Source of the DNA: Rhodospirillales bacterium
Lineage (GTDB): Bacteria; Pseudomonadota; Alphaproteobacteria; ATCC43930; CGMCC-115725
Direction: 5' to 3'
DNA: 64,000 nt
Assembly (NCBI GenBank): GCA_947473305.1
Contig: CANJCB010000009.1
Span: forward strand, 62,001 to 126,000
Shown here: in pieces, positions 1 through 64,000 of the stretch
Position numbering within the stretch: the first letter of the stretch is position 1
Layout of the letters: every line of letters starts with the position of its first letter
The notes under the pieces: generated by a model
Database searches by the model: none
Told to the model about the DNA's origin: nothing
What the model saw: only the letters and a program-made list of their open reading frames with translations
Made by a program: the position numbers and the translations under genes

Positions 1-794
1 TCTACGCCGCGGAAATTTCCGACCGCGAGGGACCGGCCTGGCATCTCGAAGCGGGGAAAGCCCCTGTGCTGATCGTCGACGATAACGCGGCCGACGCTTT
101 TTCCATCGAGCGATGGCTGGCGGGCTCTCGCTATCAGGCCTTGGCGGCGCGCAGCATCGCGGAGGCCCAGCGCGCCATGATCAAGTTCCAGCCCGTCGCC
201 GTCTTGCTGGATGTGATGCTGAGCGGGCAGGAATGCTGGAATTTTCTCATCGAGCTTCGTCAGAACGAGGCGACGCAGGGACTGCCCATCATCGTCCTGT
301 CCACGACCCAGGAGGAGCGGAAGGCCCGCAGCCTCGGTGCGGATGAGTATTTCGACAAGCCGGCGGATCCCCGGCGTCTGCTTGCCGCACTGGATCAATT
401 GACCGGTCGCCGCACAATCCGGAGGGTGCTCATCGTCGACGACGAGGAGGTCAGCCGCTACCTGCAAAAGCAGCTTTTGCCGCGCGGTGCTTTCGCGATC
501 GAAGAGGCCGCGACGGGTGTCGCGGGCCTGGAACGTGTCGCGGAGGCTTGTCCCGACGTCATTTTGCTCGATCTTAATCTTCCAGATATGACTGGTATCG
601 ATTTCATCGAAGCTCTGCCCGCGACACCTGATCGCCGGCCGGCGATCGTCCTGGTGACCTCCGCCGATGTCACCCAGGATCAGCGCGGGCGTCTTTCGGG
701 TGTTTCCGACATCCTGCGCAAATCCGATATCACCTCGACCAGTCTGCTTGCCGCGATCGAACGCGCCTTGGACAACGAGAGCGTGTCGCCGTGA
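1..794 (+). CDS. Hybrid sensor histidine kinase, C-terminal part with two receiver domains (5' end outside window)
   Basis: The reading frame is open from base 3, so this is probably the end of a longer gene rather than a separate response regulator starting at the GTG at 66. The residues before that GTG (YAAEISDREG) look like the tail of a histidine-kinase ATPase domain. Two CheY-like receivers follow. The first has the acidic pair in LIVDDN, the phospho-acceptor Asp in VLLDVML and the Lys in FDKPAD. The second has VLIVDDEE, Asp in ILLDLNLP, Thr in VTSADV and Lys in LRKSD. No output domain follows, so the receivers probably act in a phosphorelay. The stop overlaps the next kinase gene by 4 bases (GTGA), which implies translational coupling. 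What the missing sensor part detects cannot be seen. Confidence 0.85.
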   Translation, partial: YAAEISDREGPAWHLEAGKAPVLIVDDNAADAFSIERWLAGSRYQALAARSIAEAQRAMIKFQPVAVLLDVMLSGQECWNFLIELRQNEATQGLPIIVLSTTQEERKARSLGADEYFDKPADPRRLLAALDQLTGRRTIRRVLIVDDEEVSRYLQKQLLPRGAFAIEEAATGVAGLERVAEACPDVILLDLNLPDMTGIDFIEALPATPDRRPAIVLVTSADVTQDQRGRLSGVSDILRKSDITSTSLLAAIERALDNESVSP

Positions 795-2482
795 GCGGCC
801 AGCCCGTCACCATCCTTGTCGTCGATGACGACGACGCCAATCGGTATTTCAAGAGTCATACCCTGGGCCGCAACGGATATCGGGTGATCGAGGCGGCCCG
901 TGCCGACGAGGCGCTGCGCCTGGTGGAGGCGGAAGAACCGTCGCTGGTCCTGCTCGACGTGCAGCTTCCGGACTTGAGCGGTATCGAGGTTTGCCGCCGT
1001 ATCAAGGCCCGGAACGCCGGGACCATCGTGCTTCAGACATCGGCGGCTTTCACGACTGGCGACGATCGGGTGGCGGGACTCGAAGGCGGCGCCGATTCCT
1101 ATCTCGTCGAGCCGATCGAGCCCAACGAATTGCCGGCGATCGTCAAATCCCTTCTGCGGCTCCATCAGGAGGAGCAGGATCTTCGGTCGCTCAACGAAAA
1201 CCTGGAATTGCGCGTCACCCAGCGGACGGCTGAATTGGCGGAAGCCAACCGCCAGCTTGTCGCTGAAAGCCGGCAGCGGACGGAAGCCGAGGAGGCGCTG
1301 CGCCATGCCTTGAAGCTCGATGCCTTGGGCCAGCTTACGGGGGGCGTGGCCCACGACTTCAACAACCTTCTGACGGTGGTGCTGGGCAACCTGGACCTGA
1401 TCGAGCAGGGGATCGGGCGCACCCCGCCGATGGCCGTGGCGCAGATCGGACGCCTTGTGTCCGGCGCGCGGCGGGCGGGTGAGGATTGCGCGCGGCTTAC
1501 TCGCCAACTTCTGGCCTTCGCCCGTCGGGATCCCCTCCGGCTGGAGGTCTGCGACGTGAACTCCGTGGTCGCGCGTTTCGACCATCTCCTGAAGCGGGCC
1601 GTCGGCGAGCGGATTACTGTTCAGATGGAATTGGCGCCCGAATCCTGGCGCTGCGCGATCGACGTGAGCCAGTTCGAGGCGGCGATCCTCAACCTTGCCA
1701 TTAATGCCCGGGACGCCATGGAGCATGGCGGCCGGCTCGATCTCGTGATCCGGAACACCTCGATTGCCTGGCGGCCCCAGGGCAAACCCGCCAAGGGCTT
1801 CGTCCTGGGAGAGATGAACCCCGGCGATTACATAGCCGTCGAGCTAAGCGACACCGGTTGCGGTATCGAGGACGACGTGCTTGCCCATGCCTTCGACCCT
1901 TTCTTCACCACCAAGGATATCGGCCAGGGCAGCGGTCTTGGATTGAGCCAGGTTTACGGCTTCGTCCGGCAATGCGGCGGCTATTTGACGGTGGACACGA
2001 GGCTCGGCGTTGGCACGACCATCTCGCTCCATCTGCCACGGTCGGGCGAAGCTTCGACCTTGAACGATCCCGAGGAGCAGAAATCGGTCGAGAGGGAGCG
2101 CAACGGGCGAACGATCCTGGTGGTGGAGGACAATGAGGGCGTGCTCGACCTGACCGTGGAGGTCGTTGCGGACCTGGGCTATCAGACTTTGATCGCGACC
2201 GACGCCATCCAGGCGCTCGATATCCTGCGCGGCGACGCGCGAATCGATCTTCTCTTCACCGATGTGGTCATGCCGCATCGGATGAACGGCATCGACCTGG
2301 CGCGCAAGGCCAGGGTGATGCGTCCCGACCTGAGGGTTCTCCTCACCTCGGGCTATGCGGCCCATCGGCGGGAAGCGGAGGCCTCCGATCTCGAGTTCCC
2401 GATGATCACCAAGCCCTATCGACGGACGGAGTTGGCGAAAACGCTCCGGGAATTGCTGGAGCACGAGCCTGGGAAGGTCTGA
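791..2482 (+). CDS. Hybrid sensor histidine kinase, receiver-kinase-receiver
   Basis: This 563-residue soluble protein has no membrane segment. Residues about 1-125 are a receiver (VVDDDD, phospho-acceptor Asp in VLLDVQLP). The usual conserved Lys of the receiver is replaced by Glu in SYLVEPIEP. Residues about 135-180 form a charged coiled-coil linker. The phospho-acceptor His lies at about residue 188 in GGVAHDFNNLL, a HisKA variant common in orphan hybrid kinases. The ATPase domain shows the N-box (LNLAINARDAME), DTGCGIEDD and GSGLGLS. Residues about 440-560 are a second receiver with VVEDNE, Asp in LFTDVVMP and Lys in ITKPYR. Translation starts at GTG overlapping the previous stop. The architecture suggests a phosphorelay hub that receives phosphate through its N-terminal receiver; the signal is unknown. 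Confidence 0.93.
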   Translation: MSGQPVTILVVDDDDANRYFKSHTLGRNGYRVIEAARADEALRLVEAEEPSLVLLDVQLPDLSGIEVCRRIKARNAGTIVLQTSAAFTTGDDRVAGLEGGADSYLVEPIEPNELPAIVKSLLRLHQEEQDLRSLNENLELRVTQRTAELAEANRQLVAESRQRTEAEEALRHALKLDALGQLTGGVAHDFNNLLTVVLGNLDLIEQGIGRTPPMAVAQIGRLVSGARRAGEDCARLTRQLLAFARRDPLRLEVCDVNSVVARFDHLLKRAVGERITVQMELAPESWRCAIDVSQFEAAILNLAINARDAMEHGGRLDLVIRNTSIAWRPQGKPAKGFVLGEMNPGDYIAVELSDTGCGIEDDVLAHAFDPFFTTKDIGQGSGLGLSQVYGFVRQCGGYLTVDTRLGVGTTISLHLPRSGEASTLNDPEEQKSVERERNGRTILVVEDNEGVLDLTVEVVADLGYQTLIATDAIQALDILRGDARIDLLFTDVVMPHRMNGIDLARKARVMRPDLRVLLTSGYAAHRREAEASDLEFPMITKPYRRTELAKTLRELLEHEPGKV

Positions 2483-2666
2483 TCCTTCTTACTGGCGAAA
2501 TGTCGCAGAATCGCTGGCAAGGTTGACGGAAGCCGTCCCGCTCCTCATAGAGAGCCTCTTCGGGCGCGCGCGACGCAGCCCTGACCCGCGCGACCTATTC
2601 CTACCGTGTACAAACGGCATCGCTTTGATGTAAGGAGCCGCGCTCTAGTTCGGAGATGCGAGAGCG
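2483..2666 (+). promoter_or_regulatory. Intergenic region upstream of the large flavoprotein gene
   Basis: This 184-base spacer separates the kinase pair from the flavoprotein gene. It presumably carries that gene's promoter. No convincing -35/-10 pair, hairpin or riboswitch was found. A ribosome binding site before the ATG at 2667 is weak (GGAGATGCGAGAGCG). Confidence 0.3.
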
Positions 2667-5600
2667 ATGACGGATCTTGTCCTCAAGCACGGCCTGGCCT
2701 TTGAGGATCTTTACCGCCGGGATGGATTGGTGCGGATCGACGGGCTTTTCGTCGATCATCTCGCTGCGACCGACGTGGACCTGCACAACCGACTGGTGAC
2801 GGCGCGCCGCGATCCCGATTCGCTCGACGAGAAGGCGCTGTCGGAACTGCTCGTCGATGTGGCCCCTCATGTCGAGGATTTCGTCGGGAATCTCTTCGGC
2901 ATTGCTGCGGAGGTCCACGATCTCCAGGCCCGCCATCACGAACTCGCGCCGATCTATACGGTGAAGCGCCTTTTCGTGCAGCGTCGTGCGGTCAAGGGGA
3001 TGACCCCCGATACGGCCGCCGAGATCGATGGCGAGAAATTGGCCAGGGATCTCGAAACCCTGATGTCCGAGCCCTTGAGCGAGGCTGCCTTCGCCCGCGC
3101 CTTGACGCGCTGGGCCGAGGCGGAGGCTGAGCATGCCGAACGGCTCGATCTTGCCGCGCGTTACGCGGCCTGGGCGACGCTCTCCCCGGCGGGCCGCGCC
3201 AAGCACCGGCGGGGCGTCCTTTTCAAGGTGCCGCATAAGCTCGACATGGTCCATCTGGTCGCGGTCGAGACGGAAGTCGAGCATGGCGTGGCCATGCTGC
3301 GCCTGCCGCCCGAGGATTGGCGCCGGCGCGAGGGTTTCGCGCTGACGGATGCGGGCACCGATCTCAATGGCGCGCTCGACCAGGCGAATTACTGCATCTG
3401 GTGCCATAATCAGGCAAAGGACAGCTGTTCCAAGGGTCTCAAGGACAGGAAGACCGGGGCTTTCCAGAAGAGCGCCTTCGGCGTGACGCTCGCGGGCTGC
3501 CCGCTCGAAGAGAAGATCTCCGAAATGAATTTGGTGAAGTCGCGCGGCAACAGTGTCGCGGCGCTTGCCATTGCGGCCATCGACAACCCGATGATGGCGG
3601 CGACCGGCCACCGCATCTGCAACGACTGCATGAAGGCCTGCATCTATCAGAAGCAGGAGCCGGTCGATATCCCGCAGGTCGAGACGCGGACCCTCAAAGA
3701 CGTTCTGGCTCTGCCCTGGGGTTTCGAGATCTATGGGCTGCTGACCCGGTGGAACCCGCTCGACCTGCGCCGGCCGGTGCCGCGTGAGGCTTCGGGCAAC
3801 AAGGTGCTGGTGGTGGGCCTCGGTCCTGCGGGCTTCACGCTCGCCCATCATCTGATGAACGATGGCCATCGGGTCGTCGGCATCGATGGGTTGAAGATCG
3901 AGCCTCTGCCGGAGGACGTGGCCGGCGTCGGCCCGCGCGGCGAGCGCACACCCTTCCGTGCCATACGCGACGTGACCGATCTTTATGAATCCCTGGGGGA
4001 TCGGGTGTTGGCGGGTTTCGGCGGCGTTGCCGAATACGGCATCACCGTTCGCTGGGACAAGAACTTCCTGAAGCTGGTCCGTCTCCTCCTGGAACGGCGC
4101 CGGGAGTTCTCCATGTATGGCGGCGTGCGTTTCGGCGGGACGCTGACCATCGAGAGCGCCTTCGAACTGGGCTTCGACCATATCGCGCTTTGCGCCGGGG
4201 CCGGCCGGCCGACCATCGTTCCGATGAAGAACGGCTTGGCGAGGGGCGTTCGGCAGGCATCCGACTTCCTGATGGCGCTCCAGCTTACCGGCGCGGCGAA
4301 GCCCGACAGCATCGCGAACCTCCAGGTCCGCTTGCCCGTGGTGGTGATCGGCGGCGGCCTCACCGCTATCGACACGGCCACCGAATCGCTCGCCTATTAC
4401 CCGGTCCAGGTCGAGAAATTCCTCACGCGCTACGAGGCGCTGGTCGCGGAATCAGGTGAGGCCGCGGTGCGCGCCGCCTGGAATGCCGAGGAAACAGAGG
4501 TCGGCGAGGATTTTCTCGCCCATGCCCGCGCGATCCGGGCCGAGCGCGCGAGTGCCAGGAAAGAGGGCCGCGAGCCCGAGCTTGTGAAGCTCATGAACGG
4601 CTGGGGCGGGGTGACCATCGCCTATCGCCGTCGTCTCATCGACGCGCCGAGCTATACCCTCAACCATGAGGAAGTCGCCAAGGCGATGGAGGAGGGGATC
4701 CGCTTCGCGGAACTCCTGTCGCCCGAAGCGGTGCAGGTCGATGCCTATGGCTCCGCCGAGGCTTTGACGCTGAAGCAATATGCGGTGGATGAGGCCGGCG
4801 CTCTGAAGGCCAACGGCGAGACTGTCACGCTTCCGGCCCGCACGATCCTGGTCGCCGCCGGGACCCAGCCCAATACGGTGCTGGGGCGCGAAGATCCGGC
4901 CAATGTCGTGCTGGATGGCCGCTACTTCCAGGCCTATGACGAGGAGGGCAATCCTGTCCGCCCCGAGCAGGTTGCCAAGCCCGCCGAGGTCCGTGTCCTC
5001 ATGAGCCTGCGCCCCGACGGGCGGGCCGTCAGCTTCTTCGGCGACCTCCACCCCTCGTTCTCGGGCAATGTCGTCAAGGCCATGGGGGGCGCCAAGCAGG
5101 GCTATCCCGTGGTGAGCCGCGTGCTTGCCCGCCGGCAGCCCTCCGCACCCGCGCCCGAGGTGCTTGCCGCCCGTCTGGATCGCGAGCTGCGCGCCGAAGT
5201 CCATGAAGTGGTGCGGCTCACGCCGACCATCGTCGAGGTCGTGGTGAAGGCCCCCATGGCCGCCCGCGCCTTCGAGCCGGGGCAATTCTACCGTCTGCAG
5301 AACTACGAGACCCGCGCCGCCAAGGTCGATGAGACGATCCTCGGGATGGAGGGCCTGGCGCTTACCGGAGCCTGGGTCGACCGCGAAAGAGGCCTGCTAT
5401 CGACCATCGTGCTGGAGATGGGGGGATCCTCCGACCTCTGCACCATCCTGAAGCCTGGCGAGCCCGTGATCCTGATGGGGCCGACTGGCGAGCCGACCGA
5501 GACCCCTCCCGGCGAGACCGTGCTGCTGGTGGGCGGCGGTCTCGGCAACGCGGTGCTCTTCTCCATCGGCCAGGCGCTGCGGGCGCAGGGCTCCAAGGTG

Positions 5601-6173
5601 CTCTATTTCGCGGGCTACAAGCGGGGGATCGACCGCTACAAGGTCGAAGAGATCGAGAAGGCCGCTGATGTGGTGATCTGGTGCTGCGACGAGGCGCCGG
5701 GCTTCGCCGCGGAACGGCCTCAGGACAAGACCTTCGTCGGCAATATCGTTGCAGCCATTGCCGCTTACGGCGAGGGAAAGCTCGGCGCGACGGATATCCG
5801 GCTTCCGGAGACGGATCGCATCATCGCCATCGGCTCGGACGGCATGATGGCGGCGGTCGCCCGCGCCCGTCATGGGGTGCTGGCGCCCTATCTGAAGCCC
5901 GGCCACAAGGCCATCGGCTCGATCAATTCCCCCATGCAATGCATGATGAAGGAGATCTGCGCCCAATGCCTGCAACTCCATAAGGATCCGGTGACGGGGG
6001 AGGAGACGGTCGTTTTCTCCTGCTTCAACCAGGACCAGGGGCTCGACCAGGTCGATTTCGCCAGTCTCCGGACGAGGCTCGGTCAGAACGGCGTCCAGGA
6101 AAAGCTGACCAAGCTCTGGATCGACCGCTGCCTGCGACATCTCGGGTTGCGCGAGGCGATCGCGGCCGAATAG
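2667..6173 (+). CDS. Large iron-sulfur flavoprotein: GltD/NfnL-like oxidoreductase fused to a PyrK/NfnS-like electron-transfer module
   Basis: This 1168-residue cytoplasmic protein has no signal peptide. Residues 1-230 resemble nothing I recognise. A cysteine-rich part follows, with CIWC at about 243 and CNDCMKAC at about 317, as in the iron-sulfur N-terminus of glutamate synthase small-subunit-type proteins. The FAD-binding GLGPAGF is at about 384 and a second dinucleotide fold, GGGLTAIDTATE, at about 561. Residues from about 840 form a ferredoxin-reductase-like module with the NAD(P)-binding GGGLGNAVLFSIG at about 955. It ends in a CMMKEICAQC plus later Cys pattern at about 1090-1120, placed like the [2Fe-2S] site of dihydroorotate dehydrogenase electron-transfer subunits. 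The same two halves occur as separate subunits in NADH-dependent ferredoxin:NADP+ oxidoreductase (NfnSL). An electron-transfer role between NAD(P)H and another carrier is therefore inferred; substrate and bifurcation are unproven. Confidence 0.85.
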   Translation: MTDLVLKHGLAFEDLYRRDGLVRIDGLFVDHLAATDVDLHNRLVTARRDPDSLDEKALSELLVDVAPHVEDFVGNLFGIAAEVHDLQARHHELAPIYTVKRLFVQRRAVKGMTPDTAAEIDGEKLARDLETLMSEPLSEAAFARALTRWAEAEAEHAERLDLAARYAAWATLSPAGRAKHRRGVLFKVPHKLDMVHLVAVETEVEHGVAMLRLPPEDWRRREGFALTDAGTDLNGALDQANYCIWCHNQAKDSCSKGLKDRKTGAFQKSAFGVTLAGCPLEEKISEMNLVKSRGNSVAALAIAAIDNPMMAATGHRICNDCMKACIYQKQEPVDIPQVETRTLKDVLALPWGFEIYGLLTRWNPLDLRRPVPREASGNKVLVVGLGPAGFTLAHHLMNDGHRVVGIDGLKIEPLPEDVAGVGPRGERTPFRAIRDVTDLYESLGDRVLAGFGGVAEYGITVRWDKNFLKLVRLLLERRREFSMYGGVRFGGTLTIESAFELGFDHIALCAGAGRPTIVPMKNGLARGVRQASDFLMALQLTGAAKPDSIANLQVRLPVVVIGGGLTAIDTATESLAYYPVQVEKFLTRYEALVAESGEAAVRAAWNAEETEVGEDFLAHARAIRAERASARKEGREPELVKLMNGWGGVTIAYRRRLIDAPSYTLNHEEVAKAMEEGIRFAELLSPEAVQVDAYGSAEALTLKQYAVDEAGALKANGETVTLPARTILVAAGTQPNTVLGREDPANVVLDGRYFQAYDEEGNPVRPEQVAKPAEVRVLMSLRPDGRAVSFFGDLHPSFSGNVVKAMGGAKQGYPVVSRVLARRQPSAPAPEVLAARLDRELRAEVHEVVRLTPTIVEVVVKAPMAARAFEPGQFYRLQNYETRAAKVDETILGMEGLALTGAWVDRERGLLSTIVLEMGGSSDLCTILKPGEPVILMGPTGEPTETPPGETVLLVGGGLGNAVLFSIGQALRAQGSKVLYFAGYKRGIDRYKVEEIEKAADVVIWCCDEAPGFAAERPQDKTFVGNIVAAIAAYGEGKLGATDIRLPETDRIIAIGSDGMMAAVARARHGVLAPYLKPGHKAIGSINSPMQCMMKEICAQCLQLHKDPVTGEETVVFSCFNQDQGLDQVDFASLRTRLGQNGVQEKLTKLWIDRCLRHLGLREAIAAE

Positions 6174-6256
6174 GCCGACGTCTTATCGGGCGCAAGAATC
6201 GGAGTGCGGCTTCGGTCGGCAGATGAGAATTTCCTGGTCCAACAGGAGATAGGATC

Positions 6257-6784
6257 ATGACCGATACGCTCATATTTCAGCTGTCACGCCTCGCCACTCC
6301 CTTGGGGACGATGCTGATCGCCACCGACGAGGGGCAGCGCCTGCGGGTCCTCGACTGGGACAGCCATCGGGACCGCATGCAACTCCTGATCGACCGGCAA
6401 TATGGGAGGGGCGTGGTGCAATGGGTCGATGCGCCGGCCCCTGCCGATCTCGCCAAAAAATTCACGGCCTATTTCGCCGGCGATATCGCCGCCATCGACG
6501 ATATCGCCACCGAGACTACGGGCACGCCGTTTCAGCGCAGCGTCTGGGCGGCTTTGCGGGAAATCCCGGCGGGCGAGACCTGGAGTTACAGCCGATTGGC
6601 TGCCCATATCGGCCGGCCCGCCGCCGTTCGCGCCGTGGGGCTTGCCAATGGCTCCAACCCGATCAGCCTGGTGGTGCCCTGCCACCGCGTGATCGGCGCC
6701 GACGGCAGCCTGACCGGCTACGGGGGCGGTATCGACCGCAAGAAGTGGTTGTTGGAGCACGAAGGCGCGGTCCATCGCGCTTAG
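6257..6784 (+). CDS. ogt: Methylated-DNA--protein-cysteine S-methyltransferase
   Basis: This suicide repair protein transfers the methyl group from O6-methylguanine (and O4-methylthymine) to its own cysteine. The acceptor is Cys142 in the hallmark PCHRVIG, followed by the expected glycine-rich GGGIDRKKWLLEHE tail. The helix-turn-helix with the Arg finger is seen in GRPAAVRAVGLANGSNP. At 175 residues it has the usual Ogt length and lacks an Ada regulatory domain. It lies 83 bases after the large flavoprotein gene on the same strand and may be cotranscribed, though no functional link is obvious. It converges on soeC, with only 6 bases between the two stop codons. Confidence 0.95.
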   Translation: MTDTLIFQLSRLATPLGTMLIATDEGQRLRVLDWDSHRDRMQLLIDRQYGRGVVQWVDAPAPADLAKKFTAYFAGDIAAIDDIATETTGTPFQRSVWAALREIPAGETWSYSRLAAHIGRPAAVRAVGLANGSNPISLVVPCHRVIGADGSLTGYGGGIDRKKWLLEHEGAVHRA

Positions 6785-6790
6785 CTTTAT

Positions 6791-7738
6791 CTAGGCGGTC
6801 GAAGCTCCGTAATAGAGCGTCACCGTATGTCGCGCCTCGGCAAAGAAGAGCCAGCGTTCGACCAAGACGCCGGCTGTCGCCAGGGGGGCGGCGATAAGGA
6901 CCGCGATGACTCTGATCGCCCCCGGCATGGCGAGTGCTATGGCCGTCAGCAGGCAAGGCAGCACAAAACCGGCTATCACCGCGATGCATCGGAGTTTCGT
7001 CGCGTGCTTGCGCGCGATGTGGAAACCCATCTCTTTCATGAGGTAATTGTCGGAGGTATGGGGGGCTTCGAAAAGCCGGACTTTTCCGAGGGATCCGAGG
7101 CCGGTGGCGCTTTCGGCCGTGCTTGTCGAATGGGTGGCGTCGATGAAGCGCCAATAGCCGAATTTCAGGAATGCCGCGACCGGGATGCTGCAGAGCGCGG
7201 CCTCTGCGCCGGGCGTGAAAGGCTCGCCGGTCAGCACGGCCGCCAGATCGAGCCAGAGCGCCCCCGTCATGGCCGCCAGGGCGAGATAATTCGGCAGCAC
7301 CCAGGCGTTGCACCATCTCTGGATCGTCTTCAGCGAGCGATAGATATAGGCGGTGCAGACGATGGTGACGACGGAGGCGGCTGCCGCGAGCACTCCCAGA
7401 AATCCCCAGATTTCCCTGTTTTCTCCCAGGAATACCCAGCCGATCCCGAAAAGTCCCGCCGGGACGTAGGTTGCGAGCGAGGCGACGCCTTCGCGGGAAA
7501 GCCAGGACGTGCGCCATTGGGAAAAGGCGCGCCAGGCCCGTTCCGGATGCCCCAGATGGGCCGTGGAGGCCAGGAGACCCGCGGTTATGCCGCCGAGTCC
7601 TAAGCCGAAGGCCAGCAGTCCGAAGGTCCGGTCGGGCGGATAGGCTCCGGTCTCGCCGAGGACGCCGAGCCAGAAGATGATCCCATATCCCGCGCCGGAA
7701 GCGGTCGTGAAAAGGATGACGGAAAGGGCTGGATGCAA
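6791..7738 (-). CDS. soeC: DmsC/SoeC-type membrane anchor subunit of a molybdoenzyme complex
   Basis: This 315-residue polytopic protein has about eight hydrophobic helices and belongs to the DmsC-like quinone-interacting anchor family. It would tie the molybdopterin and iron-sulfur subunits to the inner face of the membrane and pass electrons to or from the quinone pool. The gene follows the iron-sulfur subunit after 7 bases and is the last of the soeABC-like operon. The sequence HPALSVILFTTASGAGYG is typical of the start of DmsC-family anchors. The sulfite dehydrogenase name rests on the context of the catalytic subunit; the anchor sequence alone shows only the DmsC family. Confidence 0.88.
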   Translation of the reverse strand: MHPALSVILFTTASGAGYGIIFWLGVLGETGAYPPDRTFGLLAFGLGLGGITAGLLASTAHLGHPERAWRAFSQWRTSWLSREGVASLATYVPAGLFGIGWVFLGENREIWGFLGVLAAAASVVTIVCTAYIYRSLKTIQRWCNAWVLPNYLALAAMTGALWLDLAAVLTGEPFTPGAEAALCSIPVAAFLKFGYWRFIDATHSTSTAESATGLGSLGKVRLFEAPHTSDNYLMKEMGFHIARKHATKLRCIAVIAGFVLPCLLTAIALAMPGAIRVIAVLIAAPLATAGVLVERWLFFAEARHTVTLYYGASTA

Positions 7739-7745
7739 AGGGGCC

Positions 7746-8489
7746 TCAGCGCGACAGAAGCCGGTCTATCCAGCCGAGAAAACCGTCGGCCTCGGCGACG
7801 ACGACCGGGGCGAGCGCGACCGGTGCAGCGCCGCAGGTCGTCTGGTCGCGGCGCGGACGGGGCGGCAGGTATTTGTTCGTCGGCTTGTAACCCATTTCCG
7901 GCATGAGGTCATAGCCGCCCCGGGCCGCGACCAGCAGCGATACCTCGGATTGGGGATCGCCGAGGTCGCCGAAATGCCGGGCCGAAACCGGGCAGGTCGC
8001 AACGCAGGCCGGGACCCGGTCGACCTCCTCCAGAGCCTCGTTGTAGATGCGGTCGGCGCAGAGCGTGCATTTCTTCATGACGCCGGCGTCGCTGTCGAAT
8101 TCCCGCGCGCCATAGGGGCAGGCCCAGGAGCAGAGCTTGCAACCGATGCAGAGATCCTCGTTGACCAGCACGATCCCGTCTTCGGCGCGCTTGTAGCTGG
8201 CCCCGGTAGGGCAGACGGTCACGCAATCGGGCTCGGCGCAATGAAGGCAGGAGCGGGGAAAATGAACGGTGCGGCCGGTGGCGCCCTCGCCGGCCTCGAA
8301 AGTATGGACCCGGTTGAACCAGACGCCGTCCGGCTCCACGCCATAGGGCTGCAGGTCGGTCAAGGGAGCGGCCATGCCCCCGCTGTTCCATTCCTTGCAG
8401 TTGACCGCGCAGGCGTGGCAGCCGACGCAGATGTCGAGGTCGATGACCAGGCCGAGCCGCTTGGCGCCGGGCGGCGGGAGGCTCGTCAT
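7746..8489 (-). CDS. soeB: 4Fe-4S dicluster electron-transfer subunit (SoeB/DmsB-like)
   Basis: This 247-residue protein has four ferredoxin-type cysteine clusters, including CVGCHACAVNCKEWN, CLHCAEPDCVTVCPTG and CIGCKLCSWACPYG, plus a later CTLCADR and CVATCPV. It carries electrons between the molybdopterin subunit and the membrane anchor. There is no Tat signal, so the complex should face the cytoplasm, unlike DmsAB. The gene start overlaps the stop of the catalytic subunit gene by 4 bases (ATGA), indicating translational coupling. A C-terminal extension of about 50 residues follows the last cluster. Confidence 0.93.
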   Translation of the reverse strand: MTSLPPPGAKRLGLVIDLDICVGCHACAVNCKEWNSGGMAAPLTDLQPYGVEPDGVWFNRVHTFEAGEGATGRTVHFPRSCLHCAEPDCVTVCPTGASYKRAEDGIVLVNEDLCIGCKLCSWACPYGAREFDSDAGVMKKCTLCADRIYNEALEEVDRVPACVATCPVSARHFGDLGDPQSEVSLLVAARGGYDLMPEMGYKPTNKYLPPRPRRDQTTCGAAPVALAPVVVAEADGFLGWIDRLLSR

Positions 8490-11347
8490 TTCAGGCCCCG
8501 GAATTTTACGCCGTAGCGCAGGACCGAAGGCCTCTCGGGCAAGCCGGGCGGCAGGGCGAGCATCGGCGCGCGGGGCTCGCTGACCTCGTCCTCTGCAGGC
8601 GCTTTCTCGATCCGGACGCGCAGGTCGTACCAGGCGGCCTGACCCGTCACCGGATCCGCATTGGCATAGCGATAGCCGCCGTCGCGCGCGGGCAGCAGGT
8701 CATTGATCAGATGGTTCATCAGGAAGCCGCGTTCGCTTTCCTTCGCGCCGGGAGCGAGGTTCCAGGCGCCGCGCTGCTTGCCGATCGCGTTCCAGGTCCA
8801 GACGGTGTCCCGGTTCACGCCCTCCATGAGCTTTGCCTGGACCTTGATGCGGCCGTGGTTGCTGATGACATAGATCCAGTCGTCGTCCGCAATGCCCAAT
8901 TCCTGGCCTAAGCCCCGATGAAGATGCAGCCGGTTCTCCCCATGGATCTGGCGGAGCCAGGCGTTCTGCGAGCCCCAGCTGTGGTACATGGCCATCGGCC
9001 GTTGGGTGAGCGCGCTCAAAGGAAACGCGTCGGGTCCGACATCCGTCTCCTCGAAGGGCGGATACCAGAACGGCAGGGGGTCGAAATAGCGCTCGACGCG
9101 CGCGCGATGCTCGTCGGGCGGCTGGACCTTGCCATGGCCCTGGGCCGCGAGGCGGAACCGCTGCAGGGGTTCGCTATAGACCTGGAGCGTCACCGGCTCG
9201 GCTTTGTCGAGGAACCCCATCTTCACGGCCCAGTCGAGATAGGCGCGGTTGGAATGCTTGAAGTAAAGCGCCTCCTCCGGGATATGGGCGCGCCAGAAGC
9301 ACTCGTTGTCGATATAGGCGTCGAGCTGGCCGGGATTGATCGGCCCGGTTCCGTGATCCTCGCCCTTCGCCCCGCGCCAGCCAGCCAGCAGGCCGAAGCC
9401 GGGCTTGCGCTCGTGGTTCACGATGTAATCGGGGTAGAAGCCCGGATAGCGCGGTGAGCCGTCCGGCTTCACCAGGCCCGGCAGGCCGAGCCTGGCGCCG
9501 AGATCGATCAGCACGTCCTGGAAGGGCCGCACATCCCGGTCGGGTTTCACGATCGGCTGACGGATCGCGTCGGCGGCGGCTTCCGCATTGGAAATCGGCC
9601 GGTCGAGCAGCGAGATGCAGTCGTAGCGCTCCAGATAGGTCGTGTCCGGCAGCACCAGATCCGCATAGGCCACCATCTCCGAGGCATAGGCGTCGGAATA
9701 GATGATGCGTGGGATCTTGTAGTCGCCCGTCTCTGGATCCTGGTCGACCAGCATCTGCATCACTCCCGATGTATTCATCGAGGAGTTCCAGCTCATATTG
9801 GCCATGTAGAGGAAGAGCGTGTCGATCGGATAGGGATCGCCGCTCCAGGCGTTGCGGATCACGAGATGAAGCAGCCCATGGGCCGCCAGCGGCGCTTCCC
9901 AGGAAAAGGCCTTGTCGATCCGTCGCGGCGTGCCATCCGCTTCGACGAGCAGGTCCTCGGGGCCGGTCGGGAAACCCAGGGGAGGACCGGCGAGCGGCTT
10001 GCCGGCCTGGATCTGATGGGCATGGCCGGCGGGCTTGATGGCCGGCGGGATCGGGCGTGGGAAGGGCGGCTCGTAACGGAAGCCGCCGGGCGTATCGATG
10101 GATCCCAGCAGCGTCTGCAGGAGATGGATCGCCCGGCAGGTGTGGAAGCCGTTGGAATGGGCCGAGATGCCGCGCATGGCGTGCATGCTTACCGGCCGCC
10201 CCACCATGCGGTCGTGCCGCCGACCCGCCCAGTCGGTCCAAGGTTGCTCGATGATGACGGGGGCGTCGAAGGCGGCCTGCGCAAGCTCCGCCGCGATGCG
10301 CCGGATGGTTTCGGCCGGAATGCCGGTTTCGGTGGCAGCGCGATCCGGCGAATAGCGCGGATCGAGATAACGCGCGGCCAGGAGCGTAAAGGACGGCACG
10401 CCGCTGCGACCGTCCGGCAGAAGCGCCTCGCCGGAAAGCCTCGGCGCGACGGTCGGCGTGAAGGCTGTGACCTCGCCTGTTTCCAGATCGCGAACGAGAG
10501 GCTCGCCCTTGTCGTTCCGCGCAAAAAGCCCATGGTCCGCCGCACCCGGATCGTCGATCACGAGCCAGCCGGCGTTGGTATAGCGCGCCAGATAGTCGGC
10601 ATCGACGCGTTCGGCCCGCAGAAGCTCGTGGATCAGCGCCATGACGAAAAGCCCGTCCGTGCCGGGCTTGATGCCGATCCATTCGTCCGCGATGGCCGAA
10701 TAGCCGGTGCGGATCGGGTTCACCGAGACGAATTTGGCGCCGCGTCCCTTGAGCTTGCCCAGGCCCTTCTTGATCGGGTTCGAATCATGGTCCTCGGCGA
10801 CGCCGAACATCAGGAAATAGCGGGTGAGGTCCCAGTCCGTCTCACCGAATTCCCAGAAGGAACCCCCGATCGTATAGAGCCCCGCGGCTGCCATATTGAC
10901 CGAGCAGAACCCTCCGTGGGCGGCGTAATTCGGAGTGCCGAACTGGCTTGCCCACCAGCCGGTCAGGGCCTGGGACTGGTCGCGTCCGGTGAAGAAGGCG
11001 AGTTTCCGGGGGTCGGTCCGGCGGATGTCGCCGAGCCATTGGGTCGCCAGCGCCAGCGCCTCGTCCCATTCGATCTCGCGGAATTCGCCGCTGCCGCGCG
11101 GACCGACCCGCAACAGGGGTTTTTGCAGGCGGGCGGGGGAATAATGCTGCATCAGCCCGGCCGAACCCTTGGCGCAGAGCACGCCCTTGTTCACCGGATG
11201 ATTGCGGTTGCCCTCGATGAAGCGGATGCCGCCGTCCTTCAGATGGACCTTGATCCCGCAGCGGCAGGCGCACATGTAGCAGGTCGTGAATTTGACCTCG
11301 TCGCCGATCGGTTGGTTGCGCGCGATCGGCGGGTCTATTTGCGTCAT
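8486..11347 (-). CDS. soeA: Molybdopterin oxidoreductase catalytic subunit, probably cytoplasmic sulfite dehydrogenase SoeA
   Basis: This is a 953-residue DMSO-reductase-family enzyme. A 4Fe-4S site (CYMCACRCGIK with a later GVLCAKG) opens the protein and bis-MGD-binding segments follow. A Cys at about residue 146 in HGGFCSVN is placed as the probable molybdenum ligand. The segment FGVAEDHDSNPIKKGLGKLK resembles what I recall of SoeA-type proteins. The start was set at the ATG at 11347 rather than further upstream, because the family begins just before the cysteine motif and the longer frame would overlap bpt. No twin-arginine signal is present, which argues against periplasmic DMSO, thiosulfate or polysulfide reductases and fits SoeABC, which oxidises cytoplasmic sulfite to sulfate. 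The substrate assignment is inference. Confidence 0.85.
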   Translation of the reverse strand: MTQIDPPIARNQPIGDEVKFTTCYMCACRCGIKVHLKDGGIRFIEGNRNHPVNKGVLCAKGSAGLMQHYSPARLQKPLLRVGPRGSGEFREIEWDEALALATQWLGDIRRTDPRKLAFFTGRDQSQALTGWWASQFGTPNYAAHGGFCSVNMAAAGLYTIGGSFWEFGETDWDLTRYFLMFGVAEDHDSNPIKKGLGKLKGRGAKFVSVNPIRTGYSAIADEWIGIKPGTDGLFVMALIHELLRAERVDADYLARYTNAGWLVIDDPGAADHGLFARNDKGEPLVRDLETGEVTAFTPTVAPRLSGEALLPDGRSGVPSFTLLAARYLDPRYSPDRAATETGIPAETIRRIAAELAQAAFDAPVIIEQPWTDWAGRRHDRMVGRPVSMHAMRGISAHSNGFHTCRAIHLLQTLLGSIDTPGGFRYEPPFPRPIPPAIKPAGHAHQIQAGKPLAGPPLGFPTGPEDLLVEADGTPRRIDKAFSWEAPLAAHGLLHLVIRNAWSGDPYPIDTLFLYMANMSWNSSMNTSGVMQMLVDQDPETGDYKIPRIIYSDAYASEMVAYADLVLPDTTYLERYDCISLLDRPISNAEAAADAIRQPIVKPDRDVRPFQDVLIDLGARLGLPGLVKPDGSPRYPGFYPDYIVNHERKPGFGLLAGWRGAKGEDHGTGPINPGQLDAYIDNECFWRAHIPEEALYFKHSNRAYLDWAVKMGFLDKAEPVTLQVYSEPLQRFRLAAQGHGKVQPPDEHRARVERYFDPLPFWYPPFEETDVGPDAFPLSALTQRPMAMYHSWGSQNAWLRQIHGENRLHLHRGLGQELGIADDDWIYVISNHGRIKVQAKLMEGVNRDTVWTWNAIGKQRGAWNLAPGAKESERGFLMNHLINDLLPARDGGYRYANADPVTGQAAWYDLRVRIEKAPAEDEVSEPRAPMLALPPGLPERPSVLRYGVKFRGLK

Positions 11348-11354
11348 GAGAGGT

Positions 11355-12137
11355 CTAGTCCGCGATCGGACGCCAGCCGCTCTGCTCCAGGAACTCGAGC
11401 GGCCGGAAGCGCAGCTTGTAGGACATCTTGGGACTGTTGGCGACCCAATAGCCAAGGTACACGTAAGGCAGGCCGCGTCGGCGCGCCTCGTCGATGAGTG
11501 TCAGCACCAGATAGGTTCCCAGGCTGCGGCGGGCGTCCCCCGTCTCGAAGAAGCTGTAGACCGCCGAAATCCCGTCATCCAGCAGATCCACCAGGCAGGC
11601 CGCCTTCAATTCGCCCTCGCGGTCGCGAAGCTCGATCACCCGGGTCAGGACGGGGGTGTCCTCGATCATCGAGCGATAGTCGCCGAAGGTCATGGAAGCC
11701 ATGTCGCTTTCGGTATGGCGCGAGCGCTGATAGCGGTGGAAAAGCCGATATTGCTCTGCCGTGGCGACCGGCTGGGCCGCGGTGAAGATCAGCCCTTCGT
11801 TGGCTGTCCGCACGCGGCGCATGGAACGACCTTCGACGAACTCCCCGACGACGACCCGCACGGGAACGCAAGCCTGGCAGCCCGGGCAGGCGGGGCGATA
11901 GGCCAGATGATGGCTGCGGCGGAAGCCCGCGCGGGAGAGCGTGCCGTAGATCGCATTGGCGTCGCGGCCCGACAGGTCGGTGACGATCTTCCGTTCCGTC
12001 CGGCCGGGTATATAGGGGCAGGCTGAAGAGGAGGTGCGGTAGAAATGGCGGACCGGAGGGGCGAGCGGCAATGGGGGCTCATCCCTTGCGGGCGATACCC
12101 TCGTCATCGTGATCGGCCTGTTGTTTCCCTCGGGCAT
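11355..12137 (-). CDS. bpt: Aspartate/glutamate leucyltransferase (Bpt, ATE family)
   Basis: This 260-residue enzyme adds an amino acid, leucine in bacterial Bpt proteins, to N-terminal Asp or Glu, marking proteins for ClpS/ClpAP degradation. The ATE N-terminal domain shows the expected cysteine pairs: CPYIPGRTERK and CPGCQACVPVRV. The C-terminal GNAT-like domain contains YSFFETGDARRSLGTY and YVYLGYWVANSPKMSYK. An alternative start lies at 12107, but neither candidate has a strong ribosome binding site. The soeA-like gene begins 7 bases after its stop, so the two may be cotranscribed although they are functionally unrelated. Confidence 0.93.
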   Translation of the reverse strand: MPEGNNRPITMTRVSPARDEPPLPLAPPVRHFYRTSSSACPYIPGRTERKIVTDLSGRDANAIYGTLSRAGFRRSHHLAYRPACPGCQACVPVRVVVGEFVEGRSMRRVRTANEGLIFTAAQPVATAEQYRLFHRYQRSRHTESDMASMTFGDYRSMIEDTPVLTRVIELRDREGELKAACLVDLLDDGISAVYSFFETGDARRSLGTYLVLTLIDEARRRGLPYVYLGYWVANSPKMSYKLRFRPLEFLEQSGWRPIAD

Positions 12138-12219
12138 CGCTTTCCGCCTAGCCTCTGGTGGGATTATGACCGAGCAACCCTAGGAAACGCCAGCGTTAAC
12201 GGTGCGTTGACCTTGGCCC

Positions 12220-13500
12220 CTAGAGCGTTGGCTTCGGCTGGCTTGCGGGCGAAGCGGGCGCTTGGGCGGGTGTTTGGCTCGGCGCCCGGAGCTGAGGTTC
12301 CGTCGATGCCGGCGCGCGGGGCGCTCCCGGAGCGGGCGCCGGGCCTGCGGCGGGAGTTGGCGCGGGGGCGGCTTCCGGAAGCTGGGGTGGGGGGACGCGG
12401 GCTTCGCGCAGAAGCACGACGCTGATTCGCCGGTTGCGTGGCGAGGTCGGCTGATCGACGATCAAGGGATCCCGCTCGGCCATGCCGATCACGCGGTCGA
12501 TCCGATCGGCCGGCAGGCCATCCGCGAGAAATTCCCGCCGGCTTGCGTTGGCGCGATCGGAGGATAATTCCCAATTGCCGTAATTACCCTGGCGCGCGAA
12601 GGGGGTGGCGTCGGTATGCCCGGTGATCGAGATCTTGTTGGGAAGTTTCTGGACGGCCTGGGTGACGAGCGCGATGAGCTTCCTTGCGCTATCCACCATT
12701 TCCGATGAGCCGGAGGGGAACATCGAGATCTTTTCCTGGTCGACGATCTGGATGCGCAGGCCCTCAGGTGTCCGGTCGATAATCAGGTTTTCCGCGAGCA
12801 TCTTCAGTTCCGGCATGTCCTTCAAGGCTTGCTTTAGCTGGCTTTCGGCCTGGGCGAACTGGCGTTCCTCGCGCTCCGCGAGCTGTTTTTCCAATTCGGC
12901 GTCGGTCAGGGCCTTGTTGGCCGAGGCGGGGGTGAGGCCCTTGTTGCCTTGCCGGTCGCTCAAGGCTTTGTCGGCCAGCAATTCCGTCGCGCCCTTGCCG
13001 GGCTGATCGAGGTCGGCGTTGTCCTTCACTTCGACACGGGTCACGCCGAGTTTATCCGCATCCCTGCGTCCCGCGGCGGTCTGCTCGTTGGCCTTGTCGG
13101 TGTTGCCGCCCGCGTCGGGATTGTCGCGATTGGCTCCAGCGCCGCCACCCTCGTTGCCTTGCTCACCTTCGTTGGGCTGGCGCAAGCCCGGCATATTGAG
13201 CGCCATGGAGGGGACGGACAGCGGAATTTGCTGGGCGCCCGGCGAGCCCACGGTGAGACCGCCCAGCACGCCGCCCGCGCCGCTGTTGGATTTGGACGCG
13301 ATGGTCGGTTCGAAATAGTCCGCGATGCCGCGTTTCTGAATGTCCGTGGTGACGTTCAGCAGCCAAAGAAGCAGGAAAAAGGCCATCATGGCCGTCACGA
13401 AGTCGGCATAGGCAACCTTCCAGGCGCCGCCATGATGCGCGCCATGGCCGCCCTTCTTGACCTTCTTGATGATCAGCGCGGCGGCTGTGCCCTTGGCCAT
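12220..13500 (-). CDS. motB: Flagellar motor stator protein MotB
   Basis: MotB forms the peptidoglycan-anchored half of the proton-driven stator. The N-terminal single membrane helix includes the proton-carrying Asp33 in YADFVTAMMAFFLLLWL. A long hydrophilic linker (about residues 75-240), rich in Gly, Asn, Glu and Gln, is followed by an OmpA-like peptidoglycan-binding domain with SITGHTDATPF and LSSDRANASRREFL. The last 60 residues are almost only Pro, Ala, Ser and Gln, a low-complexity tail not needed in classical MotB. At 426 residues it is longer than enteric MotB (about 308). It follows motA by 9 bases. Confidence 0.96.
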   Translation of the reverse strand: MAKGTAAALIIKKVKKGGHGAHHGGAWKVAYADFVTAMMAFFLLLWLLNVTTDIQKRGIADYFEPTIASKSNSGAGGVLGGLTVGSPGAQQIPLSVPSMALNMPGLRQPNEGEQGNEGGGAGANRDNPDAGGNTDKANEQTAAGRRDADKLGVTRVEVKDNADLDQPGKGATELLADKALSDRQGNKGLTPASANKALTDAELEKQLAEREERQFAQAESQLKQALKDMPELKMLAENLIIDRTPEGLRIQIVDQEKISMFPSGSSEMVDSARKLIALVTQAVQKLPNKISITGHTDATPFARQGNYGNWELSSDRANASRREFLADGLPADRIDRVIGMAERDPLIVDQPTSPRNRRISVVLLREARVPPPQLPEAAPAPTPAAGPAPAPGAPRAPASTEPQLRAPSQTPAQAPASPASQPKPTL

Positions 13501-13509
13501 CTTCCGATC

Positions 13510-14373
13510 TTACGAGATCTGGGGCGCGTTTTGGGTGGCGTCTTCGACCTCGTAGAAGGTGGGGCGCACGTCCGAGAAGAGCGCCTTGCGGGCGAATTCA
13601 ACCGCTATCGAGGGCGCGTAGCCCTGCATATAGGCCAGGATCGCCGCCTTCATGCAGAGATAGTAACGCTGTTCCGCCTCGCCGCGCATCTTGATGGAAT
13701 TGGCGATCGGCGCGATGAAACCATAAGACAAGAGCACGCCGAGGAAGGTTCCGACCAGCGCACCGCCGATCAGCTCGCCCAGCACGGCGGGCGGCTCGGT
13801 GATCGAGCCCATCGTATGGATAACGCCCAGCACGGCGGCGACGATTCCCAGCGCGGGCATGCCGTCCGCGGTGTTCGAGATGGCGTTGACGATGGCCTCA
13901 TGCTCGGTGTGATGGGTCTCGATCTCCTCCTCCATCAGGCTTTCCATCTCGTGATGGTTATCCGTGCCGAGGGTCAGAAGCCGCAGATAGTCGCAGAGGA
14001 AAACGAGTGCGTGGTGGTCGGCATAGAATTTCGGAAAGGCCTGGAAAAGGGCGCTTTCCTCCGGCCGCTCCACATGGGCTTCGAGCGCCAGCGCGCCGCG
14101 CGTCTTCGCCAGGCGGAAGATGGTGTAGAGGAGGCTCAGAAGCTCCAGGAAGGCGTCCTTGTCGTATTTCTCGCCCTTGAGGAGGCCCATCACCGCGCCG
14201 AAAACCGAGGTAATGACCACCTTGCGGTTCGAAATGATGAAGGCGCCCAGGGCTGCTCCGCCGATGATCATGACCTCGAAAGGCTGGATCAAGACGTGGA
14301 TATGGCCTCCTGCGAACAAGTAGCCGCCGAAGACGCAGAAAAGGACTAAGCCGGATCCGATGAGGAGATACAT
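13510..14373 (-). CDS. motA: Flagellar motor stator protein MotA
   Basis: This 287-residue inner-membrane protein is the ion-channel partner of MotB. Four hydrophobic segments are visible: two near the N-terminus (LIGSGLVLFCVFGGYLFAG and the MIIGGAALGAFI region) and two after residue 165 (MPALGIVAAVLGVIHTMGSI and ALVGTFLGVLLSYGFIAPI). The cytoplasmic loop between them is charged and includes the conserved GGYLFAGG/HIHVLIQP and ESLMEEEIETH elements of alphaproteobacterial MotA. No other flagellar gene is adjacent, so the stator pair is a separate locus here. The AT-rich upstream region probably holds its promoter. Confidence 0.97.
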   Translation of the reverse strand: MYLLIGSGLVLFCVFGGYLFAGGHIHVLIQPFEVMIIGGAALGAFIISNRKVVITSVFGAVMGLLKGEKYDKDAFLELLSLLYTIFRLAKTRGALALEAHVERPEESALFQAFPKFYADHHALVFLCDYLRLLTLGTDNHHEMESLMEEEIETHHTEHEAIVNAISNTADGMPALGIVAAVLGVIHTMGSITEPPAVLGELIGGALVGTFLGVLLSYGFIAPIANSIKMRGEAEQRYYLCMKAAILAYMQGYAPSIAVEFARKALFSDVRPTFYEVEDATQNAPQIS

Positions 14374-14467
14374 GAGGCCGCGCGGTTCTTCCGTAGGGAA
14401 TTAACCATGCATCTTGGAGCTTAATATAAAGTTTAATTACAGCCAAGAAACATAAAAAGCTATGGAT
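14374..14467 (-). promoter_or_regulatory. AT-rich leader upstream of motAB
   Basis: This 94-base spacer separates the gamma-lyase stop from the motA start and is far more AT-rich than its surroundings. It contains several TTAA tetramers, two of them 8 bases apart (ATTAAACTTTATATTAAG on the minus strand). This resembles, but does not match, the TTAA-N7-TTAA spacing of CtrA sites. It is the likely motAB promoter. The exact promoter elements cannot be assigned. Confidence 0.4.
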
Positions 14468-15631
14468 TCAGGCCAGGGCTTGATCCAGATCGGCGATCAG
14501 GTCGTCGAGATCCTCTATTCCGACCGACAATCTGACCAGCGTGTCGCTGATGCCGAGCGCCGCGCGCTGTGCCGGCGGGATCGAGGCATGGGTCATGATC
14601 GCCGGATGCTCGATCAGGCTTTCGACACCGCCGAGGCTCTCGGCGAGCGCGAAGATCCGGACCCGTTCCAGGAAACGCCGGGCCTCGGGCAACCCCCCCT
14701 GCAGTTCGATCGTGACCATGCCGCCGAAGGCCGCCATCTGGCGCTTGGCCAGGGCATGCTGCGGATGGCTTTCGAGGCCGGGATAATGGACCGTCTTCAC
14801 CTTGGGATGGCGGGCAAGGTGCTGGGCGACGACTTGCGCGCTCTGGCAATGGCGTTCCATGCGGAGAGCCAGGGTCTTCAAGCCACGCAGCGCGAGGAAG
14901 CTGTCGAAAGGCCCCGCGATGGCGCCGACCGCGTTGTGCAGGAAGGCGAGCTGATCGGCCAGTTCCTTGTTCTCGCCCACCACCGCGATGCCACCCACCA
15001 TGTCGGAATGGCCGTTGAGGTATTTTGTGGCGGAATGCATCACGAGGTCGAAGCCCTGCTCCAGGGGACGCTGGACCCAGGGGCTGGCGAAAGTGTTGTC
15101 GGCGACGGCGATGATGCCGTGCTTCTTCGCGGTTTCCGCCACCATCGCCAGATCGATCAGCTTTAGCATCGGGTTCGAGGGGGTCTCGACCCAGATGAGC
15201 CTGGTTTCGGGCCGGATCGCGGCTTCGAGCGCCGCGCGGTCGCGCATGTCCACATAACTGGCCGTGATCCCTGCCGACCGCTCCCGGACCCGGGCGAGAA
15301 GGCGATAGGTCCCACCGTAGAGATCGTCCGAGGCGATCACATGGGCGCCGCTGTCGAGGCATTCGAGGATCGTCGACGTCGCCGCCATGCCCGAGGCGAA
15401 GGCATAGCCGCGCGTCCCGCTTTCGAGATCGGCGACGCAGCGCTCATAGGCCATGCGGGTCGGGTTCTGGCTGCGGGAATACTCATAGCCCTGATGGACG
15501 CCGGGGCTCGACTGGACATAGGTCGAGGTCGCATAGATCGGCACCATGATCGCCCCGGTGCTGGGGTCCGGCGTCTGGCCGGCATGGATGCTGCGGGTGG
15601 CGAAGCCGGGCCGGTTGCCGGATCTTGTCAT
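14468..15631 (-). CDS. Cystathionine gamma-lyase/gamma-synthase family PLP enzyme
   Basis: This 387-residue enzyme belongs to the Cys/Met metabolism PLP family. The PLP lysine is Lys203 in HSATKYLNGHSD. The YSRSQNPTR segment binds the phosphate of the neighbouring subunit's cofactor, and ETPSNPML is also conserved. Gamma-lyase splits cystathionine to cysteine; gamma-synthase makes it from an activated homoserine. Sequence alone does not separate them. The cystathionine beta-synthase gene lies 24 bases upstream on the same strand, which favours the lyase and reverse transsulfuration (homocysteine to cysteine). Confidence 0.93.
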   Translation of the reverse strand: MTRSGNRPGFATRSIHAGQTPDPSTGAIMVPIYATSTYVQSSPGVHQGYEYSRSQNPTRMAYERCVADLESGTRGYAFASGMAATSTILECLDSGAHVIASDDLYGGTYRLLARVRERSAGITASYVDMRDRAALEAAIRPETRLIWVETPSNPMLKLIDLAMVAETAKKHGIIAVADNTFASPWVQRPLEQGFDLVMHSATKYLNGHSDMVGGIAVVGENKELADQLAFLHNAVGAIAGPFDSFLALRGLKTLALRMERHCQSAQVVAQHLARHPKVKTVHYPGLESHPQHALAKRQMAAFGGMVTIELQGGLPEARRFLERVRIFALAESLGGVESLIEHPAIMTHASIPPAQRAALGISDTLVRLSVGIEDLDDLIADLDQALA

Positions 15632-15655
15632 GATGGTGCTTCTCCGATCCTGCGC

Positions 15656-17023
15656 TCAGCTCATCCGGCGGCGCAGATGGTTGATGAGATCGATCCGGGT
15701 GATCAATCCCTCGAATTTGCCGTTCCGTTCGACCACGGCGACATGGTCCTTCTCGAATATCGGAAAGAGAGATTGCAGCGGTTCGCTGGCGTCGATGGTT
15801 TCGACCCTCGTCACCATGGCGCGGCCCACCGGCTCATGGAAGCGTTCCGGATCGTCGTGAACCGCCAGCAGCAGGTCCGATTCATCGATGAAGCCCAGGA
15901 GCCGCTCATTTTCCAGCACGGGAAGCTGGGACACGTCATAGAGCTTCATCCGGCGGTGGACGGTGAGGAGCGTGTCTCCGGGGCTGACCGAAACGACGGC
16001 GCCCTCCGCATGGCGGCGGGCCACCAGATCGGTAAGGTCGCCCCGCGTCTCGCGTTCGATCAAGCCCTGATCGAACATCCAGAAGTCATTGAACATCTTG
16101 GAAAGATATTTATTTCCGCTATCGCAGACCAGGGTGACGACCCGCTTGGGCGTTGTCTGTTCGCGGCAATAACGCAGCGCCGCCGTGAGGAGTGTTCCGG
16201 TCGAGGATCCCCCGAGGATGCCCTCGCGGCGGACGAGTTCGCGGGCGGCGTCGAAAGAGTCCCGGTCGCTGACGCTATAGGCTTTGCCGACGAGGCCGAT
16301 CTCGCAATTGGGCGGCACGAAATCCTCGCCGATCCCTTCGACGAGCCAGGACCCCACGGGACCCGCTGCCCCGGTCTTGACGAGCGGGGCGAGGATCGAG
16401 CCTTCGGGATCCGCGAGCACCATTTCCACATGAGGAGCGACGCGGGCAAAAAAGCGCCCGAGCCCGGTCAGTGTCCCGCCCGAGCCCACGCCGCAGACCA
16501 TGGCGTCGAGCTGATGGTCCATCTGTTCCCAGATCTCCGGCCCGGTGCTCTTTTCATGTGCGAGGGGATTAGCCGGATTGGAGAACTGATTGACGTGGAA
16601 GGAGTCTTTGATCTCCGATGCCAGCCTCGCCGCCATGTCCTGGTAGTACTCGGGATGGCCCTTGTTCACGTCTGATCGGGTCAGGCGGATTTCGGCGCCC
16701 AGGGCCTTCAGATGCAGGACCTTTTCCTGGCTCATCTTGTCCGGGATGACCAGGATGAGCCGATAGCCTTTCTGCGCCGCCACGAGCGCCAGCCCCAGGC
16801 CGGTGTTGCCGGCGGTGGCCTCGATGATAGTGCCGCCCTTTTTCAGCCGGCCGTCGGCTTCGGCTGCTTCGATCATGGACAGCCCGATGCGGTCCTTGAT
16901 GGAGCCGCCGGGATTCTGGTTTTCGAGCTTGGCGAAAAGCCGGCAAGGCCCGGTGTCGAAACGGGTCAATTCCACCAGCGGCGTATTGCCGATCGTCCCA
17001 AGCACATCGCGCTGAGCGACCAT
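15656..17023 (-). CDS. Cystathionine beta-synthase with C-terminal CBS pair
   Basis: This 455-residue PLP enzyme condenses serine with homocysteine to cystathionine. The PLP lysine is Lys43 in NPGGSIKDRIG, and the phosphate loop is seen in GSGGTLTGLG. The region EATAGNTGLGLALVAAQKGY is diagnostic of the fold type II family. Residues about 340-455 form two CBS motifs (VSVSPGDTLLTVHRRMKLY and the following repeat). CBS pairs often bind adenosyl nucleotides and regulate the enzyme. The heme-binding N-terminus of mammalian CBS is absent. It forms an operon with the gamma-lyase-type gene downstream. A cysteine synthase role is less likely given the CBS pair and the partner gene. Confidence 0.92.
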   Translation of the reverse strand: MVAQRDVLGTIGNTPLVELTRFDTGPCRLFAKLENQNPGGSIKDRIGLSMIEAAEADGRLKKGGTIIEATAGNTGLGLALVAAQKGYRLILVIPDKMSQEKVLHLKALGAEIRLTRSDVNKGHPEYYQDMAARLASEIKDSFHVNQFSNPANPLAHEKSTGPEIWEQMDHQLDAMVCGVGSGGTLTGLGRFFARVAPHVEMVLADPEGSILAPLVKTGAAGPVGSWLVEGIGEDFVPPNCEIGLVGKAYSVSDRDSFDAARELVRREGILGGSSTGTLLTAALRYCREQTTPKRVVTLVCDSGNKYLSKMFNDFWMFDQGLIERETRGDLTDLVARRHAEGAVVSVSPGDTLLTVHRRMKLYDVSQLPVLENERLLGFIDESDLLLAVHDDPERFHEPVGRAMVTRVETIDASEPLQSLFPIFEKDHVAVVERNGKFEGLITRIDLINHLRRRMS

Positions 17024-17091
17024 GACGTTCTCCCCGGTTGGCCCCAGGCCATTATGACACGGAAATGGGAAGCCGCGGTGACCGCGGCAAG

Positions 17092-18321
17092 CTATTCGGT
17101 CGCGGCCGAGCTCGACATAAGATGGGTCTTGAACCCGGCCGCGATGAGCGCCGCCGAGATTTCCGCCACATGGTCGGGATTGCGGGTTTCCACGACCGCA
17201 TCGACCTCGGCCAGCTTCAGGGGCACGTCCTGGAAGAGCCGCTGGTGGTAGATCTCCAGGATGTTACCGCCCTTTTCGCCGATGATCCGGGTGACGCGGG
17301 CGAGGACGCCGGGCGCGTCGTCGATTTCGATCCGCAGCCTGACCAGCCGTCCCGCCCTGACCAGGCTGCGCATCAGCATCGAGGAGAGAAGCCGGGCATC
17401 GATATTTCCGCCGCTCAGGATCAGGGCCACCCGCTTGCCCCGGAATCGGTCGGGATCGCTCAGGACCGCCGCCAGCGGGGTCGCGCCGGCGCCCTCGGCC
17501 ACCAGCCGCTGGGTCTCGATCAGCATCGCCGCGGCGCGCTCGATTGCCACTTCCTCGACCGCGACGACATCGCTGACCAACTCCCGGCAGACGGCGAGGG
17601 TCAGCTTTCCCGGGTCTTTGACCGCGATGCCCTCGGCAAGGGTCTGGCCGCCCTTGGGGGTGCCTTCCTTGCCCAAGGCATGACGCATCGAGGCATAGGC
17701 CGCAGCTTCCACCCCAAGTATCTCGATGCTGGGCTTCAAGGCTTTGAGCGCGATGGCGATGCCGGAGATGAGCCCGCCGCCGCCGATCGGCACGACGACC
17801 ATGTCGAGATCGGGAAAATCCTGGAAAAGCTCCAGGCCGATCGTCCCCTGGCCGGCGATGATGAAAGGATCGTCATAGGGATGGACGAGCGTCAGCCCTT
17901 CCGCCTCGGCGATCTCGTCGGCCGCGACCCTCGCTTCCGAAAGGCCGGCGCCGCGCAGGACCACCCGGGCGCCATGGCCCTCGGTGCGCTCGATCTTGGT
18001 GAAGGGCGTACCCTCCGGCATGACGATGGTCGCGGGAATCCCGAGCCGTCGCGCGTGATAGGCGACGCCTTGGGCGTGGTTGCCGGCCGACATCGCTATG
18101 ACGCCCGCCTTGCGCTGGTCCGGCGTCAGGCTCTTGAGCTTGTTGAGCGCGCCGCGCTCCTTGAAGGAGCCCGTCGGATGGAGCGATTCAAGCTTCAGGA
18201 AGATCTTTGCGCCGGTCTGCATCGACAGCGAAGCGGAGGGGATCGTGGGCGTGCGCAGCAGCTCGCCCTTGATGGTCTGGGCCGCGACATAGATATCGCC
18301 GATGGTGACGGGCAGGGTCAT
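17092..18321 (-). CDS. ilvA: Threonine ammonia-lyase with ACT domain
   Basis: This 409-residue enzyme deaminates threonine to 2-oxobutanoate, the entry to isoleucine synthesis or a catabolic route. The PLP lysine is Lys54 in PTGSFKERGALNKL, and SAGNHAQGVAYHAR and the phosphate-binding GGGGLISGIA are present. Residues about 325-400 form a single ACT domain (IDDAPGVLARVTRIIGEKGG), the arrangement of the ThrD-II class rather than the two-ACT biosynthetic E. coli IlvA. The single domain leaves open whether isoleucine, valine or another ligand controls it. Its start overlaps the stop of the penicillin-acylase-like gene (ATGA). Confidence 0.94.
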   Translation of the reverse strand: MTLPVTIGDIYVAAQTIKGELLRTPTIPSASLSMQTGAKIFLKLESLHPTGSFKERGALNKLKSLTPDQRKAGVIAMSAGNHAQGVAYHARRLGIPATIVMPEGTPFTKIERTEGHGARVVLRGAGLSEARVAADEIAEAEGLTLVHPYDDPFIIAGQGTIGLELFQDFPDLDMVVVPIGGGGLISGIAIALKALKPSIEILGVEAAAYASMRHALGKEGTPKGGQTLAEGIAVKDPGKLTLAVCRELVSDVVAVEEVAIERAAAMLIETQRLVAEGAGATPLAAVLSDPDRFRGKRVALILSGGNIDARLLSSMLMRSLVRAGRLVRLRIEIDDAPGVLARVTRIIGEKGGNILEIYHQRLFQDVPLKLAEVDAVVETRNPDHVAEISAALIAAGFKTHLMSSSAATE

Positions 18322-20639
18322 TGCGGCTCCAGGACCAATTTATGTGCTGCCAGGCTCCCGAGCTTCATCCATTGGAAATCGCGCCAAGGCTGCATGAGGT
18401 CGCCGTAATGGCGCGACAGCGGATTGCCGGATTGGCCGGGCGTCACCAGGAAGCTTGCGCCTGCGGGATCGGCCATGTCGACGATCATGCGCAGCCCCGG
18501 CCCGTGCACATCCGCAAAGGGGGCGGCCGGATTCCCGATGGCGGTGGAGCCCCGGTTCACCGTGTCGTATCCGCCGTCGGCAGGGATTTGGAGCGCGAAG
18601 ATCGAACGCAGCACGGGGACACGGGAGAGCACGGGGTGATCGAAGATCGCTTGGTGAGGCGTATCCCAGCGCCAGGTGTTTATGTCGTCGCCATAAGCTT
18701 TCGCAAGATCGCCGAGCGTCCGGTCGAGGGATGTCCCCAGCGCATCGTCGCAGTTGGCATTCGCGCACCATGGTGTTTCGCCCGCGAGCATCGCCTTGGC
18801 CACCGCGGGCCGCAGGTCCCAATAGTCGCCGAAGGCCGGCCCGAGTCTGTCGGCGAGCGCCGTTCGGTTGAACTCACGCAGCCAAGCCGTGAAGATCAGC
18901 GGCTCCGGCGCGGCGCCGGTCATCCGGGCATCCCAGGCCTTGAGGCGCTCCATCGCCGCCTTCGCCCGCTCGTCGCGCGGCGCGATCCGCAGCATCAGCG
19001 GCAGGAGGTCCTTTGCCATCAGCGACAGGGTGTCCGCCTGGATCGCGGTGGAGCTTGCCGGCGTTTGCAAAGGCGTCGCGTCGAGAAGCTGGCCGATCCT
19101 GACCGCCCGGTTTGGGATATCCCAATCCCGCGTGATGAAATGGGGATAGTCCTCCGGCACGATCTTGTTGTTGGCCGAAACGATACGTCCCGCCGGAGGA
19201 TTGAGCTGTGCCGGCATCTCCTCGAAGGGGATATAGCCGGTCCAATCGTATTCCCCGGTCCACCCCGGCACCGGCATCCAACCGTTGCCTTTGGCCCGGA
19301 TGGGGAGGCGGGCAGGGGCGGTGAACCCGATGTTCCCGTCCACATCCGCATAGACAATGTTCTGTTCAGGCCCGCCGAACAGCCTTAGCGCCGACTGGAA
19401 ACTCGCCCAATCCTTGGCGCGGTTCATGTCCCAGAGAGCCTCGGGTGTGCGGTCGCCGTCCTCCAGGAAGACCGCCTGCAAGGCGAGAACGTGACCCTCG
19501 GCCGCACCGAAATTGCCGCCGAGATCGGAGACCACCGGTCCATGCCGGGTGCTGCGAACGGCGATCTCGACAGGGGCTCCGCCTCTGACCCGGATGGTCT
19601 CATGCCGGGTCTCGAAGTCGGCGGAACCGTCAGGAGTTAGATATCGGCCCGCGTTGGCGGGATCGATCTTCTCGATGAAGAGATCCTCGACATCCGAGCC
19701 CGTGGTGGTGAAGCCCCAGGCGATCCGGTCGTTATGGCCGATCACGACGAGGGGCACGCCGGGGGCCGTCGCACCCTCGATCTTGATGCCCGGCAATACG
19801 ATGCGAGCCAGATACCAGACGCCAGGCGCGGAAAAACCAAGGTGGGGGTCGTTGGCGAGCAGCGGCTTGCCAGACGCGCTATGGGATCCGTTCACGACCC
19901 AATTGTTGGACGCATAGTGAAGCCCGACCGCTTCCGGCAGCGCCGCATAGAGGGGGCCGAGGTCCATGCCCTTGAACAGGCTCGCCGCTTGGCCGATGGC
20001 GGTCGGTGCGTCCTTTGGATATTCCGGATAGAGGGTCTGGATCTGCTCGGGCGTCAGTGTCTGCGCGAGTCTTGAGCGCAGGATCTCGCCCCGGAAATTG
20101 CCGCTGAGTTGGAGCGCCATGATCTTGCCCCAAGAAAGCGTGTCGGCGGGCGTCCAGGGCTCGGGGCTCGCGTTGAGCAGGTAATATTCCGGCGGCAGCG
20201 CGCCTTGCCTTGCCTTGAGGTAGGCGTTCACCCCCTCCGCATAGGCCTTTAGCCCGGTCTGAATGTTGGGCGAGAGAGCGTCGAACTGCCTTGCCCCGGC
20301 CCGGTAAAGTCCCAGCGTCCGCATGAATTTGTCGGTGCCGAGCGCATCGGTCCCAAACCATTCGGAGAGCCTTCCCCCGACGGCGCGGCGCATCAGGTCC
20401 ATCTGGAAAAGACGGTCTTCGGCGTGGAGGAAGCCCATGGCGAAAGCGGCGTCATTCTCCGTGGTGGCCGTGATCGTGGGGACGCCGGCCGTGTCACGTT
20501 CGATCGTGACCGGGCCGGAGAGGCCTTGTAGCCTTATCGTTCCCTCGCTGGGCGTCACCGAGGAGCGCAGCCAGAGGAACGCCCCCGCGACGACAACCAG
20601 CAGAAGCAGGACGAGAGAGGCGAGGAGGCGGCGGATCAA
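18318..20639 (-). CDS. Penicillin acylase family N-terminal-nucleophile hydrolase
   Basis: This 773-residue Ntn hydrolase hydrolyses an amide-linked acyl chain. It is an exported precursor with a hydrophobic N-terminus (IRRLLASLVLLLLVVVAGAF). The autoprocessing nucleophile is predicted as Ser244 in HYASNNWVVNG, with LLANDPHLGFSAPG behind it as in the family. The TTG at 20639 was chosen as start. It lies 2 bases after the aldehyde dehydrogenase stop and begins exactly at the signal anchor, while the longer frame only reads through that neighbour. Substrates in the family range from beta-lactams to N-acyl-homoserine lactones, and nothing here decides between them. The gene is coupled to ilvA downstream. 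Confidence 0.9.
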   Translation of the reverse strand: MIRRLLASLVLLLLVVVAGAFLWLRSSVTPSEGTIRLQGLSGPVTIERDTAGVPTITATTENDAAFAMGFLHAEDRLFQMDLMRRAVGGRLSEWFGTDALGTDKFMRTLGLYRAGARQFDALSPNIQTGLKAYAEGVNAYLKARQGALPPEYYLLNASPEPWTPADTLSWGKIMALQLSGNFRGEILRSRLAQTLTPEQIQTLYPEYPKDAPTAIGQAASLFKGMDLGPLYAALPEAVGLHYASNNWVVNGSHSASGKPLLANDPHLGFSAPGVWYLARIVLPGIKIEGATAPGVPLVVIGHNDRIAWGFTTTGSDVEDLFIEKIDPANAGRYLTPDGSADFETRHETIRVRGGAPVEIAVRSTRHGPVVSDLGGNFGAAEGHVLALQAVFLEDGDRTPEALWDMNRAKDWASFQSALRLFGGPEQNIVYADVDGNIGFTAPARLPIRAKGNGWMPVPGWTGEYDWTGYIPFEEMPAQLNPPAGRIVSANNKIVPEDYPHFITRDWDIPNRAVRIGQLLDATPLQTPASSTAIQADTLSLMAKDLLPLMLRIAPRDERAKAAMERLKAWDARMTGAAPEPLIFTAWLREFNRTALADRLGPAFGDYWDLRPAVAKAMLAGETPWCANANCDDALGTSLDRTLGDLAKAYGDDINTWRWDTPHQAIFDHPVLSRVPVLRSIFALQIPADGGYDTVNRGSTAIGNPAAPFADVHGPGLRMIVDMADPAGASFLVTPGQSGNPLSRHYGDLMQPWRDFQWMKLGSLAAHKLVLEPQ

Positions 20640-20641
20640 GG

Positions 20642-22141
20642 TCAGCCCAGATTGATGATGATCGTTTTCTTCTGGGTAAAGTGCTCCAGCATCGATTCCA
20701 GAGACGCCTCCTTGCCCAGACCCGAGCTCTTGATCCCGCCGTAGGACATATTCGCCTGGACGACCAGGTTCTGGTTGACCTGGACGACGCCGGCCTCGAG
20801 CCGCTGGGTCGCGTCCATGGCGAGTTTCAGGTCCTTGGTCCAGATGGTTGCCGACAGCCCGTATTCGGTGTCGTTGGCCTGCTGGATCGCCTCCTCGTAG
20901 TCCGTGAAGCGGATGATGCAGGTAACAGGTCCGAAGATTTCCTCCCGCGCGACCCGGTTGTCGTTGGAGACCCCGGTGAAGATCACGGGCTGGACGAACA
21001 GCCCTCGCGACAGCTTCCCATCGCTGGGCATGGCGGAGCATCGAAGTGTCGTTACTCCAGCACTTTGCTCACCAATCTTGATGTAGGACCTGACCTTGTC
21101 GAACTGCTGCTGCGAGATGATGCAGCCGATGTCCGTCGCCTCGTCCAGAGGGTCGCCCATCGTCATGGCGTCGACCTTGCCCTTGAGGCGTTTGACGAAT
21201 TCGTCGTGGATCGCATCCTGGACGAAGATCCTACTGGCGGCGGTGCAGCTCTGGCCCTGGCGGGTGAAGCGCATGCCGACCACCGCGCCGTCGACCGCCT
21301 TGTCGAGATCCGCGTCGCCCATGACGATCATCGGGCTCTTGCCACCCAATTCAAGTGTCACGGGAATGAGCTTCTCGGCGGCCGTCCGGGCTATGATCTT
21401 GCCAGTCTCGACGGAGCCCGTGAAGGTCACCTTCCGCACGTCCTTGTGAGAGACGAGCGGCGCGCCGCAGGTTGGACCGTCGCCCGAGATCAGGTTGAAG
21501 ATGCCGGGCGGCAGGATCTGGTTCATGATCTGCGCGGCGCGGAGCACCGTGAAGGGCGTTTCCTCCGCGGATTTCACCACGATGGTATTGCCCGCCACCA
21601 AAGCCGGCGCGACCTTCAGGGCCATCAGCAAGAGCGGCACGTTCCAGGGGATGATCGCTCCGACGACGCCGATGGGCTCCCGTTGTGTGAGGGTCAACAT
21701 GCCGGGCTTGAAGGGGACGGTCTCGCCTTTGATCTCCGAGCCCAGGCCACTGTAGAACTGGAATACGTCGGCGAAGACACCGGCCTCCACGCGGCTCTCG
21801 GTGCGGATCGCTTTGCCGCTCTCCAAAGCTATGAGACGGGCGAGTTCCTCGATGTGGTCCTGAAGCAGCCTGGCGCAGTCGCCGATCAGCTTGCCGCGCT
21901 CACGCGGCGCGACCTTTGCCCAGGCTTTCTGCGCTTTTGTGGCTGACTGGACGGCCTTGTCCACATCCGCCGCGTCACCTTCCGCGGCTTCACCGATCCG
22001 CTCGCCCGTGGCCGGGTTGTGGATCGGAAAGGCCTTGCCCGAGGCCGCCGGTACTAGGGCGCCGTCGATCAGGAGTTTGCCTGACAGTTCCTTGGCCAGC
22101 GCGTGGGGGTCGAGAACGGGCGACAACCTGTTGTCCGACAT
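20642..22141 (-). CDS. NAD(P)+-dependent aldehyde dehydrogenase
   Basis: This 499-residue ALDH superfamily enzyme oxidises an aldehyde to the acid. The general base is Glu264 in LELGGKSPM and the catalytic nucleophile Cys299 in GQSCTAASRIFV. The Rossmann segment is complete (GVVGAIIPWNVPLLLM, KSAEETPFTVL). Presence of the Glu argues against a CoA-acylating methylmalonate-semialdehyde dehydrogenase, so it should not be assigned as MmsA of the valine pathway. It starts 14 bases from the CoA transferase stop and is probably in one operon with the CoA transferase and acylase genes. The specific substrate is unknown. Confidence 0.93.
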   Translation of the reverse strand: MSDNRLSPVLDPHALAKELSGKLLIDGALVPAASGKAFPIHNPATGERIGEAAEGDAADVDKAVQSATKAQKAWAKVAPRERGKLIGDCARLLQDHIEELARLIALESGKAIRTESRVEAGVFADVFQFYSGLGSEIKGETVPFKPGMLTLTQREPIGVVGAIIPWNVPLLLMALKVAPALVAGNTIVVKSAEETPFTVLRAAQIMNQILPPGIFNLISGDGPTCGAPLVSHKDVRKVTFTGSVETGKIIARTAAEKLIPVTLELGGKSPMIVMGDADLDKAVDGAVVGMRFTRQGQSCTAASRIFVQDAIHDEFVKRLKGKVDAMTMGDPLDEATDIGCIISQQQFDKVRSYIKIGEQSAGVTTLRCSAMPSDGKLSRGLFVQPVIFTGVSNDNRVAREEIFGPVTCIIRFTDYEEAIQQANDTEYGLSATIWTKDLKLAMDATQRLEAGVVQVNQNLVVQANMSYGGIKSSGLGKEASLESMLEHFTQKKTIIINLG

Positions 22142-22154
22142 GGGTTATCTCCGG

Positions 22155-23306
22155 TTAGAGACCAAGTTCGCGTAAGATCGCCGCGCGGTTCTGATCGAGG
22201 TCGGGCGCGGGCTCCCGGGTCGTGGGATCTTCGAAGGCCGAGAATTTAAGCGGATTGCCGGACAGCGTAAGCTTGCCGGACTTCGGATCGTCCACGGTGA
22301 TGAGCATGTTACGGGCCGCCACCTGGGGGTGCGCGATGGCCTGCTGGATATTGTTGATGCCGCCGCAGGGAATGCCCGCCGCCTCGAAAATCTCGATCCA
22401 GGCGGCATTGGTTTTCTTGACCAGGACCTCCTCGATATCGGCTTTCAGGCGCGGCTGGTTCTGCCGGCGCGTGTCGTTGGTCTTGTATTCGGGCACCTGC
22501 GCCATCTCCGGGCGGCCGATGGCGGCGCAAAGCTTGACGAAAAGACTGTCGTTGCCGGCAGCGATGATGAGGTCGCCGTCCTGGGTCTTGAACGCCTCGA
22601 AAGGGGTGATGGTCGGATGCCGCATGCCGAGGGGGCCGGGAATCTCGCCGCTGGTCGTGTAGCGCATCACGGCGTTTTCCAGGAAGGCGATCTGGCAGTC
22701 GAGCATGCCGATATCGACCTTGGTCGCTTCGCCGCTACGCTCGCGATGGACCAGCGCCGCATTGACCGCGATGGTCGTATAGAGCCCGGCGCCGAGATCG
22801 CCCACCGAGGCGCCGACGCGGGCCGGCGGCCCGCCGGGATGGCCGGTGATGCTCATGATGCCGCCCAACCCCTGGACCACCATGTCGTAGGCGGGATGGG
22901 TGGAATAGGGGCCGCTATGGCCGAAGCCCGAGGCCGCCGCATAGATGAGCTTCGGATAGCGCTTGTGCAGCGTTTCCCAGCCGTAGCCCAGCTTCTCCAT
23001 GGTGCCGGGCCGGAAGTTCTCGACCAGCACGTCGGCCTTTTCGAGAAGCGTCTCGAAAATCGCCTTGTCCTTGGCGTCCTTCAGATTGAGCGCGATCGAT
23101 TCCTTGCCCCGGTTCACCGAGGAGAAATAGGTCGATTTCCCGCCCAGGAAGGGACCGTATTCCCGCGCATCGTCGCCGATGCCGGGCGGTTCCACCTTGA
23201 TGACCCGCGCGCCCATTTCCGCCATCAGCATGGTGCAATAGGGGCCTGCGAGAATGCGTGAAAGGTCGACGACGAGAATGCCCTGAAGCGGGCCCGGCTG
23301 CGGCAT
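22155..23306 (-). CDS. Class III (CaiB/BaiF family) CoA transferase
   Basis: This 383-residue enzyme moves CoA between carboxylic acids through an aspartyl-CoA thioester. The conserved nucleophile is Asp141 in HPAYDMVVQGLGG. The N-terminal LVVDLSRILAGPY and RGKESIALNLKD segments are family signatures. The ATG at 23306 was chosen because the family's first strand (GILVVDLSR) begins just after it, and the longer frame overlaps the divergently transcribed hydrolase. It heads a possible minus-strand operon with the aldehyde dehydrogenase, suggesting activation of an acid made from an aldehyde. The acid is not known. Confidence 0.92.
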   Translation of the reverse strand: MPQPGPLQGILVVDLSRILAGPYCTMLMAEMGARVIKVEPPGIGDDAREYGPFLGGKSTYFSSVNRGKESIALNLKDAKDKAIFETLLEKADVLVENFRPGTMEKLGYGWETLHKRYPKLIYAAASGFGHSGPYSTHPAYDMVVQGLGGIMSITGHPGGPPARVGASVGDLGAGLYTTIAVNAALVHRERSGEATKVDIGMLDCQIAFLENAVMRYTTSGEIPGPLGMRHPTITPFEAFKTQDGDLIIAAGNDSLFVKLCAAIGRPEMAQVPEYKTNDTRRQNQPRLKADIEEVLVKKTNAAWIEIFEAAGIPCGGINNIQQAIAHPQVAARNMLITVDDPKSGKLTLSGNPLKFSAFEDPTTREPAPDLDQNRAAILRELGL

Positions 23307-23442
23307 TGGAACGCCTCTTCTTCCAGATTTCCCGGCTGGTCTTAGCGCAGACGGGCGGGAGCGGCAATCGCTTAGCCGGATCAGGCCTTGCCCCGAACCC
23401 TCGCCTTGAGCCATGGTCGGGGAAACGGCGAGGAATTTCCCC

Positions 23443-24271
23443 ATGGCGATGACCCATAAGAGCGTACGCTGCCTGAGCCCCCTGGGCTTCCACAACATGG
23501 CCTATGTCGAATGGGCGGGGCCGCCCGGCGCCAAGACAGTCGTCTGCGTCCATGGCCTGACACGCAACGGCCGGGACTTCGATCCCCTGGCCGAGGCCCT
23601 GTCGGAGCGTTTCCGCGTCGTCTGCCCGGATATCGTCGGGCGCGGCAAGAGCGACTGGCTCGTTCATGGCGGAGGCTATGTCTATCCGCAATATGTGGCC
23701 GACATGAACACGCTGATCGCCCGGCTCGATGTGGAGGATCTCTATTGGGTCGGCACCTCCATGGGCGGATTGATCGCCATGGCCATGGCGTCGCTGCCGA
23801 AGTCGCCCATCGCGAAGCTGGTGGTCAACGACATCGGCCCGCTGATCGCCAAGGAAGGGCTGGAGCGGATCGGCAACTACGTGGGTCTCGATCCGAGCTT
23901 CAAGGATTTGAACGAGGTCGAAGCCTATATGCGCGAGGTTGCGGCTCCTTTCGGCAATCTGACAGATGCCCAATGGCGGCACATGGCGGTCCATGGGGAG
24001 CGGCAGAGGCCCGACGGAACCATTGGTCTCGCCTATGATCCCAAGATCGGCGATCCCTTCCGCAATATGGAGCCCAAGGACATCGACCTTTGGCCGCAAT
24101 GGGACGCGATTTCCTGTCCCACGCTTCTGATCAGGGGCGCGCAATCGACCTTGCTCAAGGCCTCCGACGCCGAGGCGATGACCCAGCGCGGCCCCAAGGC
24201 CAAATTCTTCGAGGTCGCGGATGCGGGCCATGCGCCGGCATTGATGGCGGCGGACCAGATCGCGGCGGTCC

Positions 24272-24291
<20 letters not shown>
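23443..24291 (+). CDS. Alpha/beta hydrolase fold protein
   Basis: This 282-residue protein has the complete hydrolase fold signature. The nucleophile is Ser106 in GTSMGG, the catalytic His is about residue 263 in GHAPAL, and the oxyanion-hole region is VCVHGLTRNGRDFD. The ATG at 23443 is preferred over 23413 because a purine-rich GCGAGGA lies 9 bases before it. Esterase, lactonase or C-C hydrolase activity is possible and the family is too broad for a substrate call. Its end overlaps the following methyltransferase gene by 20 bases. Confidence 0.88.
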
Positions 24292-26240
<1,949 letters not shown>

Positions 26241-26290
26241 TTAAGCCACAATTGGCGCGAGCGGGCAGAATGCCGCAACCCTGTCTCTCC

Positions 26291-26971
26291 TCAGGGCCGT
26301 TTCAGCAGATTGGCCGCTTTGCGGGCGGCCTCTTCCCGCTTTACCTGGAAGCCGGCCATCATGTTGCGCGCCTCTGCCACCAAGGCCGGGTCGGAGCTTT
26401 TCGGCGATCCTCCCGGGAATGGCGGCTCTGGGTCGTATTCCATGAAAAGCTGGGTGCGCTTGGCCCGCTCCTCGCCAAAAATCTGGCCCACCAGCGTCAG
26501 CGCGAAGTCGATCCCGGAGGTGACGCCGGCTCCGGTGATCCGGTTCCGGTCGATCACCACCCGTTCGGCGACTGGCTCCGCATCGAAATAGGCGAGCTGG
26601 TTGAGCGATGCCCAATGGCAGGTCGCCCGATAGCCGGTCAGGAGACCGGACGCCGCCAGGACCAGCGAGCCCGTGCAGACCGAGGTTATATATTGTGCCT
26701 TCTCCGCCTGCCGTCTCAGGAAGGTCAGGGTCTCCTGATCGTCCATGAGCGCGAATTGGCCCGCCCCGCCGGGAACGAAGAGAATATCGGCCTGTGGGCA
26801 GTTGTCGTAGGTCGTGGACGTCAGAAACTGCAGCCCGCCGCCGACATCGATGACCCCCGGCTTCTTCCAGACGATATCGATGGCGAGTTCCTTGAAGCGG
26901 CTGAAGACCTCATGGGGGCCGGTGAAGTCCAACTGCGTCATGTCCGGAAAAGCGAGCATCGCGACGCGCAT
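26291..26971 (-). CDS. DJ-1/PfpI family protein, isonitrile hydratase-like
   Basis: This 226-residue protein has the DJ-1/PfpI fold. The nucleophilic elbow Cys99 sits in ITSVCTGSLVLAASG and the conserved Glu in the early FTGPHEVF. The arrangement MLAFPDMTQLDFTGP is shared with isonitrile hydratases (InhA) and with the amidase domain of GlxA-type AraC regulators, but there is no AraC DNA-binding domain here. It could be a hydratase, a glyoxalase or a stress protein. It is divergent from the membrane protein gene at 27016, with 44 bases between the starts. Confidence 0.88.
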   Translation of the reverse strand: MRVAMLAFPDMTQLDFTGPHEVFSRFKELAIDIVWKKPGVIDVGGGLQFLTSTTYDNCPQADILFVPGGAGQFALMDDQETLTFLRRQAEKAQYITSVCTGSLVLAASGLLTGYRATCHWASLNQLAYFDAEPVAERVVIDRNRITGAGVTSGIDFALTLVGQIFGEERAKRTQLFMEYDPEPPFPGGSPKSSDPALVAEARNMMAGFQVKREEAARKAANLLKRP

Positions 26972-27015
26972 CTTGGCCTCCAGGAGAAAACCGTTTCGGT
27001 CCGGGGAGTCATACG

Positions 27016-28596
27016 ATGGAAGGCAGTTGGTTTTCGCGTGACCCTTTGCCGCTGTTGCGGCTAAATCGGCCCATGGTCGAAGGGACGATGCAAAAAGGCG
27101 GTTTGAGAAGCGGCGCAGTCGACTTCGCGACGCTGCGCGGTGTTTTCTTCGCCGCGATCGCTCTTGCCCTCGCGATTGCGGCTTTTATCCACCTGGTCTT
27201 TCCGATTCTCACGATCGGCAATCTCGCCGAGCGGAATTTCAACGAGGGTTGGAACGTCTATCACGCGCTGCGCGCGGCGCAGGGCGGGGTCATGTATGAC
27301 GCCGATCCCTGGCGGGTGAACAACTATCCCTTCCTGTCCTTCTACCTGATCGCCGGGCTCGACCGGCTGGTCGGCGACCTGCTGCTGACCGGTCGTCTGG
27401 TGGCGATCCTTTCGCTCGGCGTCACCGCGATCTCCGGGGCATTGGTCGTGCGATCCCTGGGCGGGCGGGCGCTGGAGATGGCGGTTACCGCCTGCGCGAT
27501 CCCGGCCTTCTTCCATCTGACGGCGCCGGCCTGGACCGGCACCGACGATCCCCAGTCGCTGGGCCATGCCTTCATGGCGGTGGGGCTGGCGGTCTATGTG
27601 GCGGACCGCCGGAGTCTGCGGCATCTGGCCTGGACGGCCCTGTTCCTCGCGTTGGGTGGCTTCACCAAACATAATCTGGTGGCGGTCCCCGTGGCGGTCA
27701 CGGTCGATATCCTTTTCGATTCGCGGCGGCGGTTCCTGATCTGGTGCTCTTTCGGGGCGATCTCCTGCGCGGCGCTCCTCGTTGCGATTAAGCTCATCGC
27801 CGGCGGCGATTTCCTGGGTCATCTCCTGACACCCAGGGTCTATCTCTGGGATCACATCGCCTATCACGCGCGGAAGTTCCTCATCACCTTCAAGCTGCCG
27901 ATGCTGGTGGCGATCGTGCTTTTGTGCCGGAGCCTGCCGGGCGGGCAGGGCGTGCTGCTGCGGGCCTATGGCGGCGCCGCGCTTTTGAGCGCGCTCTATT
28001 TCGCGGGTGGAGACGGGACCTCTTTCAACATCTTCCTCGATTGCGCGATCTTTCTCGGGATCGCGAGCGGCCTTGCCATCGGTCAGGCCCGTCGCAGCCT
28101 CCCGGAGGGATATCTGCGCCGGTTCGCCGTCCTGGCGGTGCCGGTCCTCGCGCTCTGGCCGGCTTTCTCTCGTCTGCCGCAGCCCGTCGATCAGCTGAGA
28201 CACCTGCCCGGCGCCCTCGCGCTGGCTGCGGGGCTGGATCAGGTCTTCGGCGCGAGCCGGGACTATGTGGCGAGCCGGCCCGGGGCGGCGGTCTGCGAGA
28301 GTCTGCTGCTCTGCTGGCGGGCGGGAAAGCCCTTCACCCTCGACAACTTCAACATTCGCCAGCAGGTGCTGGCCGGGGGGCTCGATCAGGGACCGCTGCT
28401 GGCACGCATTCGTGCGAAGGAATTCGGCGTCATTCAGACAAGCGGTCTCATTGAGGGCGACCAGCCGGGCGAACTTAACCCGCGCCTCACGGAAATGAAC
28501 CGCTTCACCGACGAGTTCCTCCGCGCGGTCCAGGAAAATTACCGTCTTGCCGAAGATGCGCCGCGCGGCCTTTACGCCTTCTATATTCCTCGCTGA
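27016..28596 (+). CDS. Polytopic inner-membrane protein, possibly GT-C-type glycosyltransferase
   Basis: This protein of about 526 residues has ten or so hydrophobic segments and a C-terminal soluble region of about 110 residues. Just after the first helix the loop [21 protein letters not shown] carries acidic residues, the position where GT-C dolichol/polyprenyl-phosphate-sugar transferases keep catalytic Asp or Glu. A long periplasmic C-terminus is also usual in that class. No specific family was recognised. The start is uncertain: 27016 has GGGGAG 8 bases before it, while 27088 follows GAAGGGACG and begins nearer the first helix. It is followed 7 bases later by the valine catabolic operon but is probably unrelated to it. 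Confidence 0.75.
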
Positions 28597-28603
28597 GGAA
28601 GAG

Positions 28604-29743
28604 ATGCGGTTCACCCTGTCAGAAGACCAGGAGGCGATCCGGCGGACGGCAGGGGATTTCGCCGCGGCGGAATTCCTGCCCTATGCCGCCCAGTGGGACG
28701 AGCAGGGCATCTTTCCTGTTGATGCTCTGCGCAAGGCGGCCGACCTGGGCTTCGCCGGCATTTATGTCCGGGAAGAGCAAGGGGGGTCGGGCCTCGGCCG
28801 TCTCGATGCCGCGCTGATCTTCGAGGAACTGGCGGCGGCCTGCCCCTCGACCGCGGCCTATCTCTCGATCCAGAACATGGTTGCCTGGATGGTCGACCGT
28901 TTCGGCAACGACGAGCAGCGCGGCCGCTTCCTCAAGAGACTCACCTCGATGGAGTCTTTCGCGAGTTATTGCCTGACCGAGCCTGGCTCCGGCTCCGATG
29001 CGGCGAGCCTCAAGACGAAGGCCGTGCGGGACGGCGATCATTACGTCCTCAACGGCACCAAGGCCTTCATCTCCGGCGGTGGGGCGAGCGATCTCTATGC
29101 GGTCATGGTGCGGACGGGGGGCGAGGGACCCAAGGGAATCTCATGTGTCCTGGTCGAAAAGGGCTCGCCGGGCCTCTCCTTCGGCAAGCGGGAACGGAAA
29201 CTCGGTTGGAATTCCCAACCGACGGCCATGGTGATCTTCGAGGATTGCCGCGTTCCTGTCGCCAACCGGCTGGGCGAGGAAGGCGAGGGCTTTAAATTCG
29301 CCATGAGCGGTCTCGATGGGGGGCGGCTCAATATCGGCGCCTGTTCCCTGGGCGGGGCTCGGGCCTGCCTCGAAGCGGCGCGGAACCATCTCATGCACCG
29401 CCGTCAATTCGGCCAGGCGCTGGCCGAGTTCCAGGCCCTCCAATTCCGTTTCGCGGATATGGCGACCGAGCTGGAAGCCGCGCGGCTCATGGTCCATCGA
29501 GGTGCGGCGAGCCTCGACGCCGGGGCTGCCGAGGCCAGCATGCATTGCGCCATGGCCAAGCGTTTCGCCACGGATGCGGGCTTTCGCATCTGCAACGAGG
29601 CGCTTCAGCTCCACGGCGGCTATGGCTATCTGAAGGATTTCCCGGTCGAACGCTATCTGCGCGATTTGCGGGTCCACCAGATCCTCGAAGGCACCAACGA
29701 GATCATGCGGCTGATCATTGCTCGCCGGCTTCTCCGGCCATGA
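28604..29743 (+). CDS. Acyl-CoA dehydrogenase, probable isobutyryl-CoA dehydrogenase
   Basis: This 379-residue flavoprotein introduces a double bond into a short-chain acyl-CoA and passes electrons to ETF. The FAD-binding [18 protein letters not shown] and the catalytic Glu362 in [10 protein letters not shown] are present. The ATG at 28604 follows the site GAGGAAG, and the upstream frame belongs to the previous gene's end. Its partners, 3-hydroxyisobutyryl-CoA hydrolase and 3-hydroxyisobutyrate dehydrogenase, make isobutyryl-CoA (valine degradation) the likely substrate. That is inferred from context, since 2-methylbutyryl- and butyryl-CoA dehydrogenases look alike. Confidence 0.93.
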
Positions 29744-30762
29744 GCGAGCTGCTTGTTGAGCGCAGGGGGGCGGTCGCTCTCGTGACCTTGAACCGGCCGG
29801 AGGCGCTCAACGCGCTGACCGCCGCCATGTGCCGGGAATTCCACCACCTGCTCGACGATTGGGCGGTTGATCCAGGCATCGCCTGCGTTGTGGTGAAGGG
29901 GATGGGCGATCGCGCCTTTTGCGCCGGCGGCGATATCCGCGCGATCTACGACGGAGAACGGGGCGGGCAGGGAGAGGGGGACTTCTTCCGGGATGAATAT
30001 ACCCTCGTCCATCGTGTCCATCGCTTTCCAAAACCCTATATCGCGCTGATCGATGGGATCGTCATGGGAGGCGGGGCCGGGATCTCGATCAACGGCTCCG
30101 ATCGGATCGTCACGGAACGCAGCCTCTTCGCCATGCCCGAGACGGGGATCGGGCTGTTTCCCGATGTGGGAGCCACCCGCTTCCTGTCGCGCTGCCCGGG
30201 GCGGATCGGACTTTATCTCGGCCTCACGGGCACGCGCCTCAAGGCGGCAGATATGCTCCATGCCGGGATCGCCACCGACTATGTGCCGAGCGATCGCCTC
30301 GACGCGCTGATCGGAAACCTAGCTGCGGGCGGGGATGTCGAGACGGCAATCCGCGGGGTCGTGGCCGACGCCGGGTCTTCCTCTCTGGCCGAGCGGCAGG
30401 CCGGGATCGACAGCTGCTTTGCGGAATCGAGGGTCGAGGACATCGTCGAGAACCTGCGGCGAGAGGAAGAAGACTGGGCCCGCGACGCCCTGAAAGCGAT
30501 GGAGCGGGCTTCGCCGACAAGTCTCAAGATCAGTCTCCGGCAATTGTCGCGAGGGGCGACGGATATCGAGGAGGCCCTTGTGCTGGAATATCGGATGACC
30601 CGCCACATCCTCAAATCCTGGGATTTCTTCGAAGGCATCCGGGCGCAGGTGGTGGACAAGGATCGCGCGCCGAAATGGCGGCCGGCGGCACTTCAGGATG
30701 TCACCGACCGGATGGTCGATGCCTATTTCGAAGCGGCCGAGCGGGAACTCGGTTTCGACTGA
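29740..30762 (+). CDS. 3-hydroxyisobutyryl-CoA hydrolase
   Basis: This 340-residue crotonase-fold enzyme releases CoA from 3-hydroxyisobutyryl-CoA in valine catabolism. The hydrolase branch is shown by [20 protein letters not shown] and the paired acidic residues in [16 protein letters not shown]. It is about 80 residues longer than simple enoyl-CoA hydratases, as expected. The start overlaps the preceding stop (ATGA). The step that makes its substrate, the hydration of methacrylyl-CoA, has no dedicated gene in this operon. A separate enoyl-CoA hydratase lies far away at 60091-60879. Confidence 0.93.
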
Positions 30763-30776
30763 AACAGGAGGAAACG

Positions 30777-31664
30777 ATGGCGAAGATCGGCTTCATCGGT
30801 CTCGGGAACATGGGCGGGCCGATGGCGGCCAATCTTCTGAAGGCGGGGCACGAGGTGGCGGGCTTCGACCTTGAAGCCTCCGCGCTCCAGGCTTTCGGCG
30901 GCAGGGCGGAAAATGATGCGGGCGCCGCGGCGGCGGGAGCGGAGATCGTCATTTCCATGCTTCCGGCCGGCCCCCAGGTCCGGGATCTTTATCTCGGAGC
31001 CGGAGCCCTGCTGGATCGCGCGGCGCCGGGGGCCTTGCTGATCGATTGTTCCACCATCGACGTGGAGACCTCCCGCTCCGTCGCGGCGGCGGCGAAGGAG
31101 CGCGGCTTCGATATGCTGGACGCGCCGGTTTCAGGTGGGGTGGGCGGGGCCACCGCGGGAACCCTGACTTTCATGGTGGGCGGTTCCGAAGGGGGCTTTG
31201 CCCGGGCGCGTCCGGTCCTGGAAGCGATGGGGAAAACCATCGTCCATGCGGGAGGCTGCGGCAGCGGGCAGGCCGTGAAGATCTGCAATAACATGGTGCT
31301 CGGGATTTCGATGATCGGCCTCTGCGAGGCTTTTGCGCTCGCCGAGCGATTAGGAGTCGAGTCGCACAAGCTTTTCGAGATCAGCGCCCAATCCTCGGGC
31401 CAATGCTGGTCGCTGACGAGCTATTGCCCGGTGCCGGGTCCGGTGCCGGCTTCCCCCGCCAACCGCGACTATCAGCCGGGGTTCACGGCTGCCATGATGC
31501 TCAAGGACCTGAAGCTGGCCCAACAGGCCGCCCAGGCTGTCGGAGCCAGCACTCCGCTTGGCGCGGAGGCTGCGGCGCTCTATCAGCTCCTGACCAATTC
31601 TGGACTGGGCGGTAAGGATTTTTCGGTTATGTATCGCTATCTGAGACCCCCCTCCGAACTCTGA
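30777..31664 (+). CDS. mmsB: 3-hydroxyisobutyrate dehydrogenase
   Basis: This 295-residue NAD+-dependent enzyme oxidises 3-hydroxyisobutyrate to methylmalonate semialdehyde. The nucleotide-binding GFIGLGNMGGPMAANL opens the protein, the substrate-binding DAPVSGGVGGATAGTL is complete, and the catalytic Lys168 is in GQAVKICNN. The C-terminal GKDFSVMYRYL is typical of MmsB rather than tartronate semialdehyde reductase. A strong AGGAGG lies 5 bases before the ATG at 30777. It ends the valine module; no methylmalonate-semialdehyde dehydrogenase gene is adjacent. Confidence 0.95.
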   Translation: MAKIGFIGLGNMGGPMAANLLKAGHEVAGFDLEASALQAFGGRAENDAGAAAAGAEIVISMLPAGPQVRDLYLGAGALLDRAAPGALLIDCSTIDVETSRSVAAAAKERGFDMLDAPVSGGVGGATAGTLTFMVGGSEGGFARARPVLEAMGKTIVHAGGCGSGQAVKICNNMVLGISMIGLCEAFALAERLGVESHKLFEISAQSSGQCWSLTSYCPVPGPVPASPANRDYQPGFTAAMMLKDLKLAQQAAQAVGASTPLGAEAAALYQLLTNSGLGGKDFSVMYRYLRPPSEL

Positions 31665-31719
31665 TCCAAAGGACAATCCCTTGGCGGAAATGTTAGAAAA
31701 GCCTTTCAATTTAATAAAT

Positions 31720-31734
31720 GGAACTTTAACTTCC
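31720..31734. promoter_or_regulatory. Imperfect palindrome upstream of the MarR/LdtR gene
   Basis: The 15-base sequence GGAACTTTAACTTCC is symmetric except at positions 5 and 11 and the centre. It lies 45 bases before the regulator's ATG in an AT-rich spacer. MarR proteins commonly bind such palindromes near their own promoter. An operator role is only a suggestion. Confidence 0.3.
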
Positions 31735-31779
31735 TGATTGTTACCCTTCCTGCGGTCCGCTGCGACAGCCGAGGCTCGA

Positions 31780-32259
31780 ATGGACGCTGCTTATCTGGAC
31801 ATTATCGTGCTGGTGGAACGTCTCCGTCGCCTGTTTCTTGAGGTAGTCAAGGTCGAACTGGACAGCCAGGGCGTGCACGACATCAACAACGTCCAAGCTG
31901 TGATTCTCTTCAATATCGGTGATGTCGAGATGACGGTTGGCGAGCTGACGCTGCGCGGCTGCTATCTCGGCTCGAATGTCTCCTACAACGTGAAGAAGAT
32001 GGTCGAAGCCGGCTATCTGGTGCAGGAGCGGTCGCCCCATGACCGGCGCTCGGTGCGTGTGCGCCTCTCCGACAAGGGGCGGGTGCTGCGCGACAAGATC
32101 TCGGCCATGCATGACCGCCATGTCCAGGCGCTGACCCAGGGCGTCGTCCCGCATGAGGACTTAGTCAACGCGCAGACGACGCTTCGTCGGCTCGAGCGCT
32201 TCTGGATCCAGGCTGTCGAGCTTGGCGCCCGCACCACGCAATTCAATCCCGCCGCCTAA
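31780..32259 (+). CDS. ldtR: MarR-family winged-helix regulator, LdtR-like
   Basis: This 159-residue DNA-binding protein has the MarR fold. The N-terminal dimerisation helix is DAAYLDIIVLVERLRRLFLE, the recognition helix region is LGSNVSYNVKKMVEAGYL, and the wing is PHDRRSVRVRLSDKG. The sequence NNVQAVILFNIGD and the overall layout match LdtR, a MarR protein of alphaproteobacteria that controls an L,D-transpeptidase and tolerance to stress. The ATG at 31780 is preferred over the TTG at 31738 because it begins directly at the conserved helix. It follows mmsB by 115 bases and could control that operon, but LdtR function elsewhere suggests a cell-envelope role. A terminator follows. Confidence 0.9.
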   Translation: MDAAYLDIIVLVERLRRLFLEVVKVELDSQGVHDINNVQAVILFNIGDVEMTVGELTLRGCYLGSNVSYNVKKMVEAGYLVQERSPHDRRSVRVRLSDKGRVLRDKISAMHDRHVQALTQGVVPHEDLVNAQTTLRRLERFWIQAVELGARTTQFNPAA

Positions 32260-32281
32260 TCACCGGGGTCTGGCCTTTTGA

Positions 32282-32313
32282 AAAGCCCGGCGCTCTATCG
32301 GCGCCGGGCTTTC
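32282..32313 (+). terminator. Intrinsic terminator after the LdtR-like gene
   Basis: A perfect 12-base-pair stem (AAAGCCCGGCGC with GCGCCGGGCTTT) has a 7-base loop. The run of T after the stem is short, so termination toward the plus strand is likely but perhaps incomplete. Confidence 0.75.
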
Positions 32314-32406
32314 CATATCTGGGGACCTATTTCCGGGGGTTGATGTTATCGTTCCGCCTTGCCCGGACGATCGTGTCGGCGCGGCGGGGAATCGAAGGGC
32401 GCAGGG

Positions 32407-33693
32407 ATGGCTGAAACCGAAGCGCAAGCCGCCAAGGAAGAGAAGCCGAAGCTTATCCAGGTGCTCGGGCCGGGCCTGATCACGGGCGCCTCCGACGACG
32501 ATCCGAGCGGCATCGCGACCTACGCGCAGATCGGCGCCCAGGTCGGCTATGGCATGACCTGGGTCATGCTTTTCAGCATCCCCTTGATGACCGGGATCCA
32601 GGAAATCAGCGCCCGCATCGGGCGGGTTACGGGGCGGGGGATCGCCGGCAATATCCGGCGGCACTATCCGCCCTGGCTGCTCTATGCGATCGTCGGGACA
32701 TTGGCGGTCGCCAATACGATCAACCTGGGCGCGGATCTCGGCGCCATGGGCGAGGCGCTCCAGCTCCTCATCGGCGGTCCGCGCTTGGTTTATGTGATCC
32801 TGTTCGGCGCGCTCTGCGTCGGGCTCGAGATTTTCATGCAGTATCGGAACTACGTGGGCGTCCTCAAATGGACGACGCTCTCGCTTTTCGCCTATGTGGC
32901 GACGGCCTTGGTGGTCGATATTCCCTGGGCGCATGTCGGCTACGAGACCCTGGTGCCCTCCCTCCAGTTCACCAACCAATATGTGGTGGGCATCGTCGCG
33001 GTGCTGGGGACGACGATCAGCCCCTATCTCTTCTTCTGGCAAGCCTCTCAGGAGGCCGAGGACGAGCACGAGACGCCCGGCGCGAAACCCCTGAATCTTG
33101 CTCCGCTCCAGGCGCCCAAGGAGATGCGCCGCATCCGCATCGATACCATCGTCGGCATGGTCTTCTCCAACCTCGTCGCCTTTTTCATCATGGTGACCAC
33201 CGCGGCCACCCTCAACGCCAATGGCATCACCGATATCGCCACCTCCGCCCAGGCGGCCGAGGCCTTGAAGCCCCTGGCGGGTCCCTTCGCTTACGCGCTT
33301 TTCGCGCTGGGGATCATCGGGACCGGCATGCTGGCGGTGCCTGTCCTGGCAGGTTCGACGGCCTATGCGGTCGGAGAGGTGTTCCAATGGCCGACCGGCC
33401 TGGCGCGCCTTCCGAAGGACGCGAAGGCCTTCTACCTCACCATCGCCATCGCAACGCTGATCGGCATGGGGCTGAACTTCACGCCGATCGATCCGATCAA
33501 GGCGCTGTTTTGGAGTGCCGTTCTCAACGGCATCGCCGCGGTGCCGATCATGGTGCTGACCATGACGATGGCGCAGCAGCCCCGGGTCATGGGCCGTTTC
33601 ACCCTCCCGCCCACGCTCCGGTTTCTGGGTTGGCTCGCAACCCTGGTCATGGGGGTCGTGGTGGTCGCGATGATCTGGATTCAACTGGTCTGA
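32407..33693 (+). CDS. NRAMP-family divalent metal transporter with atypical metal-binding motifs
   Basis: This 428-residue membrane protein has about eleven hydrophobic segments. It keeps the NRAMP fold signature at helix 1, but the canonical DPGN reads DPSG (Asp32-Gly35). At helix 6 the canonical MPH reads SPY (Ser205-Tyr207 in GTTISPYLFFWQ), so the methionine that selects transition metals is absent. Such variants occur in NRAMP-related proteins that accept other ions such as Mg2+ or Al3+. The ion here is therefore open, and MntH would be an unsafe name. The ATG at 32407 follows GCAGGG. The small gene 33698-33886 follows after 4 bases. Confidence 0.9.
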   Translation: MAETEAQAAKEEKPKLIQVLGPGLITGASDDDPSGIATYAQIGAQVGYGMTWVMLFSIPLMTGIQEISARIGRVTGRGIAGNIRRHYPPWLLYAIVGTLAVANTINLGADLGAMGEALQLLIGGPRLVYVILFGALCVGLEIFMQYRNYVGVLKWTTLSLFAYVATALVVDIPWAHVGYETLVPSLQFTNQYVVGIVAVLGTTISPYLFFWQASQEAEDEHETPGAKPLNLAPLQAPKEMRRIRIDTIVGMVFSNLVAFFIMVTTAATLNANGITDIATSAQAAEALKPLAGPFAYALFALGIIGTGMLAVPVLAGSTAYAVGEVFQWPTGLARLPKDAKAFYLTIAIATLIGMGLNFTPIDPIKALFWSAVLNGIAAVPIMVLTMTMAQQPRVMGRFTLPPTLRFLGWLATLVMGVVVVAMIWIQLV

Positions 33694-33697
33694 CCCC

Positions 33698-33886
33698 ATG
33701 GCGGAGCGGGAGATCCTTTTCGAAATCCAGCCGGTCGGGGCGGTTTTGCGGGTGGTCGCCGTGGATGCGACGACAGGGGTGGAAGTGACGATCCTGGGCG
33801 ATCCGCGCATGAACACGCGCGATCTGCAGCACATGGCCCGCCGAAAGCTCGAATACGTGCTGGCGAAACAGGCTAAGGGAAGCTAG
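33698..33886 (+). CDS. Small conserved protein of 62 residues (DUF6898-like)
   Basis: The protein reads as a beta strand-rich N-terminus (ILFEIQPVGAVLRVVAVDA, TGVEVTILGDP) followed by one amphipathic helix (DLQHMARRKLEYVLAKQ). No signal peptide or membrane segment is present. It resembles a family of about 60 residues seen in Rhodospirillales annotation as DUF6898; this is from memory. It is placed 4 bases after the NRAMP-like gene and is probably cotranscribed. The function is unknown. Confidence 0.75.
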   Translation: MAEREILFEIQPVGAVLRVVAVDATTGVEVTILGDPRMNTRDLQHMARRKLEYVLAKQAKGS

Positions 33887-33976
33887 CCGCTTGCGGTTGG
33901 GCGGAGTGGCACATAAGCTTCTCTGCGATAAGAGAAATACCGGCGGTCTAACAGGGACGAGGGTGCCTGACCGAAG

Positions 33977-34890
33977 ATGGCGTATTTCCTTCAGCAGCTG
34001 ATCAACGGCCTGACGCTCGGGGCCATCTACGGCCTGATCGCGATCGGCTATACGATGGTCTATGGCATCATCGGGATGATCAATTTCGCCCATGGCGAAA
34101 TCTATATGATCGGGGCCTTCATCTCGGTGATTTCCTTCCTGGCCCTGAGCGCCGCCGGGGTGACCTATGTGCCGCTGGCGCTCCTGGTCGTGCTGATTGT
34201 TACCATGACCTTCACCGCGGCCTATGGATGGACGATCGAGCGGATCGCCTATCGCCCGCTGCGGCATTCCTTCCGGCTCGCGCCGCTGATCTCCGCCATC
34301 GGCATGTCGATCTTCCTGCAGAACCTCGTGCAGCTGCTGCAGGGCGCGCGGGTGAAACCGCTCCAACCGATCGTGAGCGGCGGCTTCGTGCTCCTCGACA
34401 GCGGCGATTTCGAGGTGCAGATCAGCTATCTACAGATCTTCATCATCCTGCTGACCGTGGCGCTCATGGCCGGCTTCACCACCATGATCAACCGCACGTC
34501 CCTGGGCCGCGCGCAACGCGCCTGCGAGCAGGACGGCACCATGGCGGCGCTGCTGGGCGTCAATGTCGACCGGACGATCTCGCTGACTTTCGTCATGGGC
34601 GCGGCGCTGGCGGCCGTCGCGGGCATGATGGTCACGCTCTATTACGGCGTGATCGATTTCTATATCGGCTTCCTCGCCGGCGTTAAGGCCTTCACGGCCG
34701 CGGTCCTGGGAGGCATCGGCTCGCTTCCCGGCGCCATGCTCGGGGGCATCCTCATCGGCCTCATTGAGGCCTTCTGGTCCGGTTATTTCTCGGTGGAATA
34801 CAAGGATGTGTCCGTTTTCGGCATCCTGGTGCTGGTGCTGATCTTCCGGCCGACCGGACTCCTCGGCCGGCCGGAGGTCGAGAAGGTCTG

Positions 34891-34891
<1 letters not shown>
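33977..34891 (+). CDS. livH: Branched-chain amino acid ABC transporter permease LivH
   Basis: This 304-residue inner-membrane permease has about eight helices. LivH signatures are LINGLTLGAIYGLIAIGYTM near the start and the cytoplasmic coupling loop GRAQRACEQDGTMAALLGV, which docks on the ATPases. GVKAFTAAVLGGIGSLPGAM is also typical. It is the first gene of livHMGF. The start of livM overlaps its last base (TGATG). Confidence 0.97.
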
Positions 34892-36203
<1,312 letters not shown>

Positions 36204-36207
<4 letters not shown>

Positions 36208-37064
36208 CTGGGGCCGATCCCGCGGCTCTGCTCGATGTCGAGCATCTCACGATGCGGTTCGGCGGTCTCGTGGCCGTGGACGATCTGTCCTTCACGGCAC
36301 GCAAGCAGGAGATCACCGCGATCATCGGCCCCAACGGGGCGGGGAAGACGACCGTCTTCAACTGCCTGACCGGCTTTTACAAGCCGAGCACCGGCCGCCT
36401 CACGCTTCAAGGAGCGAAGGGCGCCCATCTTCTCGAACGGATGATGGGGTTTCGGATCGCGCGGGATGCGGGCGTCGCGCGAACCTTCCAGAACATCCGG
36501 CTTTTTTCGGGCATGACGGTGCTGGAAAACCTGATCGTGGCCCAGCATCGCAAGCTCATGGCCGCGAGCCTCTTTTCGGTTGCGGGTCTGCTCGGGCTGC
36601 CGCGCTACCGCAATGCCGAAGCGGAAGCGGTCGAACGAGCCAAGCACTGGCTCGACCGGATCGGGCTTTTGGCGCGCGCCGACGAGAACGCCGGCAATCT
36701 TCCCTATGGCGCCCAACGCCGGCTGGAGATCGCCCGGGCGCTTTGCACAGAGCCGGTGCTGCTTTGCCTCGACGAGCCGGCAGCCGGTCTCAACCCCAGG
36801 GAATCCGCCGAACTCAACGAATTGCTCCTCTCGATCCGGGACGAGAGCCGCATCGGCATCCTGCTGATCGAACACGACATGAGCGTGGTCATGGGGATTT
36901 CCGACCATATCGTCGTGCTCGACTACGGCCGCAAGATCGCGGATGGGACACCCGCCGAAATCCGCAGCGATCCCAAGGTCATCAAAGCCTATCTCGGCGA
37001 GGACGAAGAGGACGACCTGCCGCCGGTGGTGGCGCGGGACCTGGGCCTTGGAGCCGGGGCATGA
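36204..37064 (+). CDS. livG: Branched-chain amino acid ABC transporter ATP-binding protein LivG
   Basis: This 286-residue ATPase has Walker A GPNGAGKTT, Q-loop ARTFQNIRLF, signature NLPYGAQRRLEIARAL (the non-canonical LivG form instead of LSGGQ), Walker B LLCLDEPAAGLNP and switch His in LIEHDMSVVMG. The C-terminal tail of about 20 acidic and hydrophobic residues after AYLGEDEED is longer than usual. The GTG start at 36204 overlaps the livM stop. ATP hydrolysis by the LivG-LivF pair drives import. Confidence 0.96.
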
Positions 37065-37777
37065 CCATGCTCTCGATCGAAGGCGTCCATACGTTCTATG
37101 GGAATATCGAAGCCCTGAAAGGTGTCGATGTGTCGGTGGAGACCGGCGAGATCGTGACCCTCATCGGGGCGAATGGGGCGGGGAAATCCACGCTTCTCAT
37201 GACGATCTGCGGTCGGCCGCGTGCGTCCAAGGGACGGATCGTCTTCGAAGGCCGGGATATCACGGGCACCGAAACCTTCGAGATCGTGCGGCTCGGCATT
37301 TCCCAATCGCCGGAGGGACGGCGGATCTTTCCCCGCATGACCGTTCTGGACAACCTCCAGATGGGGGCCATCTCCACCGACCCTTCCTACTTTACCGAAG
37401 ACCTGAAGCGCGTCTTCACCCTCTTCCCGATCCTGGAGAGGCGGCAGGAGCAGCGGGGTGGCACGCTCTCCGGCGGCGAGCAGCAGATGCTGGCGATCGG
37501 CCGGGCGCTGATGAGCCGACCGCGTCTTCTCCTGCTCGACGAGCCGTCGCTGGGGCTCGCCCCGCTTGTCGTGAAGCAGATCTTCGAGGTGATCCGCGAG
37601 ATCAACGAGCAGCAGAAGGTCACGGTCTTCCTAGTCGAGCAGAACGCCTATCACGCCTTGAAGCTCGCCCATCGCGGCTATGTCATGCAGACGGGGCAGA
37701 TCGCGCTCCAGGGGACGGGGCGGGAGCTGCTCGGCAATCGCGAGGTCCGCGCCGCCTATCTGGAGGGAGGTCACTGA
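37061..37777 (+). CDS. livF: Branched-chain amino acid ABC transporter ATP-binding protein LivF
   Basis: This 238-residue ATPase is the second of the pair. It has Walker A GANGAGKST, signature LSGGEQQMLAIGRALM, Walker B LLLLDEPSLGLAP and switch region FLVEQNAYHALKLAHRGYV. The family marker SPEGRRIFPRMTV is present. The start overlaps the livG stop (ATGA) and the next small gene begins on its final base, so the whole cluster is one translationally linked operon. Confidence 0.97.
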   Translation: MTMLSIEGVHTFYGNIEALKGVDVSVETGEIVTLIGANGAGKSTLLMTICGRPRASKGRIVFEGRDITGTETFEIVRLGISQSPEGRRIFPRMTVLDNLQMGAISTDPSYFTEDLKRVFTLFPILERRQEQRGGTLSGGEQQMLAIGRALMSRPRLLLLDEPSLGLAPLVVKQIFEVIREINEQQKVTVFLVEQNAYHALKLAHRGYVMQTGQIALQGTGRELLGNREVRAAYLEGGH

Positions 37778-38118
37778 TGGAAGAGCTGACCGGCTCCGAT
37801 CCCTTCGTTTTTCTCGGCATGACCGTGGCGCTCTTCGGTCTTGGCGCCTTCCTGACCGGCGAGGCCATCGCCCAGACCTGGCGCTCTCCCTGGCAATTGG
37901 TCGCCTATGCCTTGCTGCTGGCGGGCGGGGACCGGTTTCTGCAATTCGCGCTTTTCGATGCCGAGCTTCTGGCGCCGCTGGGATATCTGCTCGATGTACT
38001 GGTGCTGTTGGCCATCGCCTGGGCGTCCTGGCGGTTGACGCTCGCGCGGCTCATGGTGGTGCAATATCCCTGGCTCTACGAGCGGTCGGGCCTCTTCACC
38101 TGGCGGGCAAGGGCTTGA
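37777..38118 (+). CDS. Small membrane protein of the liv operon (DUF6867-like)
   Basis: This 113-residue protein has three hydrophobic segments (PFVFLGMTVALFGLGAFL, LVAYALLLAGGDRFLQFAL and APLGYLLDVLVLLAIAWA). It ends in a conserved-looking cytoplasmic or periplasmic motif, VVQYPWLYERSGLFTW. Similar small proteins lie beside livHMGF in other alphaproteobacteria (named DUF6867, from memory). One-base overlap with livF implies coexpression. A role as transporter accessory subunit is suggested by position only. Confidence 0.82.
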   Translation: MEELTGSDPFVFLGMTVALFGLGAFLTGEAIAQTWRSPWQLVAYALLLAGGDRFLQFALFDAELLAPLGYLLDVLVLLAIAWASWRLTLARLMVVQYPWLYERSGLFTWRARA

Positions 38119-38178
38119 CGACCCGGCCTGGATTGGCTGGTTTCGGCCGTCGATAGAGCATGTTAGAGTCGCATTTCC

Positions 38179-38196
38179 ATGCTGCCGACGCAGCAT
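38179..38196. repeat. Inverted repeat in the livK leader
   Basis: Two 7-base arms, ATGCTGC and GCAGCAT, flank a 4-base loop, 83 bases before the livK ATG. It has no T-run, so it is more likely an operator or mRNA structure than a terminator. Confidence 0.4.
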
Positions 38197-38278
38197 CGCC
38201 GCTGCTATCTGCCGCTTGTAAGACTTGTCCCGTAACGTCTTGACGATGATGGATAAATCACTTGGGAGCAGGCAAATC

Positions 38279-39399
38279 ATGAAACGATCGAGCATCTCGC
38301 TTTTCGCCCTGGCCGCGCTGGCGGCCGTGGCGGCGGGTCCGGCCTTCGCGCAGGACATCAATATTGCGACGGTTGGACCGATCACTGGCAAATTGCCCCC
38401 TTCGGCGAACAGATGAAGCGCGGCGCCGAAATGGCGGTGGCGGATATCAACGCCAAAGGTGGCCTGCTCGGGAAGCAATTGAAGCTGAGCGTGGGTGACG
38501 ACGCTTGTGATCCGAAACAGGCTGGTGTGGTAGCCAACCAGATGGCGAACGAGAAAGTGGTCTTTGTCGCGGGGCATTTCTGTTCGTCTTCGTCGATCCC
38601 GGCATCGATCGTCTACAACGAGCACGGCATGCTTCAGATCACGCCAGCTTCGACCAGTCCGGACTTGACCGACGATGCATCGAAAAAAGGCTGGAACAAC
38701 ATCTTCCGCACCTGCGGACGTGATGACGCTCAGGGCGCGGTCGCTGGTAAATATCTCGCTACTAAATATAAGGGCAAGGCGGTCGCGATCATCGACGACA
38801 AATCATCCTATGGTAAAGGCCTTGCCGCTGAGACTCGGAAAGCGATGAACGCTGCAGGTCTCAAGGAAAAAATGCGTGAGTCCATTAATCAGGGTGACAA
38901 AGATTTTTCCGCTCTCATCAGCAAGATGAAGCAGAACAATATTCAGGCGATGTATCTCGGCGGCTATCACACGGAAGCGGGACTTCTCGTCCGGCAGGCG
39001 CGTGAACAGGGCTTGAAGGCCCAACTCGTTTCGGGCGATGCATTGGTGACGGATGAGTTTTGGCAGATCACGGGAGCCGCAGGCGAGGGGACGATGATGA
39101 CCTTCGGGCCGGATCCTCGAAACCTATCAACGGCAAAGGATATTGTCGCGAAATTCAAAGCGCAGGGCTACGATCCTGAGGGGTATACGCTCTACACCTA
39201 TGCGGCGGTGCAGGTGTTTTTTGATGCGGCGACCAAGGCGAAGTCGGTCAAGGTGGACGATGTTTCCAAGGCGCTCCATGCCAACAAGTTCAACACCGTG
39301 ATCGGCCCCATTGGGTTCAATCCTAAGGGCGATATACTTAATCCAGAATATGTTTGGTTCGTCTGGAAAGGCGGAAAATATTCGGAAATGAAAGGCTAG
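38279..39399 (+). pseudogene. livK: Branched-chain amino acid ABC transporter substrate-binding protein (LivK type), interrupted by a one-base frameshift
   Basis: A signal peptide (KRSSISLFALAALAAVAAGP, cut after AFA) and the family start QDINIATVGPITG run from 38279 to a stop at 38414-38416. The remaining 328 residues (RGAEMAVADINAKGGLLGKQ onward to GGKYSEMKG) continue from 38413 in another frame. One missing base between about 38389 and 38400 joins them. Adding C after ITG gives ITGQIAPFGEQMKRG, and adding C to the C5 run at 38396-38400 gives ITGKLPPFGEQM; both suit the family. A sequencing or assembly error in the C-run, or a true recent mutation, would both explain it. The rest of the gene looks intact. 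Codon use is more AT-rich than in livHMGF. Confidence 0.85.
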
Positions 39400-39423
39400 T
39401 TTCCGATAGTTCCGAAAACGAAC

Positions 39424-39455
39424 GGCCCCCGCGACATTGCCGCGGGGGTTTTTCT
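39424..39455 (+). terminator. Intrinsic terminator after livK
   Basis: An 8-base GC stem (CCCCCGCG with CGCGGGGG) with a 7-base loop is followed by TTTTTCTTT. This is a textbook terminator ending the liv transcript. Confidence 0.9.
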
Positions 39456-39484
39456 TTGCCGAAGTCTGGGGCTGGCATCCGCGC

Positions 39485-39512
39485 AAAGAAAAACGCGCTC
39501 CCGAAGGAGCGC
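39485..39512 (-). terminator. Intrinsic terminator after mucR
   Basis: A 9-base stem (ACGCGCTCC with GGAGCGCGT) with a 4-base loop, read on the minus strand, is followed by TTTTTCTTTG. It lies 28 bases beyond the mucR stop and back to back with the livK terminator. Confidence 0.85.
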
Positions 39513-39539
39513 GTCGTCAGAGAAAAGCGCGTGTGTGGA

Positions 39540-39992
39540 CTATTTCTTGGACGAGCCGCGCTTGCCCGTGGGGCGACCGGTGCCGCGGCCCAATCCGATC
39601 TTCTTGGCGAAAGCCGAGCGCTGCTGCGCGTAATTCGGCGCCACCATGGGATAATCGGCGGGTAGGCCCCACTTGGCCCGGTATTCGTCCGGCGTCATGT
39701 TGTAGGTCGAGCGAAGATGACGCTTCAGCATCTTCAGCTTCTTGCCGTCTTCCAGGCAGACCAGATAATCCGGCGTGATGGACTTGCGCACAGTAACGGC
39801 GGGCTTCAGCGGCTCTGGTTTTGTTTCGACCGGCTGCTGATCCAATGTTCTAAGCGAAGAGTAAACCGCGGTGATTACATCCGCGAGCTGCGCCGTCGGC
39901 AAGGAATTGTTGCTGACATAGGCGGCAACCACATCCGCCGTCATTCGCAGCAGTTCTTCGTCGGCGATCTTATTGGCGACTGGGTCGGCCAT
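39540..39992 (-). CDS. mucR: MucR/Ros-family transcriptional regulator with degenerate zinc finger
   Basis: This 150-residue protein matches MucR through the N-terminal helical oligomerisation region (LLRMTADVVAAYVSNN) and the DNA-binding region KMLKRHLRSTYNMTPDEYR followed by KWGLPADYPMVAPNYA. In Ros the finger uses two Cys and two His. Here only Cys79 and His92 are in place: the second Cys position is Asp82 (CLED) and the second His position (about 96-97) is Thr-Tyr. Some MucR homologues fold without zinc, so it may still bind DNA. MucR proteins are H-NS-like silencers of AT-rich DNA, and the gene sits beside an AT-rich spacer. Confidence 0.93.
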   Translation of the reverse strand: MADPVANKIADEELLRMTADVVAAYVSNNSLPTAQLADVITAVYSSLRTLDQQPVETKPEPLKPAVTVRKSITPDYLVCLEDGKKLKMLKRHLRSTYNMTPDEYRAKWGLPADYPMVAPNYAQQRSAFAKKIGLGRGTGRPTGKRGSSKK

Positions 39993-40394
39993 TATGGTAA
40001 ACCTCAGATAAATGTCAGGACTCGCGAGGATAATTGCAGAGTGATCTTATCATGTCAACCAGGAGATATAAGACAAAGAGTATTGAACATTTCACAGTTG
40101 GAATTGCCTTCGAATTCAGCGCTAATTTATGCGGCTCTGATGAAAAATGCGGCTGATGTCCCTTTGAGAAACCAAGTTGAAAGAGATGTTAGTCATGCAC
40201 TCTTTCAGTGCAATCCATGCCTCACCTCCCGTATTACCGGCTTGTTGTTGGAGGAACGGAAAGTTAAAGGGGCGATTGACCGGAATAGTAGACGCGATCA
40301 ATCCGCATGACGCCAATGCTTGTGGGTCGCTGGCAGCTAGATGCGACATCTGGTAGAGTGCGGCCCTTGTCACCGTTCCATTTCCAGAAGTCCG
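39993..40394. other. AT-rich intergenic region between mucR and rpiB
   Basis: This 402-base spacer is the only stretch over 300 bases without a confident gene. It is clearly AT-rich (24 of 60 bases are G or C in 40081-40140). The part next to 39993 should carry the mucR promoter, and MucR commonly regulates itself through such DNA. A short open frame at 40140-40310 (56 codons, starting MKNAADVPLRNQ) has no recognisable family or ribosome binding site and is not called as a gene. No hairpin, tRNA or riboswitch was found. Confidence 0.5.
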
Positions 40395-40826
40395 ATGCCC
40401 GAGACCATTGCCATAGCTTCCGATCATGCCGGTTACGAGTTGAAGTCGATCCTGGTGGCCGAGTTAAAGGCGCTGGGTTTCGATGTGCTCGACCTCGGCA
40501 CGAACGGTCCTGCCTCGGTCGACTACCCGGACTACGCCGACGCGCTCGCCGGGGCGCTTGCCGAGGGGCGGGCCAGGCGCGGGGTGGCGATCTGCGGGAC
40601 CGGGATCGGCATTTCCATCGCGGCGAATCGTCATCGTCACGTCAGGTCCGGACTTTGCCATGATGGAACGACCGCACGCCTCGCGCGCCAGCATAACGAC
40701 GCCAATGTGCTGGCATTGGGCGCCCGGGTGGTTGGCACCGAGACGGCGAAGGATTGCCTGAAGGTCTTCCTCAGCACCGAATTCGAAGGCGGTCGCCACA
40801 CCGGGCGCATCGTCAAGATGTCCTGA
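40395..40826 (+). CDS. rpiB: Ribose-5-phosphate isomerase B
   Basis: This 143-residue enzyme interconverts ribose 5-phosphate and ribulose 5-phosphate. The substrate loop ASDHAGYELK, the catalytic Cys67 in ICGTGIGISIAAN and the DANVLALGARVVG segment are all present. The expected HPGVRAAL stretch reads HRHVRSGL, a mild deviation. The start at 40395 is chosen because the family begins right there (TIAIASDHAG). It lies 71 bases before glyA, the usual alphaproteobacterial neighbour, and the product is also the precursor supply for riboflavin made downstream. Confidence 0.96.
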   Translation: MPETIAIASDHAGYELKSILVAELKALGFDVLDLGTNGPASVDYPDYADALAGALAEGRARRGVAICGTGIGISIAANRHRHVRSGLCHDGTTARLARQHNDANVLALGARVVGTETAKDCLKVFLSTEFEGGRHTGRIVKMS

Positions 40827-40897
40827 TTTTTCCCATTTCTTCCCCGTTCTTCCCGTAAGTTCCCCCGAACCTCCCGTAAGAAGGCCACTTTCGCCAG

Positions 40898-42202
40898 ATG
40901 TCCCTCGCCAAAGCCGCTCCCGCCGCCCATTCGAATTTCTTCAGCGCCTCTCTCGCCGAGACCGATCCGGAACTCGGCAAGGTTGTGCGCGGCGAACTCG
41001 ACCGGCAGCAGCACCAGATCGAACTCATCGCTTCGGAAAACATCGTGTCCCGCGCCGTTTTGGAGGCGCAGGGCTCGGTGCTGACCAACAAATATGCCGA
41101 GGGTCTGCCGGGCAAGCGCTACTACGGCGGTTGCGAGATCGTCGATATCGCAGAGCAGATGGCGATCGACCGGGCAAAGCAGCTCTTCGACTGCTCCTTC
41201 GCCAACGTCCAGCCGCATTCCGGCGCCCAGGCCAATCAGGCCGTGTTCCTGGCGCTGCTGAAGCCCGGTGATCCGGTTCTGGGCATGTCGCTCGCCGCGG
41301 GCGGCCATCTCACTCATGGCGCGCCGCCGAACCTCTCGGGCAAATGGTTCAAGGCGCTGCAATACGGCGTGCGCAAGCAGGACGCCCAGATCGACTTCGA
41401 CGAGATCGAGGAGATCGCCCAGCGCGAGAAGCCGAAGCTGATCATCGCCGGCGGCTCCGCCTATCCGCGCATCATCGACTTCGCCCGTTTCCGCAAGATC
41501 GCGGACAGCGTCGGCGCCTTCTTCATGGTGGACATGGCCCATTTTGCAGGCCTGGTGGCGGGCGGCGTCTATCCGAGCCCCCTGCCGCATGCCCATGTGG
41601 TGACCACGACGACCCATAAGACGCTTCGGGGGCCGCGCGGCGGCCTGATCCTTTCCCGCGACGAGGACATCGGCAAGAAGATCAACAGCGCCGTCTTCCC
41701 CGGTCTTCAGGGCGGGCCGCTCATGCATGTGATCGCCGGCAAGGCGGCCTGTTTCGGCGAGGCGCTGAAGCCCGAGTTCAAGACCTATGCGAAGGCCGTC
41801 GTGGAGAATGCCCAGGTCCTTGCCTCGACCCTGGCCGAGGGGGGGCTCGCCATCGTCTCCGGCGGGACAGACTCGCATCTGATGCTGGTCGATCTGCGGC
41901 CGAAGCAGGTCACGGGCCGGATCGCCGAGATGGCGTTGGAGCGCTCCGGCATCACCTGCAACAAGAACGGCATTCCTTTCGATCCCGAGAAGCCCACCAT
42001 CACTTCCGGCGTGCGGCTCGGCACCCCAGCGGCGACGACCAGGGGCTTCGGGACCGAGGAATTCCGGCAGGTCGGCAAGTTGATCGTGGAAGTGCTCGAC
42101 GGGCTCCAGGGGAGCGGTGAGGGCAATCCCGCGGTGGAGGCGGAGGTGAAGCGGAAGGCGAAGGCGCTCTGCGACGCCTTTCCGATCTACCCCGGCCTCT
42201 GA
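40898..42202 (+). CDS. glyA: Serine hydroxymethyltransferase
   Basis: This 434-residue PLP enzyme converts serine and tetrahydrofolate to glycine and 5,10-methylene-tetrahydrofolate, the main one-carbon source. The PLP lysine is Lys241 in [14 protein letters not shown]. The folate and serine sites are seen in [31 protein letters not shown] and [12 protein letters not shown]. The leader between rpiB and glyA is pyrimidine-rich (repeated TTCCC) with no glycine-riboswitch features. Length and sequence are normal for the family. Confidence 0.98.
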
Positions 42203-42238
42203 GGCGGGGTTCGGGGCAGGGGATCAAGGAGGGGGAAG

Positions 42239-42697
42239 ATGCGCTGTCCGTTCTGCGGAACTGAGGATACACAGGTCAAGGATTCGCGGCCGACCGACGA
42301 TAGGGGCGCGATCCGGCGCAGGCGGTTCTGCCCCAATTGCGCGGCGCGTTTCACCACTTTCGAGCGGGTGCAGCTGCGTGAGTTGACCGTCGTGAAGAAG
42401 AACGGCCACCGGGAACCCTTCGATCGGGAGAAGCTCGCCCGGTCCATCCATACCTCGCTGCGCAAGCGGCCGGTGGAGCCGGAACGGGTTGAGCGGGTCA
42501 TCAATTCCATCGTCCGGCAGCTCGAAAGCTCGGGCGAAAGCGATATCCCGAGCGATCTCATCGGCGGCCTCGTGATGGAAGCTCTTGCCAGCCTCGATCA
42601 GGTTGCCTATGTCCGTTTTGCATCGGTCTATCGGAATTTCCGCGAGGCCAAGGACTTTGGTGAGTTCGTCGGGCGCATCGGCGTGGACGGCGATTAA
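42239..42697 (+). CDS. nrdR: Transcriptional repressor NrdR
   Basis: This 152-residue repressor of ribonucleotide reductase genes has a zinc ribbon ([15 protein letters not shown] and [15 protein letters not shown]) and an ATP-cone domain ([20 protein letters not shown]) that senses dATP/ATP. No nrd gene is in the window, so its NrdR-box targets lie elsewhere. It stands between glyA and ribD, the conserved position, with AGGGGG-rich sequence 8 bases before the ATG. Confidence 0.97.
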
Positions 42698-42707
42698 GGA
42701 CTGACAG

Positions 42708-43802
42708 GTGTCTGACATCGCGTATATGCGGGCTGCGCTGGCCCTTGCCCGGCGCGGCCTCGGAACGGTTTGGCCCAATCCGACCGTCGGCTGCGTCTTG
42801 GTCAAGGATGGCGCCGTGGTCGGCCGCGGCTGGACCCAGCCCGGCGGCCGTCCCCATGGCGAGACCGTAGCGCTCGACCGTGCCGGCGCGGCCGCGCGCG
42901 GCGCCACCGCCTATGTCAGCCTCGAACCCTGCTGTCATTGGGGAAAGACCCCGCCCTGCACCGATGCGTTGATCGCCGCCGGAGTCGCCCGAGTCGTTCT
43001 GCCCATCGAGGATCCCGACCCCCGTGTTTCCGGCCAGGGCATTGCCCGCCTGGAAGCCGCCGGCATCGAAGTGACCCGGGGCGTCTGCGCCGATGAGGCG
43101 AGAGAAATCAACGCCGGCTTCTTCTTGAAACTCCATGAAGAACGGCCGCTCGTCACCCTGAAGCTCGCAACGACCCTCGATGGCAAGATCGCGACTGCGA
43201 GTGGCGAGAGCAAATGGATCACGGGATCCCTGGCGCGCGATCGCGGTCATCTTCTCCGGGCGAACCACGATGCGGTGATGATCGGCGTCAATACCGCCGT
43301 GGCCGATGATCCTCAGCTGACCTGCCGTCTGCCCGGCCTCGAGCATCGGTCGCCGGTCAGGGTGGTGGTCGACAGCCGGTTGCGGCTTCCCCTGACCTCA
43401 AAGCTCGTGGCCGAGGCGGGCTCCGCCCCAACCTGGCTCGTCACCCGCCAGGACAACGATTCCTATCGGCGCGAGGCGTTCCAGTTGGCCGGGGTCGAGC
43501 TTATCGAGGTGCCGGCGACCGAGGCCGGCGTGGATCTGCGCGAGGCGATGCGGGAGCTGGCCCGGCGCGGCGTGACCCGAGTCCTGGCCGAGGGCGGGGC
43601 CGCATTGGCGGCCCAGCTCGTCCGTCTGGGGCTGGTCGACCGGATCGCCTGGTTCCGCGCGCCGAAGCTCATCGGCGGCGACGGCCGGGCGGGCGTGGCG
43701 CCCCTTGGTCTCGATCAGCTTTCCGGCGCTCCGGTCTTCGAACGGGTCTCTCTGGAGACCGTGGGTGAGGATGTGCTGGAAACATTGAAGCGCTCGGCTT
43801 AG
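42708..43802 (+). CDS. ribD: Bifunctional riboflavin deaminase/reductase
   Basis: This 364-residue protein deaminates and then reduces 2,5-diamino-6-ribosylamino-pyrimidinone 5'-phosphate. The N-terminal deaminase has the zinc ligands in PHGETVAL and EPCCHWGKTPPC. The C-terminal reductase (from about 150) has TLKLATTLDGKIATASGESK and the NADPH-binding VLAEGGAALAAQLV. The GTG at 42708 is used as start; an ATG at 42726 is possible. It begins the rib operon, 10 bases after nrdR. Confidence 0.96.
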   Translation: MSDIAYMRAALALARRGLGTVWPNPTVGCVLVKDGAVVGRGWTQPGGRPHGETVALDRAGAAARGATAYVSLEPCCHWGKTPPCTDALIAAGVARVVLPIEDPDPRVSGQGIARLEAAGIEVTRGVCADEAREINAGFFLKLHEERPLVTLKLATTLDGKIATASGESKWITGSLARDRGHLLRANHDAVMIGVNTAVADDPQLTCRLPGLEHRSPVRVVVDSRLRLPLTSKLVAEAGSAPTWLVTRQDNDSYRREAFQLAGVELIEVPATEAGVDLREAMRELARRGVTRVLAEGGAALAAQLVRLGLVDRIAWFRAPKLIGGDGRAGVAPLGLDQLSGAPVFERVSLETVGEDVLETLKRSA

Positions 43803-43811
43803 CTTTGCTCC

Positions 43812-44405
43812 ATGTTTACCGGCATCATCACCGATCTCGGACAGGTTCGCGCCATCAGTGGCAGCGGCGACACGCGCTTTCGCATCGGAACGGGCTATGA
43901 CACCGGGGACCTTGCGATAGGCGCGTCCGTCGCCCATTCCGGGGTCTGCCTCACTGTGATCGAGAAAGGCGGGGACTGGTTCGACGTCCAGGTCTCGGCG
44001 GAGACCCTCGCGCGCTCGACCCTTGGCGGCTGGCAAGTCGGGACGACGATCAATCTGGAACGCTCCCTGAAGCTCGGCGACGAGTTCGGCGGTCATATTG
44101 TGAGCGGCCACGTGGATGCGGTGGCGACCATCGTCGAACGCCGACCCGAAAACGAATCCGTGCGCTTCACCTTCGAGGTGCCGCCTGCTTATGCGCGGTC
44201 TATCGCGTCCAAAGGGTCCGTTGCGCTGAACGGCGTGTCCTTGACCGTCAACGAGGTCGAGGGCAATCGCTTCGGCGTGAACATCATTCCTCACACGCTG
44301 ACGGCGACGACCTTCGGGACGGCCAAGGTCGGCGATAAGATCAATTTCGAAATAGACATGCTCGCGCGCTACGTCGCCCGCCTGCTGGATAAGGACCTCC
44401 CATGA
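43812..44405 (+). CDS. ribE: Riboflavin synthase alpha subunit
   Basis: This 197-residue enzyme dismutates two 6,7-dimethyl-8-ribityllumazine molecules to riboflavin. It consists of two lumazine-binding repeats, each with the GxHSGVCLT / GVSLTVNEV type motif. The start MFTGIITDLGQV is diagnostic. Its last codon overlaps the ribBA/ribBX start by 4 bases (ATGA). Confidence 0.97.
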   Translation: MFTGIITDLGQVRAISGSGDTRFRIGTGYDTGDLAIGASVAHSGVCLTVIEKGGDWFDVQVSAETLARSTLGGWQVGTTINLERSLKLGDEFGGHIVSGHVDAVATIVERRPENESVRFTFEVPPAYARSIASKGSVALNGVSLTVNEVEGNRFGVNIIPHTLTATTFGTAKVGDKINFEIDMLARYVARLLDKDLP

Positions 44406-45529
44406 GCTTTATGGAAGTGACGTCCCCCATTGAGGACATCATCGAGGACGCGCGCAACGGGCGCATGTTCATTCTCGTCGACGACGAGGGCAGGGAAAAC
44501 GAGGGCGATCTCATCATCCCCGGCCAGATGGCGACCCCCGAAGCGATCAATTTCATGGCGAAACATGCGCGCGGGCTTATCTGCCTCGCCTTGACCAAGG
44601 CCAGGGTCGAGCAGCTGCGCATCCCGCTGATGCCGCAGCAGAACGCCTCGCGTCTCCAAACCGCCTTCACCGTCTCCATCGAGGCGCGGGAAGGGGTGAC
44701 GACCGGCATTTCCGCTCCCGACCGCGCCCGGACGATCAGCGTGGCCATCGATCCTTCGAAGGGTCCTGACGACATCGTGACGCCTGGCCATATCTTTCCC
44801 CTGATGGCGCGGGATGGCGGTGTGCTCGTAAGGTCTGGCCATACCGAGGCTGCCGTCGATATCGCGCGGCTTGCGGGGCTCAATCCTTCGGGCGTGATCT
44901 GCGAGATCATGAACGATGACGGCACCATGGCGCGCCGTCCCGATCTCATGACATTCGCCCAGTTCCATGGACTGAAGATCGCGACCATCGCCGATCTCAT
45001 CGCCTATCGCCGTCGCCACGACCGGATGATCGAGAAGAAGATCGAGACCCCCTTCGTCAGTCGCCACGGCGGCGAGTTCCAGCTTCATCTCTACGTCAAT
45101 ACCGTCGCCTATGCCGAGCATCTGGCGCTGGTGAAGGGCGATATCACGACGCCGGAGCCGGTGCTTGTCCGGATGCATTCGGTCAATGTGCTCGACGATG
45201 TCCTGGGATCCACGACGGGCGGGCAGGCGGGCGGGCGGGGCGGTGCCTTGGAATCCTCGCTCGAGGCGATCGGCAAGGAGGGCCGGGGCGTCGCGGTGCT
45301 CATCCGCGAATATTCACCGACGATTCTCTCCGACCGGCTTCGCGGCCTCGTCGAACGCAACGAGGCGGCCCCGGAATTGCGCGATTACGGTGTCGGCGCA
45401 CAGATCCTGCTGGACTTGGGGGTCAAGGACATGATCCTGCTGTCGAACCACGAACGGAATATCGTCGCGCTCGAAGGCTACGGCCTCAAGGTGGTCGGCC
45501 GGCGCGCCTTCCCCATATTGGAAAAATAG
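44402..45529 (+). CDS. ribB: 3,4-dihydroxy-2-butanone 4-phosphate synthase fused to a degenerate GTP cyclohydrolase II-like domain (RibBX type)
   Basis: Residues 1-205 are a complete RibB domain ([50 protein letters not shown]), which makes the four-carbon unit of the lumazine ring. Residues 210-375 follow the GTP cyclohydrolase II fold, but the catalytic zinc site is gone. Where RibA has GSxxCDCGxQL, this protein has [18 protein letters not shown]. No Cys occurs in the domain at all, and the EGRGVAVLI remainder is only partly canonical. It therefore should lack cyclohydrolase activity, like the RibX half of RibBX proteins, and a separate ribA is expected elsewhere. Confidence 0.93.
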
Positions 45530-45531
45530 CC

Positions 45532-45987
45532 ATGTCGGTGTCGACCCATATCCTTATCGTCGAGGCTCCCTACTACACCCATATCGGGGACGAGCTGATA
45601 AAGGGCGCCCTTCAGGCTTTGGGAGCGGCCGGCGCCACCCATGAGAAGATCACGGTGCCGGGCGCCTTCGAGATCCCCGCCGCCATCCATCTTGCCGCTT
45701 CCTCGCAGAATGCCGACGGCAAGCCGCATTACGACGGCTTCGTGGCCCTGGGCTGCGTCATCAGGGGCGAGACGACCCATTACGATTATGTGTGTCAGGA
45801 AAGCGCGCGCGGGCTCCAGGAACTGGCACTCTGGCACGATCTCGCCATCGGTTTCGGCATCCTGACCGTGGAGAACGAGGCTCAGGCATTGGCCCGGGCC
45901 GACATCAGCCGCAAGAACAAGGGCGGCGAGGCGGTGAAGGCCTGCCTTTCCATGATCGAGCTGAAACGCCGCTTCAGGCATATCTGA
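45532..45987 (+). CDS. ribH: 6,7-dimethyl-8-ribityllumazine synthase
   Basis: This 151-residue enzyme joins the four-carbon unit with 5-amino-6-ribitylaminouracil. The substrate loops [14 protein letters not shown] and [15 protein letters not shown] (with the catalytic His) and [14 protein letters not shown] are present. The N-terminal [18 protein letters not shown] replaces the more usual FN(x)EIT, a type seen in alphaproteobacterial RibH. It completes the rib gene set here (ribD, ribE, ribB/X, ribH); only an active ribA is missing. Confidence 0.97.
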
Positions 45988-46514
45988 TGGAAGATGAATC
46001 CAAGCCGCAGCGTCGCCCCGCGGGCCTGAAGCGCAGCGCTGCCCGGCTTGCCGCGGTCCAGGCGCTCTATCAGATCGAAGTGACGGATAGGCCCAGCTCC
46101 GGGGTGGTGACGGAATTCGTCAAGCATCGCCTCGGCCAGGAAATCGACGGCGAAAACTACGGCATGGCCGACAAGGCGCTTTTCGCCAATATCGTCGAGG
46201 GGGTCGAGCGCCGTCGGGAAGACCTCGACGGGATGATCTCCTCGGTATTGCCCTCCGATTGGCCGTTGGAACGCTTGGAGATCGTGCTGCGGGCTCTGCT
46301 GCGGGCGGGCGTCTACGAGCTCCTGGAACGCGCCGACGTGCCGGGCCGGGTGGTGGTCAGCGAATATGTGGATATCGCCCACGCCTTCTTTTCCGGCAAG
46401 GAGCCGGGGATGGCGAACGGCGTTCTCGACCGGCTGGCGCATACGCTGCGACCGGACGATTGGGAGAAAGGTCGCAATGGAGCGCGCCAGGGATCCCGCC
46501 CGCCCGCTGGGTGA
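45987..46514 (+). CDS. nusB: Transcription antitermination protein NusB
   Basis: This 175-residue all-helical RNA-binding protein partners with NusE (S10) at boxA in rRNA antitermination. The arginine-rich N-terminus (RSAARLAAVQALYQIEV) and the C-terminal VVVSEYVDIAHAFFSGKEPGMANGVLD are typical. It begins on the last base of ribH (TGATG). Its end overlaps thiL by 38 bases. Confidence 0.95.
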   Translation: MEDESKPQRRPAGLKRSAARLAAVQALYQIEVTDRPSSGVVTEFVKHRLGQEIDGENYGMADKALFANIVEGVERRREDLDGMISSVLPSDWPLERLEIVLRALLRAGVYELLERADVPGRVVVSEYVDIAHAFFSGKEPGMANGVLDRLAHTLRPDDWEKGRNGARQGSRPPAG

Positions 46515-47472
46515 GTTCGAGCGCATCGAGCGCTTTTTCATGCCCCTAGCGGCCCCGGGGGCTCTGGGCCTGCGCGACGACGCGGCGCTGATCGACGGAC
46601 CCGACGGGCAGCAATTGGTGCTCACGGCCGATGCCATCGTGGCGGGCGTCCATTTTCTGCCTGACGATCCGGCCGATCTGGTGGCGCGCAAGCTTCTGCG
46701 GGTGAATCTTTCAGATCTTGCGGCCATGGGGGCTGCCCCCTTGGGCTATCTGCTGACGACAGCTCTCCCTCGCGACCATGGCGATGCCTGGCTCGAGGCC
46801 TTCGCGCGCGGGCTGGCCGCCGATCAGGAAGAATTCGGCATCGCGCTTTTGGGAGGCGACTCGACGGGCACGCCGGGTCCCGCGAGCCTGTCTCTCACGG
46901 CGCTCGGTACCTTGCCCCGGGGCAGGGCCATTCGCCGGGGTGGGGGAAAGATCGGCGACAGCGTCTTTGTTTCCGGCACCATCGGCGATGCAGCGCTTGG
47001 GCTGAAGATCCTGACCGAGGGGCTGGAGGCCCCGCCAGCCGATCGGAGTTTTCTCGTCGGTCGCTATCACTTGCCGCAACCAAGGGTCGCGCTCGGACAG
47101 GGGCTGCACGGACTGGCCCATGCGATGCTCGATGTTTCCGACGGCCTGGTCGGCGATCTCCTGCATATCTGCGAGGTGTCGCGGGTTGGGGCGGTGATCG
47201 AGGCGGCGCTTGTCCCGCTCTCGCCTGCCGCGGCGGGTCTGGTCGAGGGGCGGTCCGACCGCTTCCGTGGATCGATTTTGACTGGAGGGGACGACTACGA
47301 ACTTCTCTTCACAGCGGGTCCCGAAGCCAGGGCGGATGTCCTGGCGCTCGGCCGAGACCTTGGCATCGAGATCACCGAGATCGGCCGCCTCGACGCCGGC
47401 GCCGGCGTCAGGGTCCTTGACCGGGACGGCGCGGAGATGACGATCGATGCAGTCGGGTGGCGTCATTTCTAG
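46477..47472 (+). CDS. thiL: Thiamine-monophosphate kinase
   Basis: This 331-residue kinase makes thiamine diphosphate, the last step of thiamine cofactor synthesis. The N-terminal GEFERIERFF, metal-binding LRDDAALI, and VNLSDLAAMGAAPLGYL and GGDDYELLFT regions are all characteristic. The ATG at 46477 follows GAGAAAGG and begins just before GEFERI. Coexpression with ribH and nusB is common in proteobacteria. Confidence 0.96.
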   Translation: MERARDPARPLGEFERIERFFMPLAAPGALGLRDDAALIDGPDGQQLVLTADAIVAGVHFLPDDPADLVARKLLRVNLSDLAAMGAAPLGYLLTTALPRDHGDAWLEAFARGLAADQEEFGIALLGGDSTGTPGPASLSLTALGTLPRGRAIRRGGGKIGDSVFVSGTIGDAALGLKILTEGLEAPPADRSFLVGRYHLPQPRVALGQGLHGLAHAMLDVSDGLVGDLLHICEVSRVGAVIEAALVPLSPAAAGLVEGRSDRFRGSILTGGDDYELLFTAGPEARADVLALGRDLGIEITEIGRLDAGAGVRVLDRDGAEMTIDAVGWRHF

Positions 47473-47887
47473 GCGGCGTCTCTTGTGCGTTCTTCTGGCT
47501 GCGGGGCTTTGGGCAGCAGCCCCGGCTGTCTTCGCCGCCGAGGAAAAACCTGGCGCCGATGCGGAAAAAAGCCCGACCTTCGTGCGTTTGCCGGCCATCG
47601 TGCTGCCGGTCGTCGTCGGTAACGAGATCACGCGCCAGATCGGCGTGAACCTGGCGCTGGAGCTCGAGGCGGGCAAGACCGCCGACGATCTGGGGCCGAA
47701 CAGGCGTCGGGTGGTCGATGCCTTCATCCGCGACCTTTACGGCATCTACGACCAGCGTCGAAACGCGACTCGGGCCCTGGATTACGGTCTCATCAAGGAG
47801 CGATTGAAGGATACGGCCACCAAGATCGTCGGCCCGGGATTGATCAAGGAAGTCCTGATCCTCCAGGCTTATGAACACCGTCAATAG
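47447..47887 (+). CDS. Exported protein with FliL-like C-terminal pattern
   Basis: This 146-residue protein has an N-terminal signal or anchor (ISRRRLLCVLLAAGLWAAAP, possible cut after VFA). The following 110 residues show the alternating strand-helix pattern of FliL-type proteins: strand (FVRLPAIVLPVV), a second strand (IGVNLALELE), a helix (RRRVVDAFIRDLYGIY), then a basic helix and a final strand (IKEVLILQAYEHRQ). FliL associates with the flagellar stator, but no other flagellar gene is adjacent here (motAB lie 33 kb away). The similarity is a pattern match only. It overlaps the thiL end by 26 bases. Confidence 0.72.
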   Translation: MQSGGVISRRRLLCVLLAAGLWAAAPAVFAAEEKPGADAEKSPTFVRLPAIVLPVVVGNEITRQIGVNLALELEAGKTADDLGPNRRRVVDAFIRDLYGIYDQRRNATRALDYGLIKERLKDTATKIVGPGLIKEVLILQAYEHRQ

Positions 47888-48016
47888 ATTTACTCAGGCT
47901 TGTGTGCCCTAATCGTGACACATTGGTTGCCTCTACGGCCCAGTTCTGGCATGTTCCCGCGCGCTTTCGTTGGGGGCGGGGTCTCCGACGAATAATAATC
48001 AAAGGATTGATCGCAA

Positions 48017-50110
48017 ATGACCACCGCCTATTGGGTTGTCATCGCTGGAGGAGTGCTGGCGCTGCTTTACGGGCTCGTTACGAGCCGGCAGGTGTTGGCG
48101 GCCGATGCCGGCAACGCCCGCATGCAGGAGATTTCCGCCGCCGTGCAGGAAGGCGCTCGCGCCTACCTCAACCGGCAATACAGCACGATCGGGATCGTCG
48201 GGATCGTGATCCTCGTCGTGCTCACCTATTTCCTCGGTTGGCATGTGGGAGTGGGCTTCCTGATCGGCGCCTTGCTGTCGGGCATTGCCGGCTATATCGG
48301 TATGAACGTGTCGGTACGCGCCAATGTCCGCACCGCGCAGGCAGCCCGCTCCGGGCTCGCTGCGGGCCTGGACATCTCCTTCAAGGCCGGTGCGATTACG
48401 GGCATGCTGGTGGTCGGGCTCGGGCTTCTGGGCGTCGGCCTCTACTACATCTACCTGCGATCCACGATGACGGGCGACAATCTACGCCCGCTGCTCGAGG
48501 CGCTGGTCGCCCTGAGCTTTGGCGCGTCGCTCATTTCAATCTTCGCGCGGCTCGGCGGCGGCATCTTTACCAAGGGCGCCGACGTGGGCGCGGATCTTGT
48601 CGGCAAGGTCGAGGCGGGTATCCCCGAGGATGACCCCCGGAACCCGGCCGTGATCGCCGACAATGTGGGCGACAACGTGGGCGACTGCGCCGGCATGGCC
48701 GCCGACCTCTTCGAGACCTACGCGGTGACGATCGTTGCCACCATGCTTCTGGCGGCGATCTTCTTCACGGGCGCCACGCGCGACGCCATGCTGGTCCTGC
48801 CGCTCGTTATTGGCGCGGTTTGCATCGTTGCTTCGATCATCGGCACCTATTTCGTGAAGCTCGGAAGCAGCAACAACATCATGGCGGCGCTCTACAAGGG
48901 GCTGATCGTCTCGGGTGTGTTGTCCGCCGGCTTCATCGCGGTGGTGATCTCGCAGCTCGTCGGCTTCGACAAGCCGCTGATGCTGTCGAGCGGCATCGCG
49001 ATCACCGGCATAAACCTCTTTGAATGCGCGCTCGTCGGGTTGGTGGTTACCGGCCTCCTGGTGTGGATCACGGAATACTACACCTCGACCGAATACCGTC
49101 CGGTTCGCAGCATCGCCGACAGCTCGCGCACCGGCCATGGCACCAATGTCATCCAGGGTCTTGCGGTCTCCATGGAAGCGACGGCGTTGCCGGTGCTGGT
49201 GATCAGCGCGGGCATCATCTTCGCCTACACCTATGCTGGCCTCTTCGGCATCGCTGTGGCAGCGACCACCATGCTGGCGCTGGCCGGTATGATCGTGGCG
49301 CTTGATGCCTACGGTCCGGTCACCGACAACGCCGGCGGCATCGCCGAGATGGCCGACCTGCCGAAGGACGTCCGTAAGACGACGGATGCGCTCGACGCGG
49401 TGGGCAACACGACGAAGGCCGTCACCAAGGGCTATGCCATCGGTTCGGCTGGCCTCGCCTCGCTGGTGCTTTTCGCGGCCTATACCGAGGATCTGAAGCA
49501 TTATTTCCCGAACTTGAAGGTCGAGTTCGCGCTTCAGAACCCCTATGTGGTGATCGGCCTCTTTATCGGCGGCCTGCTGCCTTATCTCTTCGGGTCGATG
49601 GGCATGACCGCGGTCGGTCGTGCTGCGGGCTCCGTGGTGGTGGAAGTGCGCCGCCAGTTCAAGGAGATCCCGGGGATCATGGAAGGCACGGCGAAGCCCG
49701 ATTACGGCCGCGCCGTCGATCTGCTGACCAAGGCCGCGATCAAGGAAATGATCATCCCGTCGCTCCTGCCGGTGCTGGCGCCCGTGGTGCTCTACTTCGT
49801 GATCAATGCGATCGCGGGGCAGGCCCAGGCATTCAGCTCCTTGGGTGCGATGCTTCTCGGCACCATCGTCACGGGCCTCTTCGTCGCCCTCTCGATGACC
49901 TCGGGCGGCGGCGCCTGGGACAATGCCAAGAAGTACATCGAGGAAGGCCATCACGGCGGCAAGGGCTCGGACGCCCATAAGGCCGCGGTGACCGGCGACA
50001 CCGTCGGCGATCCCTACAAGGACACCGCTGGTCCTGCCGTCAATCCGATGATCAAGATCACCAATATCGTGGCGATCCTGCTCCTGGCGATCCTGTCGGC
50101 AAGCCACTAA
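48017..50110 (+). CDS. hppA: Membrane-bound proton-translocating pyrophosphatase
   Basis: This 697-residue enzyme of about 16 helices couples pyrophosphate hydrolysis to ion pumping across the inner membrane. The substrate site is complete: [40 protein letters not shown] and the C-terminal NAKKYIEEG plus [18 protein letters not shown]. Lys467 in [14 protein letters not shown] marks the K+-independent proton-pumping subclass (Ala there marks K+-dependent forms). The 128-base leader carries the promoter, which is not clearly assignable. A strong terminator follows. Confidence 0.98.
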
Positions 50111-50130
50111 GCGTTAATATCCGACAACGA

Positions 50131-50166
50131 AAACCCCGAAGGAGCGATCCTTCGGGGTTTTTTCTT
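50131..50166 (+). terminator. Intrinsic terminator after hppA
   Basis: An 11 to 13-base stem (AACCCCGAAGGA-type arms, ACCCCGAAGGA with TCCTTCGGGGT) with a GCGA tetraloop leads into TTTTTTCTT. It sits 20 bases after the hppA stop. Confidence 0.93.
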
Positions 50167-50199
50167 GCCTCTTATGAGCGGATCGGGCGGCGGGCTGGC

Positions 50200-50691
50200 T
50201 CAGGGGCCGCCGGGGCCGCCCGGATTGTTGCTGGTCGTGCGGCCGGCGAGCGGGTTGAACCGGCCGAAATTGCCGACGAGCTGCTCGATGATCGTAATTT
50301 CGTGGCCAGGAGCAGGCGTGGTGCGCTCGACCGGAACCACGTTCTTCGCATCCTTCAACCCAAGCTGCCGGACCCCTTGGACGACACCGTCATCGTTGAA
50401 GGCGATCTCGACCACTTCCTGATCGACGATCTGGGTCTTGAGGAAGGCGAGGTTCTGGGTCTTGGCGCTGACATAAAGCCAGGTGTTCTTGTCGAAGCTG
50501 GGGATCAGGGAGGGAGACCCCAGGATTTGGGTCACCTCGTCTCGGGTCGTCTCGCCGGCCTTGATCTGCGCCAGCCGTTCCGGGGGCGGCAAATTGCCCC
50601 GCTGGTCGACCGTCGGCGAGCAGGCCGTAAGCGCGAAGAGGGCCCCTCCCATAAGGAGCAGAGACCGGAGGCGGGGACAAAACTCCATCAT
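50200..50691 (-). CDS. bamE: Outer membrane protein assembly lipoprotein BamE
   Basis: This 163-residue lipoprotein of the BAM complex has a signal peptide ending in a lipobox (LFALTAC). A SmpA/OmlA domain follows, with IKAGETTRDEVTQILGSP and WLYVSAKTQNLAFL. The C-terminus is a low-complexity Asn-Pro-Gly tail. ATGs at 50691 and 50688 are both possible; the longer frame upstream lacks a signal peptide at its start. It is divergent from the bc1 chaperone gene. Confidence 0.94.
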   Translation of the reverse strand: MMEFCPRLRSLLLMGGALFALTACSPTVDQRGNLPPPERLAQIKAGETTRDEVTQILGSPSLIPSFDKNTWLYVSAKTQNLAFLKTQIVDQEVVEIAFNDDGVVQGVRQLGLKDAKNVVPVERTTPAPGHEITIIEQLVGNFGRFNPLAGRTTSNNPGGPGGP

Positions 50692-50819
50692 GCGATTGAA
50701 ACCCAAGAGACAGCACTGTATGTGAGGGCAACTTGTGCGCCCCTCGAGCAGGGCTGTCAATAATCAGCACGGAAGGCCCATGAGAGCGGTTTGTTCCCTT
50801 GTTTTAGCGAGTTCCTCCC

Positions 50820-51362
50820 ATGAGGCTTGACCGTCTTTTCCGGCGGGACGCTCACCGGGACGCGGCGCTGTCGCTCTATAATCGCGTCGTATCCCAGGCG
50901 CGCGAGGAGGGGTTCTATCGCGCCTTGGGCGTGCCCGATACGCTCGACGGGCGCTTCGAGATGATCGCGCTCCACGCTTTCCTGGTGCTCAATCGCCTGA
51001 AGCGCGAAGGGGCGGCTGCCACCGGTCTTGGGCAGGCGCTTTTCGACATCATGTTCGCCGATCTCGATCGCGGCTTGCGGGAGATGGGCGCGGGCGATCT
51101 CGGCGTGGGCCGCCATGTGAAATACATGGTCGAAGCTTTCTACGGCCGGGTGCGCGCCTACGAACAGGGACTGACGGAAGAAGGAAAGGCGCTGGAGACG
51201 GCGCTTGGCCGCAATCTCTACGGCACCGCCACCCCTGGAGCGGAGCAGCTTGCCCTCGTCGTTAGCTATGTGCTGGAGCAGGTGGCCACGCTCGCCGATC
51301 AGCCGTGGCTGGATCTGTCGCGCGGCAATGTGAGATTCAGCGCCTTGGAGACGGGGCGATGA
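50820..51362 (+). CDS. Ubiquinol-cytochrome c chaperone family protein
   Basis: This 180-residue protein matches the CBP3/UQCC1 family, needed in mitochondria for cytochrome b translation and bc1 assembly. Recognisable stretches are ALSLYNRVVSQAREEGFY, GRFEMIALHAFLVLNRL, ALFDIMFADLDRGLREMG and DLGVGRHVKYMVEAFYGR. A role in bc1 complex assembly is inferred from the family. The downstream yceD gene overlaps it by 4 bases (ATGA). Confidence 0.92.
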   Translation: MRLDRLFRRDAHRDAALSLYNRVVSQAREEGFYRALGVPDTLDGRFEMIALHAFLVLNRLKREGAAATGLGQALFDIMFADLDRGLREMGAGDLGVGRHVKYMVEAFYGRVRAYEQGLTEEGKALETALGRNLYGTATPGAEQLALVVSYVLEQVATLADQPWLDLSRGNVRFSALETGR

Positions 51363-51901
51363 CGGGGGCATCCGCGGCGCCGGAATTCTCTTATCCGGTC
51401 TCTGTCGCGCGCCTCCCGAAAGAGCCTTCTGTTTACAAGCTTAAGGCGAAGCCGGCTGAAAGGACGGCCTTGGCGAGCCGTTTCGGCATCGTCTCGATCG
51501 AACGCCTGGAGGCGGAAGTCGTGCTTCGGCCGGTCGCCGGCGGCATGGTCCGTCTCGATGCGACCCTTGAGGCCGATGTGGTCCAGGCCTGCGTCGTCAC
51601 CCTCGATCCCGTTGAAGCCAGCGTGGTCGAGACCTTCGCGCTTCTCTACGGCGATGTTGCGGAGGAGGAGGAAATCCTCCAAGGCGACGAGGAACTGGTG
51701 GTCGAACCCCTGGAAGACGACGTGATCGATCTGGGGGAAGCCGTAGCCCAGCAGCTGTCCCTCGGCCTCGATCCCTATCCGAGGTCTCCGGCCGCCGCCG
51801 CTGCGCTTGACGAGGGGCAAGCAGAGGCGGTGGAAGCATCCCGATCGCCCTTCGCGGCCCTGGCCGGCAGGGCCAAGGCCGATCCACCCAAGAAGAACTG
51901 A
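51359..51901 (+). CDS. yceD: YceD/DUF177 family protein
   Basis: This 180-residue protein is of the family always found just before rpmF and linked to 23S rRNA or ribosome assembly. The central [15 protein letters not shown] corresponds to the conserved C-V-T/R-C-L region, although only one of the usual two Cys is present. The following [21 protein letters not shown] is typical. The start is the overlapping ATG at 51359. Confidence 0.93.
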
Positions 51902-51992
51902 GCCCACTCCGGCCAAGAGAGTTGCCACCGGAGGGGTTTTTCGCTACTTACCAGCAGCCCTAGTCCATTTGGACCGATGCGAGTTAATTAAA

Positions 51993-52181
51993 ATGGCAGT
52001 TCCAAAGAAAAAAGTCTCCAAGTCACAGCGCAACCAGCGCCGTGCGCACCATGCCTTGACGCCCGCGAGCTACAGCGAATGCTCGAATTGCGGCGAACTG
52101 AAGCGTCCTCATCATATCTGCGGTGCCTGCGGACATTATGATGGTCGCGAGGTTGTGGCGGTCTCGTCCGAGACGGCATAA
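51993..52181 (+). CDS. rpmF: 50S ribosomal protein L32
   Basis: This 62-residue ribosomal protein begins [19 protein letters not shown]. Its zinc site has [20 protein letters not shown] (Cys-x2-Cys and Cys-x2-Cys). It lies 91 bases after yceD and 26 before plsX, the conserved yceD-rpmF-plsX-fabH order that ties ribosome and lipid synthesis together. Confidence 0.98.
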
Positions 52182-52207
52182 GTCGAGTTGGCAGGGGACA
52201 TGCCAGC

Positions 52208-53254
52208 TTGACGGAGCGCATTGTCATCGCGTTGGACGCCATGGGCGGCGATCATGCGCCTGACATGGTGATCAAGGGCGCGAATATTGCCCTCCAGCGT
52301 TTCCCCCAGGTCGATTTCCTGCTCTTCGGTCAACCGGCGAAGATCGAGCCTCTTCTGGCACGATATCCGAAGGTGGCTCAGCGCGCCCAGATCCGCGCGA
52401 CCGAGGACGTGGTGACGAGCGAGGCGAAGCCATCGATCGCATTGCGCACCGGGCGGCGTTCCAGCATGCGGCTGGCGCTCGACGCGGTGGCGTCGGGCGA
52501 GGCCCATTGCGCGGTCTCTGCCGGTAACACCGGCGCGCTTATGGCCATGGCGAAATTCGCCCTCAGAATGTTGCCCGGCATCGACAGGCCGGCAATCGCT
52601 TCGTTCTTTCCGACAAGGCGCGGGGAGAGCGTGATGCTCGATCTCGGCGCCAATGTGGAATGCGATGCCGACAACCTCGTGCAATTCGCGCTGATGGGCG
52701 ACGTTTTTGCCCGGACCGTCCTGGGACTGGTCAGGCCCACAGTCGGGCTTCTCAACGTCGGCTCCGAAGACCTGAAGGGGCATGACACCGTAAGGGCCGC
52801 CGCCGCCCGGCTCAGAGGCGGCCTCTCGCCCATCGCCTTCCATGGTTTCATCGAAGGGGACGATATCGCCGCGGGCACTGTCGATGTGGTCGTCACGGAC
52901 GGCTTTACCGGCAATGTGGCGATCAAGACAGCCGAAGGCACCGCCCGGCTCTTTTCCGAATTCCTGCGCGCGTCTTTCGCCCATACGCTGCTCGCCAAGA
53001 TCGGCTATCTCTTCGCGCGCGGCGCCCTGCGCCGCCTGAAGGAACGGCTCGATCCCAGGGCCTATAACGGCGCGGTCTTCCTTGGCCTCGCCGGGATCGC
53101 GGTGAAGAGCCACGGCGGCGCCGACGAATTGGGCTTCGCCAATGCCATCGGTGTCGCGGTCGATCTCAAGGTCAATGGCTTCCTTGAAAAGATCCGCGAC
53201 GAGCTTGCCCGCCTCAATGCCCTTCAAGCCCCGCCACAGACGGCCGCTCTCTGA
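52208..53254 (+). CDS. plsX: Phosphate acyltransferase PlsX
   Basis: This 348-residue enzyme makes acyl-phosphate from acyl-ACP for phospholipid synthesis. Family signatures are [50 protein letters not shown] and [18 protein letters not shown]. The TTG at 52208 is the best start because [14 protein letters not shown] follows directly; GGCAGGGGAC lies about 8-10 bases before it. fabH follows after 1 base. Confidence 0.97.
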
Positions 53255-53255
53255 A

Positions 53256-54233
53256 ATGACAAAAATTCGATCGCAGGTCGCCGGTTGTGGGGCCTATCTC
53301 CCCGACCGCGTCATCACCAACGCGGAACTCGCCGGCCGGCTCGACACCTCCGACGAGTGGATCACCCAGCGCACCGGCATCACCCAGCGCCATGTGGCCG
53401 CGGAGGGGCAGCTCACGTCGGACTTGGCGCTGCGCGCAGCGCGCCGTGCGCTGGAAGCGGCCGGCATGCGCGGGGACGACCTCGATCTCATCGTGCTGGC
53501 GACGGCCACTCCCGACAATACCTTCCCGGCCACCGCGACCAAGGTCCAGGCGATGCTCGGGATGACCAAGGGCGCGGCCTTCGATGTCCAGGCGGTTTGC
53601 TCCGGCTTCGTCTATGCGCTGTCGACGGCGGACAATTTCATCAAAGCCGGCCAGGCGAAGAACGCGCTGGTGATCGGCGCCGAGACTTTTTCCCGCATCC
53701 TCGATTGGGAGGACCGCGGCACCTGCGTGCTTTTCGGCGATGGCGCCGGGGCGGTGGTGTTGCGTGGCGTGCCGAGCGAGGGGTCGAACGCGGAACGCGG
53801 GATCCTGTCCACCCATCTCCATTCCGACGGTTCCAACTACGACATGCTCTATGTCGATGGGGGGCCGTCGCTCTCGCAGACGACCGGGCATTTGCGCATG
53901 GAAGGCAAGGAAGTCTTCCGCCATGCCGTGCAGCGGTTGGCGGAGGTCGTGGACGAGGCGCTGGAGCACAACAAGCTGTCCTACGGCGATGTGGATTGGC
54001 TGGTGCCGCATCAGGCCAATCGCCGGATCATCGAAAGCATGGGCCGCAAGCTCGGTCTTCCGCCCGAGAAGGTGGTCGTGACGATCGACCGCCATGCCAA
54101 TACTTCCGCCGCTTCCATTCCCCTGGCGCTCGCCGAAGCGACCGGCGACGGCCGCATCGAAAAAGGCCAGCTCGTTCTGGTCGAAGCGATGGGCGGCGGC
54201 TTCACCTGGGGCGCCAGCCTGATCCGCTGGTAG
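53256..54233 (+). CDS. fabH: 3-oxoacyl-ACP synthase III (FabH)
   Basis: This 325-residue enzyme starts fatty-acid synthesis by condensing acetyl-CoA with malonyl-ACP. The catalytic triad is Cys115 in [12 protein letters not shown], His252 in [10 protein letters not shown] and Asn282 in [27 protein letters not shown] is the usual N-terminal signature. The start is the ATG 1 base after the plsX stop. Confidence 0.98.
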
Positions 54234-54280
54234 GCCTGCGACTCGGCCCCACTTCAATAAATCTGGGCAACGCTCTGTAA

Positions 54281-54309
54281 TTGACGGATTTCCTGTCAAA
54301 CGGTACCCT
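54281..54309 (+). promoter_or_regulatory. Candidate sigma-70-type promoter of ihfA
   Basis: TTGACG and TACCCT are separated by 17 bases, 28 bases before the ihfA ATG. The -35 is good (5 of 6 to TTGACA) and the -10 weak. Confidence 0.45.
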
Positions 54310-54337
54310 CTTGAAAATACATGGGGGAGGATAATCC

Positions 54338-54667
54338 ATGACCGGACAGACTGTGACGCGGGCGCAGCTGAGCGAAGCGGTGTACCAGGAGGTGGGATTG
54401 TCCCGAAACGAGTCGGCGGAACTCGTTGAATCGGTACTCAACCAGATCGCCGATGCGCTTGCGCAGGGCGAAATGGTCAAGATTTCTTCCTTCGGAAGTT
54501 TCTCAGTTCGCAGCAAAAGCAAGCGGATAGGGCGTAATCCTAAGACTGGAACTGAGGTTCCGATCAATCCCCGCCGTGTCCTGGTCTTCCGCGCGTCCCA
54601 TGTCCTGAAAGATCAGATCAATGGGTCGCTTGCGAAGCCCCGTTCCGGCCGGACTGGCGGCGCGTGA
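54338..54667 (+). CDS. ihfA: Integration host factor subunit alpha
   Basis: This 109-residue nucleoid protein bends DNA strongly as a heterodimer with IHF-beta. The HU/IHF signature ([20 protein letters not shown] followed by PKTGTEVPI) contains the intercalating Pro of the arm. The C-terminal tail [13 protein letters not shown] is about 10 residues longer than in E. coli. A good GGGGGAGG lies before the ATG. It is coupled by GTGA to the MerR gene, as in other alphaproteobacteria and gammaproteobacteria. Confidence 0.97.
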
Positions 54668-55104
54668 CGATGGATCTTTTCGAGCCGCTGGCGCCGAAGG
54701 CGTCGGGTAAGGCGGCCGGAGCGTTCCGCACGATCAGCGAAGTTGCCCAGGAACTCGACGTGCCCCAGCATGTGCTGCGTTTCTGGGAATCGAAATTCAC
54801 CCAGGTAAAACCTCTGAAGCGCGGGGGCGGGCGGCGCTACTATCGTCCCGAGGACGTGGCGATCCTTCGCCGCATCCGCCAATGCCTTTACGATGAAGGT
54901 TATACGATCAAGGGCGTGCAGAAACTGCTGCGCGAGGGTGCGCTTAAGGGGGCCGTCTCTCAAGCGCCGGCTGCCGCCATCGACAATCCTGGGATCCTGG
55001 AGCCCGCGCCGGAGAGCAGCGCGGATACGCAATCCCTGCTTGGCCAATTGCGCGCGGAACTCGTGGAACTCCGGGACATGCTCGCTCGTGGAGCGGGGGA
55101 TTGA
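54664..55104 (+). CDS. MerR-family transcriptional regulator
   Basis: This 146-residue regulator has a MerR winged helix at residues about 15-85 ([52 protein letters not shown]). A short C-terminal helix ([19 protein letters not shown]) for dimerisation follows, with no metal-binding cysteines. The translation start is either GTG at 54664 (overlapping ihfA) or ATG at 54670. The same gene pair precedes tRNA-Pro in many alphaproteobacteria. Targets are unknown. Confidence 0.93.
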
Positions 55105-55177
55105 AAAGGCTCGCTTTACCGCGTTGCATCCCGACACCGCCGCCCCTATAGTCGCGCCCGTCGGCAGCCGCCCGTTA

Positions 55178-55254
55178 CGGGCATTAGCGCAGCCTGGTAG
55201 CGCACCAGCATGGGGTGCTGGGGGTCGTCAGTTCGAATCTGACATGCCCGACCA
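55178..55254 (+). tRNA. tRNA-Pro(GGG)
   Basis: The 77-base gene folds as a full cloverleaf. The acceptor is CGGGCAT with ATGCCCG (55178-55184 and 55244-55250), the D-arm GCGC/GCGC, and the anticodon stem CCAGC/GCTGG with loop ATGGGGT. GGG at 55212-55214 is the anticodon, and TTCGAAT lies in the T-loop. CCA is encoded at 55252-55254. It reads the proline codons CCC and CCU. Confidence 0.97.
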
Positions 55255-55284
55255 ACGACATCTCCGTAGCGGCTGCGGAGCGAC

Positions 55285-55325
55285 AAGGGCCGGCGCGCTT
55301 TGGCGACGCCGGCCCTTTCATTTTA
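55285..55325 (+). terminator. Intrinsic terminator after tRNA-Pro
   Basis: An 11-base perfect stem (AAGGGCCGGCG with CGCCGGCCCTT) with an 11-base loop is followed by TCATTTT. It ends the tRNA transcript just before the acyltransferase gene. Confidence 0.85.
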
Positions 55326-55348
55326 GCTGAGGCAGAGGCGGGAACCCT

Positions 55349-56476
55349 TTGGAGCGGCGGAATAATTTTGATCTTCTGCGCCTGCTCGCCGCGATCAGCG
55401 TCATTTTTTCTCACGCCTATCTGATCGCCGAAGGGACGCAGGACCGCGAACCCTTCTATTGGCTGACCGGCCATCAGACCATCCTGGGCGTCGTCGGCGT
55501 CTTCATCTTTTTCACGATGAGCGGCTTCCTCGTCACCCAGAGCTTCGAGGCTACCGGCTCGCCGATTCGCTATGCGGCGAAACGGCTTTTGAGGATCTAT
55601 CCGGGCTATATCGCCTGCCTCCTGGTCCTTGCCTTCGTCCTGGGGCCGCTGGTCACGAGCCTGCCGCTTGCCGACTATTTTTCTCATCCTCAGTTCCGGA
55701 CCTTCCTGATCTGGAACCTGATGATGGATCCCAATCAGAACGGCCTGCCGGGAGTGGCCTTCACCGGCAATTCGGTGGGGCAGGTGGTGGACGGCCCGCT
55801 GTGGACGCTGCCCTGCGAGCTCTTGATGTATGCGCTCGTCATGCTTCTCGGCATGGCCCGACTCTTGACCTTCAAGGCGCTGGGCGTTTTGCTGGCCCTC
55901 GGCTTGGTCTGCGTCGGCTTCGACACCACCAAGAGCGACGATCTGATGGGTAGCGTCGGCTGGTTGATGCCCTTCTTCGTTGCAGGCGCCGCGCTCTACA
56001 AACTCCAGGGGACCCGGCTCTTCGAGGGGAAATGGGCGCTGGCGGCTTTGGGCGGTCTTGTCGTTTCCGGCATGTTGGGGGGCCTGGACCTGCCATTTCC
56101 CCCCTTCATCCTGCTTTTTCCCCTCTTCGGCAGCTATCTGACGATCTGGCTCGCGCTGACCCCCAGGCTGCCGGTCGTTCCCGCGGCCCGGTGGGGGGAT
56201 TTCTCCTACGGCCTCTATATCTATGGCTGGCCGGCCGAGCAGCTTCTGGCCTGGGCCAGCGGCGGTGCGTTAGGTCCCCTGGCGCTTTTCCTGGGCGCCT
56301 TGCTGCTGAGCCTGGTCCTGTCGGCGCTGTCCTGGCATCTCATCGAAAAGCGGGCGTTGCGGCTGAAGCCACGCTCCCTTCACTCCGCGAGCAAGGCCCG
56401 TCCGGCGGGCGTCAGTTTGCAGACCAGCCAATCGGGCTTCAGCGGGTTGGAGAACCAAGGCTCCGCCCAGCCCTGA
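55349..56476 (+). CDS. Acyltransferase-3 family membrane protein (OafA/YrhL type)
   Basis: This 375-residue protein of about ten helices has the acyltransferase-3 signatures. RRNNFDLLRLLAAISVIFSH includes the conserved Arg and His, and VFIFFTMSGFLVTQSFEATG is typical, as is the RLLRIYPGYIACLL helix. It would move an acyl group, usually acetyl, onto an envelope polysaccharide or glycolipid. The TTG at 55349 is chosen because the family starts with this ERRNNFD-type sequence. The substrate is unknown. Its last 97 bases overlap the convergent small gene at 56380-56628. Confidence 0.9.
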   Translation: MERRNNFDLLRLLAAISVIFSHAYLIAEGTQDREPFYWLTGHQTILGVVGVFIFFTMSGFLVTQSFEATGSPIRYAAKRLLRIYPGYIACLLVLAFVLGPLVTSLPLADYFSHPQFRTFLIWNLMMDPNQNGLPGVAFTGNSVGQVVDGPLWTLPCELLMYALVMLLGMARLLTFKALGVLLALGLVCVGFDTTKSDDLMGSVGWLMPFFVAGAALYKLQGTRLFEGKWALAALGGLVVSGMLGGLDLPFPPFILLFPLFGSYLTIWLALTPRLPVVPAARWGDFSYGLYIYGWPAEQLLAWASGGALGPLALFLGALLLSLVLSALSWHLIEKRALRLKPRSLHSASKARPAGVSLQTSQSGFSGLENQGSAQP

Positions 56477-56628
56477 TCGAGGCAGGCCCGAACCGTTCCG
56501 GAACTGATCTGCTGGCCGTGGCGATCGAACAGGGGAAGCTTGCCGCCAGGCTGGTCCAACCCGCGCTTCAGCCAGTCGCGTTGGGCTGTCGTCGGCTGCC
56601 TTGTCGTCTGCTCGGTCGTAAGCGTCAT
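56380..56628 (-). CDS. Small conserved hypothetical protein of 82 residues
   Basis: The protein is hydrophilic, with a probable winged-helix-like layout: helix QRDWLKRGLDQPGGKLPLF, helix ISSGTVRACLDQGW, then a short strand and a C-terminal helix (KPDWLVCKLTPAGRALLAE) as in small winged-helix domains. LTPAGRALL is the kind of strand-turn ending seen in MarR/PadR-like folds. I recall similar short proteins in alphaproteobacterial genomes but no named family. It overlaps the acyltransferase 3' end by 97 bases on the opposite strand, so its reality rests on its sensible composition. Confidence 0.6.
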   Translation of the reverse strand: MTLTTEQTTRQPTTAQRDWLKRGLDQPGGKLPLFDRHGQQISSGTVRACLDQGWAEPWFSNPLKPDWLVCKLTPAGRALLAE

Positions 56629-56714
56629 GATCGGCCTGGAAATAAGGTGCGAGATTGGTGATGGTATGACGCTTTGGGGGGCCTCGCCAAGATGGCGGGA
56701 GGGGAGAGCGACCG

Positions 56715-57065
56715 ATGACCGCGATGTTCGTCTATGTCACCGCCGCCGATGCCGAAGAGGCGCGCCAGATCGGCCTGACCGTTGTGCGCGAAAGACTGGC
56801 CGCCTGCGCCAACGTGCTGGGGGGCATGACCTCGATCTTCCGCTGGCGTGGCGCCGTGGAGGAATCCACGGAGGCAGTCCTGATCATGAAGACGGAGAAT
56901 GACCGTCTTCCGCAACTTATCGACCGGGTGAAGGCGCTCCATTCCTACGAGAGCCCCTGTGTCGTCGCCATGCCGATTGCCCAGGGCGACGCCGCTTTTC
57001 TGCACTGGATTCGCGATGAGACGCGCGAGGGGCGCGAGTCGACCGGATTGCCGGACATCGACTGA
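56715..57065 (+). CDS. cutA: Divalent-cation tolerance protein CutA
   Basis: This 116-residue protein forms trimers with a PII-like ferredoxin fold. CutA signatures are FVYVTAADAEEARQIG, RLAACANVLGGMTSIFRWRG and LHSYESPCVVAMPI. The Cys in AACAN is the conserved family residue. Copper tolerance gave it its name but the physiological role remains unclear. It is followed 36 bases later by the MFS exporter gene. Confidence 0.96.
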   Translation: MTAMFVYVTAADAEEARQIGLTVVRERLAACANVLGGMTSIFRWRGAVEESTEAVLIMKTENDRLPQLIDRVKALHSYESPCVVAMPIAQGDAAFLHWIRDETREGRESTGLPDID

Positions 57066-57101
57066 AGTGGCAGTTTGACCGTCAAAGCCCCTGGAGGAAC
57101 G

Positions 57102-58310
57102 ATGAGCGACGCTTCGAGCCGCCTTCCCATGATGTTCTCGAACGTCGGGCACTTCTTCAACCATCTGTTGATGCTGCTTTATCCGACGGTTGTCTTGGGC
57201 CTCGAAGGGCGATGGGGGCTGTCTTACGGCTCTTTGCTCGCGCTCGCGGTGCCCGGTTTCATTTTGTCCGGCGTGGGTTCCTTGCCGGCGGGATGGCTCG
57301 GCGACCGCTGGAGCGCCGAGCATATGATGGTGCTCTTCTTCGTCGGCAGCGGACTGGGGGCGTTTGCCACCGGACTTGCCGAAGGGCCGCTCGGCATCCT
57401 TATCGGGCTTTCGCTCATCGGGTTTTTCGGGTCGATCTATCATCCGGTTGGCATGGCCTGGATCGTGCGCGATGCGAAGAACCGTGGACGCACGCTCGGC
57501 TTGAACGGGATCTTCGGCAGCCTCGGCATCGGCAGCGCGTCCCTCGTCGCCGCGGCTCTCACCGCTTTTTGGAGCTGGCGCGCCGCCTATCTCGTACCGG
57601 GAACGCTTTCGATCCTCTTGGGCGTGGTGCTTTTCTTCTGCGTCAGATCGCGGACCGCCGTCGCCCGCCAGGTCGTTTCGAGGCCCGATGCCGAGGTTTC
57701 GCGAGCCGATGTCGTCCGGGCTTTCATCGTGCTCACGATCACGATGATCGGCACCGGCCTCGTCGCGCAGATCATGATCGTCGCCCTGCCGAAGATTTTC
57801 GAACAGCGGCTGGCCGATCTCACCGCCGGAACCATGCTGGGGACGGGCGGGCTGGTGAGCGTCGTCTTTCTCTTCAGCAGCGGGGCTCAGGTCCTGGGCG
57901 GTTGGCTCGCCGATCGCTATCCCATGAGGCGCATCTATCTCCTGGCTTGGGCCGCGCAGGTGCCGCTCTTCCTCTTTGCCATGCATATGGGCGGCCTGCC
58001 GCTCTTTCTGGTGGCCGCGGCGCTGCAGTTCATAAGCCTCACCGGAACGCCCTCGGAGAACAGCCTGCTGGTGCATTACACGCCCGGAAAATGGCGGGCG
58101 ACGGCTTTTGGGGCGAAGTTCGTGCTGGCTTTCGGGATCAGCGCGCTGGGCGTCCCGCTGACCGGTTATGTCTACGACCGCACAGGGGATTTCGTCTGGC
58201 TCTTCGTGATCCTCGCGGCAGTGGCGGCGGTCGTCGCCGTGACGGCCTTTTTCCTGCCGAAGTTGCAGCGGCAAGCCTTGATGAAGCCCGCCCTCGCGCC
58301 GGCGGAATAG
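57102..58310 (+). CDS. Major facilitator superfamily transporter, fosmidomycin-resistance-like
   Basis: This 402-residue protein with twelve hydrophobic segments is of the MFS fold. The start MMFSNVGHFFNHLLMLLYP resembles Fsr-type exporters. Motif A appears as PAGWLGDRWSAEHMM and again at GGWLADRYPMRRIYL. The first half has FFGSIYHPVGMAWIVRD, an Fsr-like feature. The start at 57102 follows GGAGG. The substrate is unknown; an efflux role for small molecules is only the family's general behaviour. It converges on metY with no space between the stops. Confidence 0.88.
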   Translation: MSDASSRLPMMFSNVGHFFNHLLMLLYPTVVLGLEGRWGLSYGSLLALAVPGFILSGVGSLPAGWLGDRWSAEHMMVLFFVGSGLGAFATGLAEGPLGILIGLSLIGFFGSIYHPVGMAWIVRDAKNRGRTLGLNGIFGSLGIGSASLVAAALTAFWSWRAAYLVPGTLSILLGVVLFFCVRSRTAVARQVVSRPDAEVSRADVVRAFIVLTITMIGTGLVAQIMIVALPKIFEQRLADLTAGTMLGTGGLVSVVFLFSSGAQVLGGWLADRYPMRRIYLLAWAAQVPLFLFAMHMGGLPLFLVAAALQFISLTGTPSENSLLVHYTPGKWRATAFGAKFVLAFGISALGVPLTGYVYDRTGDFVWLFVILAAVAAVVAVTAFFLPKLQRQALMKPALAPAE

Positions 58311-59609
58311 CTACCGCGTCGAGGCTGCGGAGAGGCCCTTTTCGATATCGGCGATGATGTCGTCGACGGTCTCCAGACCGATTGAAAGCCGCACAACATC
58401 GGGTCCGGCGCCCGCCGCGATCTGTTGCGCTTCGTCGAGTTGACGGTGGGTGGTCGAGGCCGGGTGGATGATCAGCGACCGGGTGTCGCCCACATTGGCG
58501 AGATGGGAGAGCAGGTCGACGCTCTCGACCAGCCTCACACCCGCATCGAAACCGCCCTTGAGGCCGAAGGTGAAGACCGAGCCGGCGCCCTTGGGCAGGT
58601 ATTTCTTGGCGAGATGATGGTAGGGGCTCGACGGCAGGCCGGCGTAGGAAACCCAGGACACCGCCGGATGGGCTTCGAGATATTCGGCCACCGTCTGGGC
58701 GTTTTTCACGTGCCGTTCCATGCGGAGCGACAGGGTCTCGATCCCGGTGATGGTCAGGAAGGCGTTGAGCGGGGCCATGGTGGCGCCCAGATCGCGCAGG
58801 CCTATCGCATGCCCCGCGACCGTATAGGCGAGATCGCCGAAGGTCTCGTAGAAGCGCAGGCCGTGATAGGCGGGCTCGGGCTCGGTCATGGACTTGAACT
58901 TGTCGTTCTGGCCCCAGTCGAATTTGCCCGAATCGACGACCGCGCCGCCCATGGCGTTGCCGTGGCCGGAGAGGAACTTGGTGGTCGAATGCACCACCAG
59001 ATCCGCGCCCCATTCGATGGGGCGGCAGAGATAAGGCGAAGCCATGGTGTTGTCGACGATGAAGGGCACACCGGCTTCATGGGCGATCTTCGCGACCGGT
59101 TCGAGATCCGTGATGACGCCGCCCGGATTGGAGAGGCTTTCGCAGAACACCGCCTTGCAGTTGGGCGTGATCGCCTTGCGGAAGTTTTCCGGGTCCTCGG
59201 GATCGACGAAGATCGCGTTCCAGCCGAACTTCTTGAAGGTCAAGCCGAACTGGGTAATCGAGCCGCCATAGAGTTTTTTCGAGGCGACGAATTCGGCCCC
59301 CGGCTCCATGAAGCCGAAGAAGGCGAGCATCTGCGCCGCATGGCCGGAGGCGCAGCAGATCGCGCCCCTTGCGCCTTCGAGCGTCGCGATGCGCTCCTCC
59401 AGCACGGAGACCGTGGGATTGGTCAGCCGCGAATAGATGTAGCCATAGGTCTGGAGGTTGAAGAGCGAAGCCGCGTGATCAACATCGTCGAAGACATAGG
59501 CCGTGGTCTGATAGATCGGAGTGGACCGCGCGCCGGTCGAGGGATCGGGCATGCCGCCCGCATGGATCATCTGGGTTTCGAAACCGGGCTTCCTGGGCGT
59601 ATCTGACAT
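58311..59609 (-). CDS. metY: O-acetylhomoserine sulfhydrylase (aminocarboxypropyltransferase)
   Basis: This 432-residue PLP enzyme makes homocysteine directly from O-acetylhomoserine and sulfide (or methanethiol to methionine). The PLP lysine is Lys211 in [15 protein letters not shown]. The [20 protein letters not shown], long [17 protein letters not shown] and [15 protein letters not shown] insertions separate MetY from cystathionine synthases. The first gene in this group is the enoyl-CoA hydratase, then the CoA-binding gene, whose stop directly abuts this start. Confidence 0.95.
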
Positions 59610-60089
59610 CTAGGCTCTCCGGCGCCGGCTCGAGATGATGCCGGTGTTGACGCCACTCCAGGCGAGTTCGCCATGGAGGCGGGAATATTCGATCTTGGGG
59701 CAGCGGTTCATGACGACCTGAAGGCCGGCGGCCTCGGCCCGGGCGGCCGCGGCGTCGTTGCGGACACCGATCTGCATCCAAACGACCTTCGCGCCAATGG
59801 CGATGGCCTGGTCCGCGATGGGACCGGCGGCCTCGGAATTGCGGAAGACGTCCACCATCTCGACCTTGTCGGAGACGTCCGCCAGATCGCCATAGACCAG
59901 CTCGCCGAGGATCGTCTGGCCCTTTGCGACGGGATTGACCGGGATCACCCGAAAGTTTTTCGCCTGGAGGTACTTCATCACGAAGAACGAAGGCCGGTTC
60001 CAATTGGGCGAGGCGCCCACCATGGCGATGGTCCTGACGCTGCGCAAAATCCCGCGCAGATAGGCGTCCGTATAATGGTCGTGGTCCAT
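59610..60089 (-). CDS. CoA-binding domain protein (YccU-like)
   Basis: This 159-residue Rossmann-fold protein has the nucleotide-binding [20 protein letters not shown] near the start and [20 protein letters not shown] further on, as in the CoA-binding domain of succinyl-CoA synthetase. It keeps the [20 protein letters not shown] segment and a C-terminal Cys (NRCPKIEY). No catalytic partner is present, so ligand binding rather than catalysis is likely. It lies between the enoyl-CoA hydratase (1 base away) and metY (0 bases away) and is surely cotranscribed with them. Confidence 0.93.
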
Positions 60090-60090
60090 G

Positions 60091-60879
60091 TCAGCGGTTT
60101 TCCCAATGAGGGGGGCGCTTCTGGAGAAAAGCGTCGATGCCTTCCTCCGCATCGCGGGCCAGAAGGTTCTTTATCATGATCTCCGAGGCGAAATCATAGG
60201 CGTCGTCGAAGCTCATCTCCGCCTGGCGGTAGAAAGCCTCTTTGCCCAGGGCGAGGGTGAGCGAGGATTTGCCGGCGATCTGCCGGGCGAGGGTTTCCAC
60301 CGCCGTATTGAGCTCGGCAGCCGGCACAACCCGGTTCACGAGGCCGAATTCTCTTGCACTTTCGGCATCGATCATATCGCCGGTCAGCAGCATTTCCATT
60401 GCGGCCTTGCGTCCGATGGACCGGCTGATCGGCACGGCGGGCGTGGAACAAAAGAGCCCGATATTGACGCCAGGGGTGGCGAAGCGGGCTTCATCGGAGG
60501 CAACGGCAAGATCGCAAGCCGCAACGAGCTGGCAGCCGCCGGCCGTCGCGATCCCATGGACCCGAGCGATGACTGGCTTCGGCAGCCTGATCATGGCGGT
60601 CATGATCTTGCGGCTCTGCCGGAACGTCTCCTCGTAGAACGCCTTCCCGGCGTTGGCGCGCAGTTCCCGAAGATCGTGACCCGCGCAGAAGCCCGGCCCT
60701 GCGCCCGACAGGACCACGACCTTGGCCGCAGGATCGTCGCGGATCGCGTCGAACTCGGCGACGAGCGCCTTCATAAGCTCCAGCGAGAGCGCGTTGCGGG
60801 CGGCGGGCCGGTTCATCGTCACCCAGGCGATGCCGTCTTCGTCTCGGCGCAGGAGGACGGGGGCTTGATCGGCGGCCAT
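60091..60879 (-). CDS. Enoyl-CoA hydratase/isomerase family protein
   Basis: This 262-residue crotonase-fold protein has the oxyanion-hole segments [14 protein letters not shown] and [20 protein letters not shown]. One of the two Glu residues of classical hydratases is not obvious: the usual GIPE reads VNIGLFCST at the second loop. Other reactions of the fold are therefore possible. Human ECHDC3-like proteins show a similar [20 protein letters not shown] stretch. The ATG at 60879 follows CAGGAGAC, and longer starts would run into the divergent thioesterase's promoter. Confidence 0.9.
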
Positions 60880-61010
60880 GGCTTGTCTCCTGGTACGTGG
60901 CTCGGCAACGTTGCTGCCCATCTCAACCGTTCCCGGCGCGGGCTTCAAGAGGCGGTTGCGACAGTCCGGTCCCCATGCCAGTGTCGCGGAGGACATCGCA
61001 AGGACAACCC
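60880..61010. promoter_or_regulatory. Divergent promoter region between enoyl-CoA hydratase and thioesterase genes
   Basis: The 131 bases should hold promoters in both directions. No clear -35/-10 pair stood out in either orientation. Confidence 0.35.
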
Positions 61011-61436
<426 letters not shown>

Positions 61437-61491
61437 CGGTACTATAATACCCATATATCCTAAGTCATTGAATTTAATGATTTCTGCGCGC

Positions 61492-61519
61492 TTGACTGCG
61501 CATTCTTTCCTGACATACT
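61492..61519 (+). promoter_or_regulatory. Candidate sigma-70-type promoter of rplM-rpsI
   Basis: TTGACT and CATACT are separated by 16 bases, giving a leader of about 45-50 bases before the rplM ATG. The -35 matches 5 of 6 and the -10 matches 4 of 6 consensus bases. Confidence 0.5.
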
Positions 61520-61573
61520 CCGGCCCTTCGCGTGGGGCCGCCTTGTCGGTCCGCGACAACAGGATCGAGCAAG

Positions 61574-62035
61574 ATGACCACCTATTCCGCGAAACAATCC
61601 GATGTGGAAAAGAAGTGGGTGCTGATCGACGCCGAGGGGCTGATTCTGGGCCGCCTCGCATCGATCATCGCCAACCGGCTGCGTGGCAAGCATAAGGTCA
61701 CCTATACGCCGCATATGGATGATGGTGACCATATCATCGTCATCAATGCCGAGAAGGTCCATCTGACCGGCAACAAGCGGAAGGATGCCATCTTCTATTG
61801 GCACACGAATTATCCCGGCGGGATCAAGGGCCGGAGCGCCGGCCAGATCCTCGACGGCAAGCATCCGGAGCGGGTGATCGAGAAGGCCGTGGAGCGCATG
61901 GTTCCGCGCGGGCCGCTCGGCCGCCGCATCATGGGTCATCTCAGGGTTTATCCCGGCACGGTGCATCCTCATGAGGCGCAGCAGCCGCAGACGCTCGACG
62001 TCGGCGCGATGAACCGCAAGAACAAGAAGGCCTGA
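61574..62035 (+). CDS. rplM: 50S ribosomal protein L13
   Basis: This 153-residue ribosomal protein is essential for early 50S assembly. Its signatures are [40 protein letters not shown] and [20 protein letters not shown]. The ATG at 61574 gives the standard N-terminus. rpsI follows after 5 bases. Confidence 0.98.
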
Positions 62036-62040
62036 CGATC

Positions 62041-62532
62041 ATGGCGGATATGGAAACTTCTCTCAGCACCCTGCGCCAGTCCATGAACGGGCAGCGCGCG
62101 GATGCGCCGGTTGCGGCGGTCGAGGTTCAGCCTCAGATCGACCCCCAAGGCCGTGCCTATGCGACCGGCAAGCGCAAGAATGCGATCGCCCGTGTCTGGA
62201 TCAAGCGCGGCACCGGCAAGATCGAAGTCAACGGCAAGGACAGCCCGGTCTATTTCGCGCGCCCTGTGCTGCGGATGCTGCTGAACCAGCCTTTCTCGGT
62301 CGCCGACCGCTTGGGCCAATTCGACGTCATCTGCACCGTCAAGGGCGGCGGGCTTTCGGGCCAGGCCGGTGCGGTTCGTCACGGCATCAGCAAGGCGCTG
62401 ACCTATTACGAGCCGGGGTTGCGGCCCGTGTTGAAGCTGCAAGGCTTCCTCACGCGCGACAGCCGTGTCGTCGAGCGTAAGAAGTACGGCAAGGCGAAGG
62501 CCCGACGCAGCTTCCAGTTCTCGAAGCGCTAA
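62041..62532 (+). CDS. rpsI: 30S ribosomal protein S9
   Basis: This 163-residue protein has the S9 core ([39 protein letters not shown]). It ends in the universally conserved [10 protein letters not shown] tail whose Lys-Arg end reaches the P-site tRNA. The first 35 residues are an alphaproteobacterial extension ([15 protein letters not shown]). A terminator lies 30 bases further on. Confidence 0.98.
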
Positions 62533-62561
62533 GCCGACAGCAGGCATCGGCGTGGTTTTGG

Positions 62562-62593
62562 AAGGGCGTCCTGCGGGGCGCCCTTTCTTTTTG
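62562..62593 (+). terminator. Intrinsic terminator after rpsI
   Basis: A stem AAGGGCG with CGCCCTT, with two further C-G pairs possible in the loop, is followed by TCTTTTTG. It ends the rplM-rpsI transcript upstream of argC. Confidence 0.85.
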
Positions 62594-62628
62594 AGCAATC
62601 TGACGAAGGTAAGAAGAAAGGATCGGGA

Positions 62629-63681
62629 ATGACCAGCACTCCATCCCGGGTTCGCATCGCCATCCTGGGCGCCAGCGGCTATACGGGCGTCGAGCTTCTG
62701 CGCATCCTTGCGAACCATCCCAATGTGGACATCGTCGCGATGACCGCCGACCGTCAGGCCGGCAAGCCCATCGGCGCGGTCTTCCCCCATCTGGCGCGTC
62801 GCAAGCTTCCCGATCTCGTCACCATCGACAGCGTCGATTGGAACGGCGTCGATCTCGTTTTCTGCTGTCTGCCCCATGGCACGACGCAGGAGGTGATCTC
62901 AAAGCTGCCGAAGCATCTCAGGATCCTCGATCTCTCTGCCGATTTCCGGCTCGCCGACCCCGAGGTCTATGCGGAGTGGTACGGCCATGCCCATCGGGCC
63001 GTGGAGATGCAGAAGGAAGCCGTCTACGGCCTGACCGAGATTTCCCGCGCCGCCATCGGCAACGCGCGGCTGGTGGCGGTTCCCGGCTGTTATCCGACCT
63101 CGGCTCAGCTTCCGCTGATCCCTCTGTTGCGCAAGGCCCTGATCGATGCCGACGACATCATCGTCGATGCCAAGTCCGGCGTGACAGGGGCGGGCAGGGC
63201 GCTTAAGGAATCGAGCCTTTTCTGTGAAGTCACCGAGGGCATCGCCGCCTATGGCGTCGCGAACCATCGCCATGCGCCCGAAATCGAGCAGGGCCTGAGC
63301 ATCGCGGCGGGACGGCCGGTCACGATCAATTTCACGCCGCATCTGATGCCGATGAACCGCGGCATCCTTGCGACGATCTACGTGAAGATGATCAACGGGG
63401 CGACCCTGGCCGATCTCCGCAGCACGCTGGAAGCGGCCTATCAAGACGAGCATTTCGTTCATGTGCTGCCCGAGGGGAAGCTGCCGACGACTCACGATGT
63501 GCGGGGATCTAACCTCTGCCTCATCGGGATTTCCAAGGATCGGCTGCCCAACAGGGCGATCCTGATTTGCACCATCGACAATCTGGTCAAGGGCGCTTCG
63601 GGGCAGGCGGTGCAGGATATGAACGTGATGCTGGGGTTGCCCGAGACCACCGGCCTCCAACTGGAGCCCCTGTTTCCATGA
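62629..63681 (+). CDS. argC: N-acetyl-gamma-glutamyl-phosphate reductase
   Basis: This 350-residue enzyme carries out the third step of arginine synthesis, reducing N-acetylglutamyl phosphate with NADPH. It has the nucleotide site ILGASGYTGVELLRIL, the catalytic Cys154 in VPGCYPTSAQLPL and the His of NHRHAPEIEQ. It is the long (type 1) ArgC. The gamma-carbonic-anhydrase-like gene overlaps its end by 4 bases (ATGA). No other arg gene is in the window. Confidence 0.97.
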   Translation: MTSTPSRVRIAILGASGYTGVELLRILANHPNVDIVAMTADRQAGKPIGAVFPHLARRKLPDLVTIDSVDWNGVDLVFCCLPHGTTQEVISKLPKHLRILDLSADFRLADPEVYAEWYGHAHRAVEMQKEAVYGLTEISRAAIGNARLVAVPGCYPTSAQLPLIPLLRKALIDADDIIVDAKSGVTGAGRALKESSLFCEVTEGIAAYGVANHRHAPEIEQGLSIAAGRPVTINFTPHLMPMNRGILATIYVKMINGATLADLRSTLEAAYQDEHFVHVLPEGKLPTTHDVRGSNLCLIGISKDRLPNRAILICTIDNLVKGASGQAVQDMNVMLGLPETTGLQLEPLFP

Positions 63682-64000
63682 GCGGCATCATTCTTCCCTT
63701 CCGGGAGCATCAGCCCCAGATCGCCCTGGACGCCTGGATCGCCTCCAACGCGGTGGTCATCGGCCAGGTCACGGTCGAGGCCAATGCCAACATATGGTAC
63801 GGCTGCGTGCTGCGCGGCGATATCGGGACGATCCATGTGGGCGAAGGGACCAATATCCAGGATGGCACCATCGTTCATGTGACCGGCAAGAAGTTCGACA
63901 CCTGGATCGGCAAGAACGTCACCATCGGCCATATGGTGTTGCTCCACGGCTGCCGCCTGGAGGATCGCGCCTTTGTCGGTATGAAGGCCTGCGTCATGGA
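63678..64000 (+). CDS. Gamma carbonic anhydrase-like left-handed beta-helix protein (cut by window end)
   Basis: The 107 visible residues start IILPFREHQPQIALDAWIAS and show the hexapeptide-repeat pattern of a left-handed beta helix (VIGQVTVEANANIWYGCVLR, then the metal-site stretch with VHVTGKKFDTWIGKNVTIGH). Two His of the zinc site, in IVHVTG and IGHMVLLHGC, are visible. The third His of the classical site is probably in the same HGC segment. The gene continues beyond base 64000. Confidence 0.88.
   Translation, partial: MSGIILPFREHQPQIALDAWIASNAVVIGQVTVEANANIWYGCVLRGDIGTIHVGEGTNIQDGTIVHVTGKKFDTWIGKNVTIGHMVLLHGCRLEDRAFVGMKACVM

Follow-up and report, generated by a model that had tools for sequence, protein, structure and literature searches.

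Nramp proteins have served as a model for how transporters select metals and gate access to them. In DraNramp, the inner gate is reported to be held in the outward-open state by E176 of transmembrane helix 5 (TM5) and R244 of TM6b, residues conserved in 100% and 85% of Nramps, respectively (PMC10185341). Beyond the canonical family lie paraphyletic Nramp-related proteins in which diverse residues replace the DPGN and MPH motifs (Ray, Berry and Gaudet 2026; PMC12873925), part of which Cellier treats as an orphan outgroup (PMC10606218; "outgroup" in PMC9606685). A few of these have been assigned substrates: EleNRMT from Eggerthella lenta is an Nramp-related Mg2+ transporter (Mg2+/Mn2+) (PMC8806188), YcsG/MntG from B. 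subtilis is a reported Mn2+ importer (PMC10448178), and Acp2977 from A. capsulatum fully rescued a Mn2+ defect but needed low millimolar Mg2+ to rescue a Mg2+ defect (PMC4072509). Groups other than the NRMT-like and "G-motif 3" (MntG) proteins are called entirely uncharacterized in the available text of PMC12873925.

The existence of Nramp-related proteins without DPGN and MPH is thus already known. The clade that we describe here consists of PF01566-type proteins that lack both motifs, like the groups of Cellier and of PMC12873925 in the text available, and judged by description it probably lies among those already reported as uncharacterized. The literature searched yielded nothing specific on the motif or on a metal phenotype of clade members, and no assay of any of them. 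A widespread natural branch that has dispensed with the Met, the Asn and the TM10 Gln, and whose gate charges are inverted, offers a natural test of which elements the published Nramp mechanism cannot do without. Additionally, a substrate for one member would help to label genes called "divalent metal cation transporter" and the like in soil and plant-associated bacteria.

The protein and its clade

The window (the whole 64,000-nucleotide stretch of Rhodospirillales DNA that was analyzed) encodes a 428-residue protein in a frame without internal stops (table 1), which matches the Pfam Nramp profile PF01566 with an E value of 2.1e-87 and 293.9 bits (cut-off 29.8). The AlphaFold2 model, built with 22 relatives, has a mean pLDDT of 86.8 and predicts helix breaks at residues 30–32 of TM1 and 204–205 of TM6, the substrate-site breaks of an Nramp-type LeuT fold. 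A preliminary description had read DPSG in helix 1 and SPY in helix 6 and had remarked on the loss of DPGN and MPH; indeed, the breaks read DDDPSG and TTISPY, and the protein contains no DPGN or MPH at any position. That the true helix 6 lies elsewhere and retains MPH is ruled out by this whole-protein check and by the predicted TM6 break, which falls where it had first been placed.

Table 1. Features of the Nramp-related gene and its surroundings, in window positions
Feature	Position	Strand	Basis and remarks
MarR-family regulator	31738..32259	+	name read from sequence; follows acyl-CoA dehydrogenase, enoyl-CoA hydratase and 3-hydroxyisobutyrate dehydrogenase-type genes
Inverted repeat, 15-nt arms, 93% complementary, just 3' of the MarR-type gene	32279..32315	+	
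Nramp-related transporter gene, 428 aa plus stop	32407..33693	+	ORF translation, Pfam, AlphaFold2, fold and sequence matches
TM1 break, D30-D31-D32-P33-S34-G35	32494..32511	+	alignment, AlphaFold2; D30, D31, D32, P33 and G35 invariant in 23 sequences
TM3 acid D110 (DraNramp E134, EleNRMT E133)	32734..32736	+	alignment
TM5 K154, proposed base of the inverted inner-gate pair	32866..32868	+	alignment; K/R in 110/111 clade members
TM6 break, T202-T203-I204-S205-P206-Y207 (DraNramp A-T-V-M-P-H)	33010..33027	+	alignment, AlphaFold2
TM6b acids E216, E218 and D219, proposed acidic partners in the inverted pair	33052..33063	+	alignment
TM10 A371, replacing the conserved Gln (DraNramp Q378, EleNRMT Q379)	33517..33519	+	alignment
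62-aa DUF6898 protein, adjoining the Nramp gene	33698..33886	+	Pfam; often before LivHMGF
LivH-LivM-LivG-LivF-type ABC transporter genes	33977..37777	+	names read from sequence; frequent DUF6898 neighbors

VIA comparison of the model with known folds places outward-open DraNramp first (6d91; Z 49.8, rmsd 2.2, 394 residues aligned) and also retrieves EleNRMT (7qji; Z 43.0, rmsd 3.0, 392 aligned), an order that says little about kinship because the entries differ in conformation. Nramp entries score between Z 31.6 and 49.8, whereas the APC proteins that come next in the list (AdiC 3l1l, Z 29.7; ApcT 3gia, Z 28.3) reach at most 29.7. MntG/YcsG is Nramp-related and was compared by fold only (9a52_A, Z 38.2). 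By sequence, EleNRMT is the best match among solved structures: it scores 138.6 versus 65.4 bits in one comparison with solved relatives, and 234.8 bits versus at most 104.6 for any canonical entry in a match to solved structures.

Relative to four relatives, the window gene has an NG86 dN/dS of 0.23–0.35 at dS of 0.77–0.99 and looks to be under purifying selection. Together with the open frame and the near-invariance of the site residues in 111 clade members, this makes it scarcely credible that the gene is a decaying or nonfunctional paralog, a reading that can appeal to another SPY-type copy, broken into two overlapping pieces in different frames in Paraburkholderia xenovorans.

The DPSG/SPY change is not peculiar to a single gene, as the motif marks a large clade. 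When the whole protein was searched against 61 genomes, 60 of them picked by kinship to that of the window, members turned up in 29, the window's own counted, with 47–71% identity in the others. When the window protein is aligned with 22 relatives from that search, which did not use the motif, D30, D31, D32, P33, G35, D110, T202, I204, P206, Y207, E216 and A371 are invariant in the 23 sequences, and S34, S205 and K154 are each conserved in at least 90%. A scan of species genomes with DNA patterns that contain the TM1 or TM6 motif yielded at least 578 relatives and 80 loci; among the matches listed, most belong to Alpha-, Beta- and Gammaproteobacteria, with others in Acidobacteria, Cyanobacteria and one Phycisphaerales bacterium. 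Members reside on plasmids or megaplasmids in Rhizobium, Sinorhizobium, Paraburkholderia, Caballeronia, Mesorhizobium and Methylobacterium, where they are annotated as "divalent metal cation transporter," "Nramp family divalent metal transporter" or "iron transporter" (379 records, canonical proteins included).

The set compared comprises EleNRMT, DraNramp, BfraNramp and 196 sequences taken from loci, 199 in all, of which 111 represent the clade: 79 came from the motif-containing DNA scan and 32 from other searches, all were then chosen by motif, and one that is missing the TM1 stretch (L021) was placed among them by hand. Conservation of the motif in the 111 rows is therefore partly by construction; K154, E216, D110 and A371 are absent from every scan pattern, and less biased support comes from the 23-row whole-protein set, the 32 rows from outside the motif scan, and trees built from alignments stripped of the TM1 and TM6 motif columns.

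In the careful tree (56 rows chosen from the 199), canonical Nramps fall on one side of a branch with 100/100 support and the clade lies outside it; the clade itself is supported at 98/94. Its sister is a group with DPSA in TM1, found in genomes of the order that contains Acidipila (99/96), and the next branch comprises three rows from the same order that have SPY in TM6 (100/99). The AU test rejects a grouping of the clade with canonical Nramp (p = 0.0013). In the best tree the lineage falls with EleNRMT and its relatives, weakly (76/49; 86 SH-aLRT in a quick tree). Hence the phylogeny sets the protein outside canonical Nramp and leaves the union with EleNRMT weak: it is not a canonical Nramp and not demonstrably an NRMT.

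Several observations on individual sequences accompany this sampling. One suspected broken copy (L020) was rejected as such, the single TGA being its own stop codon at the last residue of the match. Pseudanabaena biceps (G063) carries three equal-scoring PF01566 copies (C3:10688-11788, C3:155728-156828 and C4:150685-151785), one of them the clade member L049, on a contig titled plasmid, and the gene may have been duplicated on plasmids. The split SPY-type match of P. xenovorans LB400 (G066, C1:603495-604588) is probably a broken extra copy, and this strain has intact clade copies on another contig. L235, L236 and L237, a sister branch that splits off more deeply, read DPA(G/A) in TM1 and RxSPY in TM6; they keep the TM10 Gln, but the gate pair is absent in its usual form and in its inverted form alike. 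A further Nramp-related group (L032, L167, L168, L171, L176, L179, L182, L185, L186, L188 and L227) shows D-x-G-S in TM1 (one with Glu), the TM6 Met in 9 of 11 and Trp at the His position, and is possibly the MntG-type group.

Ion site, proton pathway and inner gate

With canonical proteins such as DraNramp, BfraNramp and the window genome's own MntH, the window protein shares the fold, the helix breaks and the TM1 Asp; it departs from them in its want of DPGN, MPH and the TM10 Gln, in the replacement of most proton-pathway residues, and in the tree, which rejects the grouping. Position by position, D32 aligns with DraNramp D56 and EleNRMT D55, G35 with N59 and G58, T202 with A227 and T224, S205 with M230 and A227, and Y207 with H232 and W229. 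The NRMT signature D55, G58 and T224 is thus present as D32, G35 and T202, and the protein resembles EleNRMT (PDB 7qia, 7qji) in its Nramp fold, its TM1 Asp and Gly, its TM6 Thr and the lack of an acid at the positions of DraNramp E124 and D131. In contrast to EleNRMT, the clade has Ser for Ala227, Ala for Gln379, Asp for Glu133 and Tyr for Trp229, inverted TM5/TM6b charges, and two further Asp residues directly ahead of the TM1 Asp (D30 and D31, aligned with EleNRMT Gly53 and Asn54 and with DraNramp Y54 and M55). Position 205 is Ser in 103 and Thr in 8 of the 111 members; the canonical-Met position is itself split between Ala (5) and Thr (5) in the 10 NRMT-core rows, so Ala there is a weak NRMT feature. 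Position 110 is Asp in all 111 clade members and Glu in 36/36 canonical sequences, and position 371 is Ala in 111/111 versus Gln in 10/10 NRMT-core rows. The DPSA sister group (e.g., L224, L226, L238, L248, L249), for which we found no function, shares DDD in TM1, Ser 205, Tyr 207, the TM5 base and the TM6b acid, and differs in having Ala for Gly35, Glu for Asn106 and Gly for Ala371.

Published mutants bear on these substitutions. In EleNRMT, T224A is reported to abolish detectable Mg2+ transport, and Q379A to compromise transport strongly, about as damagingly as D55A; in EcoDMT, M235A opened the way to Ca2+, not Mg2+, and a triple change to NRMT residues gave no interaction with Mg2+ while Mn2+ was still moved (PMC8806188). 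The preliminary description had argued that the missing Met favors another ion such as Mg2+, or else a different kind of substrate. Part of this stands, in that the Met and Asn ligands are gone, the protein lies outside canonical Nramp, and its nearest solved relative transports Mg2+ and Mn2+; the EcoDMT mutants indicate, however, that loss of the Met is no argument when taken alone, and the clade is also without the TM10 Gln, whose mutation to Ala severely impairs EleNRMT (PMC8806188).

This bears equally on the reading of the window protein as an ordinary NRMT-type Mg2+ transporter, that is, an H+-uncoupled Mg2+/Mn2+ uniporter whose differences from EleNRMT are cosmetic. The Asp/Gly and Thr signature is common to both, EleNRMT is the best solved relative, and the best tree joins the two lineages (76/49); yet the clade combines this Thr with Ala at the Gln position in 111/111 members, where Q379A strongly compromises EleNRMT (PMC8806188), so a plain NRMT reading is insufficient. 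The gate charges are inverted, MgtE_N, present at the NRMT-core locus L246, is not a recurring neighbor, and the genome already has CorA. We regard this reading as rather unlikely.

The proton pathway of DraNramp has been largely dismantled: E124, D131, R352, R353 and H232 correspond to A100, L107, L335, P336 and Y207, and no clade member (0 of 111) has an acid at 100 or 107. Position 336 is Pro in 76/111 members. Position 335, Leu in the window protein, is Lys or Arg in 67/111 and speaks less clearly on the pathway because it is often still basic. Clade B canonical Nramps are also reported to be without most proton-pathway charges (PMC12873925).

The inner gate departs further from the described arrangement. 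EleNRMT K241 and DraNramp R244 align with position 219 of the window protein. With the clade, nine DPSA rows and three next-branch rows counted apart, 73 of the 76 remaining sequences keep the usual polarity of Glu in TM5 and Lys or Arg in TM6b; Asp/Glu at 150 with Lys/Arg at 219 occurs in 34/36 canonical and 39/40 other Nramp-related proteins (EleNRMT included). Within the clade, position 150 is Val or Ala in 107/111 members, and Lys or Arg at 154 occurs together with E216 in 110/111, 106 of which also have an acid at 219. Among the 32 rows from outside the motif scan, the inverted pair is present in 31 and A371 with D110 in all 32. The DPSA sequences have a base at 154 and an acid at 219 in 9/9 and an acid also at 216 in 7/9; the three next-branch rows have neither arrangement. 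K/R154 lies four residues beyond 150 in TM5, on the same face by gapless alignment to EleNRMT, and E216 lies three residues closer to the membrane center than 219 in TM6b. In our reading, the gate ion pair appears to have disappeared and then arisen anew with its charges swapped, possibly deeper by one helical turn; judged from the alignment, K154 would contact E216. Because the tree shows the inversion as a single event, the rows do not count as independent evidence for it. One targeted search returned no description of an altered or inverted inner gate in the text available from its sources.

Candidate substrates and mechanism

We hypothesize that the window protein, as a member of the Nramp-related DPSG/SPY clade, imports divalent cations without proton coupling, a reading to which we give roughly an even chance and within which Mg2+ is a plausible substrate. 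Uncoupled divalent-cation import is favored by the superfamily, the predicted fold, the conserved site and the loss of E124, D131 and the His; a divalent cation is favored because the Nramp-related proteins that have been tested are reported to move Mn2+ and/or Mg2+ (PMC8806188, PMC4072509, PMC10448178). The missing TM10 Gln argues against a plain NRMT. In the mechanism that we envisage, a partly hydrated divalent ion (Mg2+ and/or Mn2+) would enter between TM6a and TM10 and would be bound by D32, T202, S205 and carbonyl groups of the backbone close to D110. Closure of the outer gate would do without the usual TM10 glutamine. The inner gate would be shut by K154 of TM5 with E216/D219 of TM6b in place of Glu(TM5)-Arg/Lys(TM6b), and on its opening the ion would be released past D30/D31. 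Several findings count against this explanation: the TM10 Gln is replaced by Ala in all 111 members, searches for metal-linked regulation or a metal-linked partner came up empty, support for the grouping with EleNRMT is weak (76/49), and 67/111 members still have Lys or Arg at the R352 position. By fold alone, the model is also closer to DraNramp than to EleNRMT, in entries whose conformations differ.

A Mn2+-preferring importer of transition metals that uses hard ligands only, like MntG/YcsG or Acp2977, would be in keeping with the assignment of these two non-EleNRMT relatives to Mn2+ (PMC4072509, PMC10448178) and with the Mn2+ transport reported for EcoDMT bearing NRMT residues (PMC8806188). 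The other metal transporters of the carrier genomes speak against it. The one other PF01566 protein of the window genome is a canonical MntH (L001) with DPGN and MPH, which scores 425.8 bits against DraNramp, and a canonical Nramp is present in 8 of the 12 other clade carriers (none was found in the remaining 4; several of the genomes are drafts). With no soft ligand at the Met position and no Mn2+ regulatory link found, we consider Mn2+ preference unlikely. The window genome also encodes CorA, and a search of it gave no match to MgtE; because canonical MntH and CorA are both encoded, the clade protein is probably not the cell's only route for Mn2+ or Mg2+.

We also entertain a more radical possibility, namely that the DPSG/SPY clade and its DPSA sister constitute a mechanistically distinct Nramp-type carrier, with an inner gate of opposite polarity, an outer gate without the TM10 glutamine and three consecutive Asp residues in TM1. 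Such a carrier would occlude its substrate by a different mechanism, would probably transport something other than bare Mn2+/Fe2+ or the hydrated Mg2+ of NRMTs, and might use the TM5 lysine as a new coupling element. We put this forward tentatively, as a possible if doubtful interpretation.

Gene neighborhood and regulation

In the window, the Nramp gene stands between a MarR-type regulator and a DUF6898 gene that is followed by LivHMGF. The preliminary description had paired the transporter with the 62-residue DUF6898 protein, for which a literature search gave no paper. This pairing comes down to adjacency: across the neighbor regions of the 61 genomes DUF6898 is no conserved partner, and the two genes are direct neighbors in the window genome (G000) only. 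DUF6898 occurs in 14/61 genomes, 6 of which also have a clade member (G000, G006, G007, G013, G016, G044). In G016 the Nramp gene again lies inside the MarR-DUF6898 interval, with an opposite-strand acyl-CoA dehydrogenase gene between it and DUF6898; in related genomes MarR homologs are found near DUF6898 without an Nramp gene. Of the 13 other regions, 6 have LivH after DUF6898 (L127, L129, L130, L133, L136, L137), and 5 of these show no Nramp match within the stretch. DUF6898 is without LivH in L132, the regions of L135 and L138 end soon after DUF6898, and in L131, L134, L139 and L140 the 62-residue query fell below the blast threshold although the HMM had matched. Because DUF6898 and LivH mostly occur together without it, the Nramp gene looks like an insertion into the MarR-DUF6898 interval, in G016 as well.

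The catabolic-type genes with MarR at 28547-32259, DUF6898 and LivHMGF at 33977-37777 form a neighborhood that is found again in part in related genomes, which points to a possible unit for branched-chain amino acid uptake and breakdown.

The setting between amino-acid-catabolism-type and Liv genes is one of the points in favor of a nonmetal cationic substrate (e.g., an amine) and an APC-type function. ApcT has a coupling lysine, a part that K154 in TM5 would play here; the three TM1 Asp residues and D110 accompany one conserved base inside TM5, and APC proteins such as AdiC and ApcT are next in the fold list. Nramp entries nevertheless outscore APC entries in that list, the metal-binding Asp is kept, and the Liv neighborhood does not recur in the other loci examined, G016 excepted. 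Aligning profiles with amino-acid permeases gave nothing significant (probabilities of 0.1 and 2 percent), with several of the permease frames probably wrong. We judge a nonmetal substrate to be quite improbable and retain divalent-cation import as the preferred reading.

Genes around the wider set of loci were called by a simple codon-position score rather than a trained gene finder, and the tally of neighbors had no distant-gene control. No Nramp gene was called at four of the 80 loci (L045, L088, L105, L106). At the other 76, a same-strand neighbor lies within 100 bp downstream in 18 and upstream in 28 (three loci have a single neighbor, counted on both sides). A conserved operon partner is ruled out, since no family accounts for more than 6 of the 145 immediate neighbors tallied (4 of the 149 called, one each at L065, L078, L109 and L111, were left out). 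MgtE_N, Fur and MntR are not recurring families among the 145, and MgtE_N occurs at most once. An MgtE_N-type neighbor is reported for A. capsulatum (PMC4072509), and as a control of context the NRMT-core locus L246 carries an MgtE_N-CBS-PRC gene nearby; the frame tried at a second, L245, had no Pfam match.

Neither the window nor any of 23 other clade loci yielded a riboswitch at Rfam thresholds, M-box included. A consensus scan found no sigma-70-type promoter-like site and one weak terminator-like match, fewer than the shuffle mean. The 15-nt inverted repeat 3' of the MarR-type gene, which has a short T run and is absent from the scan's list, is possibly the terminator of that gene; because it follows the stop codon, the MarR-type gene may be transcribed separately. 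At L107 in Rhizobium rhizogenes, Rfam matches to group II intron RNA (9617-9765 and 11676-11752) lie just downstream of the clade member.
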